Source of the DNA: Dehalococcoidia bacterium
Lineage (GTDB): Bacteria > Chloroflexota > Dehalococcoidia > GIF9 > AB-539-J10
NCBI GenBank assembly: GCA_030610855.1
Contig: JAUWQY010000005.1
Location: 1-64,000 of the forward strand
DNA length: 64,000 nt
Reading direction: 5' to 3'
This document shows positions 1-64,000 of the stretch, piece after piece (the first letter of the stretch is position 1; each line of letters starts with the position of its first letter). The position numbers and the translations under genes were made by a program. The notes under the pieces were generated by a model. The model was not told where the DNA came from. It searched no databases and worked only from the letters and a program-made list of their open reading frames with translations.

Positions 1-2
1 AC

Positions 3-374
3 TATGGACATACCATCGGCCACGGCCTGGAGGCTGCTACACAGTACAAGCGCTTCCTGCATGGGGAGGCTGTAGCCATCGGCATGATGGGAGCTGCTAA
101 GCTCAGTCAGGGATTGGGCCTTTTGCCTTCAGCGGCAGTGAACCGTCAGCAAGCCCTGTTGCAGGAATTCGGCTTACCCACCTCATTGCCAGCGAAGCGA
201 AGCAATTTCAAGTTAAGCCTTGCTGAGGTAACCGGGGCCATGGAACTGGACAAGAAGATGAAGGAAAAGGCGATTCGCTGGGTGCTCTTACAGGATATCG
301 GCAAGGCAGTGATTCGTACCGATGTGCCTCACAAAGATGTGCTGGCCGTTCTTCGGGAGCTGGCAGGGCCTTAG
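3..374 (+). CDS. aroB: 3-dehydroquinate synthase, C-terminal part (5' end outside window)
   Basis: Frame open from base 3 reads YGHTIGHGLEAATQYKRFLHGEAVAIGMMGAAKLS, the conserved AroB metal-binding GH..E..... HGEAVAIGM region; stop at 374. Confidence 0.9.
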   Translation, partial: YGHTIGHGLEAATQYKRFLHGEAVAIGMMGAAKLSQGLGLLPSAAVNRQQALLQEFGLPTSLPAKRSNFKLSLAEVTGAMELDKKMKEKAIRWVLLQDIGKAVIRTDVPHKDVLAVLRELAGP

Positions 375-511
375 AGAATTGCCGGTACACAATACCCAGC
401 TCAAGTGTCGCCAAGAAATGATTGATAATGCCTAACAAACCGACCCAGCGGACGGCTGACAACCGCCGTTGATTCGGGAGATAAGCGTTTTCGTATACTT
501 GGAGGGAGAAC

Positions 512-940
512 ATGGATGACTTGTTGCAGCTAGGAAAAGAGGCTCTGGCGTCACAACCTTTCAGTGTGTTTGTCGGCGCAGACCTAATAGGCTACTCGCC
601 GGGGTGGGCTGAACTGACCATTCCAATCACTCCTCAACTGAAACAGCAGCATGGCTTTGTGCACGGAGGAGTCGTCAGTTATGCCGCAGATAACGCCCTC
701 ACGTTCGTGGGCGGAAGTGTCCTTGGCCCGGCAGTTGTGACATCGGAGTACAAGATCAATTATCTAAGGCCCGTTGTGGGGACGGCTTTGATTGCCAGAG
801 CAACGGTTATCTACTCGGGCAAGAGCCAGGCTGTCTGCCGTTGCGATGTATTCGTGATTGACGCAGGCAAGGAGACTCTGTGTGCTACTGCGCAGGGCAC
901 AATTGCAAGGATCGGACGGTCTTCGGAATCTCAGGCCTGA
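512..940 (+). CDS. PaaI-family hotdog-fold thioesterase
   Basis: 142 aa; QHGFVHGGVVSYAADNALTF resembles the PaaI HGG motif; SD-like ggaggga upstream. Confidence 0.85.
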   Translation: MDDLLQLGKEALASQPFSVFVGADLIGYSPGWAELTIPITPQLKQQHGFVHGGVVSYAADNALTFVGGSVLGPAVVTSEYKINYLRPVVGTALIARATVIYSGKSQAVCRCDVFVIDAGKETLCATAQGTIARIGRSSESQA

Positions 941-949
941 AGACCTCTG

Positions 950-1427
950 TCAAGGCTTGCGGGTCAGTATAGCCAGGCGGCGGCTCTCTAAAGTGAGGGG
1001 GCTTCCGTCCACCTCTCCATAGGTAGCCTCTATTCCTAGACCAGCCCTGGTTAGCATCCCGGCCAGTTCGGTAAGGGTATAGATTCGCACGCCATGGCAC
1101 ATCTCCCTGGTAGTGCCATCGGCGTACATGGTAATGTGACGGACGTCATTTCGCCCGGTCAGGGGGTCGAAGCTCCGTTCTTCCAGAACCTTTGACCCCG
1201 TTTCCGTCTCATACCAGCCCCGTCATTCAATAACCCCGCTTGGCCAGCTCTATAAGGTGTCTACCGTGGCCGCAGCATAGGTCCAGGATCTTGCTCCCCG
1301 CCGGCAGGGCCAGGGTCTTCTGGATGAAGTCTACCTCCCTGATGGTCCGCTCGGGCGTCAGGACTGGCTGGTACGTTTCCAGATAAGGCTGGCCGAAGAA
1401 CTCTTTATACCAGGACGTTTGAGTCAT
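950..1427 (-). pseudogene. Class I SAM-dependent methyltransferase, internally deleted
   Basis: N-terminal fragment 1227..1427 (..ILDLCCGHGRHLIELAKRGY, SAM motif I) ends at TGA; a C-terminal fragment in another frame follows at once (WYETETGSKVLEERSFDPLTGRNDVRHITMYADGTTREMCHGVRIYTLTELAGMLTRAGLGIEATYGEVDGSPLTLESRRLAILTRKP). The central part of the fold is missing. Confidence 0.8.
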
Positions 1428-1495
1428 CGCGCTCTATATCATCCCTTTGAGAAATGACACCACAGATGAACCGGGGCCTCTTACGTCAAGCTCAA

Positions 1496-1524
1496 TTGAA
1501 AGCGGGTCCTTTATGGGCTATAAT
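1496..1524 (+). promoter_or_regulatory. Sigma70-type promoter for aspS-tig-clpP
   Basis: TTGAAA - 17 nt - TATAAT, 26 nt upstream of the aspS start. Confidence 0.75.
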
Positions 1525-1550
1525 GACGAGTTCATAAAGGGAGAGTATCT

Positions 1551-3362
1551 TTGCTCAAGAACTACAACTGCGGTGAGCTGGGCGAAAAGCATGTGGGACG
1601 GGAGGTGACTCTAGCTGGCTGGGTGCACCGGCGTCGCGACCACGGCGGGAAGGTCTTCATCGACCTGCGCGACCGGGAAGGCATAGTCCAGGTAGTGTTC
1701 AATCCCCAGGTATCACAGGAGGCATGCCAGTTAGCCGGTTCGCTTCGTAGCGAGTATGTAATTCAGGTCATCGGGGAAGTTGTTCCTCGCCCTAAAGGGA
1801 CGGAGAATCCCAAACTGGCGAGCGGAGGCATTGAAGTCGTAGCCAGAGAGGTTGTCATCCTCAATCCATCGAAAACGCCCCCATTTTACATAAATGAAGA
1901 CGAGGAAGTGGAGGAGTCGCTTTGCCTCAAGAACCGCTATCTGTACCTGAGAAGAAAGAGGATGAAGGATAATCTTCTCTTGCGCCACAGGATGATAAAG
2001 TTCATTCGTGATTTCCTCGACACTAAGGGCTTTGTTGAAATCGAAACACCTATTCTGATTAAGAGCACACCGGAAGGAGCCCGTGACTACCTTGTGCCCA
2101 GCCGTGTCAATCCCGGCAAATTCTACGCCCTTCCTCAGTCTCCACAGCAGCTAAAGCAGATTCTCATGGTAGCCGGGTTTGACAAATACTTCCAGATAGC
2201 CCGTTGCTTCAGGGACGAAGACCTTCGAGCGGATCGCCAGCCTGAGTTTACGCAGCTTGACATGGAGATGAGCTTCATTGAGGTGGAGGACATATTGCAC
2301 CTCATGGAGGAGCTTTTCACCTCGCTTGTGGAGGCTACTGTACCTGGTGTGCGGTTGCTGAAGCCATTTCCGCGACTTTCGTATGAAGAAGCGATGGAGA
2401 AGTATGGCACAGACAAGCCGGATATCAGGTTCGGCCTGGAGATCAAGGACATCTCCGATATCGCCGGGCGCACCGACTTCCAGGTTTTTCGCTCGGCCCT
2501 CGACCACGGCGGCAAAGTGAAGGGCATATGCGTCCCTGGCTGTAGTCATTATACCCGCCATCAGCTTGACGAGTTGATCGGTCTGGCAAAAGGTTGCGGC
2601 GCCCAGGGTCTGATAACTGTGGCTTTCACAGGGGAGTCCGTAACGCCCGCTGAGGTGAAGTCGGCGGCTGCCAAGTATCTGCCTCCTCGGCAGTTGGAGG
2701 AAATGGCCCGTACATTGGAAGCAAAGCCCGGTGCGCTCCTGCTTATAGTGGCGGACAAATCGGACGTAGTCAATAAGACACTTGACGAGTTACGCCGCGA
2801 GATGGCACATCGGCTCAATCTAGCGGATGCTAAACTACTGGCTTTCACATTCGTAGTTGATTTCCCTCTACTGGAGTGGAGTGAGACCACCGGTCATTGG
2901 CAGCCCATGCACCATCCGTTTACTGCTCCTCGGGAAGAAGATGTGTCGCTTCTCGAGACAGAGCCAGCCAGGGTCTACGGTCAGCATTATGATGTAGTAT
3001 GCAATGGCTGTGAACTTGGCAGCGGTAGCATCAGGGTTCATAACCGTCAGCTTCAGGAAAGGATATTCAGCCGCCTTGGCTACAGCAAAGAGGAAACGGA
3101 AAACCGCTTTGGAGGGCTCTTGGAGGCGCTGGAATACGGAGCACCGCCCCATGGCGGTATTGCCATAGGGCTGGACCGGCTGGTAATGCTGTTTGCCGGG
3201 GAGCGGAGCATAAGGGAGGTTATTGCTTTCCCGAAGAATCAGAACGCCGTCGATATGATGCTGGACAGCCCTTCCTATGTTGATAAGTATCAGCTTGACG
3301 AGCTTAACCTCAAGCTGAAGCATGAGGTTCTGCGCCGCAATGACAAGGAGCACGGGACGTGA
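1551..3362 (+). CDS. aspS: Aspartyl-tRNA synthetase (bacterial type with GAD insertion)
   Basis: 603 aa; GWVHRRRDHGGKVFIDLRDREGIVQVVF anticodon-binding domain, class II motifs FRDEDLRADRQPEFTQLD and GIAIGLDRLVMLFAG; TTG start. Confidence 0.97.
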   Translation: MLKNYNCGELGEKHVGREVTLAGWVHRRRDHGGKVFIDLRDREGIVQVVFNPQVSQEACQLAGSLRSEYVIQVIGEVVPRPKGTENPKLASGGIEVVAREVVILNPSKTPPFYINEDEEVEESLCLKNRYLYLRRKRMKDNLLLRHRMIKFIRDFLDTKGFVEIETPILIKSTPEGARDYLVPSRVNPGKFYALPQSPQQLKQILMVAGFDKYFQIARCFRDEDLRADRQPEFTQLDMEMSFIEVEDILHLMEELFTSLVEATVPGVRLLKPFPRLSYEEAMEKYGTDKPDIRFGLEIKDISDIAGRTDFQVFRSALDHGGKVKGICVPGCSHYTRHQLDELIGLAKGCGAQGLITVAFTGESVTPAEVKSAAAKYLPPRQLEEMARTLEAKPGALLLIVADKSDVVNKTLDELRREMAHRLNLADAKLLAFTFVVDFPLLEWSETTGHWQPMHHPFTAPREEDVSLLETEPARVYGQHYDVVCNGCELGSGSIRVHNRQLQERIFSRLGYSKEETENRFGGLLEALEYGAPPHGGIAIGLDRLVMLFAGERSIREVIAFPKNQNAVDMMLDSPSYVDKYQLDELNLKLKHEVLRRNDKEHGT

Positions 3363-4651
3363 AAGTAAGCAGAGAGAATTCGGGGAGTTGCCGGGCAGTT
3401 CTTACAATTGAGGTTGAAGCCGGTGAGCTAGACAAATCACTGGACACGGCCTATCGTCACCTGGTAAGTGAGGTATCCATACCTGGTTTCCGCAAGGGAA
3501 AGGCGCCAAGAGCCATTCTGGTGCAGCACATCGGGAAGCAGAATCTGCTGGAGGAAGCATATGAGCACCTTATACCGCAGCTTTATGGAGAGGCGGTCGA
3601 GTCCCAGGAACTCGAGCCCATTGCCAGACCGGAGATAGAGATCGTCCAAACTGAGCCTTTGGTTTTCAGAGCTGTAGTGTCTCTGAAACCCGAGGTTAAG
3701 CTTGGTGATTACCATGGCATGAAGCTGCAGCCCGGACCAATAGTGGAAGTCGGCCAGGAAGAAGTTGCAGCCGCCATGGAGAGATTCCGTGAAGGACAAG
3801 GGGCGTGGGTGCTTGTAGACCGCCCTGTTGAGCCGGGTGATTTAGTTACCATGGACGTCGAAGCGAGTGTTGATGGGAAGCCCTGGCTGAATCACAAGGG
3901 GATATCGTATGAGGTCAATAAGGACTCACGTTCACCCGTACCCGGATTCGCCTCTCAATTACAGGGTGCTGAAAGGAACAAGGAAAGGACCTTCAATTTG
4001 GCTGTTCCTGATGACTATCCCGTCGAAGAGATGTGTGGAAAGGAAGGCGCTTTCAGAGTCACTGTTACGGAAATAAAGGAGAAGCATCTGCCCGAGCTTA
4101 ACGATGAGCTGGCTCAGAGTGCTGGCTATGATGATCTGGCGGCTATGAAGAAAAAGGTGGCTGCTGATCTGGGAGCCCAGGCTGAAGCCAGGAATCGCTC
4201 GGAGTTGAAGCAGAAGGCGCTTAATGCTCTGGTGGAAATCAGCGAGGTGAATTACCCCCCTGTTCTGGAGGATGAGGAAATCACCGGACTTCTGAGAGAT
4301 GAGGCGCAGCGGCTGGGTTTCAGAGAGCCAGCTGAATACCTGAAGATAAGCAACAAGACGGAGGAAGAACTCAGACAGGAACTGCGTCCTACAGCGAAAA
4401 AGAGGCTGACTCAGGGTCTTGTCCTGGACAGATTAGCTGAGGAGGAGAAGGTTGAAATCAACTCCTCTGAGGTGGATAATAAAGTAAGTGAAATTACGGA
4501 TGGTGCCGAGGATAAGGAGAAGGCGATGCAGTTCTTCTCGCATCCCCGAATCAGGCAATCAATCGAACAATCTCTGCGTACGCAGAAGACGATGGACCAA
4601 TTGCTGGAAATAGCCGTTGGCAATGTCGAGGTTATGACAAAGGAGGATTGA
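3359..4651 (+). CDS. tig: Trigger factor
   Basis: 430 aa; N-terminal VSIPGFRKGKAPRAILVQHIG ribosome-binding signature; next to clpP. Confidence 0.95.
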   Translation: MKVSRENSGSCRAVLTIEVEAGELDKSLDTAYRHLVSEVSIPGFRKGKAPRAILVQHIGKQNLLEEAYEHLIPQLYGEAVESQELEPIARPEIEIVQTEPLVFRAVVSLKPEVKLGDYHGMKLQPGPIVEVGQEEVAAAMERFREGQGAWVLVDRPVEPGDLVTMDVEASVDGKPWLNHKGISYEVNKDSRSPVPGFASQLQGAERNKERTFNLAVPDDYPVEEMCGKEGAFRVTVTEIKEKHLPELNDELAQSAGYDDLAAMKKKVAADLGAQAEARNRSELKQKALNALVEISEVNYPPVLEDEEITGLLRDEAQRLGFREPAEYLKISNKTEEELRQELRPTAKKRLTQGLVLDRLAEEEKVEINSSEVDNKVSEITDGAEDKEKAMQFFSHPRIRQSIEQSLRTQKTMDQLLEIAVGNVEVMTKED

Positions 4652-5265
4652 TGGAAACAGTATCTCAGGTCATAATTCCTACGGTGACCGAGACCAGTGC
4701 TCGGGGTGAGCGTATTTTCGACATATACTCGCTCTTGCTCAGAGAGAGGATAGTTTTTTTGGGCACCCCGATTAACGACCAGATAGCCAATCTCATTATT
4801 GCTCAACTCCTATACTTGGAGAGAGAGGACTCGGAAAAGGACATTAACCTTTATGTCCATTGTCCTGGCGGCATCATCAGCGCGGGCCTGGCCATCTACG
4901 ACACGATGCAGATTCTTCGCTGCCCCATATCTACCATCTGTGTTGGTCTGGCAGCCAGCATGGGGACCTTGCTCCTTTGTGCTGGCACTAAAGGCAAGAG
5001 GTTTGCTTTGGCCAACTCCACCATACATATGCATCAGGCAATCGGCGGTGCTCAAGGGCAGGCGACAGATATTGCGATTGCTGCCAGAGAGATCATGAGG
5101 ATGCAGGAGATGATACGGACTATTATGGCCAAGCACACCGGTCAGCCCGTAGAGAAGATTGCCCACGATACCGACAGGGATTTCTATCTTAGCGCTGAAC
5201 AGGCAGTGGAATACGGCATTGTAGACGAGATACTCAGGAAGCCAGCCCAGAAAGAAGGTGGATAG
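4648..5265 (+). CDS. clpP: ATP-dependent Clp protease proteolytic subunit
   Basis: ClpP catalytic Ser context GLAASMGTLLL and His context STIHMHQAIGG; IYDTMQ motif. Confidence 0.97.
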   Translation: MMETVSQVIIPTVTETSARGERIFDIYSLLLRERIVFLGTPINDQIANLIIAQLLYLEREDSEKDINLYVHCPGGIISAGLAIYDTMQILRCPISTICVGLAASMGTLLLCAGTKGKRFALANSTIHMHQAIGGAQGQATDIAIAAREIMRMQEMIRTIMAKHTGQPVEKIAHDTDRDFYLSAEQAVEYGIVDEILRKPAQKEGG

Positions 5266-5314
5266 CTGGCCGTGTCCCGGGCTTGGGCAGACTGGCCCGC
5301 CTCAATGACCACGC

Positions 5315-5521
5315 GTGAAAATGGTGAGGCATCTTACAGTCTTAACTGGTAGGATGATAGCTGAACTGCGGGATTGGACAGAGGTGAGCTCTGCGCTGTA
5401 TGCCGCAGGTGAACCATTCGGAGGGCTGGGCAAAGGGGGCTTGATTACCGTCATCGTCGTTTCCGTGATCGCTATCGTGACCTTCGTGTGGATCTTTCGT
5501 GAGACCGGGAAGCGAGAGTAG
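5315..5521 (+). CDS. Small single-pass membrane protein, unknown function
   Basis: 68 aa; hydrophobic segment GLITVIVVSVIAIVTFVWIF then charged RETGKRE tail; directly downstream of clpP. Confidence 0.35.
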   Translation: MKMVRHLTVLTGRMIAELRDWTEVSSALYAAGEPFGGLGKGGLITVIVVSVIAIVTFVWIFRETGKRE

Positions 5522-5660
5522 GCAACTGGCTCGGTTCGCCAGCTCCACTCCTCCTTGTGCAGAATCAACCGATGCGTGCCGGAGCCCGCTTCACCTTCCT
5601 CCCTCCAATTCCGTCTGCCCCCCGACTTGTCGGGGCAAAGCAATCTCGTGGCGCTCACGG

Positions 5661-6326
5661 TTAACTCCGCCAAGAACTGTCGAATATATGTTTCCTTATC
5701 CTGGCCCACGTGCTGGCAAAATGAGCTAAGTAGCCAGATTTCTGGCCGAATATTGTGCCCTGAGCCAGGGACTTCAGGAAGCCCTCAGGCCCATCGAATT
5801 CGGGCATTTCAACGTATGCTCGACCGATTTCTCCTACCGTATGGGCATCGCTACCGGCACTGGCAGCCTTTCCCTGCTCGATGGCCAATTTTCGTGCTCT
5901 GGCAATACTATGGGAAAACGGCGTGCGGGAATTGTAAGCTTCGATGACATCAACCCGAGATAGAACCTCGGGCGAAGTTAGCCTGTCAGTGTTCCCGAAA
6001 AGCGATCTGCCGAACGGGTGGGGAATGCCGACCAGACCGCCCTGGCTCTTGATCCGGGATATCGTTTCCTGGGGAGATAGTCCCGGCGGAACTCTCTCAC
6101 TGAGAAAGAGCCCCATTATTTCACCCGCCGGCGTCTGGATCTCCTCAGCAACGATTACTTCGAACGGGGCGATCTCCCTTAGCTTTAAGGCGCCGGCAAC
6201 GGTATTGTGGTCAGCTACAGCGATGCAGTTTATGCCTAGCTGGAGGCACCGCTCGACTATTCGCTCCAAAGGTGTAAGACAGTCTATTGAATAGCAGGTA
6301 TGGATATGTAAATCAGCTCTTACCAA
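5661..6326 (-). CDS. PHP-domain metal-dependent phosphoesterase
   Basis: MVRADLHIHTCYSIDCLTP, VADHNT, AGSDAHTVGEIGRAY are PHP motifs. Confidence 0.9.
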   Translation of the reverse strand: MVRADLHIHTCYSIDCLTPLERIVERCLQLGINCIAVADHNTVAGALKLREIAPFEVIVAEEIQTPAGEIMGLFLSERVPPGLSPQETISRIKSQGGLVGIPHPFGRSLFGNTDRLTSPEVLSRVDVIEAYNSRTPFSHSIARARKLAIEQGKAASAGSDAHTVGEIGRAYVEMPEFDGPEGFLKSLAQGTIFGQKSGYLAHFASTWARIRKHIFDSSWRS

Positions 6327-6470
6327 TTACCTTACCTGTACCTTGTTAAGCAGCCTTGATTATACCAGATTCTGCCGAGAATACGCCTGAACCTCTTCAG
6401 CGACGATGTGTTAAGGCTCCCGGGCAGAGAAGCCAGCATCGCTGATGAGAGAAAGGCCAATCAGGTGCCA

Positions 6471-7031
6471 TCAGCCAGCCTTTTCTTGATACTCGCCGGT
6501 GCGAGTATTGACTCTGAGGATGTCCCCTGTGTTGATGAAGAGGGGTACCTGGACGTTTGCCCCCGTTTCCAGTTTCGCTGCTTTGGTGCCCGCTGTAGCC
6601 CTGTCTCCCTTGAAGCCGGGCTCTGTCTCAGTAACCTGAAGCTCCACGGAAGCAGGCATCTCTATTGTCACTGTCTCCCCCTTGTTAGTCATAATCCTCA
6701 GCATCAGTCCCTCTTTCAGATACTTCGTACCCTCTCCTATTTGAGCAGCAGTTAACATAATCTGTTCGTAGCTCTCATTATCCATGAAGTAGTAAAGGTC
6801 ACCGTCGCTATAAAGGTACTGGACGGGGCGGTGCTCCAGGAATACCGGTGCCACTTTGTCCCCGGACTGGAAATTCCGCTCGGCAGCATTCCCGGTGCGA
6901 ACGTCACGAAGTTTCAACTTGATTATGGGTTGTCTTTGCTGCATCTTGACGTGTTGGTACTCGAGAACCACATATATCCCGCCATCCATCTCTATGGCAG
7001 CTCCCTTTCTCAATTCGCCGGCATCGATCAT
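6471..7031 (-). CDS. efp: Elongation factor P
   Basis: 186 aa; full EF-P pattern including KGAAIEMDGGIYVVLEYQHVKMQQRQPIIKLKLRDVRTG. Confidence 0.97.
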   Translation of the reverse strand: MIDAGELRKGAAIEMDGGIYVVLEYQHVKMQQRQPIIKLKLRDVRTGNAAERNFQSGDKVAPVFLEHRPVQYLYSDGDLYYFMDNESYEQIMLTAAQIGEGTKYLKEGLMLRIMTNKGETVTIEMPASVELQVTETEPGFKGDRATAGTKAAKLETGANVQVPLFINTGDILRVNTRTGEYQEKAG

Positions 7032-7059
7032 CTAGTAACCTCCCTGTTTTTCAGATGTG

Positions 7060-8199
7060 TCAGAATGACAAGCCTCTCTCCGCCCTGGTAAGCACTCTGG
7101 CCTTTCCATTCTCCAAAACCACGACATCCTCGATTCTAATACCCCCTTGTCCCGGAAGGTAAATCCCCGGTTCCACGGTAAAGACCATGCCGTCTGCAAG
7201 CGAACCGGAGGAGGCCGGACCGACCGCGGGCAACTCGTGCACCGCCAACCCGACACCGTGTCCCAGACCATGTCCAAAGTTCTCTCCATAGCCAGCTTGC
7301 TCAATAACAGTTCGCGCCAGCTGGTCTGCCTGCCGAGCATCCATATCTGATTTGACTCCCTGGATAGCAGCGGTCTGTGCTTTTAGAACTATATCATAGA
7401 TCTTCTGCATGGTCTTGCTTGCTTCGCCCAGAAACAAGGTGCGAGTGAGATCGCTACAATAACCGCTGATTCTGGCGCCCATATCAATCACCACCGGTTC
7501 ACCTGAGCGCATTCTTCTCTCTGTAGGTCGCGCATGGGGCAAGACTGAATTCGGGCCTGAAGCCACTATGATCTCAAAGGCGACGCCCTCACTTCCTTCT
7601 TGGCGAAGGAGTTTCTCTATCTCCCAGGCTGCCTCCTTCTCCGTCATGGCGGGACGAATTATCGTCTTTGCCTGCTGGAAGACGACATCGCCTAGCTCCA
7701 CCGCCCTTGTAATGAGCGCCAGTTCCTCCGGTTCTTTGATGGAGCGGAGATGCTCTACCAGACCGACGGCTGGAACAAGCTCGAGGTTAACGTGCGTGGT
7801 CTTTAGTGCCTCGCTGAGCTTATGATGACTATCGTAAGAAACGGAATCTGCCTCGAAGCCTAACTTGTGCCACCCCAAATCAGAGAGCAGACCGGGAAGC
7901 CAATCATGCAACTCTCGTTTGGTCTGGAAGATCACGAATTCCGGTGACTCTTCTTTAGCTTGCTCCACATAGCGGAAATCAGTGGCCAGAATAGCGTCTT
8001 TCTCAGAGATGAGTAGCCATCCTGAGGAGCCGGCAAATCCAGAAAGGTAGCGGCGGTTCTCCGGCCGCGAAACGAGAAGAGCATCCAATCCGCTTTCGGC
8101 AATCGATGTTCGTAACTTCTGCAATCGCTTCATCTCTGGCTTTCTCCTGGGCTCATCTGCAATTCTACTCGTCATTCTCAGCCTCCTTTTCCGTTCCAT
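7060..8199 (-). CDS. Xaa-Pro aminopeptidase / M24 metallopeptidase
   Basis: M24 motifs: VVIDMGARISGYCSDLTRT, GHGLGHGVGLAVHELP, VFTVEPGIYLPGQGGIRIEDVV; next to efp. Confidence 0.95.
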   Translation of the reverse strand: MERKRRLRMTSRIADEPRRKPEMKRLQKLRTSIAESGLDALLVSRPENRRYLSGFAGSSGWLLISEKDAILATDFRYVEQAKEESPEFVIFQTKRELHDWLPGLLSDLGWHKLGFEADSVSYDSHHKLSEALKTTHVNLELVPAVGLVEHLRSIKEPEELALITRAVELGDVVFQQAKTIIRPAMTEKEAAWEIEKLLRQEGSEGVAFEIIVASGPNSVLPHARPTERRMRSGEPVVIDMGARISGYCSDLTRTLFLGEASKTMQKIYDIVLKAQTAAIQGVKSDMDARQADQLARTVIEQAGYGENFGHGLGHGVGLAVHELPAVGPASSGSLADGMVFTVEPGIYLPGQGGIRIEDVVVLENGKARVLTRAERGLSF

Positions 8200-8221
8200 T
8201 CAGAATGATACTCTAAACCGA

Positions 8222-9604
8222 TTACAGCCGCAGTATCATGTGTGCAATCCCGAAGTAAAGCAGCACACCGAAAATATCCATAACCGTGGTTATGAAGGGG
8301 GCGGATACCAGAGCCGGGTCGATCCTTAATCAATGAAAGACGAATGGGAAAGCGGCGCCGACCAGGGTTGCCATCGCTGAGATGGCCACCAGGGTCGAGC
8401 TCACCACAACGGCTACTTGCAGATTCCCGCCTAGCACATAAGCCCAGCCCAGGGCAATCATGCCGAGGATAACGCCCAAGACAGCACCTATCCCAGCCTC
8501 CCGCACGACCACGGCCAGGGCTCGTTTCGGGATCACCTCCCCGGTAGCCAGCCCGCGAATGACGACGGTGGCCGATTGCGCCCCCACGTTCCCGCCGGTG
8601 CCGATCAGCAGCGGGATAAAGGCAGCGAGTATCAGTATCTCCCCGAGCAACCTTTCCTGCCCGGCAATGATCGAGCCGGTAATCGTGTTCACCAGGATAA
8701 GCAGGAGAAGCCATACCGCCCGCCGCCGCACGACGCTGAAGATACGGCTGGCAAAATAACCTCGCTCGGTACCGGGCACCGCACCGAAGCGATAGATGTC
8801 TTCGGTGGCCTCTTGCTCCACAATGTCCACCACGTCATCGTGGGTGATGATACCGACAAGGCGCTGTTCCGCATCTACCACGGGAATGGCCAGCAGGTCG
8901 TGCTCGCGAAGTTCCCTGGCCGCTTCCTCGCGGTCAGCGTGGGTAGAGACGAAGGGCGGGCTTGGCTTCATAATATCAGATACCCTGGCATCCGGGTCGG
9001 CGATGACCATGTCCTTGAGTGAAACGGTGCCTATTAGATGACGCAGGCGGTCCATGACATAGCACTCGTATACAGTCTCGTGGTCAATGGCGAGCCGCCT
9101 CACTCTTTCCAGCGCCTGGGCTACGGTCATATCACCATGCAGGTCCACAAACAGAGGGGTCATCTCCCGCCCGGCCGTTCCTTCCTCATAGCCCAACAAC
9201 TGCAGGGTGAGACGACGTTGGTCAGGCGAGAGTATCTGTAGCAGCCTCCGGGCTACCTTGGCAGGCACCTCCTCCAGCAACTCAGTCCGGTCATCAGGCG
9301 GCAGCGATTCGAGAAAACTCCTCGCCGCCTGGTCACTGAACGCCTCGAGAAGCCGGTTCTGAAGAGCTCCGTCCATATCATCAAAAACAGAGATGGCGAG
9401 GCTCTTGGGGAGCAGGCGAAATGCTATCACCGCTCTATCTCCCGCTACACTGGCCAGCAGCTCGGCGATGTCCGTAGGCTCTGTATCTACGAGCCTCTCC
9501 CGCAAAGTCCTGTATTGCTTATTCTCCAGCAACTCCTTGAATGTGTTCTCATCCAGGGCTGCCGATGGCCGCTTTTCGTGAAGATCTTCGCTCATGTCCC
9601 ACAC
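8222..9604 (-). CDS. mgtE: Magnesium transporter MgtE; ORF interrupted by an in-frame TGA at 8330..8332
   Basis: MgtE N-domain, CBS pair and TM region in ORF 8330..9604. After the TGA the same frame continues LRIDPALVSAPFITTVMDIFGVLLYFGIAHMILRL* to 8222, matching the expected last TM helix of MgtE. Start may be ATG at 9595. Confidence 0.85.
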
Positions 9605-9613
9605 AAACAGAAA

Positions 9614-9639
9614 GCCCCACGTCCGGTGGGACGCGGGGC
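9614..9639 (-). terminator. Intrinsic terminator hairpin in the mgtE 5' leader
   Basis: Minus-strand GCCCCGCGTCC-CACC-GGACGTGGGGC (11-bp stem with one G-U) followed by TTTCTGTTTGTGT, just upstream of the mgtE start. Confidence 0.75.
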
Positions 9640-9767
9640 GTATACGCCTGACTCAGGGACCTGTACTAAAGCAAGCCCCACCACCATCGAACGAAAATGA
9701 CAATCTCTCGCCGTTTATGATCTGGGCCTGGTGATGATTTCGTTTCCATATCTTGTATCTCGTCCGG
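9640..9767 (-). promoter_or_regulatory. Candidate cis-regulatory leader RNA (attenuator/riboswitch-like) of mgtE
   Basis: Roughly 160-nt leader between a consensus promoter and a terminator; upstream RNA segment GGUGGGGC (plus 9675..9682) can pair with the terminator 5' arm GCCCCGC, an antiterminator alternative. Confidence 0.55.
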
Positions 9768-9773
9768 GAAAGG

Positions 9774-9802
9774 ATTATAGCCCGCCCATACCATCATGTC
9801 AA
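9774..9802 (-). promoter_or_regulatory. Consensus sigma70 promoter of mgtE
   Basis: TTGACA - exactly 17 nt - TATAAT on the minus strand. Confidence 0.85.
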
Positions 9803-10078
9803 TCATAAGACACTGAGCTGGCCACGATATTCGGCTTGTTGTTCAACGGGTCTTGCATCAGCTCTCTACGGGCTACGGTCTGTGCGACTTGCCAGGCAAA
9901 CACCATGCGATGGGCTGTTCGTGGGAACACCTGAAGTCGTTATCGCTGGAACTTGATTGATGCGGCCTGAGACGGCATCGCGATATCTCCGTAATGCCAG
10001 GCGGAACTCTAGCATCTTGATACTGCAACAGTCGCTATCAACCGTTGACAGTGGTTGCGGTGGAAGAAGCCTCCCGTA

Positions 10079-10108
10079 TTAACAATTCTTTAACATTTCT
10101 GCTATAAC
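10079..10108 (+). promoter_or_regulatory. PhoP-type direct-repeat box and -10 element upstream of the two-component operon
   Basis: TTAACA-ATTCT-TTAACA (10079..10095), then TATAAC at 10103..10108. Confidence 0.6.
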
Positions 10109-10144
10109 ATTAGAGAGGCATGAAAGGCCGCCAGGAGACTAAAG

Positions 10145-10834
10145 GTGACAGAGAAAACGGTTCTCGTAGTTGATGACGATGTCAAGACCGTTGAACTGGT
10201 CAAGGTCTACTTGAACAGGGATGGCTACGGGGTTCTAACCGCTTATGATGGCGTTGAAGCACTGCGTGTCGCTCGAGAAAGCAACCCAGACCTAGTTGTT
10301 CTGGACCTTATGCTGCCAGACGTAGATGGTCTCGAGGTCTGTCGCACCCTCAGACATGAATCCGATGTGCCGATCATCATGCTTACGGCCAGGACTACCG
10401 ATCAGGACAAGCTAACGGGACTCGACTCGGGGGCAGACGATTACGTGACGAAGCCTTTTAGCCCTAAAGAACTAGCGGCCAGAGTGCGGGCAGTGCTCAG
10501 GCGTCTTCCCGGAGAGCGTGGCCCGGCACAGATTACGCATGGTGAACTCACTATGAACTTCGTGAGGCGCGAAGCGTGGCTTGCTGGCAGACTACTGGCT
10601 TTGACCGACGTCGAGTTCAAGTTACTCGGGGTTCTTGCCAGGGAGCCGGGCAGAGTATTTAGCCGGGGAGACCTCATCGAAAAGGCTTTGGGCTACGATT
10701 TTGCGGGTTTCGACCGCACCATCGATGTACACATACTCAACCTGCGGCGTAAGATTGAGCAGGCTCCCAACCGTCCCAGGTACATAAAGACCGTATATGG
10801 AGCGGGCTACAAATTCGTCGGAGATGAGCAGTGA
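10145..10834 (+). CDS. OmpR/PhoB-family response regulator
   Basis: Receiver motifs [29 protein letters not shown]-terminal winged helix [28 protein letters not shown]. Confidence 0.95.
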
Positions 10835-12195
10835 TACATAGGCTGTGGTTTCGTCTCCTGATAGCATTCGCCCTGGTAATTGCGGTGACCATCGGCACCG
10901 TATATCTCTTCGTCAGCCGGAGCATGGGTGCTGAGATTGAACGCTATGAGGAAATAAGGGAGCGATTCCACATTGTCGAAACCCAAGCGATGCTGTCCGC
11001 TCACTATATGACGCGCGGAAGCTGGGAGGGCGTTCAGTACGTAGTAGGGAATAGATCGGTTGTCTCGGGAACACGTATCATACTGACTGACTTCTTTCGG
11101 GTGGTCATAGCTGATTCGAAGGAGGAACTTGTCGTAGGGGAGACGTATCAGCCTGAGCCACCAGACCGTCCTACCGGTAGTCCTTTCCCGGTATTCTCCG
11201 AAGACTGGGAAGAGGTTATGGTGAGACTCTACATCGGCCCCGAGCCGTCGGCGGGCGAAGAAGCTACTTCACCACAAACACTGAGAGAGGCAATAAACCG
11301 CTTCCTCCTCTGGGGAGGCCTGCTGGCAGCTGCCATCGCTTTGGTGTTGACCTTTGTCCTGTCGCGCAGAATGTCCTCACCGATCGGTGCACTTGCAGCA
11401 ACTGCCAGGCGATTGGGACGGGGTGACCTGTCACAGAGGGTGCAACTCAGGGACAGAGGCGAAGTGAGGGAACTCGCTCAGGCGTTTAACTCTATGGCGG
11501 TGGATCTGGAACGGCTTGAGCAGCTGAGACGCAACCTGGTTGCCGATGTTGCCCACGAATTGAGAACCCCTCTTTCCAATATTCAAGGGTACGTGGAGGC
11601 GATTCGCGACGGAGTGATGAAGCCGGACGGCGCTACCCTCGACTCACTCAATGAAGAGGCGGCTCTGCTTTCGCGACTGGTTGATGAGCTCCAGGAGCTG
11701 AGTCTCGCCGAGGCCGGTGAACTGAAGCTGGTTTATCAGGAGGAAGATGTCACCGAGTTAATCAGGCGAGCAGCGGTTTCCTGGCAGCCCCAGGTAGTAG
11801 CAAAAGGGATGTCTCTGTCGGTCGACCTGCCCGATAAGCTGCCGTCGGTTAACATCGACTGGCAACGGATAAATCAGGTGCTGCATAACCTGCTGGAGAA
11901 TGCTGTGGCTCACACCGGCAAAGGAGGCATCATCACCGTGGCTGCTGCAGAACGAGGCGCCTGGGTGGAGATTAGCGTATCGGATACTGGCGAAGGCATT
12001 CCTGCTCAGGATCTCCCCAATATCTTTGAACGTTTCTACAGAGTTGACAGATCCCGTGCCAGGGCTACTGGAGGTAGTGGTCTGGGGCTTACTATCACCA
12101 AGCGTCTGGTGGAAGCTCATGGCGGGAAGATCGAGGCCCAGAGCAAGCTAGGAAAGGGTAGTCGTTTTTCATTCACTATCCCTATTTTGTCGTGA
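10831..12195 (+). CDS. Sensor histidine kinase (TM-HAMP-HisKA-HATPase)
   Basis: H-box [23 protein letters not shown]-box [24 protein letters not shown]; overlaps the response regulator by 4 nt. Confidence 0.95.
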
Positions 12196-12257
12196 TTTAT
12201 GGCAACCGTTACCGAGAAGACGTTGGCACCTCCCTTCTGTCATTGCGAGGAGCCACG

Positions 12258-12380
12258 ATGAACCGGAGCGTAGAAAGGACTATGGACATGAATATGAAAC
12301 TGCTCATTGGTCTATTAGCTTTGGGTGTGACAATGCTAGTAGTGGGCCTCGTGATAGTGTTCGTAGGTTTGCCTTCTTAG
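12258..12380 (+). CDS. Small hydrophobic protein, 40 aa
   Basis: MNRSVERTMDMNMKLLIGLLALGVTMLVVGLVIVFVGLPS; GAGGAG SD-like sequence upstream; follows the histidine kinase. Confidence 0.45.
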   Translation: MNRSVERTMDMNMKLLIGLLALGVTMLVVGLVIVFVGLPS

Positions 12381-12394
12381 GAGTAGGGATAATC

Positions 12395-12801
12395 TCTCCC
12401 GGGGTTGATATCTCGGGAGCCAGCGCCAAAGCTGGGGGCAAGGTTTTGCTGAGTGGCACTATCGGTGACTGCTCTCAACGAAGTCGCCCCCAAATCCGAG
12501 GTGGCATCGTGGCAGAAGAGGTTGAGATAGCCGCGAAAGAAGAGGTTAAGGCTGCCTGCGAGCTCCCCCGGGTCTCGATCCTGTTTATGGGGCAGATGAA
12601 CGGCTGTTGGTAGCTGTAGTTGACTCCGGCAATGCCGGCAGGATTCTTGCCCGGATGAGAGGAAACAACTATGGCAGAGACGCTGCCGTTACTGGCGAGG
12701 CGATCAAGGAATACCGAGGGAAGGTGATAATGAGAACAAAGCTTGGCTCCTCCCGGACCGTTGATATGTTAACCGGAGAATTGCTGCCAAGAATATGCTG
12801 A
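12395..12801 (+). pseudogene. hypE: Relic of hydrogenase maturation factor HypE
   Basis: Broken frames read ..ISGASAKAGGKVLLSGTIGD.. , ..EVEIAAKEEVKAACE.. and VAVVDSGNAGRILARMRGNNYGRDAAVTGEA..GKVIMRTKLGSSRTVDMLTGELLPRIC*, the order and C-terminus expected of HypE. Confidence 0.8.
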
Positions 12802-12834
12802 ACGACTTCTTGGCCTGACCTTTGCATTTCTGAT

Positions 12835-14691
12835 TCAGCCGGGGGTTGGTTGTGGTGCTAGGCCCTCAAATATTTTATGGAGTTCAGGTTCATCCAGAGT
12901 TTCATGAGCCATAAGTTCTTCAGCCAGCTGTTTTAGCTTCTCTTTGTTCGCGGTCAGGATCTTCTTGGTGGTACTGTAGGCCCGCTGGATAATAGCGTGT
13001 ACCTCTCCATCAATTGCGTCGGCTATCTTGTCACCATAGTCCTTGTGTTCGCTGATCTCGCGGCCGAGGAAGACGAGTTCCTGCTTCTGACCGAATGTCC
13101 GCGGCCCCAGTTTCTCACTCATGCCATACTCGACGACCATCTTCCTGGCCAGCTTTGTTGCTTGCTGCAGGTCATCATGGGCGCCGGTAGTCATTTCTCC
13201 GAAGATGATTTCCTCGGCAACTCGTCCGCCCAGGCTCACTGCCAATCTATCGTCAAACTGAGACTTAGTCCATAGATAACGGTCTTCAGATGGCAGGAAG
13301 CGCGTCCAGCCACCCATCATGCCCCGGGCGACAACGGAAACTTTGTGGACGGGGTCAGCATTGGGCAAGATCCTGGCCGTCAAGGCATGCCCGCTTTCGT
13401 GGTAGGCAATCATCTCCTTCTCCCTGGAGCTTATGACACGGCTCTTCCTTTCTGGGCCCGCCATAGTACGGTCGGCAGCATCCTCAAGCTCCTTTAGTGT
13501 TATATCCTTACGGTTGCGCCGGGCAGCGAGGATCGCTGCTTCATTGATCAGATTGGCCAGGTCGGCTCCGCTGAATCCCGGTGTTCCCTTAGCCACAGTC
13601 CCGAGGTTAGCTTCCCTGGCCAGGGGCTTGCCCTTGGCATGTACCTCCAGAATCGCCTTGCGGCCTCTTATGTCGGGCAGGTCGATGACAATATGCCGGT
13701 CAAAGCGGCCGGGACGAAGTAGGGCGGGGTCGAGGATATCGGGGCGATTGGTGGCAGCCATGACAATGATGTTAGTACTCGTATCGAAGCCGTCCATCTC
13801 GGCCAGAATCTGGTTCAGTGTCTGTTCCCTTTCGTCGTGTCCTCCACCTAAGCCAGCGCCGCGGTGCCGGCCTACGGCATCGATTTCATCAATGAATATC
13901 AGGCACGGCGCATTACGCTTGGCTTGTTCAAACAGATCTCTGACCCTGGCGGCACCAACGCCCACAAACATCTCGACAAATTCGCTTCCGCTGATAGAAA
14001 AGAAGGGTACCTTGGCCTCTCCGGCTATGGCTTTGGCTAACAGAGTCTTACCCGTTCCCGGCGGCCCTACCAGGAGCACTCCCCGCGGAATGCGTCCCCC
14101 CAGTGCCTGGAATTTCTGAGGAGACCCGAGGAATTCCACTACTTCCTGGACTTCCTCTTTGGCCTCGTCGGCTCCGGCAACATCGGCGAACGTTACATCG
14201 GGTCTGTTGTCGAGACGTAATCGTGCGCGGCTTTTGCTGAACTTAAAAGCTTGTGTGCCGGCGCCCCGGGCGGCACGGAAGAACAGGAAGTAAAACAAGG
14301 CCCCGAGCAGCAACATGGGAAGGATGACCTGCAGGGCAATCACCCCCCAATTAACACCGCCGGCTTTGACGTCGATTTCTACTCCTTCTGGTCCCAGGAT
14401 TACCCCTTCATCTTCCAGGTAAGTGCGCAGTTCGGCGGTGCTACCTACAAACGCTGCTGTGAATTTGGCCTCTGTACCCTGCAAGCCAATAAGAGTATCA
14501 CCGTCCTGCCTGATAACGTCGATTTGCCGCACTAACTCTTCACCTACCAATGCAGGCTTAGCTTTGTCAATAAACTCAGCCAGCGTTATTGGCTCAGGCC
14601 TCTCACGTGGCACAAAAGCAAATACGAGAGCCACTATCGCTACTAGAAGCAACATATAGAAGAATCCGCTGCGCCACCATTTTGCTTGCAT
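12835..14691 (-). CDS. ftsH: ATP-dependent zinc metalloprotease FtsH
   Basis: 618 aa; [24 protein letters not shown] zinc motif, SRH region. Confidence 0.97.
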
Positions 14692-14888
14692 CTATCTAAC
14701 CTCGTTCAGTATTATAGCAGGTATATTGTAGATTGAAAAATGCCACGGTTAACGCGGATGGCGGAGCGGCGTTGAAGCCGAGTGCAGGCGCTTTGTAACG
14801 GTGCATTGGAGTTAGAACCTGCGTGACATGACCCGCCTGGTCAGCTTCTCTCATAAGTGGTATAATACAGAAGGAGGTTACTGGCTTT

Positions 14889-15233
14889 CTGGAAGCAGAG
14901 GAAATAGCCCGTCTGGCCACCGAACTTGCTTCTGAGAAGCAAGCAAGGGATATTGCCATGCTTGACGTTAGAACCCTGTGTTCTTTCGCCGATTACTTTG
15001 TCGTCTGCACCGGGGATAACAAGCGGCATATTGAGGCTATCTGGCAGGATATAGGTGGAATATTGAAGAGTAAAGGAGTTGTGCCTCATCATAATGAGGG
15101 AACCCCTGACTCGGGTTGGATGCTGACCGATTTCGGTTCGGTCATCGTGCATATATTCGCCCCGCTGGAGCGGGACTATTATCAACTGGATAGACTATGG
15201 GACAAGGCGATCCCGGTCGTGCGAATTCAATAG
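14889..15233 (+). CDS. rsfS: Ribosomal silencing factor RsfS
   Basis: LDVRTLCSFADYFVVCTGDNKRHIEAIW..GWMLTDFGSVIVHIF. The frame extends upstream (EAEEIARLATELASEKQARDIAMLDVR) to a CTG at 14889, after GGAGG at 14873..14877. Confidence 0.85.
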   Translation: MEAEEIARLATELASEKQARDIAMLDVRTLCSFADYFVVCTGDNKRHIEAIWQDIGGILKSKGVVPHHNEGTPDSGWMLTDFGSVIVHIFAPLERDYYQLDRLWDKAIPVVRIQ

Positions 15234-15235
15234 AT

Positions 15236-15673
15236 TCAAGTGTCGAGATCCCGGTCATAGCTGAGAATCTCCTCTGCTGAGAAGAACAGGTCTATTTCTC
15301 CCGAGGCATTGTCCAGCGAATCAGAGCCATGCACTAAGTTATGTCCGATATCGATGCCGAAATCGCCTCTGATAGTGCCGCTGGAGGCTTTGGCAGGGTC
15401 AGTTGCCCCCATCACCTGTCGTATTACTTCCACGGCGTTCTTGCCCTGGAAGACGATGGCGATAACCGGGCCCGAGGTAATGAAATCTACCAGATCGTTA
15501 AAGAAGGCCTTACCTGTATGAACAGCATAATGCCGCTGGGCCAAAGCTCCGTCCATGCGCAACATCTTCATAGCCACGATCTTCAGCCCCTTCTTTTCCA
15601 GGCGGGAGATGATTTCCCCGGCTAGGCCCCGTTGTACGGCATCAGGTTTGATAAGTACTAAGCTCTTCTCCAT
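15236..15673 (-). CDS. ndk: Nucleoside diphosphate kinase
   Basis: EKSLVLIKPDAVQRGLAGEIISRLEKKG and active-site NLVHGSDSLDNASGEI. Confidence 0.96.
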   Translation of the reverse strand: MEKSLVLIKPDAVQRGLAGEIISRLEKKGLKIVAMKMLRMDGALAQRHYAVHTGKAFFNDLVDFITSGPVIAIVFQGKNAVEVIRQVMGATDPAKASSGTIRGDFGIDIGHNLVHGSDSLDNASGEIDLFFSAEEILSYDRDLDT

Positions 15674-15690
15674 CTTCTACTGGCTCCTTT

Positions 15691-16752
15691 CTAAATCCTT
15701 GTGAGCAGGGTGATCAGATCCACGTTTTCTAAGGAATCAACCACTTTGTCAGCTTCCTCGAGTTCTTGTCGGGGGTGTGTACTGGCTACGGCCAGGCATT
15801 TCATCCCCGCGGTTTTGGCTGCTTTGATTCCCAGAGGAGAATCTTCGATCACCAGGCAATCGTCAGGTGCCACTTCTAGCTTCCCTGCGGCTAGCAGATA
15901 TGCCTGGGGACTGGGTTTGCTTTCGGATACTTCTTGACCGAAGACGATACAGTCGAAAACTCCTTCCAGATCAAGCTCGCCAATGACCAGGTCGATATTC
16001 TCCATCGGCGCTGAAGAGACGAGGCCTAGCCTGAAATTGCCCTTCTTAATGGAGTTCAGCAGCCTTACTGCCCCGGGAAAAGCCTTCACGTTTCCTCTTG
16101 CCCTCCGTTGAAAGCTCTCTTCTTTCTCCCGTGCCATGATTCTGGTATCCCTGGCAAGGAGTTTCCTGTCCATGACGCTACTGATTATGAAGTCGTTTCG
16201 GGCGCCAAAGAGCTGGGCAAAACCTTCCTTGGTGAACGTTACCCCCCTTCTAGCGAAGGTGTCCTGCCATGCAGCAAAGTGGAAAGGACCGGAATCGACA
16301 ATAACGCCATCCATATCCCAGAGGACGGCCCTTCTTGACTGTCTCCAGACGTAGAATAAGAAATCGCCTTCGGCTATGACTGAATCGTCCTGGAGAGTAA
16401 GCACTCCTCGGGCCTCCACCAGCCTCTTTGTCAGTTTGGTGACCCAGGCAGAAGCTCGAAGAGGCTCACTGACGGGTGCTACCTTTCTGAATCTTACTTC
16501 GCTCTTGGCGGTGACGCCGAACTCGATTCCATGGCAGAGCATGGCGTAAGAAGCTAGTTCATCGAGGAGGGTGTAGAGGATGCCGCCATGGATCGCATCG
16601 TTCCAGCCTTGATGAAACTGCCCGGGGGTAAAGTGCGCGGTGACCTTTTCTCCGTCATGAACAGGTTTTAACTTCAGCCCAATGGCGTTCTCCTGGCCAC
16701 AGGCAAAACAGAACCTTGTTGTGTACTCAAGATCTAGTCTTGGGATTTCCAT
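15691..16752 (-). CDS. Fusion protein: hotdog thioesterase + HAD (beta-phosphoglucomutase-like) hydrolase
   Basis: N-terminus CFACGQENAIGLKL..HGGILYTLLDELA (hotdog); C-terminus AVLWDMDGVIVDSGPFHFAAW..CLVIEDSPLGIKAAKTAGM (HAD); one uninterrupted frame. Confidence 0.88.
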   Translation of the reverse strand: MEIPRLDLEYTTRFCFACGQENAIGLKLKPVHDGEKVTAHFTPGQFHQGWNDAIHGGILYTLLDELASYAMLCHGIEFGVTAKSEVRFRKVAPVSEPLRASAWVTKLTKRLVEARGVLTLQDDSVIAEGDFLFYVWRQSRRAVLWDMDGVIVDSGPFHFAAWQDTFARRGVTFTKEGFAQLFGARNDFIISSVMDRKLLARDTRIMAREKEESFQRRARGNVKAFPGAVRLLNSIKKGNFRLGLVSSAPMENIDLVIGELDLEGVFDCIVFGQEVSESKPSPQAYLLAAGKLEVAPDDCLVIEDSPLGIKAAKTAGMKCLAVASTHPRQELEEADKVVDSLENVDLITLLTRI

Positions 16753-17471
16753 TTTCTGGTCTCCCTTGCTTCACTTGGAGTGACAAAGGGAGGTGGCTTA
16801 GCTCTGGGCTTGGTTATGTGAGGAGAGCGAAGGTATAGAGGTTGCAGGGTAACCGGGTCATCGCGTTCTCCCCTGCACAGTTTCTGCCAACCTAACATAG
16901 CCAAAGCGCTGCCTCGGAATGGGCTGTCACTTCGGGAAATTATAGCTTGCTTGCCGAGATTTTGCTCAATATCGCTTACTATGTCAGCAGGGAGTTCGCC
17001 GCAAAAAAGCGTCTTCTGCCTGGTCCGATGGCATAGAGCTCTCACTGTGGTTAGATTTGCCTCTTCCAGGCATTGCCATTCATCATCTCTTTGCCGGTAA
17101 AGGGCTGTCGCTATCTCCTCGCGACCAGCCTTGTGAACCGGGCGCAGAGGAAAGCCGGTGAAGCCAAAGGGATAGGCTTCAACTTCCAGTGTGCTTACAC
17201 CAAGCAAGGGAATACTTAAGGTGTAAGCAAACCCTTTGGCAACGCTTACGCCTGCTCGAAGCCCATTAAAACTCCCTGGCCCCCTAGCTACAATGATTGC
17301 TTCTATAGATCGAAGCTCGACCTTCGCTTGCTGTAACAGGCAGATCAAATTCGGTAGCAGTTCCGTTGTGTGGTTCTGCGCTGTCCGCCAGCCTAGCGAG
17401 ACCAATGCCTCACCCCTATGAGACAAGGCGACACTGGCTGTACCAGATGAAGTATCTATAGCTAGTTCCAT
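16734..17471 (-). CDS. tsaB: tRNA threonylcarbamoyladenosine biosynthesis protein TsaB
   Basis: MELAIDTSSGTASVAL..HTTELLPNL..IIVARGPGSFNGLRAGVSVAKGFAY. Confidence 0.93.
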   Translation of the reverse strand: MELAIDTSSGTASVALSHRGEALVSLGWRTAQNHTTELLPNLICLLQQAKVELRSIEAIIVARGPGSFNGLRAGVSVAKGFAYTLSIPLLGVSTLEVEAYPFGFTGFPLRPVHKAGREEIATALYRQRDDEWQCLEEANLTTVRALCHRTRQKTLFCGELPADIVSDIEQNLGKQAIISRSDSPFRGSALAMLGWQKLCRGERDDPVTLQPLYLRSPHITKPRAKPPPFVTPSEARETRKWKSQD

Positions 17472-17651
17472 AGCAAGAAACTAAATTCTAACCTCCAGAC
17501 GAATCCCTTGGAATAGGGAAACGGTGAGAAGAAAAAGGCAAGAGGCAAGGACGCAAGGCGATGTGTCACCGCTTTCAGGTCTTCCATTCTGAGTTGTCAT
17601 TTCGGTTTTGACCTCTGGTCTCGAAGTTCTGTATGGTTCACCGTTTCATAT

Positions 17652-18137
17652 CTAATGCCAGAGTTCCCCTTTCATTGTGAGTTGTTTGGTCAGTTCCCGG
17701 TAGCGCTCGCCCCGTGGTTTCAGATGAATAGAGCGTTCTGTCTCAGAAGTCGAGATGTAGTGCAGGGAGATAAGCAAACTCTCTTGGGGCACTATCTCCG
17801 GCCCTTTCTCTGCCCATTCAACGACGCAGACTCCCTTGCCGTAGAAATACTCCTCCAGTCCCAGGTCAGCGATTTCCTCAATACGATCGAGGCGATAGAG
17901 GTCGATATGGTATAGGGGAAGCCTGCCGTGATACTCTCTAAGGAGGACGAAAGAGGGACTGAAGGCATATTCCTTTATAGCCAGTCCATGAGCGATGCCC
18001 TGGACGAGGCAAGTCTTCCCCGTTCCCAACTCGCCTACGAGAAGGAAAACATCGCCTTTCTGGGCCAGTTCCCCGAGGTAGCTTCCCAGAAGCTGAGTCT
18101 GTTCAGGGCTATGGGAATCCAGTCTTAAGGACTCCAT
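17652..18137 (-). CDS. tsaE: tRNA threonylcarbamoyladenosine biosynthesis ATPase TsaE
   Basis: Walker A VGELGTGKTCLVQGIAHGL; SPSFVLLREYHGRLPLYHIDLYRL. Confidence 0.93.
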   Translation of the reverse strand: MESLRLDSHSPEQTQLLGSYLGELAQKGDVFLLVGELGTGKTCLVQGIAHGLAIKEYAFSPSFVLLREYHGRLPLYHIDLYRLDRIEEIADLGLEEYFYGKGVCVVEWAEKGPEIVPQESLLISLHYISTSETERSIHLKPRGERYRELTKQLTMKGELWH

Positions 18138-19137
18138 TCTTGAAGTGCTCCCAGCCCCCTTTTCGGTACGGGATAACGTCTCCCTTGCTATCCACTACAG
18201 TCACTCGTGTTGCCAGCTTCTCTTCCGTTATGTCACCGATTACGGTCACGGGGCAATCCAGGGCTAGCCTGACCCGGGCGATAGCGGCCTCATCAGCAGT
18301 GAAAAGAAGCTGGTAATCCTCTCCACCACACAAAGCCAGCTCCTTATAGTTAGGGAAATTCGCCCTGACCACATGGTGCACCGGCACTTGTTCCATCCTT
18401 ATCTTAGCATTCACCTTGCTCAGTTCGCATATATGGTCAAGGTCAGCGACAAGCCCGTCGCTTACGTCTACGGCCGTTTTGACTCCTTCTTGGATCAGGA
18501 TTTGCCCTTCTCTCACCTTTGGCATGGGCTTCAGATGAGCTTGTCTCAGGATACAGCCTGTTTCACGATCTGAGACGGACCTGCCGCGGAGCATCTCCAG
18601 GCCGGCTGCCGATGATCCCAAATACCCTGTGACAGCTATTCGCTCGCCGGGAGAAGCTGTTGACCTCTTGAGTATCATCTTACCTTTGGAGCAGCCTATG
18701 ACCATTACGGTGATAACTACATTGGGCGCGGTAGCTACATTGCCTCCGATTATAGCCACTCCGAATTCCCTGGCCAGTTGTGCCATGGCGTTAGAGAACT
18801 CGGAGATGTCTTCTGTCTCGAGTTCACCCGGCAGTGCCAGAGAAAGCAAGGCGTACTTGGGAATGCCGCCCATGGCCGCTATATCGCTTAGATTCACTGC
18901 CAGTGCTTTCCAGCCCAATTCCTTCCAGCCAATGGTGCGCAGATCAAAGTGTATATCCTGGACCAGAGTATCTGTAGTAGCTAACTGGATGCTATCGTCG
19001 CTCTGCCAGGCAGCGGCGTCGTCACCAATGCCCACCAGGACATCTCGCCACGGAGCGTGTTCAGGAATTTCGTATCTGGCGATGCTGGTGTGTATAAGCC
19101 TGATGAGGCCGAATTCTCCTAACTCAGATACCTTCAT
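18109..19137 (-). CDS. thiL: Thiamine-monophosphate kinase
   Basis: MKVSELGEFGLIRLI start and GIGDDAAAW; the track start at 19146 lies within a TATAAT, so the start is reassigned to 19137. Confidence 0.93.
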   Translation of the reverse strand: MKVSELGEFGLIRLIHTSIARYEIPEHAPWRDVLVGIGDDAAAWQSDDSIQLATTDTLVQDIHFDLRTIGWKELGWKALAVNLSDIAAMGGIPKYALLSLALPGELETEDISEFSNAMAQLAREFGVAIIGGNVATAPNVVITVMVIGCSKGKMILKRSTASPGERIAVTGYLGSSAAGLEMLRGRSVSDRETGCILRQAHLKPMPKVREGQILIQEGVKTAVDVSDGLVADLDHICELSKVNAKIRMEQVPVHHVVRANFPNYKELALCGGEDYQLLFTADEAAIARVRLALDCPVTVIGDITEEKLATRVTVVDSKGDVIPYRKGGWEHFKNGVLKTGFP

Positions 19138-19144
19138 CGGTGGC

Positions 19145-19150
19145 ATTATA
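19145..19150 (-). promoter_or_regulatory. Extended -10 (TGTTATAAT) of thiL
   Basis: Minus strand TG-T-TATAAT, 7 nt before the preferred ATG. Confidence 0.6.
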
Positions 19151-19286
19151 ACATTAGCTTCATTCGATATTCTAGCTTGGAGGCATTACTGGCACTCAAA
19201 GCATAGATAGCGTAGGTAATGTAACATTCTGGGTGCATGGGGTTGAAAATCAGAAAACTCGCTTGTTGCCCTTTTTCTGCCTGTGA

Positions 19287-19292
19287 TATAAT
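19287..19292 (+). promoter_or_regulatory. Extended -10 (TGATATAAT) of the rpsF operon
   Basis: TG-A-TATAAT, 9 nt before the rpsF ATG. Confidence 0.65.
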
Positions 19293-19301
19293 GACTGAAT
19301 T

Positions 19302-19589
19302 ATGCGTGATTATGAGTTGGTAGCTATAGTTAGCCCCGAGCTTGATGGGGAGGGAGTGTCGGGAATCATAGAGAGGGTGACTCAGTCCATTAGTAGCCGT
19401 GGGGGAGAAGTGGAAGAGATAAAGAAATGGGCGAGAAGAAAGCTGGCCTACCCTATAAGGGAGTTCATGGAGGCTGATTATATTCTGGCTCGCTTCAAGT
19501 TAATGCCAAAGCCGGTTAAGGAACTGGAGGCAGAAATGAGTGCTTCGGGGGATATTCTGCGATATCTTGTGATAAAGCTCGGTGATTGA
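19302..19589 (+). CDS. rpsF: 30S ribosomal protein bS6
   Basis: MRDYELVAIVSPELDGEG..KWARRKLAYPIREFMEADYILARF. Confidence 0.96.
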   Translation: MRDYELVAIVSPELDGEGVSGIIERVTQSISSRGGEVEEIKKWARRKLAYPIREFMEADYILARFKLMPKPVKELEAEMSASGDILRYLVIKLGD

Positions 19590-19980
19590 CATGGCAAGCT
19601 TGAACAAAATGACGCTCATTGGCAACGTAGGCAGTGATCCGGAAATGAGGTACACGCCGAACGGAAAGGCAGTTACATCTTTTAGCCTGGCTACTAACCG
19701 TCGTTACACTACTGCCGCTGGAGAGACCAAAGAAGAAACGGACTGGTTCAGGGTTAGCGTTTGGGGCAAGCAGGCCGAGCAATGCAATCAGTTCTTGAGC
19801 AAGGGGAGGCAAGTCTACGTTGAAGGGAGGTTGCACGCCCGCAGTTGGGAAGGGCAGGACGGACAGATGCGTACCAGCCTTGAGGTGACTGCAGATCGCG
19901 TGCTTTTCCTTGGCAAGCGACCACCAGCTGCCCTTTCTGAAGAAGGGGAGCTTGAACCTGAAGATTTACCATTTGACTAG
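19582..19980 (+). CDS. ssb: Single-stranded DNA-binding protein
   Basis: NKMTLIGNVGSDPEMRYTPNGKAVTSFSLATNR; acidic C-terminal tail EDLPFD. Confidence 0.96.
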   Translation: MIDMASLNKMTLIGNVGSDPEMRYTPNGKAVTSFSLATNRRYTTAAGETKEETDWFRVSVWGKQAEQCNQFLSKGRQVYVEGRLHARSWEGQDGQMRTSLEVTADRVLFLGKRPPAALSEEGELEPEDLPFD

Positions 19981-19998
19981 AGTAAAGGAGAAGGAGAT

Positions 19999-20289
19999 TT
20001 GGCTGATACCGGAAGAGTAAGAAGGACGAGGAGCTTTGTGACCAGGCCGGCGATCTGTGCCTTCTGCAAGGGGAATATGAAGATTGACTACAAGGATGTT
20101 TCTGTGTTGTCTCGCTATATTTCCAGCCAGGGCAAGATTGTGTCGCGACGAAGGAGCAGAGCCTGTGCTAAGCATCAAAGAAGCTTAGCGCACGCCATAA
20201 AGAGAGCTCGTTATCTCGCTATGCTGCCTTATGCACCAATCCATATTTGGAAAACAGGAGGCGTGGGCCTATCACGGTCGGCGGTTTGA
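19999..20289 (+). CDS. rpsR: 30S ribosomal protein bS18
   Basis: CAFCKGNMKIDYKDVSVLSRYISSQGKIVSRRRSRACAKHQRSLAHAIKRARYLAMLPY; TTG start. Confidence 0.95.
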   Translation: MADTGRVRRTRSFVTRPAICAFCKGNMKIDYKDVSVLSRYISSQGKIVSRRRSRACAKHQRSLAHAIKRARYLAMLPYAPIHIWKTGGVGLSRSAV

Positions 20290-20292
20290 AGG

Positions 20293-20433
20293 ATGCCAAA
20301 GCGTACTTATCAACCAAAGCGAATTCCCCGGAAGCGCAGCCTGGGTTTCCGCGCTCGGATGGCCACTCGGGGGGGCAGAAAAGTGCTCAAGGCAAGGCGT
20401 CTTAAGGGGAGGTACAAGCTGACTCCAGTTTGA
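20293..20433 (+). CDS. rpmH: 50S ribosomal protein bL34 (absent from the supplied ORF track)
   Basis: [46 protein letters not shown], a full-length bL34, 3 nt after the rpsR stop. Confidence 0.97.
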
Positions 20434-20442
20434 CTCCATCCT

Positions 20443-20781
20443 ATGAAGGAGCCCCGAGCTTTAACTAAAAGGGCGCAATATACACTGGTCTATCAACAGG
20501 GCAAAGTATGGGCAAATAGCCTGGTTGTGATGAAGGCGGCGCCCAACGGTTTATATCTGAGCCGATATGGTTTTTCTGTGACCAAGAAAGTGGGAAAAGC
20601 GGTGCAGCGCAATCACTTGAAGAGGTTGCTCAGGGAAACAATGAGGTTGCGATCGCTGAAGCCAGGCTGGGATATCGTCTTCATTGCGCGCTCCGTAGCA
20701 GTCAATGCTGATTATCACCAGCTAGAAAGGACAGTGATCGAGCTTCTGGCGCGGGCGCAACTACTGGAGAACAACGAATGA
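20443..20781 (+). CDS. rnpA: Ribonuclease P protein component
   Basis: RYGFSVTKKVGKAVQRNHLKRLLRETMR (RnpA signature). Confidence 0.95.
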   Translation: MKEPRALTKRAQYTLVYQQGKVWANSLVVMKAAPNGLYLSRYGFSVTKKVGKAVQRNHLKRLLRETMRLRSLKPGWDIVFIARSVAVNADYHQLERTVIELLARAQLLENNE

Positions 20782-20987
20782 GTCGAGTAGCTCTTGGTTT
20801 GATAGAACTGTACCAGAACACGGTTTCTAGGGTCGTCCCTAGTGTCTGTCGTTTCAAGCCTACCTGCTCTCAGTATGCACTTGAGGCAATCAAGAGATAC
20901 GGGTTTGGTCGAGGCACCTGGCTAGCCACCAAGAGGCTGGTTCGGTGTAATCCCTTCACCGAAGGCGGGTATGACCCGGTACCCTAG
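20778..20987 (+). CDS. yidD: Membrane protein insertion efficiency factor YidD
   Basis: LIELYQNTVSRVVPSVCRFKPTCSQYALEAIKRYGFGRGTWLATKRLVRCNPFTEGGYDPVP. Confidence 0.96.
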   Translation: MSRVALGLIELYQNTVSRVVPSVCRFKPTCSQYALEAIKRYGFGRGTWLATKRLVRCNPFTEGGYDPVP

Positions 20988-20993
20988 TTATTT

Positions 20994-22133
20994 ATGAGAA
21001 TGAGGCAAGCAAAGATATCATTCCTCGTTACAATTCTACTTCTTGGCTCGGTCGTGGTTTCCTGTATTCCGGGTCAGGGTCAGCCGGCGACGGGATGGTC
21101 AGGTACTGCATTTTATGATGGCATTATCTATGCCGGCACTCTGGACGGTAGGGTGGTTGCCATAAATGCCACCAGCAGAGAGGTGCAGTGGCATTATTCT
21201 TTTGCTGAACCCTCCTCTGGCGGCCTGTCATGCGGCCAATCGTCTGTTTCCACTGCTATATATACGACGCCGGTAGTGGATGGGGATTTAGTCTATGTTG
21301 GCACTTATAGTGGCCACGTATATGCCCTGACCATAGACCGGGGCACCGAAAGGTGGGTTTACCCCAGAACTGGTTCAATAGGAGCTATTGTCGGTAGCCC
21401 AGTGATAGCTAATGAGACTATCTACATTAGTAGCTCAGATGGCATGGTTTATGCTTTGGATATGAGCTATGGCGACGAGAAGTGGAAATCTCAGCGCTTG
21501 GCTGACAAACTGTGGACAAGCCCCACTGTTGTTGGTGATACTCTCTATGTAAGTACTTTCGCTGGCCATATCTATGCCTTGTCCGCCGGAACAGGTGAAT
21601 TGCTGGACTGGTCCTTTGAATTGGAGGCCGGCTTTGCTTCTTCACCGGTGATTCACGAAGGCACCATCTATGTGGGCTCCTTTGATAACAACCTCTATGC
21701 CATAGAGATTGGTGCTAGCGAACCCGTATGGGAGTTCGGCGGCAGCAAATGGTTTTGGGCCGCTCCCGTGGTTCATGAGGGAGTCGTTTATGCCGGCTGC
21801 CTCGATGGCAAACTCTACGTTCTTGACGCTGAAACAGGTGACAAGATGGGCGAGTACGATGCTGGAAGTCCCATAGTCTGCTCACCTGTTATGATGGATG
21901 ATCTGCTGATAGTGGCTGATGAATCAGGGGACGTACATGTTTTCGACCTCAATGCTGAGCCTCAAGATAAGGCAACGCTGTTGAAGGCCATCCCGATCGG
22001 TGCTGCTGTCAGGAGTTCCTTCTGCGCTCACGCAGGTCTGGTCTATATTCGAGGGGAAGACAACTGGATATACGTTGTGGATATTGATAAGGGGCAAGTG
22101 AGTCAGCTGCTTTTCTTGACTAGTGAAGGATAA
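20994..22133 (+). CDS. PQQ-like beta-propeller repeat lipoprotein (BamB-like)
   Basis: Signal peptide with lipobox-like VVSC; repeated blades (GTLDGRVVAINA, GTYSGHVYALTI, SSSDGMVYALDM, STFAGHIYALSA, GSFDNNLYAIEI, GCLDGKLYVLDA). Confidence 0.85.
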   Translation: MRMRQAKISFLVTILLLGSVVVSCIPGQGQPATGWSGTAFYDGIIYAGTLDGRVVAINATSREVQWHYSFAEPSSGGLSCGQSSVSTAIYTTPVVDGDLVYVGTYSGHVYALTIDRGTERWVYPRTGSIGAIVGSPVIANETIYISSSDGMVYALDMSYGDEKWKSQRLADKLWTSPTVVGDTLYVSTFAGHIYALSAGTGELLDWSFELEAGFASSPVIHEGTIYVGSFDNNLYAIEIGASEPVWEFGGSKWFWAAPVVHEGVVYAGCLDGKLYVLDAETGDKMGEYDAGSPIVCSPVMMDDLLIVADESGDVHVFDLNAEPQDKATLLKAIPIGAAVRSSFCAHAGLVYIRGEDNWIYVVDIDKGQVSQLLFLTSEG

Positions 22134-22139
22134 AAGCCA

Positions 22140-22904
22140 ATGTTATCACCGATAGCGTTGTGGTATTTGATCATACTGGAGCCCATTCTTAATGTGCTGG
22201 TCGCCTTAAGCCATATTCTATTTGGTCAGTTCGGGTTGGCGATCATCGCCCTTACCGTTATCGTTCGTTTTGTCTCCTGGCCTCTTAACAAGCGACAGCT
22301 CCGTTCTACCAAGGCTTTGCAGGATCTACAGCCGAAAATGCAGGAGTTACAGAAGAAGTATGGCAAGAATAAGCAAAAGCTCCAGCAGGAGATGATGAAG
22401 CTCTATAAGGAAGCGGGGGTAAACCCCCTGGGCTGTTTGTGGCCTATGCTGATCCAGTTTCCTATCTGGATTGCTCTCTACCAATCTATTATGAGAGCTC
22501 TGGCTGTGACCCCAGAGAACTTGCTTGCCTTGCACGGTCATCTTTACTCCTGGGAGGTGGTGCGGCAAGCAATTCCGTTGAGCAGCCAATTCTTGTGGCT
22601 CAATTTGGGACAACCTGACCCGTATTTCATCCTGGCCATCATAGTCGGTGGCACGATGTGGGTACAGCAGAAGATGACCCAGGCACCATCCGCTGATCCG
22701 AGGCAGCAGTCCACAACAAGGATGATGACGATGATGATGCCGTTAATGTTTGGTATGTTGACCTTGATGTTCCCCAGTGGTCTGGCTGTGTTCTGGGCTG
22801 TTACCAATATTATCGGCATCATAACCCAATACTTCGTCACCGGTGGCTGGGGTTACCTCAAATTCGGTTCTCCGTTTCAGTCAACGCCGGCAAATGGCAG
22901 GTGA
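22140..22904 (+). CDS. yidC: YidC/Oxa1 membrane protein insertase
   Basis: FGLAIIALTVIVRFVSWPLNKRQLRSTKALQDLQPKMQELQKKYG..NPLGCLWPMLIQFPIWIALYQSI. Confidence 0.96.
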   Translation: MLSPIALWYLIILEPILNVLVALSHILFGQFGLAIIALTVIVRFVSWPLNKRQLRSTKALQDLQPKMQELQKKYGKNKQKLQQEMMKLYKEAGVNPLGCLWPMLIQFPIWIALYQSIMRALAVTPENLLALHGHLYSWEVVRQAIPLSSQFLWLNLGQPDPYFILAIIVGGTMWVQQKMTQAPSADPRQQSTTRMMTMMMPLMFGMLTLMFPSGLAVFWAVTNIIGIITQYFVTGGWGYLKFGSPFQSTPANGR

Positions 22905-22951
22905 ACTGACATCGTAGGAGCGGCGGCAAATCACTGAGGAAGGATTGAACT

Positions 22952-23605
22952 ATGGAAGAAATCGAGATAGTTGCTACCACGGTAGAACAAGCGATTGAGA
23001 AGGCAGAGGCACAGCTGGGATTGAGCCGGGACCAGTTTAAGGTGGAGGTTATGATAGAGGAGAAGGCAGGGGTTTTGGGGCTAGGAAGCAGAGATGCTGT
23101 AATCAGGGTTATTCCAATAGAACCGGAAAGGGCGCGCCCTGAACCTGTCGAAAGGGCTGGGGTTGAGGTGGCTGCAAATGTACTGGATACGTTGCTTGAG
23201 TTGCTGGGCGTAACGGGCGAGGTCGAGGTGCTATCGGATGAGATACCTCTGTCTTTTGACATAACAGGTGAGGATTTGGGCATATTGATTGGTCGGAGAG
23301 GTCAGACCCTGGCTTCCCTGGAATACATTACCAAGCTCATAGTAACCAGACGACTAGAGGCCTGGCTGCCGTTAAGTGTTGACGTTGCAGGATACAAGAA
23401 GCGTCGTTGTGATTCTTTGCAGAGGCTGGCCATGTATTTGGCCGAGCAAGTGAAAACAAAGCGCGGTGCCATAACTATGGAGCCGATGCCTGCCGGCGAA
23501 CGCCGTATTGTTCACCTAGCTTTGGCTGACAATCCTGATGTGACAACTCACAGCATAGGTGAGGGTGAAAGCAGGAAAGTGGTTGTTATGCTGAGGCAGA
23601 GCTAG
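22952..23605 (+). CDS. jag: Jag/KhpB RNA-binding protein
   Basis: Jag N-domain EEIEIVATTVEQAIEKAEAQLG, KH GILIGRRGQTLASLEYI, R3H region; follows yidC. Confidence 0.93.
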   Translation: MEEIEIVATTVEQAIEKAEAQLGLSRDQFKVEVMIEEKAGVLGLGSRDAVIRVIPIEPERARPEPVERAGVEVAANVLDTLLELLGVTGEVEVLSDEIPLSFDITGEDLGILIGRRGQTLASLEYITKLIVTRRLEAWLPLSVDVAGYKKRRCDSLQRLAMYLAEQVKTKRGAITMEPMPAGERRIVHLALADNPDVTTHSIGEGESRKVVVMLRQS

Positions 23606-23607
23606 CC

Positions 23608-26600
23608 ATGTTCCGGGAAGTAAGCGCCAGGGTTAACGTCATTCAACTCGAAGAAGACATCCTCCGCTTCTGGAAAGAGCAGCGAATCTTCGAGAAAAGC
23701 ATCGAGATAAGAAAAGGGGGGCCGCTTTATGTCTTCTATGAAGGTCCCCCTGGCGCTAATGGCAGCCCGGGAGTTCATCATGTGCTGGCCCGTCTATACA
23801 AGGATGTTGTCTGCCGGTACTGGACGATGAAGGGATATCATGTGCCACGAAAGGCCGGGTGGGATACCCACGGCCTGCCTGTTGAATTAGACGTAGAAAA
23901 CTCTCTCGCCCTCACCAGTAAGGCTCAAATCGAGGAATATGGGGTGGCTCGATTCAATGACCATTGCCGCAGCACCGCTTTCAAATACATCAAAGAATGG
24001 GAAGCCATGACTGAACGCCTTGGCTACTGGTTAGATATGGAGCATCCTTATGTAACCCTGGACAACAGCTACATCGAATCATGCTGGTGGATAGTGAAAC
24101 AGCTATGGGACAAGGGCCTGGTTTATCAAGGCTACAAAGTAACTCCGCATTGTCCCAGATGCGGGACTTCCCTTAGCTCTCACGAGGTTGCTTTGGGCTA
24201 TGAGGATACGGAAGACCCTTCAGTGTACGTCAAGTTCAGACTCGATGCCAGTTCACTTGAGAGAAGAGCAGAGTGCGAGTCTTCTCTCTTACCTTCTTCC
24301 TTGTTGAGTAAGCCGATATTTCTCCTGGCCTGGACAACAACACCATGGACGCTGCCTGGCAATTCAGCTTTGGCGGTTGCTTCTCATGCTGAGTATAGCG
24401 TACTGGAAGGTGATCAGGATTATCTGATCTTAGCTACGAAGCTTGTGGATAAGATTGGATCTGAGGGATACACCGAGACAGCAATCGTTCAGGGCGAGGC
24501 TCTCGTGGGCCTTGAATATGAACCTCTATTTAATCCTCACAGTTTCGGCGTACAGCGTCTTGATCTGCCAACTCTGTGTGCGGAGGAGACAATAGATAGC
24601 TTGACTTATCCTGTGATCGGTGCAGATTTTGTCTCCCTGGATGAAGGCACCGGTGTAGTTCATATTGCTCCTGCGTTTGGAGAGGTTGACTTTGATATTG
24701 GGATGAGTAGCGGGTTGGATTTCGTTCAACCGGTAGACTTAGAGGGCAGGGTTATCGGTACCTATCGCTTTGCCGGCGAGTTCGTCAAAGATGCTGACCC
24801 GCATGTTCTGGAGGACCTTAAGTCGCGGGGTTTGGTCTACCGAAGCGAAAGAATCACCCATACTTATCCTTTCTGCTGGAGGTGCGAAACACCTCTGCTT
24901 TACTATGCCAAACCGGCTTGGTATATCAGGACCACAGCAGTGAAAGAGAAACTGATCTCGGGTAATTCCGAGATAGATTGGCATCCCGACTATATTAAGC
25001 ATGGTCGGTTTGGCGATTGGCTGGAAAACAACGTTGATTGGGCCTTTTCCCGGGAGAGATACTGGGGAACTCCGCTCAATATCTGGCGGTGTTCCTCATG
25101 TGACAATTGTGAGTGTGTCGATAGTGTGCAGGGATTGAGCTTGCAGCTGAATGTCAGTGGCTTGACGATGCCCCTGGATCTGCATCGCCCCTATGTAGAC
25201 GAGATTACCTTTGCCTGTCGTGAGTGTGGTGGCAAGATGCAACGCGTTCCTGAGGTGATTGATTGTTGGTTTGATTCTGGAGCTATGCCGCTAGCCCAGT
25301 GGCATTATCCGTTTGAAAACGAAGATAGGTTCAAGCAGAATTTTCCCGCCGATTTTATCTGTGAGGCAGTGGACCAGACTCGAGGCTGGTTCTATAGCTT
25401 ACATGCCATATCCACCTTGCTTTTCAGTCGTCCTTGCTTCAGAAATGTCATCTGTTTAGGGCATGTTGTCGATGCTCGAGGTGAAAAGATGAGCAAATCC
25501 AAGGGCAATGTAATCGCGCCATGGGCTGTGCTCAGTAAGCATGGTGCCGATGCCTTGAGGTGGTATATGCTGGTTTCTACAGCAGGGGAAGACACTCATC
25601 GCTTCTCCACCAAGATGCTGGAGGAGACGACACGCAAATTCCTGCTTACTCTGTGGAATACGTATTCCTTCTTTACTCTTTATGCCAATATTGACTTCGG
25701 CAACGAAGTCGACAAAATGGGGCAGTGTTTACTCAATCCTCATTTGTCGGAAGGCGACAGGACCGAGCTGGACCAGTGGATTATCTCAGAACTTAATCGG
25801 CTGGTGGGCGAGGTTTCCAAATCCATGGATAGCTATAATCCCACTGTTGCGACACGTAGAATTGAGGGATTCGTCGACATTCTCTCTAACTGGTATGTCA
25901 GGAGAAACCGCCGCCGCTTCTGGAAAGGCGAGAACGACGCCGATAAGCTGGCCGCGTACAGCACGCTGTACCAGTGCCTAGTAACTCTGTCCCGGTTGTT
26001 ATCTCCCTTTGTGCCATTTATGGCTGAGGAGCTCTACCAGAATTTGACTCGCTCTGTTAATCCCGGCGCTAGGGAGAGCGTTCATCTGACTGATTTTCCC
26101 GTAGCCGATGAGGCTAAGATCGATGACAGGCTGAACAGCGACGTTGGGCTAGCCATGAGAATATCCAGCTTGGGCAGGGCGGCCAGGGCTAAGGTAGGGA
26201 TCAAAGTGCGCCAGCCACTGGGGAAAGCTGTGGTCATGGTAGAGGCTGAAGCGGAGAAAAGAGCTTTAGAGCGACTAGCGGCGGAGGTAATAGAGGAGAT
26301 AAATGTCAAGCAGTTCGTCGTACTGAGGGCGGAAGAGAAACGAGGCGAATTCCCTTCAAACATGCCGGATTACAGTCTGGCCAACGATGCCAGGTATTGG
26401 GTAGCCATAAGCACCGAGTTGACTCCTGAGTTGATTGCCGAAGGAGTAAGCAGAGAGCTTGTGCGTCATCTTCAGAATATGCGGCGCAACGCCAGGTTTG
26501 ATATCACGGACCAGATTGTCACCTATTATCAGACGGAAGGGCCGTTGCTGAGACAGGTGATGGACGCTTTTGGTGGCTATATCAAACAGGAAACCCTGTC

Positions 26601-26706
26601 TCATGAACTCATCGATAGTCTGCCTCCTGACGGAGCTTATGTGGAAAAGCATCGCGTCTTGAATGCCGAGGTTTCCTTGGCCATCAGGCGGACAAATCCT
26701 AGATGA
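23608..26706 (+). CDS. ileS: Isoleucyl-tRNA synthetase (type 2/eukaryotic-like)
   Basis: 1032 aa; PPGANGSPGVHHVLARLYKDVVCRYWTMKGYHVPRKAGWDTHGLPVE; KMSKSKGN; WFYSLHAIS. Confidence 0.95.
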   Translation: MFREVSARVNVIQLEEDILRFWKEQRIFEKSIEIRKGGPLYVFYEGPPGANGSPGVHHVLARLYKDVVCRYWTMKGYHVPRKAGWDTHGLPVELDVENSLALTSKAQIEEYGVARFNDHCRSTAFKYIKEWEAMTERLGYWLDMEHPYVTLDNSYIESCWWIVKQLWDKGLVYQGYKVTPHCPRCGTSLSSHEVALGYEDTEDPSVYVKFRLDASSLERRAECESSLLPSSLLSKPIFLLAWTTTPWTLPGNSALAVASHAEYSVLEGDQDYLILATKLVDKIGSEGYTETAIVQGEALVGLEYEPLFNPHSFGVQRLDLPTLCAEETIDSLTYPVIGADFVSLDEGTGVVHIAPAFGEVDFDIGMSSGLDFVQPVDLEGRVIGTYRFAGEFVKDADPHVLEDLKSRGLVYRSERITHTYPFCWRCETPLLYYAKPAWYIRTTAVKEKLISGNSEIDWHPDYIKHGRFGDWLENNVDWAFSRERYWGTPLNIWRCSSCDNCECVDSVQGLSLQLNVSGLTMPLDLHRPYVDEITFACRECGGKMQRVPEVIDCWFDSGAMPLAQWHYPFENEDRFKQNFPADFICEAVDQTRGWFYSLHAISTLLFSRPCFRNVICLGHVVDARGEKMSKSKGNVIAPWAVLSKHGADALRWYMLVSTAGEDTHRFSTKMLEETTRKFLLTLWNTYSFFTLYANIDFGNEVDKMGQCLLNPHLSEGDRTELDQWIISELNRLVGEVSKSMDSYNPTVATRRIEGFVDILSNWYVRRNRRRFWKGENDADKLAAYSTLYQCLVTLSRLLSPFVPFMAEELYQNLTRSVNPGARESVHLTDFPVADEAKIDDRLNSDVGLAMRISSLGRAARAKVGIKVRQPLGKAVVMVEAEAEKRALERLAAEVIEEINVKQFVVLRAEEKRGEFPSNMPDYSLANDARYWVAISTELTPELIAEGVSRELVRHLQNMRRNARFDITDQIVTYYQTEGPLLRQVMDAFGGYIKQETLSHELIDSLPPDGAYVEKHRVLNAEVSLAIRRTNPR

Positions 26707-26860
26707 AATCGGTGCGGATTGCCCGCTGTGAATCAGTGAATAATGGCGACAATTCCGCCTGAGCACATGGCTATTGGCATTCACTTATTGTCCGATGGGC
26801 TACAGACATTCTCCGGCATTCCGGGTCTAGCGCGCGGGTTTTGAAGGGAGAGAGGCCGTC

Positions 26861-27970
26861 CTAGGGAGCAGGGCGTTCTATCAGTCGCACTGAGGTCGTT
26901 CTAGTATCTTCACCCCTAACGAAGACTACCTCTACCTCTTCGCCGATTCCGCTCTTTCGAATGGCTCTAACAAGGTCAGCAACGTCACCTACTTCCTGGC
27001 CTCCGAAGCTGATGATGATGTCGTCCTTTCTTAGTCCGGCAGCATCGGCCGGGCTGTCAGCAACCAGTTCCACAATAAGCGCTCCCCTGTTTACAGCCAG
27101 ATTTTTCGCCGCAGCCAACGAGGGATCCACGGTATACAATCCCACTCCCAGCCAGGGGTATGTCACGTGACCATGACGAATCAGATCCGGGATGATGAGC
27201 TTAGCCTCATCGCTGCTTATGGCAAAGCCCATGCCTTCCACTCCATGGGCCACTATCTTGATGCTGGTAATGCCTATCACCTCACCGGTCATGTTCACCA
27301 GTGGCCCGCCGCTATTGCCGGGATTGATGGCTGCCGTGGTTTGAATCAAGCCGTAAAGGACGTTCCCCTCGACATTCATTGTCACGGTCAGACGACTGAC
27401 TATGCCCTCAGTCGCCACAATTCCTTCTCCCAGAGCATTGCCGATAGCTATTACCCATTCACCGAGAGCTAGCGAGCTTGAGTCGCCCCAATAAGCATAA
27501 GGCATATCTGTGGCTTCTATCTTTATCACGGCCAGGTCAGAGAGCGGATCGGTGCCTACTATGTTCGCGGCGAAAGTCCTTCCATCATCCAACTCCACGT
27601 AAATGCTCTGGGCATTTTCAACTACATGGCTGTTCGTGATGATGTATCCCTTGTCGTCGATGATTATGCCGGACCCGGCAGCACGTTCCATCCGTTCCGT
27701 ATACCAGCCAAAGAAGCCAGAAGATACGACCGTCTCCGTAGTCACAGAAACTACCGACGGCATTGCCCTGGCGATTACCGGGGGAAAATCAGGCAAGCGA
27801 CTTGCCGGCTCGCTCTCTGGGAACGTCCAATCGCGGTCGGTGTGCGGAGTAGAGCTGTTGAGCTGGGGCGGACTGATCCCCGGTGAAAGAGACGCAGCCC
27901 AAATACTGATACTTAACGTCAGCGTTACCAGTATTACGGCAGCCAGAATATGTTTGCTCTTGTCAGACAT
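26861..27970 (-). CDS. HtrA/DegP-family trypsin-like serine protease with PDZ domain
   Basis: N-terminal TM anchor; AGSGIIIDDKGYIITNSHVVENA, NPGNSGGPLVNMTGEVIGI; C-terminal PDZ. Confidence 0.95.
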   Translation of the reverse strand: MSDKSKHILAAVILVTLTLSISIWAASLSPGISPPQLNSSTPHTDRDWTFPESEPASRLPDFPPVIARAMPSVVSVTTETVVSSGFFGWYTERMERAAGSGIIIDDKGYIITNSHVVENAQSIYVELDDGRTFAANIVGTDPLSDLAVIKIEATDMPYAYWGDSSSLALGEWVIAIGNALGEGIVATEGIVSRLTVTMNVEGNVLYGLIQTTAAINPGNSGGPLVNMTGEVIGITSIKIVAHGVEGMGFAISSDEAKLIIPDLIRHGHVTYPWLGVGLYTVDPSLAAAKNLAVNRGALIVELVADSPADAAGLRKDDIIISFGGQEVGDVADLVRAIRKSGIGEEVEVVFVRGEDTRTTSVRLIERPAP

Positions 27971-27984
27971 CTTTCGCTACGGTC

Positions 27985-27990
27985 ATTATA
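27985..27990 (-). promoter_or_regulatory. -10 element of the HtrA-like gene
   Basis: TATAAT on the minus strand 14 nt before the ATG; TTGCCA about 19 nt upstream. Confidence 0.5.
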
Positions 27991-28102
27991 TCATTGCTAC
28001 CTCTTCTTTTGGCAAGAGATACGTGCCCGGATTCAGGACAGAGCACGTCGAATCATGTGCAGAGTGTGCCTCAAAGATTGTTATCAGGTTCTGCGAATGG
28101 AC

Positions 28103-28132
28103 TTGACAATCTCAAGTCTGACTTTCTATAAT
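28103..28132 (+). promoter_or_regulatory. Sigma70 promoter of pyrG
   Basis: TTGACA - 18 nt - TATAAT; about 70-nt leader to pyrG. Confidence 0.75.
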
Positions 28133-28210
28133 GAAAGGGAATTCGGGTTTGCCTCGCATTCCAAGGTCAGTCTGCAGAATTTGGCTTTCTTCATACTCTT
28201 GTAATGAGCA

Positions 28211-29845
28211 GTGAGTAAATATATTTTCATCACTGGCGGCGTACTTAGTTCTGTAGGTAAAGGAATCTCAGTAGCCTCGATTGGCAGGATATTGAAGAGC
28301 CGCGGTATATCCGTCGCCGTGCAGAAACTTGATCCTTATCTGAATGTCGACCCAGGAACGATGTCCCCTTACCAGCACGGTGAAGTGTTTGTTACTAAAG
28401 ACGGCGCCGAGACCGATTTGGATTTGGGACATTATGAGAGATTTATCGGAATAGAACTCACCCAAGCTTCCAACGCCACGTCAGGTCAAGTCTATTCTTC
28501 AGTCCTCGCTCAGGAGAGGCGAGGGGATTTTCTGGGAGGCACGATCCAGGTGGTCCCTCACCTAACCAATGAAATCAAGAGGCGGATACGGGAGGTGGCT
28601 GAAATGTCCCGGGCTGAGTTGATGCTTGTTGAAGTGGGCGGTACTGTGGGAGATATTGAAGGACAACCTTTCCTTGAATCCATAAGGCAAATGAGAAAGG
28701 ATGAGGGCAGGGATAACGTACTATACATTCATGTCACGTTTCTGCCATACGTCGCTGCCACGGATGAGTTGAAGACGAAACCCACTCAACACAGCGTCAA
28801 CGAGTTGAGGCGAATCGGTATTCAGCCCGATGTTATACTGGCTCGCAGCGATAAGCAGATATCTGAAGGAACCAAGGATAAGATAGCGCTATTCTGCGAT
28901 GTAGATAGAGAGGCGGTTATCTCTCTGGTTACGAGCGAGACCATTTACGAGGTGCCCCTGGTGCTTGAGGACGCTGGATTGGGAGAGATCATAGTGCGCC
29001 GATTGGGATTGAGGACCGACAAGGGCGACTTAGAAGAATGGCGAGAAATGGTAGCCAGGCTGAAGGCTCCTAAGGAGCCTGTGGTTATTGGGTTGATAGG
29101 CAAATACGTAGGACTTCGAGATGCTTATTACTCTGTGCGCGAAGCACTACGCCATGCCGCACTGGCCCACAATCGTGAGGTGAGAATAGAGTGGCTGGAT
29201 TCAGAGGAACTGGATGGCATGACCAATGATAAGCTCGGGCATGTTCAGGGGATAATTGTTCCTGGTGGCTTTGGTTGCCGAGGAATCGAAGGCATGATAA
29301 AAGCTGCGAGATTCGCCAGAGAAAGAGAAATCCCTTATCTGGGCTTATGCCTGGGGATGCAAATCATGGTCATCGAATTCGGTCGTCATGTTTTCGGCAC
29401 CGAGAACGTGAATTCCACGGAGTTTGATGCTGGCAGTGCTTATCCTGTGATCGACCTTGCCCTTGATCAGCGCGGCATGGAGCAAAAAGGAGGTACCATG
29501 AGGCTGGGGACCTATCCCTGTCATCTGGTAGCAGGAACAACAGCTGCCCGTATCTATGGCAGCGAAATAGCCTGCGAAAGGCATCGGCACCGGTACGAAT
29601 TCAACAATCGGTTCCGTCAGCCGTTGGAGGAGGCTGGTCTTGTTGCCTCCGGACTATCCCCGGACGGCAGGCTGGTGGAGATTACTGAGTTGCGAAATCA
29701 TCCCTGGATGGTTGCCTGTCAGTTTCACCCCGAGTTCAGATCTCGCCCCGATTCGCCCCACCCGTTATTTCTGGGCTTCATCGGGGCGGCCACGAAGACG
29801 CTTGCTGAAGGTGCACAGACGAGCTTGCCGCTCAACGGAGAGTAA
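28211..29845 (+). CDS. pyrG: CTP synthase
   Basis: SKYIFITGGVLSSVGKGISVASIGRILKSRG; glutaminase GLCLGMQ and C-terminal HPEF. Confidence 0.98.
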   Translation: MSKYIFITGGVLSSVGKGISVASIGRILKSRGISVAVQKLDPYLNVDPGTMSPYQHGEVFVTKDGAETDLDLGHYERFIGIELTQASNATSGQVYSSVLAQERRGDFLGGTIQVVPHLTNEIKRRIREVAEMSRAELMLVEVGGTVGDIEGQPFLESIRQMRKDEGRDNVLYIHVTFLPYVAATDELKTKPTQHSVNELRRIGIQPDVILARSDKQISEGTKDKIALFCDVDREAVISLVTSETIYEVPLVLEDAGLGEIIVRRLGLRTDKGDLEEWREMVARLKAPKEPVVIGLIGKYVGLRDAYYSVREALRHAALAHNREVRIEWLDSEELDGMTNDKLGHVQGIIVPGGFGCRGIEGMIKAARFAREREIPYLGLCLGMQIMVIEFGRHVFGTENVNSTEFDAGSAYPVIDLALDQRGMEQKGGTMRLGTYPCHLVAGTTAARIYGSEIACERHRHRYEFNNRFRQPLEEAGLVASGLSPDGRLVEITELRNHPWMVACQFHPEFRSRPDSPHPLFLGFIGAATKTLAEGAQTSLPLNGE

Positions 29846-29846
29846 G

Positions 29847-30503
29847 ATGAAGATATTCTTAGATACCGCCAACATTGAGCAAATCCGCCATGGTGTGAGA
29901 CTGGGGGTGGTTACAGGAGTGACTACCAATCCCACCATTCTATCGAGAGAAGGCAAGGTTGATCACCAGAAGCGTGTCAAAGAGATCTGCTCCATTGTCC
30001 CTGGCCCGGTGTCTACCGAAGTATTGAGCCAGGATAGCAAGGGAATGGTAGCAGAAGCCAGAGAGATAGCTAGATGGGCGGAGAACATCGTGGTCAAGAT
30101 ACCTGCTAGCCTTGAAGGGGTGGAAGCTACGTCGGTGTTGGCAGGTGAAAACATAAAGGTGAATTTCACTTTGTGCTTCACCTTGAACCAGGCTGTGCTG
30201 GGAGCAGCAGCAGGAGCCGCCTTCATAAGCCCGTTTGTAGGCAGATTAGATGACATCGGCGAAGACGGTATGGAGGTGGTGGCTGATATTGTGGAATATC
30301 TAGACTACTACCGATTGCCCGCTCAAGTCATCGCCGCCAGTATCAGACATTCTCAACATTGCTTAATGGCAGCCAGGGTTGGTGCACATATTGCCACAGT
30401 GCCCTATGAGGTGTTACTGGGGATGATGCGACACCCTCTGACGGATAGCGGCATTAGGCGCTTCCAGGACGACTGGAAGAGGATGATGGCGACAGAGGGA
30501 TGA
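29847..30503 (+). CDS. Transaldolase / fructose-6-phosphate aldolase family (TalC type)
   Basis: MKIFLDTANIEQIRHGVRLGVVTGVTTNPTILSREG; start trimmed from the track ORF. Confidence 0.95.
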   Translation: MKIFLDTANIEQIRHGVRLGVVTGVTTNPTILSREGKVDHQKRVKEICSIVPGPVSTEVLSQDSKGMVAEAREIARWAENIVVKIPASLEGVEATSVLAGENIKVNFTLCFTLNQAVLGAAAGAAFISPFVGRLDDIGEDGMEVVADIVEYLDYYRLPAQVIAASIRHSQHCLMAARVGAHIATVPYEVLLGMMRHPLTDSGIRRFQDDWKRMMATEG

Positions 30504-30571
30504 TTGCAGGAACTCCGCAAACGACAGATGCGGACAATACGAAAAGCGAAGGTATATAGAAAGAGGTTACT

Positions 30572-31837
30572 ATGTCAAGCATGGCAGAACTAGAAGGCAA
30601 GAATCGGGATGAACTGGAGGCGATAGCTAGGGAGTCTGGCATCATTGGCTACTCTGCTCTGAAGAAGGCCGAGCTTGTCCAGCGTATCCTGCAAGCGGAA
30701 GCTCAGGAGCAGGGAAATGTGTTCATAACAGGCATCCTGGAGATTATCAGCGAGGGCTACGGATTCCTACGACAGGAAACTTTCCGGCGGGGTGCTAATG
30801 ATGTCTACGTGTCGAATTCCCAGATCCGCCGTTTCAACCTGAGAGACGGCGATGCTGTGTTTGGCCAGGCTCGGCCGCCCAAAGAAGGCGAGAAATACTA
30901 CGGCTTACTTCGAGTGGAGAGCATCAACGGGCTTGACCCTGAACTGGGAAGAACGCGCCGCAATTTCGCTTCGTTAACGCCCATCTTCCCTAACAAACTG
31001 ATTAACCTGGAAACAACATCAAATGATTTATCTACGCGTCTGATTAACCTGGTGACGCCTATAGGCCGAGGGCAAAGAGGGCTTATTGTATCACCGCCCA
31101 AGGCAGGCAAGACTGTGCTTCTTCAGACAATTGCTAATGCCATATCTACCAACTACGATGATATTCACCTTATGGTCTGCCTGATTGGAGAAAGGCCGGA
31201 AGAGGTCACTGATATGAAGAGATCAGTTAAGGCGGAGGTTGTCGCTGCCACATTCGATGAGCCGGTGGAGAGCCAGACTCGAGTAGCAGAACTGGCATTA
31301 GAGAGAGCCAAGAGGCTGCTAGAAATGGGCAAGGATGTGGTCATACTACTTGATGGCATTACCAGGCTGACAAGAGCCTATAACCTAGCCTTGCCCCCCA
31401 GCGGGCGCACTTTATCCGGTGGTCTAGATTCAACTGCCTTGCATCCGCCGAAGCGCTTCTTCGGCACTGCCCGCAACACCGAGGAGGGCGGGAGCATAAC
31501 TATCATTGCTACTTGCCTTGTAGATACCGGCAGCCGGATGGACGAGCTCATATATGAAGAGTTCAAGGGAACAGGCAACATGGAGCTGCACCTGGATAGA
31601 AAACTGGCTGAGAGGAGAATCTTCCCGGCTATAAACATTATGCCTAGCAGCACAAGGAGGGAGGAGCTTTTGCTGGATGAAAACACCTTGAAACAAGTAT
31701 GGCTGCTTAGGCGGGTAATCGGTATGATAGATAGCGATTCCCATAACCACGGCGAAGCCACACAAAGGATACTGGAACGGTTAGCCAAGACGAAGAACAA
31801 CGCTGAATTCTTGGCCACTCTGTCGAAAGATATCTAG
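30572..31837 (+). CDS. rho: Transcription termination factor Rho
   Basis: GYGFLR RNA-binding, PPKAGKTVLLQTIANAI Walker A, VILLDGITRLTRAYN. Confidence 0.98.
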   Translation: MSSMAELEGKNRDELEAIARESGIIGYSALKKAELVQRILQAEAQEQGNVFITGILEIISEGYGFLRQETFRRGANDVYVSNSQIRRFNLRDGDAVFGQARPPKEGEKYYGLLRVESINGLDPELGRTRRNFASLTPIFPNKLINLETTSNDLSTRLINLVTPIGRGQRGLIVSPPKAGKTVLLQTIANAISTNYDDIHLMVCLIGERPEEVTDMKRSVKAEVVAATFDEPVESQTRVAELALERAKRLLEMGKDVVILLDGITRLTRAYNLALPPSGRTLSGGLDSTALHPPKRFFGTARNTEEGGSITIIATCLVDTGSRMDELIYEEFKGTGNMELHLDRKLAERRIFPAINIMPSSTRREELLLDENTLKQVWLLRRVIGMIDSDSHNHGEATQRILERLAKTKNNAEFLATLSKDI

Positions 31838-31860
31838 GGAGTATTCTTGTCCTGGGTGCG

Positions 31861-32049
31861 ATGCCGAAAGAAGTGACCAAGCGAAGCAACCCCAGTTGGA
31901 TAGACAGATTCAGACTGAGGATAAGAAGAACCCTCGGCATGACTGTTTTTCTCTGTGACAGTTGTAAATGGAACTGGAGGACGGCTTGTCATCGCCCTGA
32001 GCGCCCTAACGCCACATGGTGTCCTGATTACACGAAGAAGGGGAGATAG
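31861..32049 (+). CDS. Small Cys-rich protein, candidate zinc-ribbon
   Basis: 62 aa MPKEVTKRSNPSWIDRFRLRIRRTLGMTVFLCDSCKWNWRTACHRPERPNATWCPDYTKKGR; CxxC, C and C pattern; directly after rho. Confidence 0.5.
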   Translation: MPKEVTKRSNPSWIDRFRLRIRRTLGMTVFLCDSCKWNWRTACHRPERPNATWCPDYTKKGR

Positions 32050-32344
32050 CCGGATTCCTGGTTGATGCGGGCGGATGCCGGGTCGGACCTCTTCGCTGTA
32101 ACCATATTGAAGAAACACAGAATCCTGCCAGCACTTGTGATGGGGACTACCTGTTGCGTAGGAGGGAGATTTGGGGAGGTGACGTGGCGAACCAAAACAA
32201 GTGTGAGTTAGAGCGATGATGGTGTCGAGAGAGTTACCGGGCTGGGGGACGAAGTGTGGAGTAACGAAACCAGGATAGTGCAGCATTTTTGAGCGGTCGG
32301 CGTTGATAAAACAAGAAGAACCGCGAACATGCGAACCGGATGCC

Positions 32345-32372
32345 TTGACATTTCGGACGGGCAATGTATAAT
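32345..32372 (+). promoter_or_regulatory. Sigma70 promoter upstream of the Rnf operon
   Basis: TTGACA - 16 nt - TATAAT. Confidence 0.7.
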
Positions 32373-32749
32373 CATGCGTGCACGTGGAGACCACGGGAAA
32401 ATCAGATCGCTACATCAATGTGGCCAGCTCTGAACCAGAATCCACTTCGTGTGAACAACTGTCTCACCGGCAAAGTATGAGCTTCCTGATTACGGCGACG
32501 GTCGCTTATCTCGTTTGTCCCATTATCACTGATGGCAGCGATGCTGCCCCCTTGTGGATCACCCCCGAACTTGCCGATGGGGCTGTGTTGGCCGTGGCGA
32601 TCGGTGCCTTGCTCAGGAGCCAGTACATTGGCAAAGCAGGGTAGACGAGATGATGGCGCCGATCGGTTGGCATAAGATAGCTGCAGATACTGACAGGATA
32701 GCACACCGCTCCTCCAGATTAGCCAGACATCTGAGTGAAGGGTAGTTAG

Positions 32750-34087
32750 ATGAACGAGTCAGGCGTTAGACTCAAGAAGAAGAGCTCCCCGTATGGGGTG
32801 AAAGTGCCTGAGCGCAAGCTTACTGCACAAAGACCGATTGAACGCGCACCATTGCCGGAAAGAGCAATCATCTCACTACATCAGAATATAGGGGCAGCGA
32901 GTCAAGCCCTCGTCAGAAGAGGAGACAGAGTGCTGACTGGTCAGAAGATAGGCGATTCAGATAAGCTCATTAGCGCCCCCATCCACGCCACGATATCCGG
33001 AGAAATCGCTGGTACCACTATGGTAATCAATCCTGCAACGGCGCGGCCGGTAGAAGCTTTAGTGGTGGCCTCTGATGGAGCCGATGAATGGGTACAATTG
33101 GAACCAGTTGAGAACCCTGAAGCGCTTTCGCCAAAAGAGATTCTCGACAGGATAAGAGAGGCCGGTTTAGTTGGATTGGGAGGAGCCGCCTTTCCCTCGC
33201 ATATTAAGCTAGCTCCACCCGGAGATGCCAGGATAGATACCATCATTCTAAACGGTTGTGAGTGTGAACCCTATGCCACCTCAGACCACAGGGTGATGCT
33301 GGAGTGCGGGGAGAAGGTGCTCTCTGGACTAAATATCATAAGGAAACTGCTCTCTCCCGAGACTACCTATATCGCTATCGAGGACAACAAGGAAGATGCC
33401 ATAGAGCACATGGAAGACTTGATAGTAGCTATGGGGTTCAAGGAGGATATCAAAATAGTTCCTTTAGAATCAAAATATCCCATGGGCGCCGAAAGGATCC
33501 TGACCAAACTGCTACTGGGCAGAGAAGTTCCTATCGCTGGACTGCCTCTGAACGTGGGTGTAGTAGTCCACAATGTGAGTACTACCAAGGCAATCCATGA
33601 AGCCGTTGTCGAGGGCAAGCCCCTTGTTGAGAGGGTCATAACGGTCACCGGTGCCGTTAACAGTCCGAAGAATCTTCTGGTGAGGTTTGGCACCCCGCTA
33701 GGAAGCCTCATCGAGTACTGTGGCGGAATTGTGGGCAAAGCGAACAAGGTTATCCTTGGCGGACCGATGATGGGCTTCGCTCAGTTTGACCTTGGTTTCC
33801 CTACAATGAAGGGAACGAATAGTGTGGTCGTCAAGGAAGATACGATAGTAACGGAGCAGTGCTGCATAAGGTGCGGGCGGTGCATAGAGATTTGTCCCAT
33901 GCATCTCATGCCTACCTTGCTGGCGAAATATGCCAAGGCTGGTAGATACGATCAGTGCAAAGCGGCTTATGTTGATAACTGCTTCGAGTGTGGGGTTTGT
34001 GCTTATGTCTGCCCGGCTAAAATACCGATAGTGCAGTATATAGAAATGGCAAAGAGAGAACTGGCTAAGAGGGCAGCCAAGAAATGA
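32750..34087 (+). CDS. rnfC: Rnf electron transport complex subunit C
   Basis: GLGGAAFPSHIKL, NGCECEPYATSDHRVMLE, CIRCGRCIEICPMHLMP and CFECGVCAYVCPAKIPIVQYI. Confidence 0.95.
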   Translation: MNESGVRLKKKSSPYGVKVPERKLTAQRPIERAPLPERAIISLHQNIGAASQALVRRGDRVLTGQKIGDSDKLISAPIHATISGEIAGTTMVINPATARPVEALVVASDGADEWVQLEPVENPEALSPKEILDRIREAGLVGLGGAAFPSHIKLAPPGDARIDTIILNGCECEPYATSDHRVMLECGEKVLSGLNIIRKLLSPETTYIAIEDNKEDAIEHMEDLIVAMGFKEDIKIVPLESKYPMGAERILTKLLLGREVPIAGLPLNVGVVVHNVSTTKAIHEAVVEGKPLVERVITVTGAVNSPKNLLVRFGTPLGSLIEYCGGIVGKANKVILGGPMMGFAQFDLGFPTMKGTNSVVVKEDTIVTEQCCIRCGRCIEICPMHLMPTLLAKYAKAGRYDQCKAAYVDNCFECGVCAYVCPAKIPIVQYIEMAKRELAKRAAKK

Positions 34088-35037
34088 CTCCTGTGAAGAA
34101 GTTCCTGATCTCACCGAGCCCGCATCTGTGGAAGGGGCCCTCGGTGAGCAAGATAATGTACCTCGTGGTGCTTGCCCTCATGTTTCCCTCTGGAGCCGCA
34201 GTGTACTTCTTCGGTTATCGTGCCCTTTCTGTACTGGGCGTGAGCGTGGGAGCAGCCCTGCTCACCGAGTACGTATGCAGGAGAATGAGAGGTCATACCT
34301 TCGTAATGGACGGGAGTGCCTTGGTCACGGGGATTCTCTTCGGCTTAATCCTGCCGCCAACTATACCTTTGTGGACGGTGGCTGTTGGCGCCATATTCGC
34401 TATCGCCATTGTCAAGGAGGCCTTTGGCGGTCTGGGACACAACATATTCAATCCTGCTTTGGGAGCCAGGGCCTTTATGTCAGTTAGCTTCTCTCTGCCG
34501 ATGACGACTTGGGTAGAGCCAACAGGCTTCGGTGTTGACGCGGTGACCTCAGCCACGCCACTGAGCGGATTGTCTGGGTGGCAGCAGTTTGACCCCGCTG
34601 CTTATCAGGCAATGTTTCTGGGTAACACCGCCGGCTCCCTGGGGGAGACCTCAGCCCTCGCCATCCTTATAGGCGGTGGTTTACTACTAGGGCTTCGCGT
34701 AATGAACTGGAGGATTCCGGTGATTTATGTCGGAGTGGTCTCCCTGCTAGCTCTTGCCTTCGGCCAAGACCCTCTCTTTCATATCCTGGCCGGCGGACTC
34801 ATGCTTGGTGCCTTCTTTATGGCAACCGACTATGTAACGTCCCCCCTTACCAACCGGGGGAAGATGATATCGGGCGTTTTTCTCGGAGCACTAACCATGT
34901 TGATAAGGCATTTTGGTGGTATGCCTGAGGGGGTCTGCTACTCCATCCTTTGCATGAACGCCATTACCCCCCTTATTGATCGATATACTAAGGAAAGGCC
35001 ATACGGGCTAGTAGAGAGGGCAAGAAGTGCCGGCTAA
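34084..35037 (+). CDS. rnfD: Rnf complex subunit D
   Basis: Hydrophobic; FNPALGARAFM, VDAVTSATPLSG flavinylation-type motif, FMATDYVTSPLTNRGKMI. Confidence 0.95.
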   Translation: MTPVKKFLISPSPHLWKGPSVSKIMYLVVLALMFPSGAAVYFFGYRALSVLGVSVGAALLTEYVCRRMRGHTFVMDGSALVTGILFGLILPPTIPLWTVAVGAIFAIAIVKEAFGGLGHNIFNPALGARAFMSVSFSLPMTTWVEPTGFGVDAVTSATPLSGLSGWQQFDPAAYQAMFLGNTAGSLGETSALAILIGGGLLLGLRVMNWRIPVIYVGVVSLLALAFGQDPLFHILAGGLMLGAFFMATDYVTSPLTNRGKMISGVFLGALTMLIRHFGGMPEGVCYSILCMNAITPLIDRYTKERPYGLVERARSAG

Positions 35038-35575
35038 AGATGTTTTTGGAAGAGCTTTCCCGGTAATCCTGCTCACGGCAGTCGTGGCTATCTGTGTTAG
35101 TTTGCTTACCTACGTAGGCAGCATTACCCTGCCCAGAATTGAAGCACTCGAAGTGCAGAAGATACAGGGTATGCTCTCCGGAATGTTTCCCGATATGAGC
35201 CGATACACTTTTGAGGATGAGATATACGCGATATACTCTGACGAGGTTAGGATTGGCTATGCTTTTGTTGCTGTAGGTAAAGGGTATGGGGGTGCTATCA
35301 ACATCCTGGTTGGGCTTGAGGACGAGGCGACAATAAAAGGTATAACCGTAATCTCTCATACCGAGACACCGGGGCTAGGCAGCAGGATAACCGAGGATCT
35401 CTTCACCGGCCAATTCGTTCGCCTGAGCGTTGATGATGCGGCATTAAGGCGCGATGGCGGGCAGATAGATGCGATCACCGGGGCAACGATAAGCTCCAGG
35501 GCAGTTGCCGACGCTGTGAGAATCACAGCCATGGAGAAGGTTAAGGTGCTGGAGGACAGCGAGGAAGGAGGGTGA
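35027..35575 (+). CDS. rnfG: Rnf complex subunit G
   Basis: SHTETPGLGSRITEDLFTGQF and IDAITGATISSRAVADAVR (S/TGAT FMN-attachment motif). Confidence 0.95.
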   Translation: MPAKDVFGRAFPVILLTAVVAICVSLLTYVGSITLPRIEALEVQKIQGMLSGMFPDMSRYTFEDEIYAIYSDEVRIGYAFVAVGKGYGGAINILVGLEDEATIKGITVISHTETPGLGSRITEDLFTGQFVRLSVDDAALRRDGGQIDAITGATISSRAVADAVRITAMEKVKVLEDSEEGG

Positions 35576-36189
35576 AGGTGGGTAAATTCGCACAGGAGTT
35601 TGCCAAGGGGTTAATCATCACCAACCCCGTTCTTGTCCTTCTGCTTGGGTTATGTCCAGCTCTGGCCGTTAGTACCTCTATTGACAATGCGCTGGGCATG
35701 ACCCTGGCCGTTCTCATTGTCCTTCTAGGATCGAATATCATAATCGCTGCCATGAGGAATTTCGTGCCGAGCATAACCAGGATTCCCATATTCATCGTCA
35801 TAATCGCCACCCTGGTTACCGTGGTGAATCTTCTGTTCCATGCCTATCTCCCGGACCTGCACGAAACGCTAGGCATATATCTCCCCTTGGTGGTGGTAAA
35901 CTGCATAGTCCTCGGCAGGGCTGAAGCCTTTGCCTCCAAGAATCCCGTAGTTCGCTCCATTGCTGATGCTCTAGGGATGACCGTCGGCTTTATGCTAGCC
36001 TTGCTCATGATATCACTCATAAGGCAGATGCTAGGGACTGGAGAGATGTCAGTATTCGGTGTCCATTTCTTCTCCTTGCCTGTCCTGAGCAGCCGCCCTG
36101 TAGCAATATTCATACTTCCGCCCGGGGGATTTCTGGTCATCGGGCTGTTGCTGGGACTGTTCAAATGGACGGGGGTGCTCAAGAGATGA
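35572..36189 (+). CDS. rnfE: Rnf complex subunit E
   Basis: EFAKGLIITNPVLVLLLGLCPALAVSTSIDNALGM; YLPLVVVNCIVLGRAEAFA. Confidence 0.95.
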   Translation: MKVGKFAQEFAKGLIITNPVLVLLLGLCPALAVSTSIDNALGMTLAVLIVLLGSNIIIAAMRNFVPSITRIPIFIVIIATLVTVVNLLFHAYLPDLHETLGIYLPLVVVNCIVLGRAEAFASKNPVVRSIADALGMTVGFMLALLMISLIRQMLGTGEMSVFGVHFFSLPVLSSRPVAIFILPPGGFLVIGLLLGLFKWTGVLKR

Positions 36190-36761
36190 ACGAACTCATT
36201 GTCATATTCCTCAGCATGGCCCTCATCAATAACTTCATCCTGGTGAGGTATTTGGGCCTTTGTCCCTTCTTAGGTGTCTCTAAGGAACTGGGGCCCGCTG
36301 TCAGTATGGGAATAGCTGTCACCTTTGTCATGATTATTGCCTCACTCGCCACCTGGCTAATCAACCACTACATCCTTATTCCTTTTGATATTCAGTATAT
36401 GTATATCATAGTATTCATATTGGTAATAGCCTCACTGGTCCAGGTTATAGAGCTATTCATAAAGAAGACGAATATTGCGCTTTACTCTGCCTTCGGCATA
36501 TACCTCCCGCTCATTACAACTAACTGCGCTGTGCTTGGTGTTACCATTATCAACATGATGGGGAGCTATACGCTCCTGGAGAGCCTGGTTGCAGCTCTCG
36601 GCGGTGGCCTCGGCTTTACCCTCGTTCTGGCTATTATGGCAGGCATACGAGAGAAACTGGAACTAGCTGATACTCCCAGGGCGATGAAGGGGGCACCTAT
36701 AGCCTTGATCACGGCAACTCTTCTCGGTCTTGCCTTCTTTGGATTTGTCGGGATCGTGTAA
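36186..36761 (+). CDS. rnfA: Rnf complex subunit A
   Basis: MNELIVIFLSMALINNFILVRYLGLCPFLGVSKE; GIYLPLITTNCAVLGV; start trimmed. Confidence 0.95.
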   Translation: MNELIVIFLSMALINNFILVRYLGLCPFLGVSKELGPAVSMGIAVTFVMIIASLATWLINHYILIPFDIQYMYIIVFILVIASLVQVIELFIKKTNIALYSAFGIYLPLITTNCAVLGVTIINMMGSYTLLESLVAALGGGLGFTLVLAIMAGIREKLELADTPRAMKGAPIALITATLLGLAFFGFVGIV

Positions 36762-36795
36762 TGTACAATACAGTATCTGGAGGGTTCTGAATACG

Positions 36796-37632
36796 ATGAC
36801 TCACATCGGTGCCCTTGTTGGCATAGGGCTAGGCTGCGGGCTGTTGATATACCTTGTCTTTGTTAAGGTTCCACAAAAGGTGAAGGGGCTGGAAAAAACA
36901 GAGGAGCTAAACGCTATTCTGCCCGGCGTAAACTGCGGTGCCTGTGGTTATCCCGGTTGTTTTGCCTATGCTCAGGCGCTGTCACAGGAGCCCGGTTTGG
37001 TGACTAAAGCACCATGCTCTATGACGCTAAACGATCCCGAGAGACTGGAGCAACTAGAAAAGGCTCTGGGCATAACCCTAGATGCGTCGGAGCTGGGCAA
37101 AAAGGCTGTCATCCACTGTAGTGGTAACTCTGAGATTATATGTGATTACTCCGGGGCTATGACGTGCAAAGGTGCCGCCCAACTCCTCAGCGGATACAAG
37201 AAGTGCCCCTATGCCTGTCTGGGTCTCGGTGACTGTGTGAATGTGTGTCCGCAGGGGGCAGTGTCTATTGACCCCCAAAAGAATGTAGCTATCGTAGATC
37301 AAGAGAAGTGTACCGGGTGCGGGCTTTGTGTCGCTGGGTGTCCTCGGAACCTCATTGAACTGGCTCCGGCAGGGACAAAGATTGCCCGCCTCTGTAACTA
37401 CCAACCATTAAGGGATATTCCGGGCAGGGAAAAGTGCGATTTCGGCTGTATCCGTTGCCGGAAGTGCATCAAGGCTTGCGAATATGAGGCGATAGTGTGG
37501 AACAAAGAGAAAGCTATACCTGAAATCGTTCAAGAGAAATGCAGACTGTGCCATAAATGTATAGAGGCGTGTGAGCATGGTAGGCTGATTGCTTTGACCA
37601 AGTCAACGGAACAGGATCTGATTCCAGCGTAG
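36796..37632 (+). CDS. rnfB: Rnf complex subunit B (ferredoxin-like)
   Basis: NCGACGYPGCFAYAQAL and several CxxCxxC(x)nC(P) 4Fe-4S motifs; start trimmed to ATG 36796. Confidence 0.95.
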   Translation: MTHIGALVGIGLGCGLLIYLVFVKVPQKVKGLEKTEELNAILPGVNCGACGYPGCFAYAQALSQEPGLVTKAPCSMTLNDPERLEQLEKALGITLDASELGKKAVIHCSGNSEIICDYSGAMTCKGAAQLLSGYKKCPYACLGLGDCVNVCPQGAVSIDPQKNVAIVDQEKCTGCGLCVAGCPRNLIELAPAGTKIARLCNYQPLRDIPGREKCDFGCIRCRKCIKACEYEAIVWNKEKAIPEIVQEKCRLCHKCIEACEHGRLIALTKSTEQDLIPA

Positions 37633-37824
37633 TGACCGGCACCGGACCTTGATCCGTAACGGACTAGCAGGCAGTTACCACAAGGCAGCCAGCTTTCAAC
37701 TAGTATTCTTCTCATACGAGAAGCTATTTGGACGGTGGAGCATGAGTTCTCTAGTTACGGCGGCGGTTCTATTGGATTCGTCCCCTTAAGAACAACAAGT
37801 CATGTGCTATTGCGGCTAATTCTA

Positions 37825-37962
37825 TCGTGTTGCCGCCGCCGGTGAGGGTGCCCTGTATCGTTTGAGCTATTTCCTGGTGCTGGGCATGGCCGTTGGCTAT
37901 ACTTGCACCTGGCTCAACCTGCGGCCTCTGGATTTGCGGACGGGAAAGCAATCCCCCATCGC
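37825..37962 (+). pseudogene. Decayed partial copy of the 5' end of the downstream DUF58 gene
   Basis: AAAGEGALYRLSYFLVLGMAVGYTCTWLNLRPLDLRTGKQSP parallels AVATGEGVLHRLSYFLVLGLASSYVRARLSLWRLDMRVEKQSS of the intact gene. Confidence 0.8.
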
Positions 37963-38132
37963 CGATTGCTAGGACTTTCATAGTCGATCCCGATTGTACA
38001 ATCGCGCAGGGAGGACCAGAAGAGGCGGAACAATGCAACCTTTGCTTGTCTTCCGCGCTATACTATATGTATGTGCAGGAAGGCAACGCGATACGGATGA
38101 GGCTTCCTGAAGAACTGAGCTATTGTATGTAG

Positions 38133-39431
38133 ATGATAAGGACTGCGTTATCTCGTTTTCATGCCCAGGTGACACCCCGTGGAAGGGGAATGATGGTTTT
38201 GCTTGCCATCGTCGTCCTCCTTGCCGTCGCCACCGGTGAGGGCGTCCTGCACCGTCTGAGCTATTTCCTAGTGTTGGGTTTGGCGAGTAGCTATGTTAGG
38301 GCCCGGCTCAGCCTGTGGCGTCTGGATATGCGGGTGGAAAAGCAGTCCTCAGTCGGGCAAGTAGGCGGAATGCTGGAAGGGTCTATCTACGTGCGTAACA
38401 ACTCCCCGGTGCCGACCGGCTGGCTGGAGGTCCTGCAAATGAGCGATATGCCCGGTTATGTGTTCGGAGAAGTTACCCGACTCCCGGCCCGGGGGTGGGC
38501 CGAGTGGAGAACGCAGGGGTCTTGTTATGCCCGCGGTGTTTACACCATAGGCCCGCTGGTGGCAGGCGGCAGTGACCCATTGGGGCTATTTCGAGTGCAG
38601 ATAACCCGGGGAGATCCCGTCACAGTGGTAGTCTACCCGCCGACCGTGGAGTTACCCTATTTCCGCCTTCCGGCAGCGGATTTACTGGGGGAGGAAAGGG
38701 TACGGCATGGCTCGCAGACTCGCAGTTCTCAAGTAGGCACCGTCCGCGAATACGCCCATGGTGATAGCATAAGTCGAATCCACTGGCCCTCCACCGCCAA
38801 GTGTGGTCAGCTGATGTCCAAGGAGTTTGACTCCCCGGCAGGCAGCGACATTTGGGTTGTTCTGGACCTGGAGCGGAGGATTCACCAAAGCACGGATATG
38901 GAGAGAACAGACGAGTATGGTGTTGCCGTTGCCGCGTCCCTGGCTCGTCTTGCTCTGGCAGAGGAGCGCTTGGTGGGCCTGATAGCGTACGGCGACCAGG
39001 AATACCTACTGCCACTGGGGAGTGGCACCAGGCAGATGTCCAGAGTGCTGGAGATGCTGGCCTGGTCCAAGACTGAGGGTGATATCCCTCTCGCTGACGT
39101 GCTTTCCCAAAACACGATGAAACTCGACAGGTTCGCCTCCCTTCTTATCGTTACCTCATCTACCGCCACCGAGTGGGTGTCCGTACTCCAGAACCTGATG
39201 TACCGTGGTCTCAGCATTGCGGTAGTGCTGGTCGATCCGACCAGCTTCGGAGGAGACGAATCCTGTTATCAAGTAGTAATGAGGCTTTTGAGCGCTGGAA
39301 TTCCTGCGTACGTAGTGCAGCGGGGAGATGCCCTTCCCTCTGCACTGTCCCGACCGATGACCCTGCATGACGCTCCCTTCTTTGAGCAGTACACTGCTCC
39401 TGAGTTGACACCGGCCTCTTTGTTACACTAG
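38133..39431 (+). CDS. DUF58 domain protein
   Basis: Two N-terminal TM segments; VGTVREYAHGDSISRIHWPSTAKCGQLMSKEFD is the DUF58 signature. Confidence 0.92.
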   Translation: MIRTALSRFHAQVTPRGRGMMVLLAIVVLLAVATGEGVLHRLSYFLVLGLASSYVRARLSLWRLDMRVEKQSSVGQVGGMLEGSIYVRNNSPVPTGWLEVLQMSDMPGYVFGEVTRLPARGWAEWRTQGSCYARGVYTIGPLVAGGSDPLGLFRVQITRGDPVTVVVYPPTVELPYFRLPAADLLGEERVRHGSQTRSSQVGTVREYAHGDSISRIHWPSTAKCGQLMSKEFDSPAGSDIWVVLDLERRIHQSTDMERTDEYGVAVAASLARLALAEERLVGLIAYGDQEYLLPLGSGTRQMSRVLEMLAWSKTEGDIPLADVLSQNTMKLDRFASLLIVTSSTATEWVSVLQNLMYRGLSIAVVLVDPTSFGGDESCYQVVMRLLSAGIPAYVVQRGDALPSALSRPMTLHDAPFFEQYTAPELTPASLLH

Positions 39432-39440
39432 GGTGAAGAT

Positions 39441-42035
39441 ATGATACGGGAAATGGGAAAGGCACGTAGGCGAGCATCGCGGGGCATGGAACGGCTCAAG
39501 AGCGGCACATCATGGGCGGTGGAGCATATCAGGACCCTTCCGTGGCAAATCGTGAGGGGCCCTTCGGAAGGTTGGACGACCTTCATACTTCTACTGCTCT
39601 CTGTGATTCTGGCAGCCTGGTCAGTGGGAAGCGCGCTGCAGGTACCAGCGGGATTCTACGGCATGGTGTTCTGCAGCGTAGTGCTTGGTCTTCTCCTTGC
39701 CAAGAGGCGCTTTAACGGGTGGTTGCTAGTCATCAGTGGCTTCCTCATTGGTCTTTACCTTAGCTTTCATCAGCTCACCAGTCTGGCTGAAAGCGCAACT
39801 ATCGCTGACAGGTATGCAGAGGTGGGCACCCGCCTCTTCATATGGTGGCAAGCATTGCTGAGCGGTGGCCTCAGCACTGATACATTGCCCTTCAGCTTCT
39901 TAGTTCTGTTCGCCTCGTGGCTTGTGGGATTCACCTGCTCCTGGTCCTTGTTCCGCAAGCACAACATATGGGGCGCGTTGCTTCCCGGTGGAATCGTCAC
40001 AGTTGCCACCTTCACAGGTCTTCTCCCCGAAGAGCAGATGGTCCGCCTGTATCTGTATCTGGCTGTAGCCTTCCTCTTGATGGCGCGTCTGTTCAACCTA
40101 GAGCGGCAGCATGAGTGGAACCTCAGAGGCATCCGGCGCTACCCCCGGGATTCAAAGCTGCGCCTGCATGATGCCTTCTGGCTTGCGGTGACGGTTGTGC
40201 TGGTCACTTCCCTGCTCCCGGTGGAGCTGGCCAGGGTTGAGCCGGTCGCCGCAGTATGGGACAGGGTCAGCTCGTCAGTGAGAGTCATAGATGAGGAGTT
40301 TGCCAGGGTATTCGGTGGTGGGTCTGCTAGAGAACCGTACACGGCCTGTTTCTTCGGCCCTACGCAGGCTTTTGGAGGAGCCACAACCCTTGGAGAGGCG
40401 CCCGTTCTAATGATAGAGACACCCTTCGCCATCTACATTGCCGCCAGGAGCTACGATGTGTACACAAGCCAGGGATGGAAGACCAGCGACACGCAGCTGG
40501 TGTCTCCGGAATGGACGCCAGAACAAGGGGTAGAGACAGAGTTCCAGAAGTTGCAGGAGATTGAGGTGAGTATAACCAGTCTGTTCTCCCTCAGAGGAGG
40601 GGAACCCGTATGCCTGGGTGGCTATCCCATCGACATGTCGATTGACTATCGACTGGAAGTGCTGCGACCTGCTCGTTACCGGATATCTGTTGCCGCAAGC
40701 AGGCTAGACCCATCTGTAGCAGCAGAAAACCTCCCGCTTGATCTGCAGCAGGTGGTGCGGTGGCTACACGAACTGAGTGGTGCCTCCGGCGAACCCCTAA
40801 CAGAGTCGGAGATCAGATCCGTCCTGCCCGACGACATTCGGGTGGTATCTTGGGAACATAACGAGGAAAGAGTTGAGGAGGTTACCGTGGAGCGGTGTGT
40901 CTCAATGCCGCCAGATATCGTTTCGGTACGCACTACTCATCCACTTGACGCCGGGGGCTCTTACCAAGCTACGGTGCTTGTGTCGACAGCAACCGAAAGC
41001 GATTTGCTCGCAGCAGGTACCGACTATCCTGGCTGGGTTCTGGACAGATACCTGCAGCTTCCAGGCGATATACCCTCGCGCGTTATGGACCTTGCACAGG
41101 AACTGACCAGGGATGCTGAAACCCCGTACGAGAAGGCTGTGGCCGTACGCGACCATCTACGCGCCCTTGGCTATGCGCTGGATATAGAAGCACTACCTGA
41201 GGGCGCTGACGGCGTTGATTATTTCCTCTTTGAGCTGGAGAAGGGATACTGTCAATACTTGGCCTCTGCTATGACCGTGCTGCTGCGCGCTTCCGGAGTG
41301 CCATCTCGTATGGCAGTGGGGTATGGGCCTGGCGAGATAGCGGACTTGATCTTGCCTGGCGAGATAAGGGGCCTGCCCTTGCCCGACGGGGTGATCGGGT
41401 ACCCGCCTAGCGAATGGCAGCACTGGCAACCAGCGCTCATAGTACGGAACAGTCACAGCTGGACCGAGGTGTTTTTCCCAGAGTATGGCTGGATACCCTT
41501 TGAGCCCACTCCTAGTCTCCCCATCGTTGCTCATGGGGACCCTCCTCTTATACTACCCCAGCAGGATATAGAGGAAGGTATTGGCCCCTTTCCTGACAGA
41601 ACAGAGGATATTGGCCCCTTTCCTGACAGAACAGAGGATATTGGGGCAGCCGCTCCGTGGTATGTTTGGCCGCTGGGGATTTCTGTGGGGTTGGCTGTGC
41701 TCGGCATGGTCGCGTGGCTGCTGTGGAGACGCCTGCTGGGATCGGTCGTAGAGCCACGGGTGGCATATGCCAGAATAGGCTACCTTGCCGCATTGAGCCG
41801 GCTGGGCCCGCAGGAGAGCTTCACGCCTTACGAATATGGTCGTAGACTGAGGGCTGCATTGCCGGACATATCTGGGGCTATCGATAAGGTCGTGGACACC
41901 TATGTGCGGGCATGCTACGGGTGGCGTGATCTGAGTAACGAAGACGGGTCCCATATTGCCGAGGCATGGCCGCAGGTACGCGATCGGCTGCTGCGCCGCG
42001 CTCTCTGCAGTCTCTTACCCGGCAGATTCCGGTGA
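39441..42035 (+). CDS. TgpA-like transmembrane transglutaminase-like protein
   Basis: Multiple N-terminal TMs; KGYCQYLASAMTVLLRASGVPSRMAVGY, NSHSWTEVFFPEYGWIPFEPTPS; C-terminal TM plus DUF4129-like tail. Confidence 0.92.
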   Translation: MIREMGKARRRASRGMERLKSGTSWAVEHIRTLPWQIVRGPSEGWTTFILLLLSVILAAWSVGSALQVPAGFYGMVFCSVVLGLLLAKRRFNGWLLVISGFLIGLYLSFHQLTSLAESATIADRYAEVGTRLFIWWQALLSGGLSTDTLPFSFLVLFASWLVGFTCSWSLFRKHNIWGALLPGGIVTVATFTGLLPEEQMVRLYLYLAVAFLLMARLFNLERQHEWNLRGIRRYPRDSKLRLHDAFWLAVTVVLVTSLLPVELARVEPVAAVWDRVSSSVRVIDEEFARVFGGGSAREPYTACFFGPTQAFGGATTLGEAPVLMIETPFAIYIAARSYDVYTSQGWKTSDTQLVSPEWTPEQGVETEFQKLQEIEVSITSLFSLRGGEPVCLGGYPIDMSIDYRLEVLRPARYRISVAASRLDPSVAAENLPLDLQQVVRWLHELSGASGEPLTESEIRSVLPDDIRVVSWEHNEERVEEVTVERCVSMPPDIVSVRTTHPLDAGGSYQATVLVSTATESDLLAAGTDYPGWVLDRYLQLPGDIPSRVMDLAQELTRDAETPYEKAVAVRDHLRALGYALDIEALPEGADGVDYFLFELEKGYCQYLASAMTVLLRASGVPSRMAVGYGPGEIADLILPGEIRGLPLPDGVIGYPPSEWQHWQPALIVRNSHSWTEVFFPEYGWIPFEPTPSLPIVAHGDPPLILPQQDIEEGIGPFPDRTEDIGPFPDRTEDIGAAAPWYVWPLGISVGLAVLGMVAWLLWRRLLGSVVEPRVAYARIGYLAALSRLGPQESFTPYEYGRRLRAALPDISGAIDKVVDTYVRACYGWRDLSNEDGSHIAEAWPQVRDRLLRRALCSLLPGRFR
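41581..41640 (+). repeat. Perfect 30-bp tandem duplication within the transglutaminase gene
   Basis: ttggccccttt cctgacagaacagaggata occurs twice, exactly, at 41581..41610 and 41611..41640. Confidence 0.95.
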
Positions 42036-42117
42036 AACTGGTCGGTGTTCTGAGCAGTTCGCTGTGTGAATCAGCCGTTCTTTGAGAGAGTGTGCACCAC
42101 GGCAGTGGGTGTGTTTG

Positions 42118-43095
42118 TTAACCTCGGCCCGTGGCAACCCAACCGCTGGCCCGCCCACCGGGCACCGCTACCTGCCTTACTACCTCTTCAACAACGTGGC
42201 TCCCCTCCGCACGCTTCATACGGGCCGAGGGAGTGACAATCACGCGATGCCCCATCACTGGTATCGCCAGCTCTTTTACGTCGTCCGGTATTACGTAGTC
42301 CCGCCCCCGCAGCAGCGCCAGTGCCTGACAGGCGCGGAACAGAGCCAGTGATGCCCGGGGTGAGGCACCCAAGGCCGCGTCGTTGTGTGTTCGTGTGGCG
42401 TGGACCAGTGAGACTATGTACCGCTTTACCTGATCGTGGACGAAGACTGTTTTCACAGCTTCCTGGGCTTCGTTCACCTCATCTGAGCTTGCCACAGCGC
42501 CGAGGCTGTCAATGGGATGCTGCACGCGCTGCCTGTCAATGATCGATATCTCGTCATCAAGTGAGGGGTAACCCAGTTGTATACGAACCATGAACCGGTC
42601 CAACTGCGCCTCAGGCAAGGGGAAGATGCCCTCATGTTCGATTGGGTTCTCAGTTGCCACTAGCATGAAGGGACGGGCGATCTTATGCGTTATCCCGTCA
42701 ACCGTAACCTGTCGCTCCTCCATTGCCTCGAGAAGAGCTGACTGGGTCTTGGGCGTAGCTCGGTTGATCTCGTCTGCCAGCACGATCTGTCCCAAGATGG
42801 GACCTGGGCGGAACTCGAACTCACGGGTCTGCTGATTGAACACCGATACGCCCGTAATGTCACTGGGAAGCATATCCGGGGTGAGCTGTATCCTTTTGAA
42901 GACGCAGTCTATCGACCTCGCCAGGCTTTTGCCCAGCATGGTCTTGCCCACTCCGGGCACATCCTCTATGAGGATATGCCCCTGACCCAGGAGCGCTATG
43001 ACTGCCGTCTGTACTTCCCGGCCCTTACCGACGATGACCTTCTGTATGTTCTCTATGATTCTTTCGGCGATACCCCGGGCATCAGATTGTTCCAT
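42118..43095 (-). CDS. MoxR-family AAA+ ATPase
   Basis: [76 protein letters not shown]. Confidence 0.96.
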
Positions 43096-43448
43096 GTGGA
43101 ACCTCCGTGGTTGCTATCACAACTCAGCGTTCTCCGCCGCTCCGGCCACGCATCTGCGGCTGGATACCTGAGTTTCCACATTGTAACAGAGCCTATTGAA
43201 GCTGTCCAAAGAGCTTCTCAACCAGCCGTCGAGAACTCATCCAGGCCCTTTGACTTGCCTGAGTATTACACGCTACCATATGGAATGAGCGGAGCGGTTT
43301 TTCGCATGCAGCAGGCTGATCCTGACCGCGGTCGAGCGATTGTGTTGCTATGTTCAGGTCAGCCTTAGTGTGGTGGAAGAAGGCCGAGCCGGTCTTGTTT
43401 GACGCGGGCGAAAGCACCATGGTTTGGCAGGCCTGGATCTAATCTAAT

Positions 43449-44435
43449 ATGTGGCAAGTCATAGGACAGGACAGAATTGTATCTTTGCTGGATTACGGTA
43501 TTAGAACCAATACTGTAGCCCATGCCTATCTTCTGGTAGGGCCACCGCATGTAGGCAAGGGGACCCTGGCTCTAAACCTTGGTCAGGCCCTGAACTGCGA
43601 CGGGGCCGAGTCGCCTTGCGGTCAATGTCGTTCCTGCCAGCGGATTCTGGAGGGCAAGCACGCCGATGTCACCATTCTTGGCTTGGACTGTAAGACGGAG
43701 ATCGGCATTGATGATATCAGAGGACTGCAACGGCTGGCCAATTTGCCACCGTATGAGGGCAAGTGCAAGGTATTTATCATTGACGATGCTGAATACCTGT
43801 CCACTGAGGCGGCCAATGCCTTGCTCAAGGTATTGGAAGAACCACCGCAGAGGGTAGTTTGGCTTCTGCTAGCTGCTGAGGAGAAACACGTCTTACCGAC
43901 GGTTGTCTCCCGTTGTCAGCGGCTGGAATTGAAGCCCGTGCCATCACAACAGGTGCAAGAAATACTCGTCAACTCGTATAAGGTTGATATTGACAGAGCG
44001 AAGCTTCTGACCCAACTGTGCCACGGGTGCTTCGGCTGGGCATTATCCGCCCTGGCAAGTGATGGCATACTGGAGCAGCGGTCTCAAAGGATAGCCAAGC
44101 TATTCTCCTTGTTGACTGCTGACCTGGGACAAAGGTTTGCCTATGCCCAGGAACTAGCAGGCCAGTTTGGTCATAACCGGAGATCAGGGACAGAAGCGAT
44201 GGAAATCTGGCTTGACTGGTGGCGGGACTTGTTGCTCATTAAAGGCGGTTGTAAGGAGGCCATCATTAACACAGATCATAAGGTAGCTCTGGAAGAACAA
44301 GCCAGAGGATTGAGTCTGGGCGACATTAAGGGATTTCTTGCTGGTCTCTGCTCATTCGAGACGGGAATCTCTAAGAACGTGAATCCCCGTTTGGCACTGG
44401 AATCATTGATGCTCAGTATGCCCAGAAAGACCTGA
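43449..44435 (+). CDS. holB: DNA polymerase III subunit delta'
   Basis: HAYLLVGPPHVGKGTLALNLGQALNC, CQRILEGKHADV, LLKVLEEPPQRVVWLLLA. Confidence 0.93.
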   Translation: MWQVIGQDRIVSLLDYGIRTNTVAHAYLLVGPPHVGKGTLALNLGQALNCDGAESPCGQCRSCQRILEGKHADVTILGLDCKTEIGIDDIRGLQRLANLPPYEGKCKVFIIDDAEYLSTEAANALLKVLEEPPQRVVWLLLAAEEKHVLPTVVSRCQRLELKPVPSQQVQEILVNSYKVDIDRAKLLTQLCHGCFGWALSALASDGILEQRSQRIAKLFSLLTADLGQRFAYAQELAGQFGHNRRSGTEAMEIWLDWWRDLLLIKGGCKEAIINTDHKVALEEQARGLSLGDIKGFLAGLCSFETGISKNVNPRLALESLMLSMPRKT

Positions 44436-44492
44436 ATGTGAAATCCTGAACAGCAGTGCCATAGCGAAGTTTATGAATCGGGCTCCAGGGTC

Positions 44493-44498
44493 TATAAT
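44493..44498 (+). promoter_or_regulatory. -10 element of ricT
   Basis: TATAAT 8 nt before the ATG. Confidence 0.5.
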
Positions 44499-44506
44499 AC
44501 ATCCTG

Positions 44507-45292
44507 ATGGCTAAGATAATCGGAGTTAGATTCCGCTCTAGAGGGAAGACAGTTTACTGCGACGCTGGTGACATAGCTCTGCAGGTGAATGACTATGTAG
44601 TGGTGGATACTGACCGTGGTCCGGACGTGGCAAAAGTCGTCACCCTGGAGGCCGCACCCCAACCGGGCGAGCAGTTAGCGCGTATAGTACGCCAGGCTGA
44701 GGCGCGGGACTTGGAGGAGGCTTCGCTGAACCTCAAAGGAGAAGCCCTAAGCAAGTGCAAAGAAATGGCAGCCGAGCTTGGTTTACAGATGAAGCCGCTG
44801 TTGGCTCACTGTGATCCCGAGAATGAGCGTGTGACGGTATTCTTCAGCGCTCAAGAGAGGGTGGACTTCCGAGATTTGGTTCGGCAATTGAGCCACGCTC
44901 TGCAAACGCGGGTTGAGTTAAGACAGGCTGGCGCAAGGGACGAGGCTAAGCTGCTGGGTAGCATGGGAAGATGCGGCTATCCTCTGTGTTGCCAGAGTTT
45001 TCTCACCAACTTCGCTTCAGTATCTATCAAAATGGCCAAGGAACAGAGCCTGGCCCTCAATCCCATGAAGATATCGGGTATATGTGGGAGACTCCTTTGC
45101 TGCCTGGCATATGAAAGCAAGGATTATGCGGCCATGAAGAAGAAGATGCCTCGGCCAAGACAGGAAGTATTGACGCCCCGGGGTAAAGCCACAGTGATCA
45201 GCACTAACTTCTTGAAGGAAACGGTGACAGTGAAACTGGAGAACGAGACGATTAGTGAACTGCCTCTGGACCAGTTAGTTCAAGAAAGGTAG
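44507..45292 (+). CDS. ricT: PSP1-domain protein, RicT/YaaT family
   Basis: GRCGYPLCCQSFLTNFASVSIKMAKEQSLALNPMKISGICGRLLCCLAYE. Confidence 0.94.
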   Translation: MAKIIGVRFRSRGKTVYCDAGDIALQVNDYVVVDTDRGPDVAKVVTLEAAPQPGEQLARIVRQAEARDLEEASLNLKGEALSKCKEMAAELGLQMKPLLAHCDPENERVTVFFSAQERVDFRDLVRQLSHALQTRVELRQAGARDEAKLLGSMGRCGYPLCCQSFLTNFASVSIKMAKEQSLALNPMKISGICGRLLCCLAYESKDYAAMKKKMPRPRQEVLTPRGKATVISTNFLKETVTVKLENETISELPLDQLVQER

Positions 45293-45784
45293 ATACTTCT
45301 GCCATTCACTGTGATTGCTGAGAAGGCGATAGGGAATAAAGAAGCCATCATTACGAGGAGAACGCGGCTGACGCAGTAGCCTCATCCTTGCTTCATCCGG
45401 GCTGCGGCCACCCTTGCGTCGATTACAGGGAATGCAGGCGCTAACGACATTGTCCCAGGTGTGCTTCCCACCCCACCGCCGCGGAATAACGTGGTCCAAG
45501 GTTAACTCCTTGGTTTGCCGACTGCAATACTGGCAGGTGTACAGGTCGCGGTTAAACACCTCGAACCTGCTCAGTTTTCTCTCATGGCGGGGACGACTAA
45601 CCATGTAGACGAGGCGGATCACTGATGGTATCTGAAATGCGCGGCTAACGGAGTGCAGTTCACCTCTACTGTTTTCCAGTACTTCAGCTTTGCCGCGAAA
45701 GATCAATACAATAGCTCGCCGCGTGCGACATAGATTCAGAGGCTCATAACTCTGGTTAAGGACTAGAACCGGAGAATCCGTCAT
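45275..45784 (-). CDS. HNH endonuclease
   Basis: VLVLNQSYEPLNLCRTRRAIVLIFRGKAEV; CQYCSRQTKELTLDHVIPRRWGGKHTWDNVVSACIPCNRRKGGRSPDEA; start trimmed. Confidence 0.93.
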   Translation of the reverse strand: MTDSPVLVLNQSYEPLNLCRTRRAIVLIFRGKAEVLENSRGELHSVSRAFQIPSVIRLVYMVSRPRHERKLSRFEVFNRDLYTCQYCSRQTKELTLDHVIPRRWGGKHTWDNVVSACIPCNRRKGGRSPDEARMRLLRQPRSPRNDGFFIPYRLLSNHSEWQKYLPFLN

Positions 45785-46055
45785 AGCAGCAACCTTGTTG
45801 TCAGTGGTCCAGCTATTGTAGCAAGCCTTGCTGTCAGGTGCAATGTTCTCAGCGCCCCCTCCCCACCGCCCGTCATCGGGAGCGTAGCTGGGCAATCTCA
45901 TGGCCCTTGCCCGGAGGCTGTTTCGTGGCGATGAATCGGGAGTCGCAAAGACAGAGAAGAACCGTGCCTGGCAATAACAAGGCGAAGGTGCCTCACAACT
46001 GCGATGTTGCGTTCAATGACAGCTAATGGGTGCAAAATGCTTTCTGTTAGCTGGT

Positions 46056-46085
46056 TTGACAGCCAAAATTCCCCGATGCTACACT
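46056..46085 (+). promoter_or_regulatory. Promoter of nadK
   Basis: TTGACA - 18 nt - TACACT, 10 nt before the GTG start. Confidence 0.6.
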
Positions 46086-46095
46086 GCTCTCATCT

Positions 46096-46932
46096 GTGAA
46101 GCGTATCGGTATCCTGTATCACCCCTTATTGGAGAAAGCCCAGGATTTGGCTGAGAAGCTGGAAGAGCTTTTGTCCTCCCGGGGAGTCTCTTCGTGGCAA
46201 TGCTCAACCGGGGACGAGGACAAAGCTAAACCCCAGGTGGCGGGCACAGACTTGATCCTCAGCATCGGGGGAGATGGCACTATCCTCCGTGTTGCTCGAA
46301 TCATAACTCCGCTATCGGTGCCTATCTTGGGTGTGAACCTGGGTAGGCTGGGATTCATCACCGAGATTGATGGTGGTGAGGTTCTGTCCAGTTTACCCGA
46401 TTTGCTAAGAGGGGGAGGTTGGATGGAGGAAAGAGCAATGCTGGAGGCTCAGATTGAAGGCAAGAGCTTCCATGCCTTGAATGATGTGGTCTTGCGGAGT
46501 ATTGCTGTGCGCCTGGTTAACATAGAAGCAGAGATTGATGGCACGGCGATAACGACTTACCGGGCCGACGGCATAATCGCGGCTACAGCTACCGGGAGCA
46601 CCAGTTATTCGCTGGCATCCGGTGGTCCGATTCTTCATCCTCAGTCCAGGGAGATCGTCCTCCAACCAATATCCTGTCATCTGGGATTGAGTGACGCCCT
46701 GGTATTGCCTCCGCAGAGCATAGTTGATCTTAAGGTTGCCCGCAGGGACAGGGTTGTGCTTAGCGTTGATGGACAGGTTGAAACGCCTTTATCAGAGGGG
46801 CAAAGCGTGAGAGTGCAGCTCAGCCCATATACGGTTCGCTTTTTGAGAATTCATCAGCCAACCTATTTCTATAGCTCGCTGTGCGAAAAACTGAGAGGAG
46901 CAGGGAACGGAGGTCGATATAAGGGTCGGTAA
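46096..46932 (+). CDS. nadK: NAD kinase
   Basis: LILSIGGDGTILRVAR, GVNLGRLGFITEI, TGSTSYSLASGGPILHP. Confidence 0.96.
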   Translation: MKRIGILYHPLLEKAQDLAEKLEELLSSRGVSSWQCSTGDEDKAKPQVAGTDLILSIGGDGTILRVARIITPLSVPILGVNLGRLGFITEIDGGEVLSSLPDLLRGGGWMEERAMLEAQIEGKSFHALNDVVLRSIAVRLVNIEAEIDGTAITTYRADGIIAATATGSTSYSLASGGPILHPQSREIVLQPISCHLGLSDALVLPPQSIVDLKVARRDRVVLSVDGQVETPLSEGQSVRVQLSPYTVRFLRIHQPTYFYSSLCEKLRGAGNGGRYKGR

Positions 46933-47075
46933 GGCAAAGGCAAAGCTACTTCGATGCAGAAGATAGTCGGTCATCTGCCCGGGCTCTCCGACTACTATGA
47001 GATGGCTCTTGTTTTCTACTTCTAGAGCTGAAACGTGATAATCAGGCGATGCAGTTGTAGGCAAGGCGCAAGAGC

Positions 47076-47615
47076 ATGTTGAAGCCGGAAAAAACGCTGG
47101 CTACCCAGCAGATTTATCAGGGGCGCGCAGTGAATATGCGCGTCGACACTGTAGAGAATGCGGGCGGTGCAGAGACAACCAGAGAGGTCGTGGAGCATAG
47201 CGATTGCGTAGCTGTAGTGGTCATTGATGAACAGGATAACGTGCTGCTGGCTCGCCAGTTTCGCCATGCGGTGGGCAAGTTTCTTCTCGAAATACCTGCC
47301 GGTGGCATAGACTCTGGCGAAGAGCCTGTTGACACCGTGTGTCGCGAACTACAGGAGGAGATTGGCTATTTCCCCCGCAGAATAGAAAGACTGGGAGGTT
47401 TCTATACCACGCCGGGCTATGGCACGGAGTACCTCCATTGCTTCTTAGCTACCGACCTCCTATCCAGTCGCCTTGTAGCTGAGGATACCGAAAGCATCGA
47501 GCTACTGCGAGTCCCGTCAGAACAGATACCGCTGCTCATAATGTCGGGCGAAATCTGCGATGCCAAGAGCATCGCTGCCTTGCTTTTGTTCCTTTTCATA
47601 CGGCAAGGGAAGTAG
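47076..47615 (+). CDS. NUDIX hydrolase, ADP-ribose pyrophosphatase type
   Basis: AGGIDSGEEPVDTVCRELQEEIGY (Nudix box). Confidence 0.94.
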   Translation: MLKPEKTLATQQIYQGRAVNMRVDTVENAGGAETTREVVEHSDCVAVVVIDEQDNVLLARQFRHAVGKFLLEIPAGGIDSGEEPVDTVCRELQEEIGYFPRRIERLGGFYTTPGYGTEYLHCFLATDLLSSRLVAEDTESIELLRVPSEQIPLLIMSGEICDAKSIAALLLFLFIRQGK

Positions 47616-47850
47616 GCTCAGCTCTATTCTTCTCTGCGCCGGGTCACCGGCAGATTGAGGAAGTCAGCGGCGAGGGTTGTCCTCTCCTTGCTGGTGGGGA
47701 CGAGCTTCGCCCCTTCAAGTTGTTGATTGATGAGTCTGATCTGGCTAAGCCTGGCAACAAGGTAGAGGCGAAGCAGATGGCGCGCGCTCCGTCCACAGAG
47801 AGGGCGGTTGATTTCAGGTAGGATCAATCGCTATACTAGCGTAAAGGCGA

Positions 47851-48831
47851 ATGAGTTACAGCCTCACTGTCGAGAGTCTTGACAGCATCACCTCTTCCTG
47901 GCACGAGTTGCGTCACTGCTTGGAGTGGGGCTCGATTTTCGTTTTGCCCGCCTGGTTGAAGGTCTGGTGGGAAGTATTTGGCGGGGACGCAGAATTGTAT
48001 TTACGGATGCTGCGGCAGGGGGAGAAGGCTATTGGCTTTGCGCCACTTCTGGTCAATAAGGAAACGGCTTCGTTGATCGGCAGCGCTGACGTCTGCGACT
48101 ATCTAGACTTTGTTGTTGTCCCGGGAAGAGAGAGCGATTTCTTTCAGGTACTGCTCGATGATTTGAGGGAGAACGGTATAAAGAGCCTGGACCTGAGACC
48201 TTTGCGGCCCGATTCCACAGTGCTCAGTCACCTCGTGAACATCGCCCGAGAGCGAGGATATGAGGTTTTCTGCCGCCCTGACGATGTTTCTCTGGAATTG
48301 GATTTGCCTGCTACCTGGAATGATTACCTGTCAATACTGAAGAACAAGCAGCGCCACGAAGTCAGGCGGAAGCTAAGGCGGTTATGGGAGGCAGGCAGTG
48401 TAGAACATCGCTGTGCAGAGGTCGGCCATGAGCTTGAAGACCATCTGGATAGCTTTTTGAAGCTCTTTTCAGTGAGCCGGGATGAGAAAGCCAGCTTCAT
48501 GACTCCCAGGATGGAGTCCTTCTTCAGGTCACTGGCTAAGTCTATGGCTGAGATTGGCCTGTTGAGGTTGGGTATCCTGGAGCTGGACAAGGTGCCGGCG
48601 GCGATGACTATGGGTTTTGACTATAATGGCTCGCACTACCTGTATAATAGTGCCTATGACCCCCGGTTTAATCATCTAAGCGTGGGACTGCTCTGCAAAG
48701 TCCTTTGCCTCAAGGAAAGCATCGAGAAGGGCGTTAAGAAGTGGAGCTTTCTGAAAGGTGGAGAACCGTACAAATATCAGCTCGGTGCTCAGGAAGTACC
48801 CCTATACAGCTGCCAGATAACTATCTCCTGA
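47851..48831 (+). CDS. FemAB/BioF2-like GNAT-fold acyltransferase
   Basis: 326 aa; SFLKLFSVSRDEKASFMTPRMESFFRSL; LYNSAYDPRFNHLSVGLLCKVLCLKESIEKGVKKWSFLKGGEPYKYQLG. Confidence 0.8.
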   Translation: MSYSLTVESLDSITSSWHELRHCLEWGSIFVLPAWLKVWWEVFGGDAELYLRMLRQGEKAIGFAPLLVNKETASLIGSADVCDYLDFVVVPGRESDFFQVLLDDLRENGIKSLDLRPLRPDSTVLSHLVNIARERGYEVFCRPDDVSLELDLPATWNDYLSILKNKQRHEVRRKLRRLWEAGSVEHRCAEVGHELEDHLDSFLKLFSVSRDEKASFMTPRMESFFRSLAKSMAEIGLLRLGILELDKVPAAMTMGFDYNGSHYLYNSAYDPRFNHLSVGLLCKVLCLKESIEKGVKKWSFLKGGEPYKYQLGAQEVPLYSCQITIS

Positions 48832-48856
48832 CAACGATCATTAAGGGCGCACTCTG

Positions 48857-50107
48857 ATGCCAGTTAATCAAATGAGAGTAGCTATGCTCAGTGCCCACAG
48901 CTGCCCTGTGGGAAAACTGGGCACAAAGGACACCGGCGGTATGAGTGTTTACATCCGGGAGCTCGCCTGCGAACTGGCCAGGCGGGGGCATTTTGTGGAT
49001 GTCTACACTCGTGTTCATGACCCCAAGGACCGCCAGATTTATGAGTTCTGTCAGAATGCACGGCTCATTCACCTCGGGGCAGGCGAAGACGAGGAGATAC
49101 AGAAGCTGGCCGTGTACTCCTATCTTCCTGACTTTGCCTGCAACCTGGAAAGCTTCAGGAAGAACAACAGCCTGGAGTACGATTTGATATTCAGCCACTA
49201 CTGGCTTTCTGGGGTGGCAGGAACGTATTTGCAGCCATGGTGGCGTGTTCCCCATATCACGATGTTTCATACGTTGGGTGCGGTTAAGAATGCAGTTAAG
49301 AAAGAAGCTTATCTGTCACCGGGCGAGGACGATCCCGAACTTCGCATTGAGACGGAGAAGAGCCTGGTTCAGCAGTGCCATCACATCATCGCTCCAACGG
49401 AGAAGGAAAAGGAAGCACTCGTCGGGCACTATGGTGCGTCATCGGAGAAAATCAGCGTCGTGCCCTGCGGGGTGAATCTGGAGCAGTTCAGGGTATTGGA
49501 CAAGGCACAGGCCAGGCGGCATCTGGGTTTTGGCGATGATAAGATCGTTCTGTGTGTGGGCAGGATCGACCCCTTAAAGGGCGTAGACAAGTTGATAAGG
49601 ACTTTGCCCCATCTGCGGGATATCTCAGGATTGAAGCTGGTCGTCATCGGCGGAGGTGAAGATAGCCAGGCTGAAATAGAACAGCTACGAAGGCTGGCCC
49701 GTAACCTCGGAATGGAGCATGCAGTTGCTTTCCTGGGTTTGGTAAAGCATGAGCAGCTACCTCATTTCTACAACGCGGCTGACGTTTGTGTGGTTCCGTC
49801 CTATTACGAGAGTTTTGGTTTGGTAGCTCTGGAATCCCTGGCCTGCGGCACACCGGTAGTGGCTACTGATGTAGGTAACCATAGAATGGTCATCCGTCAG
49901 GGAGAGACGGGGTATGTGGTAAGAGACAATGCTCCCCGTCGTCTGGCCGATAAAATCGCCTTGCTTCTTGCCCGGCCCAGCTCAGATAAGAAGTCTGCCC
50001 TCTTGATTCGGGCATCGGTGAGCGAATTCGGCTGGTCCAGAATCGCTGAAGCAGTCATCAGAGATTGCCGGAGGGTAATGGCCAACTATCTGGCCCCTGT
50101 GTCCTGA
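48857..50107 (+). CDS. GT4-family glycosyltransferase (MshA-like)
   Basis: DTGGMSVYIRELACELARRGHFVDVYTR, FSHYWLSGVAGTYL, FHTLGAVKN, GVDKLIRTLPHL, PSYYESFGLVALESLACGTPVVAT. Confidence 0.92.
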   Translation: MPVNQMRVAMLSAHSCPVGKLGTKDTGGMSVYIRELACELARRGHFVDVYTRVHDPKDRQIYEFCQNARLIHLGAGEDEEIQKLAVYSYLPDFACNLESFRKNNSLEYDLIFSHYWLSGVAGTYLQPWWRVPHITMFHTLGAVKNAVKKEAYLSPGEDDPELRIETEKSLVQQCHHIIAPTEKEKEALVGHYGASSEKISVVPCGVNLEQFRVLDKAQARRHLGFGDDKIVLCVGRIDPLKGVDKLIRTLPHLRDISGLKLVVIGGGEDSQAEIEQLRRLARNLGMEHAVAFLGLVKHEQLPHFYNAADVCVVPSYYESFGLVALESLACGTPVVATDVGNHRMVIRQGETGYVVRDNAPRRLADKIALLLARPSSDKKSALLIRASVSEFGWSRIAEAVIRDCRRVMANYLAPVS

Positions 50108-50426
50108 TTTATCTCCTTCCGATACTACAAGGTCTTGTCCTGCACCTGAAATCTCTCCACGATAGGCGGTCTTTGCTCAGTTGAGCAGCCCGGTCGCTCT
50201 CGTTGCTCGGCGGGGACCTGTCACGAAACGCAACTCCGATCGTCTACAGCTCTTTGGCTGAGCATGCGACAGCATGCACCTTCTGTAATCCGCCGGTTGA
50301 TCGTCCCTTGTATTGTGGAAGGAATCGCTCGTTGCCTTTGCACCGATTCTCAATCTGAATTGTACCGGCCTCTCGAATCCTGTAGAATTACCGCCGTGTG
50401 TCACGATAGCAGGAGGCTGAGGCACA

Positions 50427-51122
50427 ATGGCTAAGCGGGCTCACGTCATCGTGGTTACACCGCATCCAGACGATGCTGAATTCGGCGTTGCCGGGACTGT
50501 GGCTCTTTGGGCAAGCGAAGGAAAGGATGTGATCTACGTGGTATGTACCAACGGCGACAAGGGCACCAGCGATCCCAATATGAAGCCAGATGAACTGGCC
50601 GGAATCAGAGAACAAGAACAGATAGCTGCCGCCGACACACTGGGGGTGAGCGAGGTCATATTCCTGCGCCATCCGGACCAGGGATTGGAAGATACACCTG
50701 AATTCAGGAAGGAGATTGTGCGCCTGATAAGGATGTACAGGCCGGAGACAGTGGTAACCGCCGATCTGGGCCGGCGTCGTATCTGGCATCGCGACCACCG
50801 AATCACCAGCCAAGTTACACTTGATGCCATCTTTCCCTACGCCAGGGATTTCCTTTCATATCCTGATTTGATGGAGGAGGGACTTCAACCTCACAAAGTC
50901 AGGGAGGTGTTACTCTGGGGTGCTGAGGAGCCTAATTATCGCACCGATATTACTAAGACCTTTGACACCAAAATCGCCGCCCTACTCTGCCATAGGAGTC
51001 AGATAAGCAGCATTCCCCAGACAGGATGGGAGCAACGGCTAAAGGAACGGCACAGAATGCTCGCTGAGGGAGAAGAGTACGAACTGGCCGAAGCCTTCTT
51101 CCGCGTAGAGATATTGTGGTGA
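50427..51122 (+). CDS. PIG-L/LmbE-family deacetylase
   Basis: TPHPDDAEFGVAGTVALWASEGKDVIYVVCTNGDKGT; WHRDHRITSQVTLDA. Confidence 0.93.
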   Translation: MAKRAHVIVVTPHPDDAEFGVAGTVALWASEGKDVIYVVCTNGDKGTSDPNMKPDELAGIREQEQIAAADTLGVSEVIFLRHPDQGLEDTPEFRKEIVRLIRMYRPETVVTADLGRRRIWHRDHRITSQVTLDAIFPYARDFLSYPDLMEEGLQPHKVREVLLWGAEEPNYRTDITKTFDTKIAALLCHRSQISSIPQTGWEQRLKERHRMLAEGEEYELAEAFFRVEILW

Positions 51123-51188
51123 TAAGCATTCTAGCCCTGTGCTCAACGGGGTGATCGGCTCTTTGTCCCGAGGCGCTCGGTTAAGCTG

Positions 51189-52046
51189 TCATGATAACGG
51201 CGGCAGGATTCTGTGCAATTCAACGAGCGCCCAGGCATTCTGCTCCAGGTCAAAGCCATCTACTGAGCTTCGTCTCTGGCCGGAGACACCGTCCACCGCC
51301 CCTCTAGCTACTATTTCGTTGATCATTTCCTTCTCCCACTCCACCGAGGGCAAGAGGTTGCGTTTGACCAGCCTGGACAGGGCGGCAACCAGTCCATACG
51401 CTCCCCAGTTGGATACACTGGCAATGATCAACCTGGCGACCGGGGTAAGGGCAGGGTTCTTGGGCAGTGTTTCTACTCTCGGTATGTGCTGAGCCAGATT
51501 ACCCATACCGACTTCATTGCCGCCGTCCCCTATACCCAGGCTGTTCTTCTCGCCTGAGAAGAGGTAGTCAATCCTGGCCGTGTGCTCGGTTATGTCCTCT
51601 CCTGCCATGTTCAGATACTTCTGGTTACGATTGAGCCCACACCTCTCTACGGAAACAAGGAGAGATGGTTTGATATCAGCTAAGATGTGTCCGGCAAACC
51701 GCCAACTGGAAGCATCGTCGGCTAAGGGGAAATCGATAACCTCATCCTTTCCCACGATGTCACTGGCGAGAAGAGGCACAGTGTGTTTATCCGTAACGTA
51801 GATGACGTCAAGGCCGAGTGCATGCAGTGCCCGGCCGATGGCCAGGGCGCCGGGGGGCCCGTCAGTTTCGGGAGCCTGGGCACAGGCGATGTAGAAACCG
51901 GTGACGATTATGGCCGGTCCCTGGCTCTGTCTCCCCCTCTCAAGAACGAAAGCAGCCGCATCGTGACAGAAATCGCCAGGAAGATAGTTCCTCAGTGCCG
52001 ATATGCCCCTGCGGTCGTGGCTCAGGATTATCTCTTCAACTGTCAT
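51189..52046 (-). CDS. DUF4392 protein (D-glutamate cyclase-like C-terminal domain family)
   Basis: AAFVLERGRQSQGPAIIVTGFYIACAQAPETDGPPGALAIGRALHALG; FSGEKNSLGIGDGGNEVGMG. Confidence 0.85.
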   Translation of the reverse strand: MTVEEIILSHDRRGISALRNYLPGDFCHDAAAFVLERGRQSQGPAIIVTGFYIACAQAPETDGPPGALAIGRALHALGLDVIYVTDKHTVPLLASDIVGKDEVIDFPLADDASSWRFAGHILADIKPSLLVSVERCGLNRNQKYLNMAGEDITEHTARIDYLFSGEKNSLGIGDGGNEVGMGNLAQHIPRVETLPKNPALTPVARLIIASVSNWGAYGLVAALSRLVKRNLLPSVEWEKEMINEIVARGAVDGVSGQRRSSVDGFDLEQNAWALVELHRILPPLS

Positions 52047-52120
52047 AACTGCTTACCCCGAACAAGTCGGAATGTCAAAACCCAAATTGCAGAAGCAATC
52101 CCAAACCATAGGTGCCAGGA

Positions 52121-53086
52121 CTACAGGTCTTTGTCATTGCGCTGAACGTACTGCTTCAGAGCGTCGATGCTTTTCTCGTATTCTCTCAGCAACCGGTAGG
52201 CTTCCTCTTCCGTAACCTGCAAGAACCTCACGCGATCTCCCGGCCGAGCCTGAGCTAGTTTGGGCAAATCAACTGTGCTCACGGTAGCTATCTTGACATA
52301 CCCGCCAGTGGTCTGCCGGTCGGCCAGGAGAATGATGGGCAGCCCGTCTCCGGGGACCTGGACTGCCCCGGACGGGATACCATCAGAGACGATGTCCGCC
52401 CCCGCTTTGTGCTCTATGGGTGGTCCTTCCAGGCGATAGCCCATGCGGTCGGCCTGAAGTGAAATCTTATACTCTGAGCCTAGGAAGGTGCGGATGCCTG
52501 TCTCAGTGAAATGGTCATCCTGAGGACCGAGGATCGCTCTCAGTTCGTTCTCAGCCTGATACTCGGGGATGTATTGCCGTGGGAGTGTCCTCGACGGGAT
52601 TTCTACTCGCGCTTGTCCCCTGCGCAGGCGGTCCCCGGAGCATAACGGCCTCCCCTCAAAACCACCCAGGCGAGACTGAAGATAGGTTGACCGGCTAGCC
52701 ATCACTTGAGGGACATCTATCCCGCCAGCCACGGCCAGATAGCTCCGGCATCCGTTCTTGGGGTGGCCAAACGAGATAGTATCGCCGGAGCAAACCCTTA
52801 CTGCCTCCCACATGGGGAGTGGGCGGTTGTTCAGGGCTGGGCTGAGGTCGGCCCCACTGACAGCCACTGCTGTGTCACCCAGAACCCGCAGGTGAGGCCC
52901 GAGTACCGTTATTTCCAGGCACGCGTCTCCTTCCTCATTGCCCAGCAGCAGATTGGCTACCATCAGCGAGTAGCTATCCATTGCTCCCGAGACAGGCACG
53001 CCATATTGCTGATAACCGTGCCGTCCCTTATCCTGGACGGTGGTCAGAAAGCCGGGTTGAATGACCTCAAATGCCTCCACTCTCAT
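52121..53086 (-). CDS. pxpC: 5-oxoprolinase subunit C (KipA/biotin-dependent carboxyltransferase family)
   Basis: EVIQPGFLTTVQDKGRHGYQQYGVPVSGAMDSYSLMVANLLLGN; DRMGYRLEGPPIEHK; DRQTTGGYVKIATV. Confidence 0.94.
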   Translation of the reverse strand: MRVEAFEVIQPGFLTTVQDKGRHGYQQYGVPVSGAMDSYSLMVANLLLGNEEGDACLEITVLGPHLRVLGDTAVAVSGADLSPALNNRPLPMWEAVRVCSGDTISFGHPKNGCRSYLAVAGGIDVPQVMASRSTYLQSRLGGFEGRPLCSGDRLRRGQARVEIPSRTLPRQYIPEYQAENELRAILGPQDDHFTETGIRTFLGSEYKISLQADRMGYRLEGPPIEHKAGADIVSDGIPSGAVQVPGDGLPIILLADRQTTGGYVKIATVSTVDLPKLAQARPGDRVRFLQVTEEEAYRLLREYEKSIDALKQYVQRNDKDL

Positions 53087-53822
53087 CCTCCTCTATAAGC
53101 GGAGTCTCTTTCGGCCGGTAGGTCCCTTGTTCCACCTCTTCCCTTATCCGGCTGAATTCCTGAGCAGTTATCGGGACAAATTCCACATAGTCACCCATCT
53201 GCAGTAGGGACGGTGGTTCCTTCTCGGGATGGAACAGCTCCACAGGAGTTCTGCCGATGAGCCGCCAGCCTCCCGGGCTCTCCACCGGGTATATTCCCGT
53301 CTGGTTTCCAGCTATTCCCACCGACCCGGCTGGTATCCTCGCTCGTGGCGTTGCTAACCTCGGGGTGGCTATACGTGGGGACAATCCCCCCAGATAGGCA
53401 AAGCCGGGAGTAAACCCCAGCACATAAATCAGGTACGCTTTTCCGGCATGGAGACGAACTACATCCTCAGGAGACAGCCCGTTATGTTCGGCCACAAACT
53501 CCAGGTCGGGCCCATATTCACCCCCGTAGACGGTGGGAACCTCCGTAACCTTTGGCGCCGGGAATTCATCGGCTTCGGTCTTATCGACCAGAAGCTCCAG
53601 GGTGGCTCTCAGCTGTTGAGGACTTACGTCGCGTGGCTCATAGCAAACAAGCAGCGACCGATAGGCAGGCACCGTCTCAACGAGCCCTGGCGGCGTGGCC
53701 TCTTGTATGGCGAGGTGCAGGCGCCTGACGCGGCGGTTCAACTCCGGGTCAATCGTGTCCCCTAACTCGATGAAGAGCGCCCTGTCTCCGCCTGGGAGAA
53801 ACCGTGGTCTTTCATAGATCAT
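53067..53822 (-). CDS. pxpB: 5-oxoprolinase subunit B (KipI family)
   Basis: RFLPGGDRALFIELGDTID; LGFTPGFAYLGGLSPRIATPRLATPRARIPAGSVGIAGNQTGIYPVESPGGWRLIGRT. Confidence 0.95.
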   Translation of the reverse strand: MIYERPRFLPGGDRALFIELGDTIDPELNRRVRRLHLAIQEATPPGLVETVPAYRSLLVCYEPRDVSPQQLRATLELLVDKTEADEFPAPKVTEVPTVYGGEYGPDLEFVAEHNGLSPEDVVRLHAGKAYLIYVLGFTPGFAYLGGLSPRIATPRLATPRARIPAGSVGIAGNQTGIYPVESPGGWRLIGRTPVELFHPEKEPPSLLQMGDYVEFVPITAQEFSRIREEVEQGTYRPKETPLIEEDESGGI

Positions 53823-53839
53823 GGCCTGGCTTCAAGATT

Positions 53840-54607
53840 CTACTCGCAGAAGGCACCCATGGGCACTATGGTCACGCCGGCTGCTTGCAGTCTCTGTCGC
53901 AGTGTTTGGGCCAGGTCTGCCGCTCCCGGAGTATCGCCGTGCAGGCAAATAGTGTCCGCCGTCATCTCGACTTCCTCGCCGTTGATGGCTGTCACCTTCC
54001 CTTCAATGACAATCTGCAGAACCCTGGCTACAACCTCATCAACATCGCTAATAACGGCCCCCGGATGATTGCGGGGGACGAGAGTACCGTCCGGGCTCAT
54101 CGACCGATCGGCAAAGGCTTCGCGGGCCACCCTTAGCCCAAGCTCACGTCCTACCTTTATCCAGAGGGAGCCCGCCATTGCCACCAGAATCAGGTTGGGG
54201 TCCACGTCTCTGACAGCCTCAGCAACCGCTCTGGCCAGTTCCTCGTTTCTGACTCCCATGTTATACAGAGCTCCATGGGGTTTGACATGCTGGAGCTTCT
54301 TTGTCCTGGTGAAGGCGTGGAGGGCGCCTATCTGATACGTAACATAATCCCCGGCCTCGTCGGGGCTTATCATCATTTCTCTCCGCCCAAAGCCCATAAG
54401 GTCGGGGAGGCCGGGATGAGCTCCGATGCCCACACCGGCTGCCTCGGCCAAACGCACCGTCCGCCTCATGTACAGGGGATCGCCGGCATGAAATCCACAG
54501 GCGATGTTAGCAGATGATATGTGCGGCATTATCTCTTCATCAGACCCCAGCGTGTAGGCCCCAAAGCCTTCTCCTATATCGCAGTTAATATCTACTTTTC
54601 TGTCCAT
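53840..54607 (-). CDS. pxpA: 5-oxoprolinase subunit A (LamB/YcsF family)
   Basis: VDINCDIGEGFGAYTLGSDEEIMPHISSANIACGFHAGDPLYMRRTVRLA..HPGLPDLMGFGRREM; start trimmed. Confidence 0.95.
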   Translation of the reverse strand: MDRKVDINCDIGEGFGAYTLGSDEEIMPHISSANIACGFHAGDPLYMRRTVRLAEAAGVGIGAHPGLPDLMGFGRREMMISPDEAGDYVTYQIGALHAFTRTKKLQHVKPHGALYNMGVRNEELARAVAEAVRDVDPNLILVAMAGSLWIKVGRELGLRVAREAFADRSMSPDGTLVPRNHPGAVISDVDEVVARVLQIVIEGKVTAINGEEVEMTADTICLHGDTPGAADLAQTLRQRLQAAGVTIVPMGAFCE

Positions 54608-54671
54608 CAGGCTCCTCCCTCGGAAGACAGGCGACGAGATTGAGTGGCATGGTTCTGCACGGGGCTGCCAG

Positions 54672-55505
54672 TTATGAAGCAGCCAGTTCTTCATCCCGAA
54701 CATCGGTAATGAACATGTGCCCGGGTGAATGAGTTATCATCAACCGCGGCCTGGATCTCAGCGCTACGGCCTGGGCGGTAACACCGCAGGCCCAGAACAC
54801 GGGAACCTCGTCCTCCTTGATTTTCACATAGTCACCATAGTCCGGATGCTTAATGCTCCTAATACCCATCTTCGCCGGATCGCCTATGTGCAGGGGAGCG
54901 CCGTGCGCCATGGGAAACCGGGACGTTATCTGAACGCATCTTACAACCTTTGATTCGTGAATGGGTCTCATACTCACAACAATGGGCCCCGAGAACATAC
55001 CCGCTGGCCTGGCCTCAATGCTGGTCACATACATGGCCACGTTCTTACCCTGCTCGATGTGCCGCAGTGGTATCCCCGCTCTTATCAGGGCTGCCTCGAA
55101 GGTAAAACTGCAACCGAGTAGAAAACACACCAAATCATCATCCCAGTAACCGGTGACATCTTTCTGCTCTGCCACCAGTTCGCCATCTCGGTAGATCCTG
55201 TATAAGGGAATGTCTACCCTGAGGTCTGCCCCTCGGGCCGTCAGAGAGGGTTCGTATCTCCCCGATTCCACCACTTCAAGAACCGGGCACGGTCCAGGAT
55301 TGCGCTGACAGAAGAGGAAGAAGTCGAAGGCCAGGTCTTCAGGGAGTACGACTAGATTTGCCTGGGCATAGCCCGGGGCCAAACCTGCCGTGGGCCGGGT
55401 TAGTTCCCCTCGCCGAATAAGCGCCCTTACTTCGTCAGAGCTTCCAGACATAAGGTCGTTCAGAGTATAGCCTCTCCTTGTCTCCCTGTCGCTTTGTTGC
55501 AGCAT
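54672..55505 (-). CDS. DUF1445 family protein (putative hydro-lyase / D-glutamate cyclase-like N-terminal domain family)
   Basis: GLAPGYAQANLVVLPEDLAFDFFLFCQRNPGPCPVLEV; DDDLVCFLLGCSFTFEAALIRAGIPLRHIEQGKNVAMYVT; THSPGHMFITDVRDEELA; start trimmed to MLQQSDRETRRGY. Confidence 0.88.
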   Translation of the reverse strand: MLQQSDRETRRGYTLNDLMSGSSDEVRALIRRGELTRPTAGLAPGYAQANLVVLPEDLAFDFFLFCQRNPGPCPVLEVVESGRYEPSLTARGADLRVDIPLYRIYRDGELVAEQKDVTGYWDDDLVCFLLGCSFTFEAALIRAGIPLRHIEQGKNVAMYVTSIEARPAGMFSGPIVVSMRPIHESKVVRCVQITSRFPMAHGAPLHIGDPAKMGIRSIKHPDYGDYVKIKEDEVPVFWACGVTAQAVALRSRPRLMITHSPGHMFITDVRDEELAAS

Positions 55506-55557
55506 TGGTATAATACTACACCATACCTCTATCAACAATAGGGCAGCCTGAGCATGT

Positions 55558-56877
55558 CTATGCCGGTAATTCTCCGATAGCACCGTCAGCCACGGCGTCA
55601 CGTATAGCCTGGACCAGGGCATCGACTGTCTTCTCGATATCATCTTTCGTGTGAGCCATTGACAGTATGAACACTCTCCCCTGGTGCGTGTGGATCCCAT
55701 GATGAAGAAGGTACAGGCCCAGTTTGTGCTTCTCGTCGCTCCCGGCCAACATCTTCTTGATGTCCCTGGTGGGCGAATTGCCGGCATCGTCCACTTCGAA
55801 GTCAGCCGGGCCGAAGTAGGTATGGATAATAGACCGACCGTAGAGACGCCAATTATAGCCCGATTCTTGCAGTGCCTTATTACCAGTCTGCTGCAAGTAA
55901 GCCCCCATTTCGTTGACCTGCTTCTGAACCGAACCGTCCTTGAGGAGCTTGCAGGCAGCAATACCAGCAGCACACACGATAGGCATCGCATTCCAGGTGC
56001 CGGAGTGAGGAATCCACCTTTCAGGAGGGGGCTTAGGGGCTAACATGGCCATGACGTCGGCCCGACCGGTTAAGACCCCGGCCGGCATTCCGCCCGCCAC
56101 GCTCTTACCGAAGGTAGTCAAGTCGGGCTTTAACCCCATGAAGCCACCCCAGCCAGCGGGCCCATCACGGAAGCCGGTGACCACCTCGTCCAGAAGCCAG
56201 ATGGTGCCATACTTCCTAGCCAGGGGGCCCACGGCCCCAATGAAATCAGGTTCCCAGGGAACCTGGCCTGCCATGTGGGCACCGCCGCCCTCGGTGAGGA
56301 CTATGGCATATTGCTTGGTGGCCAACTCCGCTTCCAGCATTCTGAGGTCATGCATGGGTATTTCCTTAAGCTCCGCGTTAACCGCGCCCGGCGCACGAGG
56401 AGTTACTAACTGATCGGCCCAGCCATGGAAGTTATCTTCGAACTTGAGGATTCTTGTTCTGTCGGTAAAGGCCCGGGCAATCCTTATCCCCATCACGTTT
56501 GCTTCCTGCCCGCACGCGAAAAACTCCACCCTGTCTGCGGTTGGTACCATGCTCTTTATCAGCTCCGCCCACTCAATTTCCAGTTCGTGGGAGGCGCTAT
56601 AAAGGGTTCCCTTGATTGCCTGGTCATGTATTGCCTTCACTATAGCCGGGTGGCCGTGGCCCAGTATCAGGGCGCCATGCCCGTTTCGAAACTCGATGTA
56701 TTCATGGCCATCTACGTCCCAAATCCTTGAGCCTTGAGCGTGAGTCATATAAGGACCGAAGGGATCCCAGATACGAGCGACGTGGGTGACCCCTTTAGCG
56801 GCGAAGTGGTTCAACGCCCTTTCGTGCAACTCTCTTGATTTCGGATGCGATTTGACGAATTCGTCGACGACAGCCAT
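55558..56877 (-). CDS. Class III PLP aminotransferase (glutamate-1-semialdehyde aminomutase-like)
   Basis: DPFGPYMTHAQGSRIWDVDGHEYIEFRNGHGALILGHGHPAIV; LLDEVVTGFRDGPAGWGGFMGLKPDLTTFGKSVAGGMPAG. Confidence 0.93.
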   Translation of the reverse strand: MAVVDEFVKSHPKSRELHERALNHFAAKGVTHVARIWDPFGPYMTHAQGSRIWDVDGHEYIEFRNGHGALILGHGHPAIVKAIHDQAIKGTLYSASHELEIEWAELIKSMVPTADRVEFFACGQEANVMGIRIARAFTDRTRILKFEDNFHGWADQLVTPRAPGAVNAELKEIPMHDLRMLEAELATKQYAIVLTEGGGAHMAGQVPWEPDFIGAVGPLARKYGTIWLLDEVVTGFRDGPAGWGGFMGLKPDLTTFGKSVAGGMPAGVLTGRADVMAMLAPKPPPERWIPHSGTWNAMPIVCAAGIAACKLLKDGSVQKQVNEMGAYLQQTGNKALQESGYNWRLYGRSIIHTYFGPADFEVDDAGNSPTRDIKKMLAGSDEKHKLGLYLLHHGIHTHQGRVFILSMAHTKDDIEKTVDALVQAIRDAVADGAIGELPA

Positions 56878-57118
56878 TTTCCCCCTTATGTCATTAGTTT
56901 AGTTAGTCACAGAGGTCTTGTCAAAAGGCGAGGGCAACCTGGAGCAAGGTCGTGTCTAGAAATCTGATGAGGAGCGAGTAGAAGTAGAGAATGCCTCCTC
57001 GTAGGCGAGGAAGTGTCCGTTGCCGGAAGGTGTCGGGACGAAGGGAGACGTCAATGAACTCATGGACACCTTGAGGAATCCGCTTCGCTCGTTGTCCGTG
57101 GGCACTTACGGATACTGA

Positions 57119-57760
57119 CTAAGTTGAAAGCCAGAGTACATCGCCACATAGGCCGGGATCATGACGCCGCGAGGTGAATATGGCAAACTCGTTCTTTTCC
57201 TTCTTTAGCACGGTGGCATCACCATGACCAGGGTACACCAGAGTATCGTCCGGCAGCACAAGAATCTTCTCAGCTGTAGATTTGACTATCTGTTCAAAAG
57301 CAGCTGGAGAGCCTGTCCTGCCCGGCCCACCGGGGAAAATGGTATCGCCTGATATCAGGTAGCGACCGACCCTGAAGCATAGACTGCCTGGCGTGTGACC
57401 CGGCGTATGAAGTATCGCAAATGTGAGGTCACCCAGCGATAGTGTATCGCCGTCACTCAACAACATCTCTGGTGGCGACTCCAGGTTTGCAGCGTCTGAT
57501 GCATGGGCGGCCAGGGGAATCTTCAGCTCAGACCGTAGTTGAGCAAGGACAGCGATGTGATCGAAGTGACTGTGGGTCAACAATATGTATCGGGGCGTGG
57601 TATTCCTTAATGTGTCTACGATGATGGGTGCCTCCGCCGGCGCATCTATCAGCGCGCTGGCTTGTGTTTTTCGACAGGTTACAATGTAGGAATTGGTTCC
57701 AAAGGGGCCCAGCTCAAGCCTCACAATCCGGATTGCAGTATCTTCGGCTACGATTGTCAT
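57119..57760 (-). CDS. Metallo-beta-lactamase-fold hydrolase (glyoxalase II-like)
   Basis: LLTHSHFDHIAVLAQL; LHTPGHTPGSLCF; YPGHGDAT. Confidence 0.94.
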   Translation of the reverse strand: MTIVAEDTAIRIVRLELGPFGTNSYIVTCRKTQASALIDAPAEAPIIVDTLRNTTPRYILLTHSHFDHIAVLAQLRSELKIPLAAHASDAANLESPPEMLLSDGDTLSLGDLTFAILHTPGHTPGSLCFRVGRYLISGDTIFPGGPGRTGSPAAFEQIVKSTAEKILVLPDDTLVYPGHGDATVLKKEKNEFAIFTSRRHDPGLCGDVLWLST

Positions 57761-58188
57761 TATCCCAGGCCACGTTCGGTTGTTATTGCCCCCAATACTC
57801 CGTTAATTAACCGGGGCGAAGAATCGCTTCCGAATTCCTTGGCTAACTCTATGGCCTCATTTATGGCTACCTTGAGCGGAGTCTTGTCAAATGGGGTTCT
57901 ATCGTGGAATAGAATCTCAAAAAGAGCCAGTCGCAGAATGCTCCTGTCGATGATGGACATGTGTTCTGCGGGAAAGGTAGTGGCGGATTTCTTGATAAGA
58001 GCATCAAGCTCAGATTTATGCTGGAGCACTCCTCTGACAAGCTCTTCGCTGAAGCTAAGCGCCTGTTGAGGCAACTTCTCCTCTGTGGCCAGATGGGCTA
58101 AGGCTTCCTCTGCCTTGTGCTTGGTACAATCAAGCTCATAAAGCGCCTGGAGAGCAGCGATTCTTGCCTTTCGCCTGATGCCGGCCAT
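57760..58188 (-). CDS. nusB: Transcription antitermination factor NusB
   Basis: [66 protein letters not shown] pattern. Confidence 0.93.
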
Positions 58189-59138
58189 TAGCTAATCGGT
58201 CCCTCTTGACATGCCAGCTGCGCTATATCCTCAACTCCTGATACATTGATGGTCTGGAGGTCTGAGTTGATGCGCCTGATCAGGCCGCTGAGCACTCTCC
58301 CGGGACCTATCTCATAGAAGATGGTTACGCCATTATGCATCATATACTCCACCGACCCTTGCCACTGGATGCAATTACGAAGTTGCTTCACCAGTTCTTC
58401 TCTTACGGAATCGATGCTTGTCAACGGTCGGGCGGTCACATTGGATATCACGGGAATGACTGGTGGCTGAAACCTGAAGCTGGACACGATGTTACTGAAT
58501 TCAGCTATGACTGGCTCCATCAAGGCCGAATGAAAAGCCCCGCTAACCTTCAGAGGAATAAGAGCACGAGCACCTCTTGCCTTCGCCAGTTTATCGGCTT
58601 CGGCCAGGGCCTGGGTGGCACCACTGAGCACGATCTGCCCGGGGCAGTTCATATTGGAGATTTCGACTTCGCTGTGGATGGTTATGTCTTTCACTGTTTC
58701 TTCATCGAGACCTATTACAGCCAGCATGCTCCCGGGGCGTTCTAGCCCGGCTTCGTACATTAGCCTGCCTCTTTCCCTGACAAGCAAAACGGCGTCGGCC
58801 AACTTGAGCACACCGGCGACAACAAGAGCGGTGTACTCTCCCAAACTGTGACCGGCAACAAAAGCGGGAGAAGGGAAATCAGCTATGGCTGTCTCTTCAA
58901 GAGCTTTAAGGCAGGCAACGCTGACGACCAGTATCGCTGGCTGCACGTTGTGCGTCTTTGTTAGTTCATCCGCCGGACCTTCGAAGCATAAACGGGACAG
59001 AGAGAAGCCCAAGGAAGCATCAGCTTCATCAAAGACTGTCCTGGCTGAAGGATAGCGGTCATATAAATCCTGGCCCATGCCGGTGTTTTGTGAGCCCTGC
59101 CCCGGGAAAACATAAGCTGCCCTTGATAACTCGGCCAT
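58188..59138 (-). CDS. fabD: Malonyl-CoA:ACP transacylase
   Basis: [49 protein letters not shown]. Confidence 0.96.
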
Positions 59139-59144
59139 CCTGCT

Positions 59145-59336
59145 TTACTTTTTCTTGGAGGGCTTGACCTCAATCGCCTCTCTGTCACCGTACCAGCCGC
59201 AGTTAGGACAAACACGGTGAGATAACTTGGGGCCGTGGCAATGCGGGCACGCATCGATAGCAGGCGGAGTCGGCTGAAGGTGGCTGCGCCTTTTCCCCTG
59301 TCGTGCTTTAGAGGTCTTCTTCTTAGGTAACGCCAT
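59145..59336 (-). CDS. rpmF: 50S ribosomal protein bL32
   Basis: MALPKKKTSKARQGKRRSHLQPTPPAIDACPHCHGPKLSHRVCPNCGWYGDREAI. Confidence 0.95.
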   Translation of the reverse strand: MALPKKKTSKARQGKRRSHLQPTPPAIDACPHCHGPKLSHRVCPNCGWYGDREAIEVKPSKKK

Positions 59337-59808
59337 ATGAATTCATCTCCTTTATTCCTGAGCAATCAGGACGACACAATGGTTTCATGGGCAGATTCAA
59401 CAGAGTATATTGGCGTACTAGCTCGCCCAGGTCAAGTATGTTCTTGTTGTCAATGGTAAACTCATCCGACTTTTCCTCTAACGATAGCGGCAGACCACTA
59501 CATACGTCGATTGTGGGAAGAAATTCCTCCTCCGCAGTGAAATCTAGATGGTATGAGAATGTATTGAGGCAGCGGCTACATGCGAGTTCTACCTCAATTG
59601 CTAATGCGCCTTGAATCAGAATACCCCGACTGGTATGAATCAGCTTCACGCTTCCTTTCACAGGACCTTCAACTTCCTCATGAATTGTCGCATCTATGAC
59701 ATAGCTGCGACTGGAGCCGACGGGCTCTTTCAGCAGTTGGGCCACATTCACCAGAGTCCTGAGAAGCTCGCCTTCAATCTTGTCCATCTGTCTGAGCCTG
59801 GAAATCAA
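59323..59808 (-). CDS. DUF177/YceD family protein
   Basis: VELACSRCLNTFSYHLDFTAEEEFLP; DLGELVRQYTLLNLPMKPLCRPDCSGI; upstream of rpmF. Confidence 0.9.
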   Translation of the reverse strand: MISRLRQMDKIEGELLRTLVNVAQLLKEPVGSSRSYVIDATIHEEVEGPVKGSVKLIHTSRGILIQGALAIEVELACSRCLNTFSYHLDFTAEEEFLPTIDVCSGLPLSLEEKSDEFTIDNKNILDLGELVRQYTLLNLPMKPLCRPDCSGIKEMNSYGVT

Positions 59809-59857
59809 ACCAGGTACAAAGTATAATAGCTATTAGCAGGAGGTTCAAGTATCGGAG

Positions 59858-61018
59858 ATGGAAAAACTAAAGCTGAAGGCAAAAGATGCTGTCGAACTGC
59901 AAAGGCAACAGCTTGTCCAGCTGAGCCTGAGCATCCATGACAACCCTGAGTTGGGATTCGAGGAGGAGAAAGCGTCGGCCTGGCTTACCGACTATCTTGA
60001 AGGGTGTGGATTTCAGGTGGAACGAGGCATTGCCGGCCTGGCTACGGCCTTTCGGGCAACGTATGGTCGGGGGAGCCCGAGGATTGCCTTGCTTGCGGAA
60101 TATGATGCTTTACCCAAAGTCGGGCATGCCTGCGGGCATAACATAATAGGCGTTTCTGCCGTCGGTGCCAGTGTGGCCAGCAAATCCATCATTGACCAGT
60201 TAGGAGGCAGTATTCTGGTGGTGGGCACTCCTGGAGAGGAAGGTTTGGGTGGCAAGATAGACATGGTGAAGGCAGGAGCCTTTGATGGAATAGATGTGGC
60301 TATGATAATACATCCCAATGATCTGAACATGGTAACGATACAGGCACTTGCCGCCAGCACCCTGGAGGTCGAATTCTTTGGCCTGCCAGCTCACGCTGCC
60401 GGTCAACCTCATAAGGGTATTAACGCCCTGGAAGCCATGGTCATAGCTTTTACCTCCATAAACTCGTTACGCCAGCACATCAGAGAGGAGGCGCGTGTTC
60501 ATGGCATAATCACCGATGGCGGGGAAGCACCCAACATAGTGCCTGCTCACAGCGCCGCAACGTTCCTGATACGTGCTCCGGAGAACGAGTACCTTGATGA
60601 GTTGAAGGGCAAAATCCTGAACTGCTTCACAGGAGCTTCTATAGCGAGCGGAGCAAGACTGGAGTATCGCTGGAGAGATACGACTTATGCCCCGATGAAG
60701 AACAATGTAACCCTGGCTCAGTTATTCGGTCAGAATTTGGAATCGCTGGGGCGACAGGTAGTACCCTTCGACCCCCGTTTTGGCTTTGGCAGCACGGACA
60801 TGGGAAATGTCAGTCAACTGCTGCCGAGCATACATCCTATGATAGCTATAGCCTCGCCCGGCGTATCGATACATACGCCGGAGTTTGCGGCAGCAGCCGC
60901 CTCGGAGGCGGGACACGAAGGCTTGATGGACGCGGCCAAGGCAATGGCTATGACCGTGGCTGATATCCTGCAGCCAGGGACACTTGATAAGATCAGACAG
61001 GAGTTCCATCGCAGCTAG
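59858..61018 (+). CDS. M20 family amidohydrolase/aminoacylase
   Basis: LSIHDNPELGFEEEKASAWLTDYLEGCGFQVERG; ALLAEYDALPKVGHACGHNIIG; GTPGEEGLGGKIDMVKAGAF. Confidence 0.93.
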   Translation: MEKLKLKAKDAVELQRQQLVQLSLSIHDNPELGFEEEKASAWLTDYLEGCGFQVERGIAGLATAFRATYGRGSPRIALLAEYDALPKVGHACGHNIIGVSAVGASVASKSIIDQLGGSILVVGTPGEEGLGGKIDMVKAGAFDGIDVAMIIHPNDLNMVTIQALAASTLEVEFFGLPAHAAGQPHKGINALEAMVIAFTSINSLRQHIREEARVHGIITDGGEAPNIVPAHSAATFLIRAPENEYLDELKGKILNCFTGASIASGARLEYRWRDTTYAPMKNNVTLAQLFGQNLESLGRQVVPFDPRFGFGSTDMGNVSQLLPSIHPMIAIASPGVSIHTPEFAAAAASEAGHEGLMDAAKAMAMTVADILQPGTLDKIRQEFHRS

Positions 61019-61177
61019 AAGAAGTATCCCCGACCCAGAGGCAGAAATCGATGGTATAATCAGTGTGCTGCTTATCCGACCTAATTGAGATTGCTTGACT
61101 CTCTGTTGCCGGCATGGCTCTGGCCCGGCGGGGAGAGCCGTATCAATGCCGGAAGAGAGCTGCGGCAGGTTAAGGCT

Positions 61178-62095
61178 ATGAACAAGAACTACCAGGTGAC
61201 CATCATCGGTGGCGGACCGGCGGGGCTCACCGCTGGGCTATACTGCTCCCGCTCGAGGCTTAACACTTTGCTTGTTGAAAGAGGGATACTCGGCGGGCAG
61301 ATAATCAACGCTGAGCGCGTGGAGAACTACCCGGGCTTTCCCAGGGGTATTCCCGGCATTGAGTTAGGACAGCTTATCTATGAGCAAGCCACTAGCTATG
61401 GACTGGAGACCTTACTTGCTGATGTCACCGCAGCAGTGCCCGGCCGGAGAAATCATCTGGTCCGCACCGGGGAAGGCGATCTTACGGCTGAGGCGATAAT
61501 CGTTGCCTCCGGCTCTCAATTCCGCAAACTGGGCGTGCCCGGCGAAGACAGATATGTAGGCAAGGGAGTTTCCTATTGCGCTACCTGTGACGGCCCTTTG
61601 TTCAAAGATAAAGCGGTAGCCGTAGTAGGTGGCGGCGATGCTGCCATCACCGAGGCTCTCTACTTAAGCAGGTTTGCTTCCTCCGTCAAGGTCATCCACC
61701 GTCGTGGCCAGCTTCGAGCCAGCAGGATAATTCAGGAGAAAGCTCTTATCGAACCAAAGATAGAGCTTATCTGGGACACCATTGTGACCGGAATTGAAGG
61801 CGATGGCGTAGTCAGGCACATTAGTCTAAAGAATACCAAAGATGCTAGAATATCAGTATTACGGTTGGAGGGCGTTTTTGTCGCTATCGGCTCGGTGCCC
61901 AATAGTGTTGCGTGGCAGGGAGTGCTGCCTTTAGACGAAGGGGGCTACATAATCACCAACGAGGTGATGGAAACAGGGATTCCGGGAGTGTTTGCCGCCG
62001 GAGACGTCCGTCGTAATTCAGCCAGACAGGCGATAACTGCTGCTGGGGATGGCGCTACTGCCGCTGTGTCGGCAGAGAGGTTCTTGTCATCCTGA
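61178..62095 (+). CDS. trxB: Thioredoxin reductase
   Basis: VTIIGGGPAGLTAGLYCSRSRLNTLLVE; SYCATCDGPLFKDKAVAVVGGGDAAITEALYLSRF; GVFAAGDVRRNSARQAITAAGDGATAA; start trimmed. Confidence 0.95.
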   Translation: MNKNYQVTIIGGGPAGLTAGLYCSRSRLNTLLVERGILGGQIINAERVENYPGFPRGIPGIELGQLIYEQATSYGLETLLADVTAAVPGRRNHLVRTGEGDLTAEAIIVASGSQFRKLGVPGEDRYVGKGVSYCATCDGPLFKDKAVAVVGGGDAAITEALYLSRFASSVKVIHRRGQLRASRIIQEKALIEPKIELIWDTIVTGIEGDGVVRHISLKNTKDARISVLRLEGVFVAIGSVPNSVAWQGVLPLDEGGYIITNEVMETGIPGVFAAGDVRRNSARQAITAAGDGATAAVSAERFLSS

Positions 62096-62106
62096 GCGAA
62101 GCGAGG
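62085..62106 (+). repeat. REP-like repeat fragment tgtcatcctgagcgaagcgagg between trxB and rplI
   Basis: Resembles the intergenic family T(G)TCATYCTGAGCGAAGCGAAG..; supplies the trxB stop codon and part of the rplI SD. Confidence 0.6.
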
Positions 62107-62112
62107 AGTTTT

Positions 62113-62565
62113 ATGAAAGTTGTCTTATTGGAGAACATCCCCGGGAGGGGAAGAGCTGGAGAGATACAGGAAGTGAGCACAGGCTTTGCCAGGAATTTCC
62201 TTCTGCCTCGCGGTCTGGCTGTGGTGGCCACAGCCGCGGTCATTAAAGAAACGGAGGCCAGACTCGAGAAGGAACGCAGAGCAGAAAGCAGCGATCGGGA
62301 TCAGTTGGCTGAACTGGCTCAGCAGATTGAAGGTAAGGAGATTCACTTCAAGGCCCGTGCGGGAGCCGGAGACCGCCTGTTCGGCTCCGTCACCGGTTCC
62401 GATATAGCTGAGAAGTTGAGTCAGGTTGCCGGCGCCGTCATTGATAAGAGGAGGATAGAGATAGAGAAACCTCTGCGCCAGGCAGGCAGCCATGAGGTAA
62501 TCGTCAGGTTGGCGGGCGACATCAAACCGAAGATCACCGTTGTTATCGGGGAGGAGCAAGACTAG
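62113..62565 (+). CDS. rplI: 50S ribosomal protein bL9
   Basis: MKVVLLENIPGRGRAGEIQEVSTGFARNFLLPRGLAVVAT. Confidence 0.96.
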   Translation: MKVVLLENIPGRGRAGEIQEVSTGFARNFLLPRGLAVVATAAVIKETEARLEKERRAESSDRDQLAELAQQIEGKEIHFKARAGAGDRLFGSVTGSDIAEKLSQVAGAVIDKRRIEIEKPLRQAGSHEVIVRLAGDIKPKITVVIGEEQD

Positions 62566-62567
62566 GT

Positions 62568-63947
62568 ATGGCAGAGGGAAAAGTCCCGCCCCACGATATC
62601 GAGGCTGAGGAGGCAGTAATCGGGTCGCTGCTGATTGACCCTGATGCAATACTGAAAGTCTCCACATCCCTCAAGGCCGAGGATTTCCTCTCCGAAACGA
62701 ATCGGATGATTTACCAGGCTTGTCTCTCTATCTACCAACGTCCTAATGAGGCCATAAACCAGATTACGGTGGCTCATGAGCTGATGCGTCAGAACAACTT
62801 GGAGCAAATTGGTGGTGCCGCCTTCTTAAGCCATTTGATAAGTAATGTGCCTACATCGCTCCATGTTGAATATTATGCTCAAATAGTATCCGATACAGCA
62901 GTGATGCGACGGTTGATCTCCGCCGCCAGGCAGATTGAGGCCCTTGGCTACGAAGCCGGCCCAGATGTTGAGGCCAGCCTCAATGACGCCGAAGATATCC
63001 TGTTCAAAGTGCGAGCCAGGCAGGGTCTTCGAGGCCTTGTTCCGATTCGTGAGGCTCTAGGTCAATATTTCGAGGAATCTGGGCAGCCTACTGCGCTCAG
63101 AGAAGGGGAAGTACCTCATATTCTAACCGGCTTTGCCGCCTTGGACGATTCCTTAGGAGGGTTGCAGAGGACTGACTTAATCGTTCTAGCGGCCAAGACT
63201 AGCTTAGGTAAGACTAGTTTAGCGCTAAGCGTTGCCAGGAATGCCGGTATTAACCAAAGGGCTTGTATTGCGCTATTCAGTTTGGAGATGTCTCGAGAGG
63301 CAGTGATCCAGAGGTTTCTCGGTAGTGAATCGGGGGTGGATTCTAAGCGCATAAGATTGGGACATTTTAGTGAGCAGGATGAGATAAGAATCATGGAAGC
63401 CAGCGGCATCCTATCCGAGGCACCCATCTATGTTGATGATTCCCCTATGCTTCGGGTCGTAGATATAAGGAGCAAGGCACGGCGCCTTCACTTCGAACGC
63501 GGCATCGACCTGATTATCGTCGATTATCTGCAACTGATACAAGGCAGCGGTAGGAATGAGACTCGAGTCCAGGAGATCAGTAACATAACTCGTGCCCTAA
63601 AAACCCTAGCCCGGGAACTCAATGTGCCTATCTTAGCCCTATCGCAACTCAGTCGGGCTGTAGAAGCGCGTCCCTCCCATATACCTCAGCTTTCTGATCT
63701 GCGCGAATCAGGCAGCATTGAGCAGGATGCTGATGTGGTTATTTTCATTCACCGGGAAGATATGATCTATTCTCCCGAGGATTGGAGTAAGGTGCATGAC
63801 ATTGAAAAGGAGCCTTATCCCCGCGGCATCGCGGATATCATCATAGCCAAACATCGCAATGGTCCTTTAGGACAGCTTAAGCTACGATTCGTGGGTAGGA
63901 CCGCCAAGTTTACTAATCTAGAGGCCGAGTTGATTCCTGCCTCATGA
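62568..63947 (+). CDS. dnaB: Replicative DNA helicase
   Basis: PPHDIEAEEAVIGSLLIDPDAI; LIVLAAKTSLGKTSLALSVARNA; LIIVDYLQLIQG; LSDLRESGSIEQDADVVIFIHRED; no intein seen. Confidence 0.97.
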   Translation: MAEGKVPPHDIEAEEAVIGSLLIDPDAILKVSTSLKAEDFLSETNRMIYQACLSIYQRPNEAINQITVAHELMRQNNLEQIGGAAFLSHLISNVPTSLHVEYYAQIVSDTAVMRRLISAARQIEALGYEAGPDVEASLNDAEDILFKVRARQGLRGLVPIREALGQYFEESGQPTALREGEVPHILTGFAALDDSLGGLQRTDLIVLAAKTSLGKTSLALSVARNAGINQRACIALFSLEMSREAVIQRFLGSESGVDSKRIRLGHFSEQDEIRIMEASGILSEAPIYVDDSPMLRVVDIRSKARRLHFERGIDLIIVDYLQLIQGSGRNETRVQEISNITRALKTLARELNVPILALSQLSRAVEARPSHIPQLSDLRESGSIEQDADVVIFIHREDMIYSPEDWSKVHDIEKEPYPRGIADIIIAKHRNGPLGQLKLRFVGRTAKFTNLEAELIPAS

Positions 63948-64000
63948 AGGTAAAGACATGCCGAACCGGCGATTATCGAAGTCTCAGGCGAGAACAGAGT

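Follow-up and report, generated by a model that had tools for sequence, protein, structure and literature searches.

Six compact genes, all on the minus strand, span positions 51189-56877 of the window (the whole stretch of 64,000 nucleotides that was analyzed), in a Dehalococcoidia MAG of 1.63 Mb that is 95% complete. Curated profiles give the operon order class III aminotransferase, DUF1445, PxpA, PxpB, PxpC and DUF4392 (Table 1). Position, strand and order are thus all as the original prediction had them, and profile searches assigned both genes that flank the pxp genes to the families it had named (PF07286 and PF14336). The gaps are about 52 bp between the aminotransferase and DUF1445, 64 bp between DUF1445 and pxpA, 17 bp between pxpA and pxpB, and 74 bp between pxpC and DUF4392; pxpB and pxpC overlap by about 20 bp. 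The DUF1445 gene starts near 55505, so that the long open reading frame 54672-55991 overstates it, and pxpA starts near 54607, where an ATG is preceded by GGAG. An RNA element was sought in the leader, and no Rfam match was found in 50000-58500.

Table 1. Genes of the operon, from last to first in the window
Gene product	Length	Coordinates	Strand	Profiles and structures
Class III PLP aminotransferase, D-phenylglycine-aminotransferase/GSAM-like	439 aa	55558..56877	-	PF00202, PDB 2cy8
DUF1445 / D-Glu_cyclase family; homologue of DGLUCY N-terminal domain	277 aa	54672..55505	-	PF07286, NF003969, PDB 3db9/2pif
PxpA, 5-oxoprolinase subunit	255 aa (from likely start)	53840..54607	-	PF03746, NF003814
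PxpB, 5-oxoprolinase subunit	251 aa	53067..53822	-	PF02682, TIGR00370
PxpC, 5-oxoprolinase subunit	321 aa	52121..53086	-	PF02626, TIGR00724
DUF4392 / GLUCM-like_C; homologue of DGLUCY C-terminal domain	285 aa	51189..52046	-	PF14336, TON_0340 structures

The 5-oxoprolinase and aminotransferase genes

The contiguous pxpA, pxpB and pxpC are predicted from their sequences to encode a PxpABC ATP-dependent 5-oxoprolinase. Each matches its Pfam family (E 1e-100, 4e-78 and 8e-101, respectively) and scores above the cut-off of NF003814, TIGR00370 or TIGR00724. On the stricter equivalog NF045499 PxpC reaches 262 of 500 bits, below the cut-off, and a Clostridial PxpC (locus L125) scores alike (263 bits). 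PxpABC is established as an enzyme that opens 5-oxo-L-proline and spends ATP in doing so, lactam formation being the favored direction. Corynebacterium glutamicum with pxpTABC grows on 5-oxo-L-proline (PMC13274462), and the pxp operon of Bacillus subtilis includes a DUF1445 gene, YcsI (PMC10448178); our B. subtilis control gave a match to DUF1445 and none to DUF4392.

The aminotransferase (PF00202, E 1e-47) comes first throughout the operons of the genus. It had been described as GSAM-like. The best PDB match is the D-phenylglycine aminotransferase 2cy8 (E 3e-66; top group 2cy8/6dvs/6g1f), and the GSAMs trail at 7e-51. The hemL/GSAM profiles score far below their cut-offs (hemL equivalog, 242 of 527 bits) and hemA was not found in the MAG, so we rejected a HemL role in the C5 tetrapyrrole pathway. 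Among solved structures, the closest relatives appear to be the D-phenylglycine aminotransferases, which are stereo-inverting and use L-glutamate/2-oxoglutarate (PMC3503884).

The DUF1445 and DUF4392 proteins and their neighborhoods

Mouse DGLUCY, which consists of DUF1445 and DUF4392, converts D-glutamate to 5-oxo-D-proline; the whole protein acts on D-glutamate in vivo and in vitro, and its loss raises D-glutamate (PMC5339696). The literature searched ties the cyclase activity to the whole mammalian protein only and to neither domain alone, and in it we found no demonstration of D-glutamate cyclization by any bacterial DUF1445 or DUF4392 protein. The only DUF4392 protein to have been purified, TON_0340, is reported to act as a phosphatase that depends on Mn (PMC5132392).

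The DUF1445 protein matches PF07286 (E 7e-65), NF003969 (E 2e-123, above cut-off) and PDB 3db9/2pif (E 1e-87 to 1e-89). Its AlphaFold model (pLDDT 91) has the 2pif/3db9 fold, and these are the only confident structural matches, with 3nek at TM <0.5. The DUF4392 protein (PF14336, E 7e-67) matches TON_0340 (PDB 4dwz/5gl2-4), and its model (pLDDT 97) has that fold; TON_0340 is the only confident match, the remainder being generic Rossmann matches. No reaction could be read from remote fold hints in either model; only own-family structures matched well. Aligned to TON_0340, the DUF4392 protein has all six metal ligands (E60, D62, E134, D174, E178 and D263), and these acidic residues are invariant in 34 of 34 aligned sequences.

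Within the genus, PxpA and DUF4392 were found in the same 9 of 20 genomes, with an identical six-gene order in every one as far as the contig reaches; the neighborhood comparison that had been proposed thus shows the order recurring, and the arrangement is not due to chance. In Clostridia and Negativicutes, DUF1445, PxpABC and DUF4392 are clustered in other orders, namely pxpB-pxpC-DUF1445-pxpA-DUF4392 in Lachnospiraceae/Clostridiales (L125, L126, L129) and DUF4392-pxpB-pxpC-DUF1445-pxpA in Schwartzia (L130). Among the neighbors at L123, L126 and L136 is a class IV D-amino-acid transaminase, which takes first place in two Clostridial operons; L136 also has an alanine racemase.

In about 45 other loci, mostly in Chloroflexota, DUF1445 and DUF4392 are neighbors without PxpABC, mostly <120 bp apart, and within Chloroflexota the adjacent pair occurs in two opposite gene orders. 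The claim that the DGLUCY halves bracket the 5-oxoprolinase therefore holds for this genus and its near kin, whereas in most of the Chloroflexota loci seen they are direct neighbors without pxpABC. Neither in the window nor at any bacterial locus that was examined were the two fused; each has its own gene. With the phylogeny uncorrected, DUF1445 occurs in 35 of the 39 Chloroflexota genomes with DUF4392 and in 26 of the 361 without it (by genus, 16/19 vs 13/206, p 5e-14, likewise uncorrected). Given this strong co-occurrence and the recurrent adjacency, the counterparts of both halves of DGLUCY seem to form a genuine unit of function. Across Chloroflexota DUF4392 showed no association with PxpA (12/39 vs 130/361, p 0.6, again uncorrected). 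A gene of the MR/MLE enolase family near the SAR202 pairs was considered as an epimerase and rejected, because the tested representative is a galactonate-dehydratase-type protein.

The original prediction saw no racemase in the window, and this extends to the whole MAG, where family searches gave no match to glutamate racemase (TIGR00067, murI). Nor did they find Mur ligases there: the single Mur-ligase-type protein is, by eye, FolC. We thus rejected peptidoglycan synthesis by the host, which most likely makes none. In the Chloroflexota sample, genomes with MurI seldom have DUF4392 (MurI in 5/39 genomes with DUF4392 vs 248/361 without, uncorrected for phylogeny). A general exclusion of the two was rejected, since it fails in most pxp-operon Clostridia and Negativicutes. 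As predicted, no transporter was seen: no multi-TM amino-acid carrier lies adjacent to the operon, and the multi-TM open reading frames of the window resemble, by eye, an Rnf complex and an MgtE-like protein.

Proposed route and alternative explanations

We propose, with a probability of about one half, that the operon is a catabolic or salvage system for D-glutamate and 5-oxoproline that yields glutamate. D-glutamate, together with pyroglutamate, would come from the debris of other bacteria, because neither glutamate racemase nor Mur ligases were found in the host, which most likely does not synthesize peptidoglycan. The DUF1445 and DUF4392 proteins would together lactamize D-glutamate to 5-oxoproline, doing as two proteins what DGLUCY does as one in animals, with the Mn/Mg site of DUF4392 as the likely catalytic center of one step, and PxpABC would open 5-oxo-L-proline to L-glutamate with ATP. 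The route as first drawn, from D-glutamate through 5-oxo-D-proline to glutamate, is incomplete, because PxpABC, in reopening the D-lactam, would spend ATP only to return D-glutamate, so that chirality has to be inverted somewhere along the way. We infer that the inversion falls either to the pair, which would release 5-oxo-L-proline or epimerize its product to that form, or to the D-phenylglycine-aminotransferase-like enzyme, which would act on glutamate. The analysis of the operon and the host identified neither an inversion enzyme nor an uptake system for this salvage.

D-glutamate salvage is favored by the families and metal ligands, the activity of mouse DGLUCY, the conserved order, the two further five-family arrangements, the D-amino-acid neighbors, the adjacency and co-occurrence of DUF1445 and DUF4392, and a host in which neither murI nor a Mur ligase was found. 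Against it stand the lack, in the literature searched, of a demonstrated bacterial cyclase, the reported phosphatase activity of TON_0340, the phylum-wide lack of association between DUF4392 and PxpA, and the failure to identify an inversion enzyme or an uptake system. Moreover, DUF1445 may serve 5-oxoproline metabolism as such, given its place in the B. subtilis pxp operon and its presence without DUF4392 in 26 sampled Chloroflexota genomes. The earlier reading of the end genes as DGLUCY halves thus survives in its domains and their order, in the joining to pxpABC in independent lineages and in the D-amino-acid neighbors, but not in the stereochemistry of its route.

It is rather unlikely that the operon serves only 5-oxo-L-proline salvage or metabolite repair, with D-glutamate not a substrate. 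The lactam would then arise spontaneously from glutamine or glutamate or from N-terminal pyroglutamyl peptides, and DUF1445 and DUF4392 would be auxiliary, for instance in a phosphatase or hydro-lyase step on a related metabolite. The established activity of PxpABC, the growth of C. glutamicum with pxpTABC and the phosphatase activity of TON_0340 agree with this, as does B. subtilis, which has DUF1445 together with pxpABC but gave no match to DUF4392. However, most of the closely spaced DUF1445-DUF4392 pairs have no PxpABC beside them, D-amino-acid genes recur next to DUF4392, and D-glutamate is the substrate of whole DGLUCY.

A special form of D-glutamate salvage, in which the pair itself inverts, is unlikely. 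One protein would lactamize D-glutamate and the other epimerize 5-oxo-D-proline, or 5-oxo-L-proline would be formed directly, and with PxpABC the pair would be a one-way, ATP-driven converter of D- to L-glutamate that replaces a racemase. This would close the stereochemical gap and account for the constant two-protein partnership, for the three gene orders in which the pair is linked to PxpABC and for the rarity of DUF4392 where Chloroflexota have MurI. Yet the reported mouse product is the D form, MurI is present in most full-operon Clostridia, and neither protein shows an epimerase fold.

We regard as quite improbable that the aminotransferase carries out the D-glutamate chemistry, giving 2-oxoglutarate or, by inversion, L-glutamate, and that the remaining five genes act separately on 5-oxoproline. 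Its stereo-inverting relatives, a similar enzyme directly after DUF4392 in Rokuibacteriota (L138) and the transaminases heading two Clostridial operons point this way, but the gene is lacking both in L017, a related operon, and in the loci that have just the pair, and sequence alone gives no specificity. Reverse operation to supply D-glutamate for the cell wall is scarcely credible, even though Chloroflexota genomes with DUF4392 tend to lack MurI, given a host in which no Mur ligase was found, a favored lactam formation and the ATP spent by PxpABC on opening.

D-glutamate from peptidoglycan is an abundant, hard-to-use fraction of dead bacterial matter, and D-glutamate salvage would point to its scavenging by uncultured wall-less Dehalococcoidia. 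With relatives of both halves of DGLUCY beside a predicted 5-oxoprolinase, this compact operon offers a directly testable bacterial system for the mammalian enzyme and exposes the missing chirality step. More tentative, and in our view doubtful, is a wider scheme in which DUF1445 and DUF4392 form a two-component D-glutamate-lactamizing system that makes, with PxpABC, a one-way ATP-driven converter of D- to L-glutamate, replaces the racemase in wall-less Chloroflexota and clears D-glutamate in MurD2-MurL bacteria, animal DGLUCY being a fusion of the bacterial pair.

Comparison with known systems

The operon keeps pxpA, pxpB and pxpC together, as do B. subtilis ycsFGI-kipIAR and C. glutamicum pxpTABC, and shares a DUF1445 gene with the former (ycsI). 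Unlike these operons it also has genes for DUF4392 and for a class III aminotransferase, and lacks both the Mn transporter ycsG/mntG and the carrier pxpT. DgcN-linked D-glutamate catabolism, reported from marine Proteobacteria and haloarchaea (Yu et al. 2023, cited in PMC12363236), is analogous to our proposal, being a racemase-free, one-way conversion of D- to L-glutamate at an energy cost; its enzymes differ, and none was seen in the host operon.

DUF4392 adjoins MurL-MurD2 in three loci (L083, L119, L139), a new link. The MurD2-MurL route also handles the D/L configuration of glutamate without a racemase, but it acts on UDP-MurNAc peptides rather than free glutamate, and the host has no detected Mur ligase.

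Chloroflexota, SAR202 among them, also have operons of two genes, which encode proteins about 41-56% (DUF4392) and 46-67% (DUF1445) identical to those of the host and usually <120 bp apart, without the pxpABC and aminotransferase genes of the host operon. TON_0340 of Thermococcus onnurineus (PDB 4dwz, 5gl2-5gl4) shares its fold and all six acidic ligands with the host DUF4392, but is a stand-alone archaeal protein without a known DUF1445 partner. In animal mitochondria, DGLUCY (GLUCM; C14orf159, 9030617O03Rik) has the same domains in the same order as the host operon, DUF1445 first and DUF4392 second, fused in one protein where the host has two genes with three pxp genes between them.

Gene content and conservation of the operon

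The six consecutive minus-strand genes of the original prediction are closely spaced, and Pfam and NCBIfam profiles assigned each of them securely to its claimed family. The mechanical ORF of DUF1445 extends upstream far past the actual gene start. About 240 bp separate the operon from the nearest same-strand upstream gene, which encodes a metallo-beta-lactamase-fold protein and is followed by nusB- and fabD-like genes (identified by eye); these look like a separate set. Downstream lies a PIG-L deacetylase gene in convergent orientation. At 48857-51122, an MshA-like glycosyltransferase adjoins this PIG-L/BshB-like deacetylase, both scoring under the mycothiol and bacillithiol cut-offs, and the couple possibly serves an unusual low-molecular-weight thiol. 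The window also carries an apparently complete Rnf complex (32750-37632; RnfC, D, G, E, A, B, read by eye from the sequence).

Genes of the operon (56877 down to 51189) and loci of the DUF4392 scan with MurL and MurD2-type MurD
Feature	Location	Strand	Evidence	Lineage
Class III aminotransferase	55558-56877	minus	Pfam + NCBIfam profiles	
DUF1445	54672-55505	minus	Pfam + NCBIfam profiles	
pxpA	53840-54607	minus	Pfam + NCBIfam profiles	
pxpB	53067-53822	minus	Pfam + NCBIfam profiles	
pxpC	52121-53086	minus	Pfam + NCBIfam profiles	
DUF4392	51189-52046	minus	Pfam + NCBIfam profiles	
DUF4392, then MurL, then MurD2-type MurD	L119:9977-13712			Omnitrophota
DUF4392, then MurL, then MurD2-type MurD	L139:3237-6849			Candidatus Paralachnospira
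DUF4392, then MurL, then MurD2-type MurD	L083:9947-13648			Rokuibacteriota

DUF4392 occurs in 9 of 20 genomes of the genus and PxpA in those same nine, all with the order aminotransferase-DUF1445-pxpA-pxpB-pxpC-DUF4392 within contig limits (one contig stops within DUF1445, another within the aminotransferase). The operon seems to have been acquired or lost as one unit in the genus. A genome from another family has DUF1445-pxpA-pxpB-pxpC without the aminotransferase; two tandem DUF4392 genes (L017:13341-15068), both with the metal ligands, close this operon.

Linkage of DUF1445, DUF4392 and PxpABC

DUF1445 lies within 1 kb of DUF4392 on the same strand in 50 of the 80 named loci of the DUF4392 scan, nearly always at <120 bp; most of the 50 belong to SAR202 and other Chloroflexota and lack pxp genes. 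Among 400 sampled Chloroflexota genomes, DUF1445 is present in 35 of 39 with DUF4392 versus 26 of 361 without (p 3e-29), and at genus level in 16/19 versus 13/206 (p 5e-14), neither p value being corrected for phylogeny. The two genes directly adjoin in 22 of the 35 genomes, in two opposite orders. DUF4392 showed no association with PxpA in this sample. DUF1445 and DUF4392 are thus the strong unit, and the joining with PxpABC is an additional, recurrent step. Three large Chloroflexota genomes (G198, G213, G478) have three to five DUF4392 matches each, some adjacent, a paralogue expansion.

The order pxpB-pxpC-DUF1445-pxpA-DUF4392 was found in Lachnospiraceae/Clostridiales (L125, L126, L129) and in a MAG titled Thermoflexaceae (L123), and DUF4392-pxpB-pxpC-DUF1445-pxpA in Schwartzia (L130). 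Several added genes at pxp-joined loci concern D-amino acids: a class IV D-amino-acid transaminase comes first in L123 and L126, and a Spirochaetaceae locus (L136) reads D-amino-acid transaminase-DUF4392-pxpA-alanine racemase. The three gene orders, spread over distant lineages, speak for a pathway that DUF1445, DUF4392 and PxpABC would share. Elsewhere, DUF4392 precedes a EutA/arylmalonate-decarboxylase protein of the Asp/Glu racemase superfamily (L131:1238-2976, L120:9923-11658) or, in Nesterenkonia (L111:4110-12119), accompanies TRAP transporter genes, a D-2-hydroxyacid dehydrogenase and a D-serine-dehydratase-like protein.

Possible D-glutamate roles in the host and beside MurL-MurD2

The absence of a visible racemase, noted originally for the window, extends to the whole host MAG (1.63 Mb, 95% complete), in which profile search gave no glutamate racemase match. 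The sole Mur-ligase-type protein of the MAG is FolC by sequence. On both findings, the cell most likely has neither peptidoglycan synthesis nor free D-glutamate made by MurI. No hemA was found in the MAG, which rules out the aminotransferase as part of the C5 tetrapyrrole route. Among solved structures, the aminotransferase is matched best by D-phenylglycine aminotransferases, which invert the stereocentre and couple a D-amino acid to 2-oxoglutarate/L-glutamate (PMC3503884); a similar gene follows DUF4392 in Rokuibacteriota (L138). In the Chloroflexota sample, few genomes with DUF4392 also encode glutamate racemase (5/39, versus 248/361 of those without DUF4392), but most pxp-operon-bearing Clostridia/Negativicutes do have the racemase.

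The DUF4392-MurL-MurD2-type arrangement, with MurL immediately after DUF4392, spans three phyla. MurL was called from NF041275 matches in L119 (E 4e-59) and L139 (E 7e-81), both under the narrow cut-off; that of L083 is homologous to them. In alignments, all three MurD proteins carry the Glu and Arg at two positions that mark MurD2 (PMC8788868). The same marks occur in a DUF4392-MurD locus (L132), and no glutamate racemase scored above cut-off in the genomes of these loci. MurL-MurD2 bacteria build their wall from L-glutamate. D-glutamate released by turnover is therefore not reusable by MurD2, so a D-glutamate-removing enzyme would be sensible there. We infer that this linkage supports a D-glutamate role for DUF4392.

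Proposed pathway and known systems

Mouse DGLUCY converts D-glutamate to 5-oxo-D-proline, and D-glutamate accumulates without it (PMC5339696); PxpABC opens 5-oxo-L-proline at the expense of ATP (PMC13274462, PMC10448178). The bacterial DUF1445-DUF4392 pair would likewise lactamise D-glutamate. If it yielded the D-lactam and PxpABC opened this unchanged, D-glutamate would be regenerated and ATP wasted. The predicted route from D-glutamate through 5-oxoproline to glutamate can thus stand only with an inversion added, which the pair, the aminotransferase or an unlinked enzyme would perform.

With high confidence, DUF1445 is predicted to have the fold of 2pif/3db9 and DUF4392 that of Thermococcus onnurineus TON_0340. 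All six acidic metal ligands of TON_0340 are kept unchanged across 34 DUF4392 proteins of several phyla. Comparison of the predicted models allowed no reaction to be inferred from either fold. The published account of TON_0340 presents it as a Mn-dependent phosphatase without an assigned natural substrate (PMC5132392).

A search of the open-access literature turned up neither a bacterial D-glutamate cyclase that had been tested nor a description of the combined DUF1445-PxpABC-DUF4392 operon, and no earlier report of the DUF4392-MurL-MurD2 link. The Pfam names of both families already derive from the cyclase, DUF1445 within a pxp operon is known from B. subtilis (PMC10448178), and D-glutamate cyclase is listed among human proteins with 'split' gut-microbe homologues (table numbers 0 and 6; PMC11580864). 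The fusion of the two families in animals had already been pointed out by the authors of the TON_0340 study (PMC5132392).
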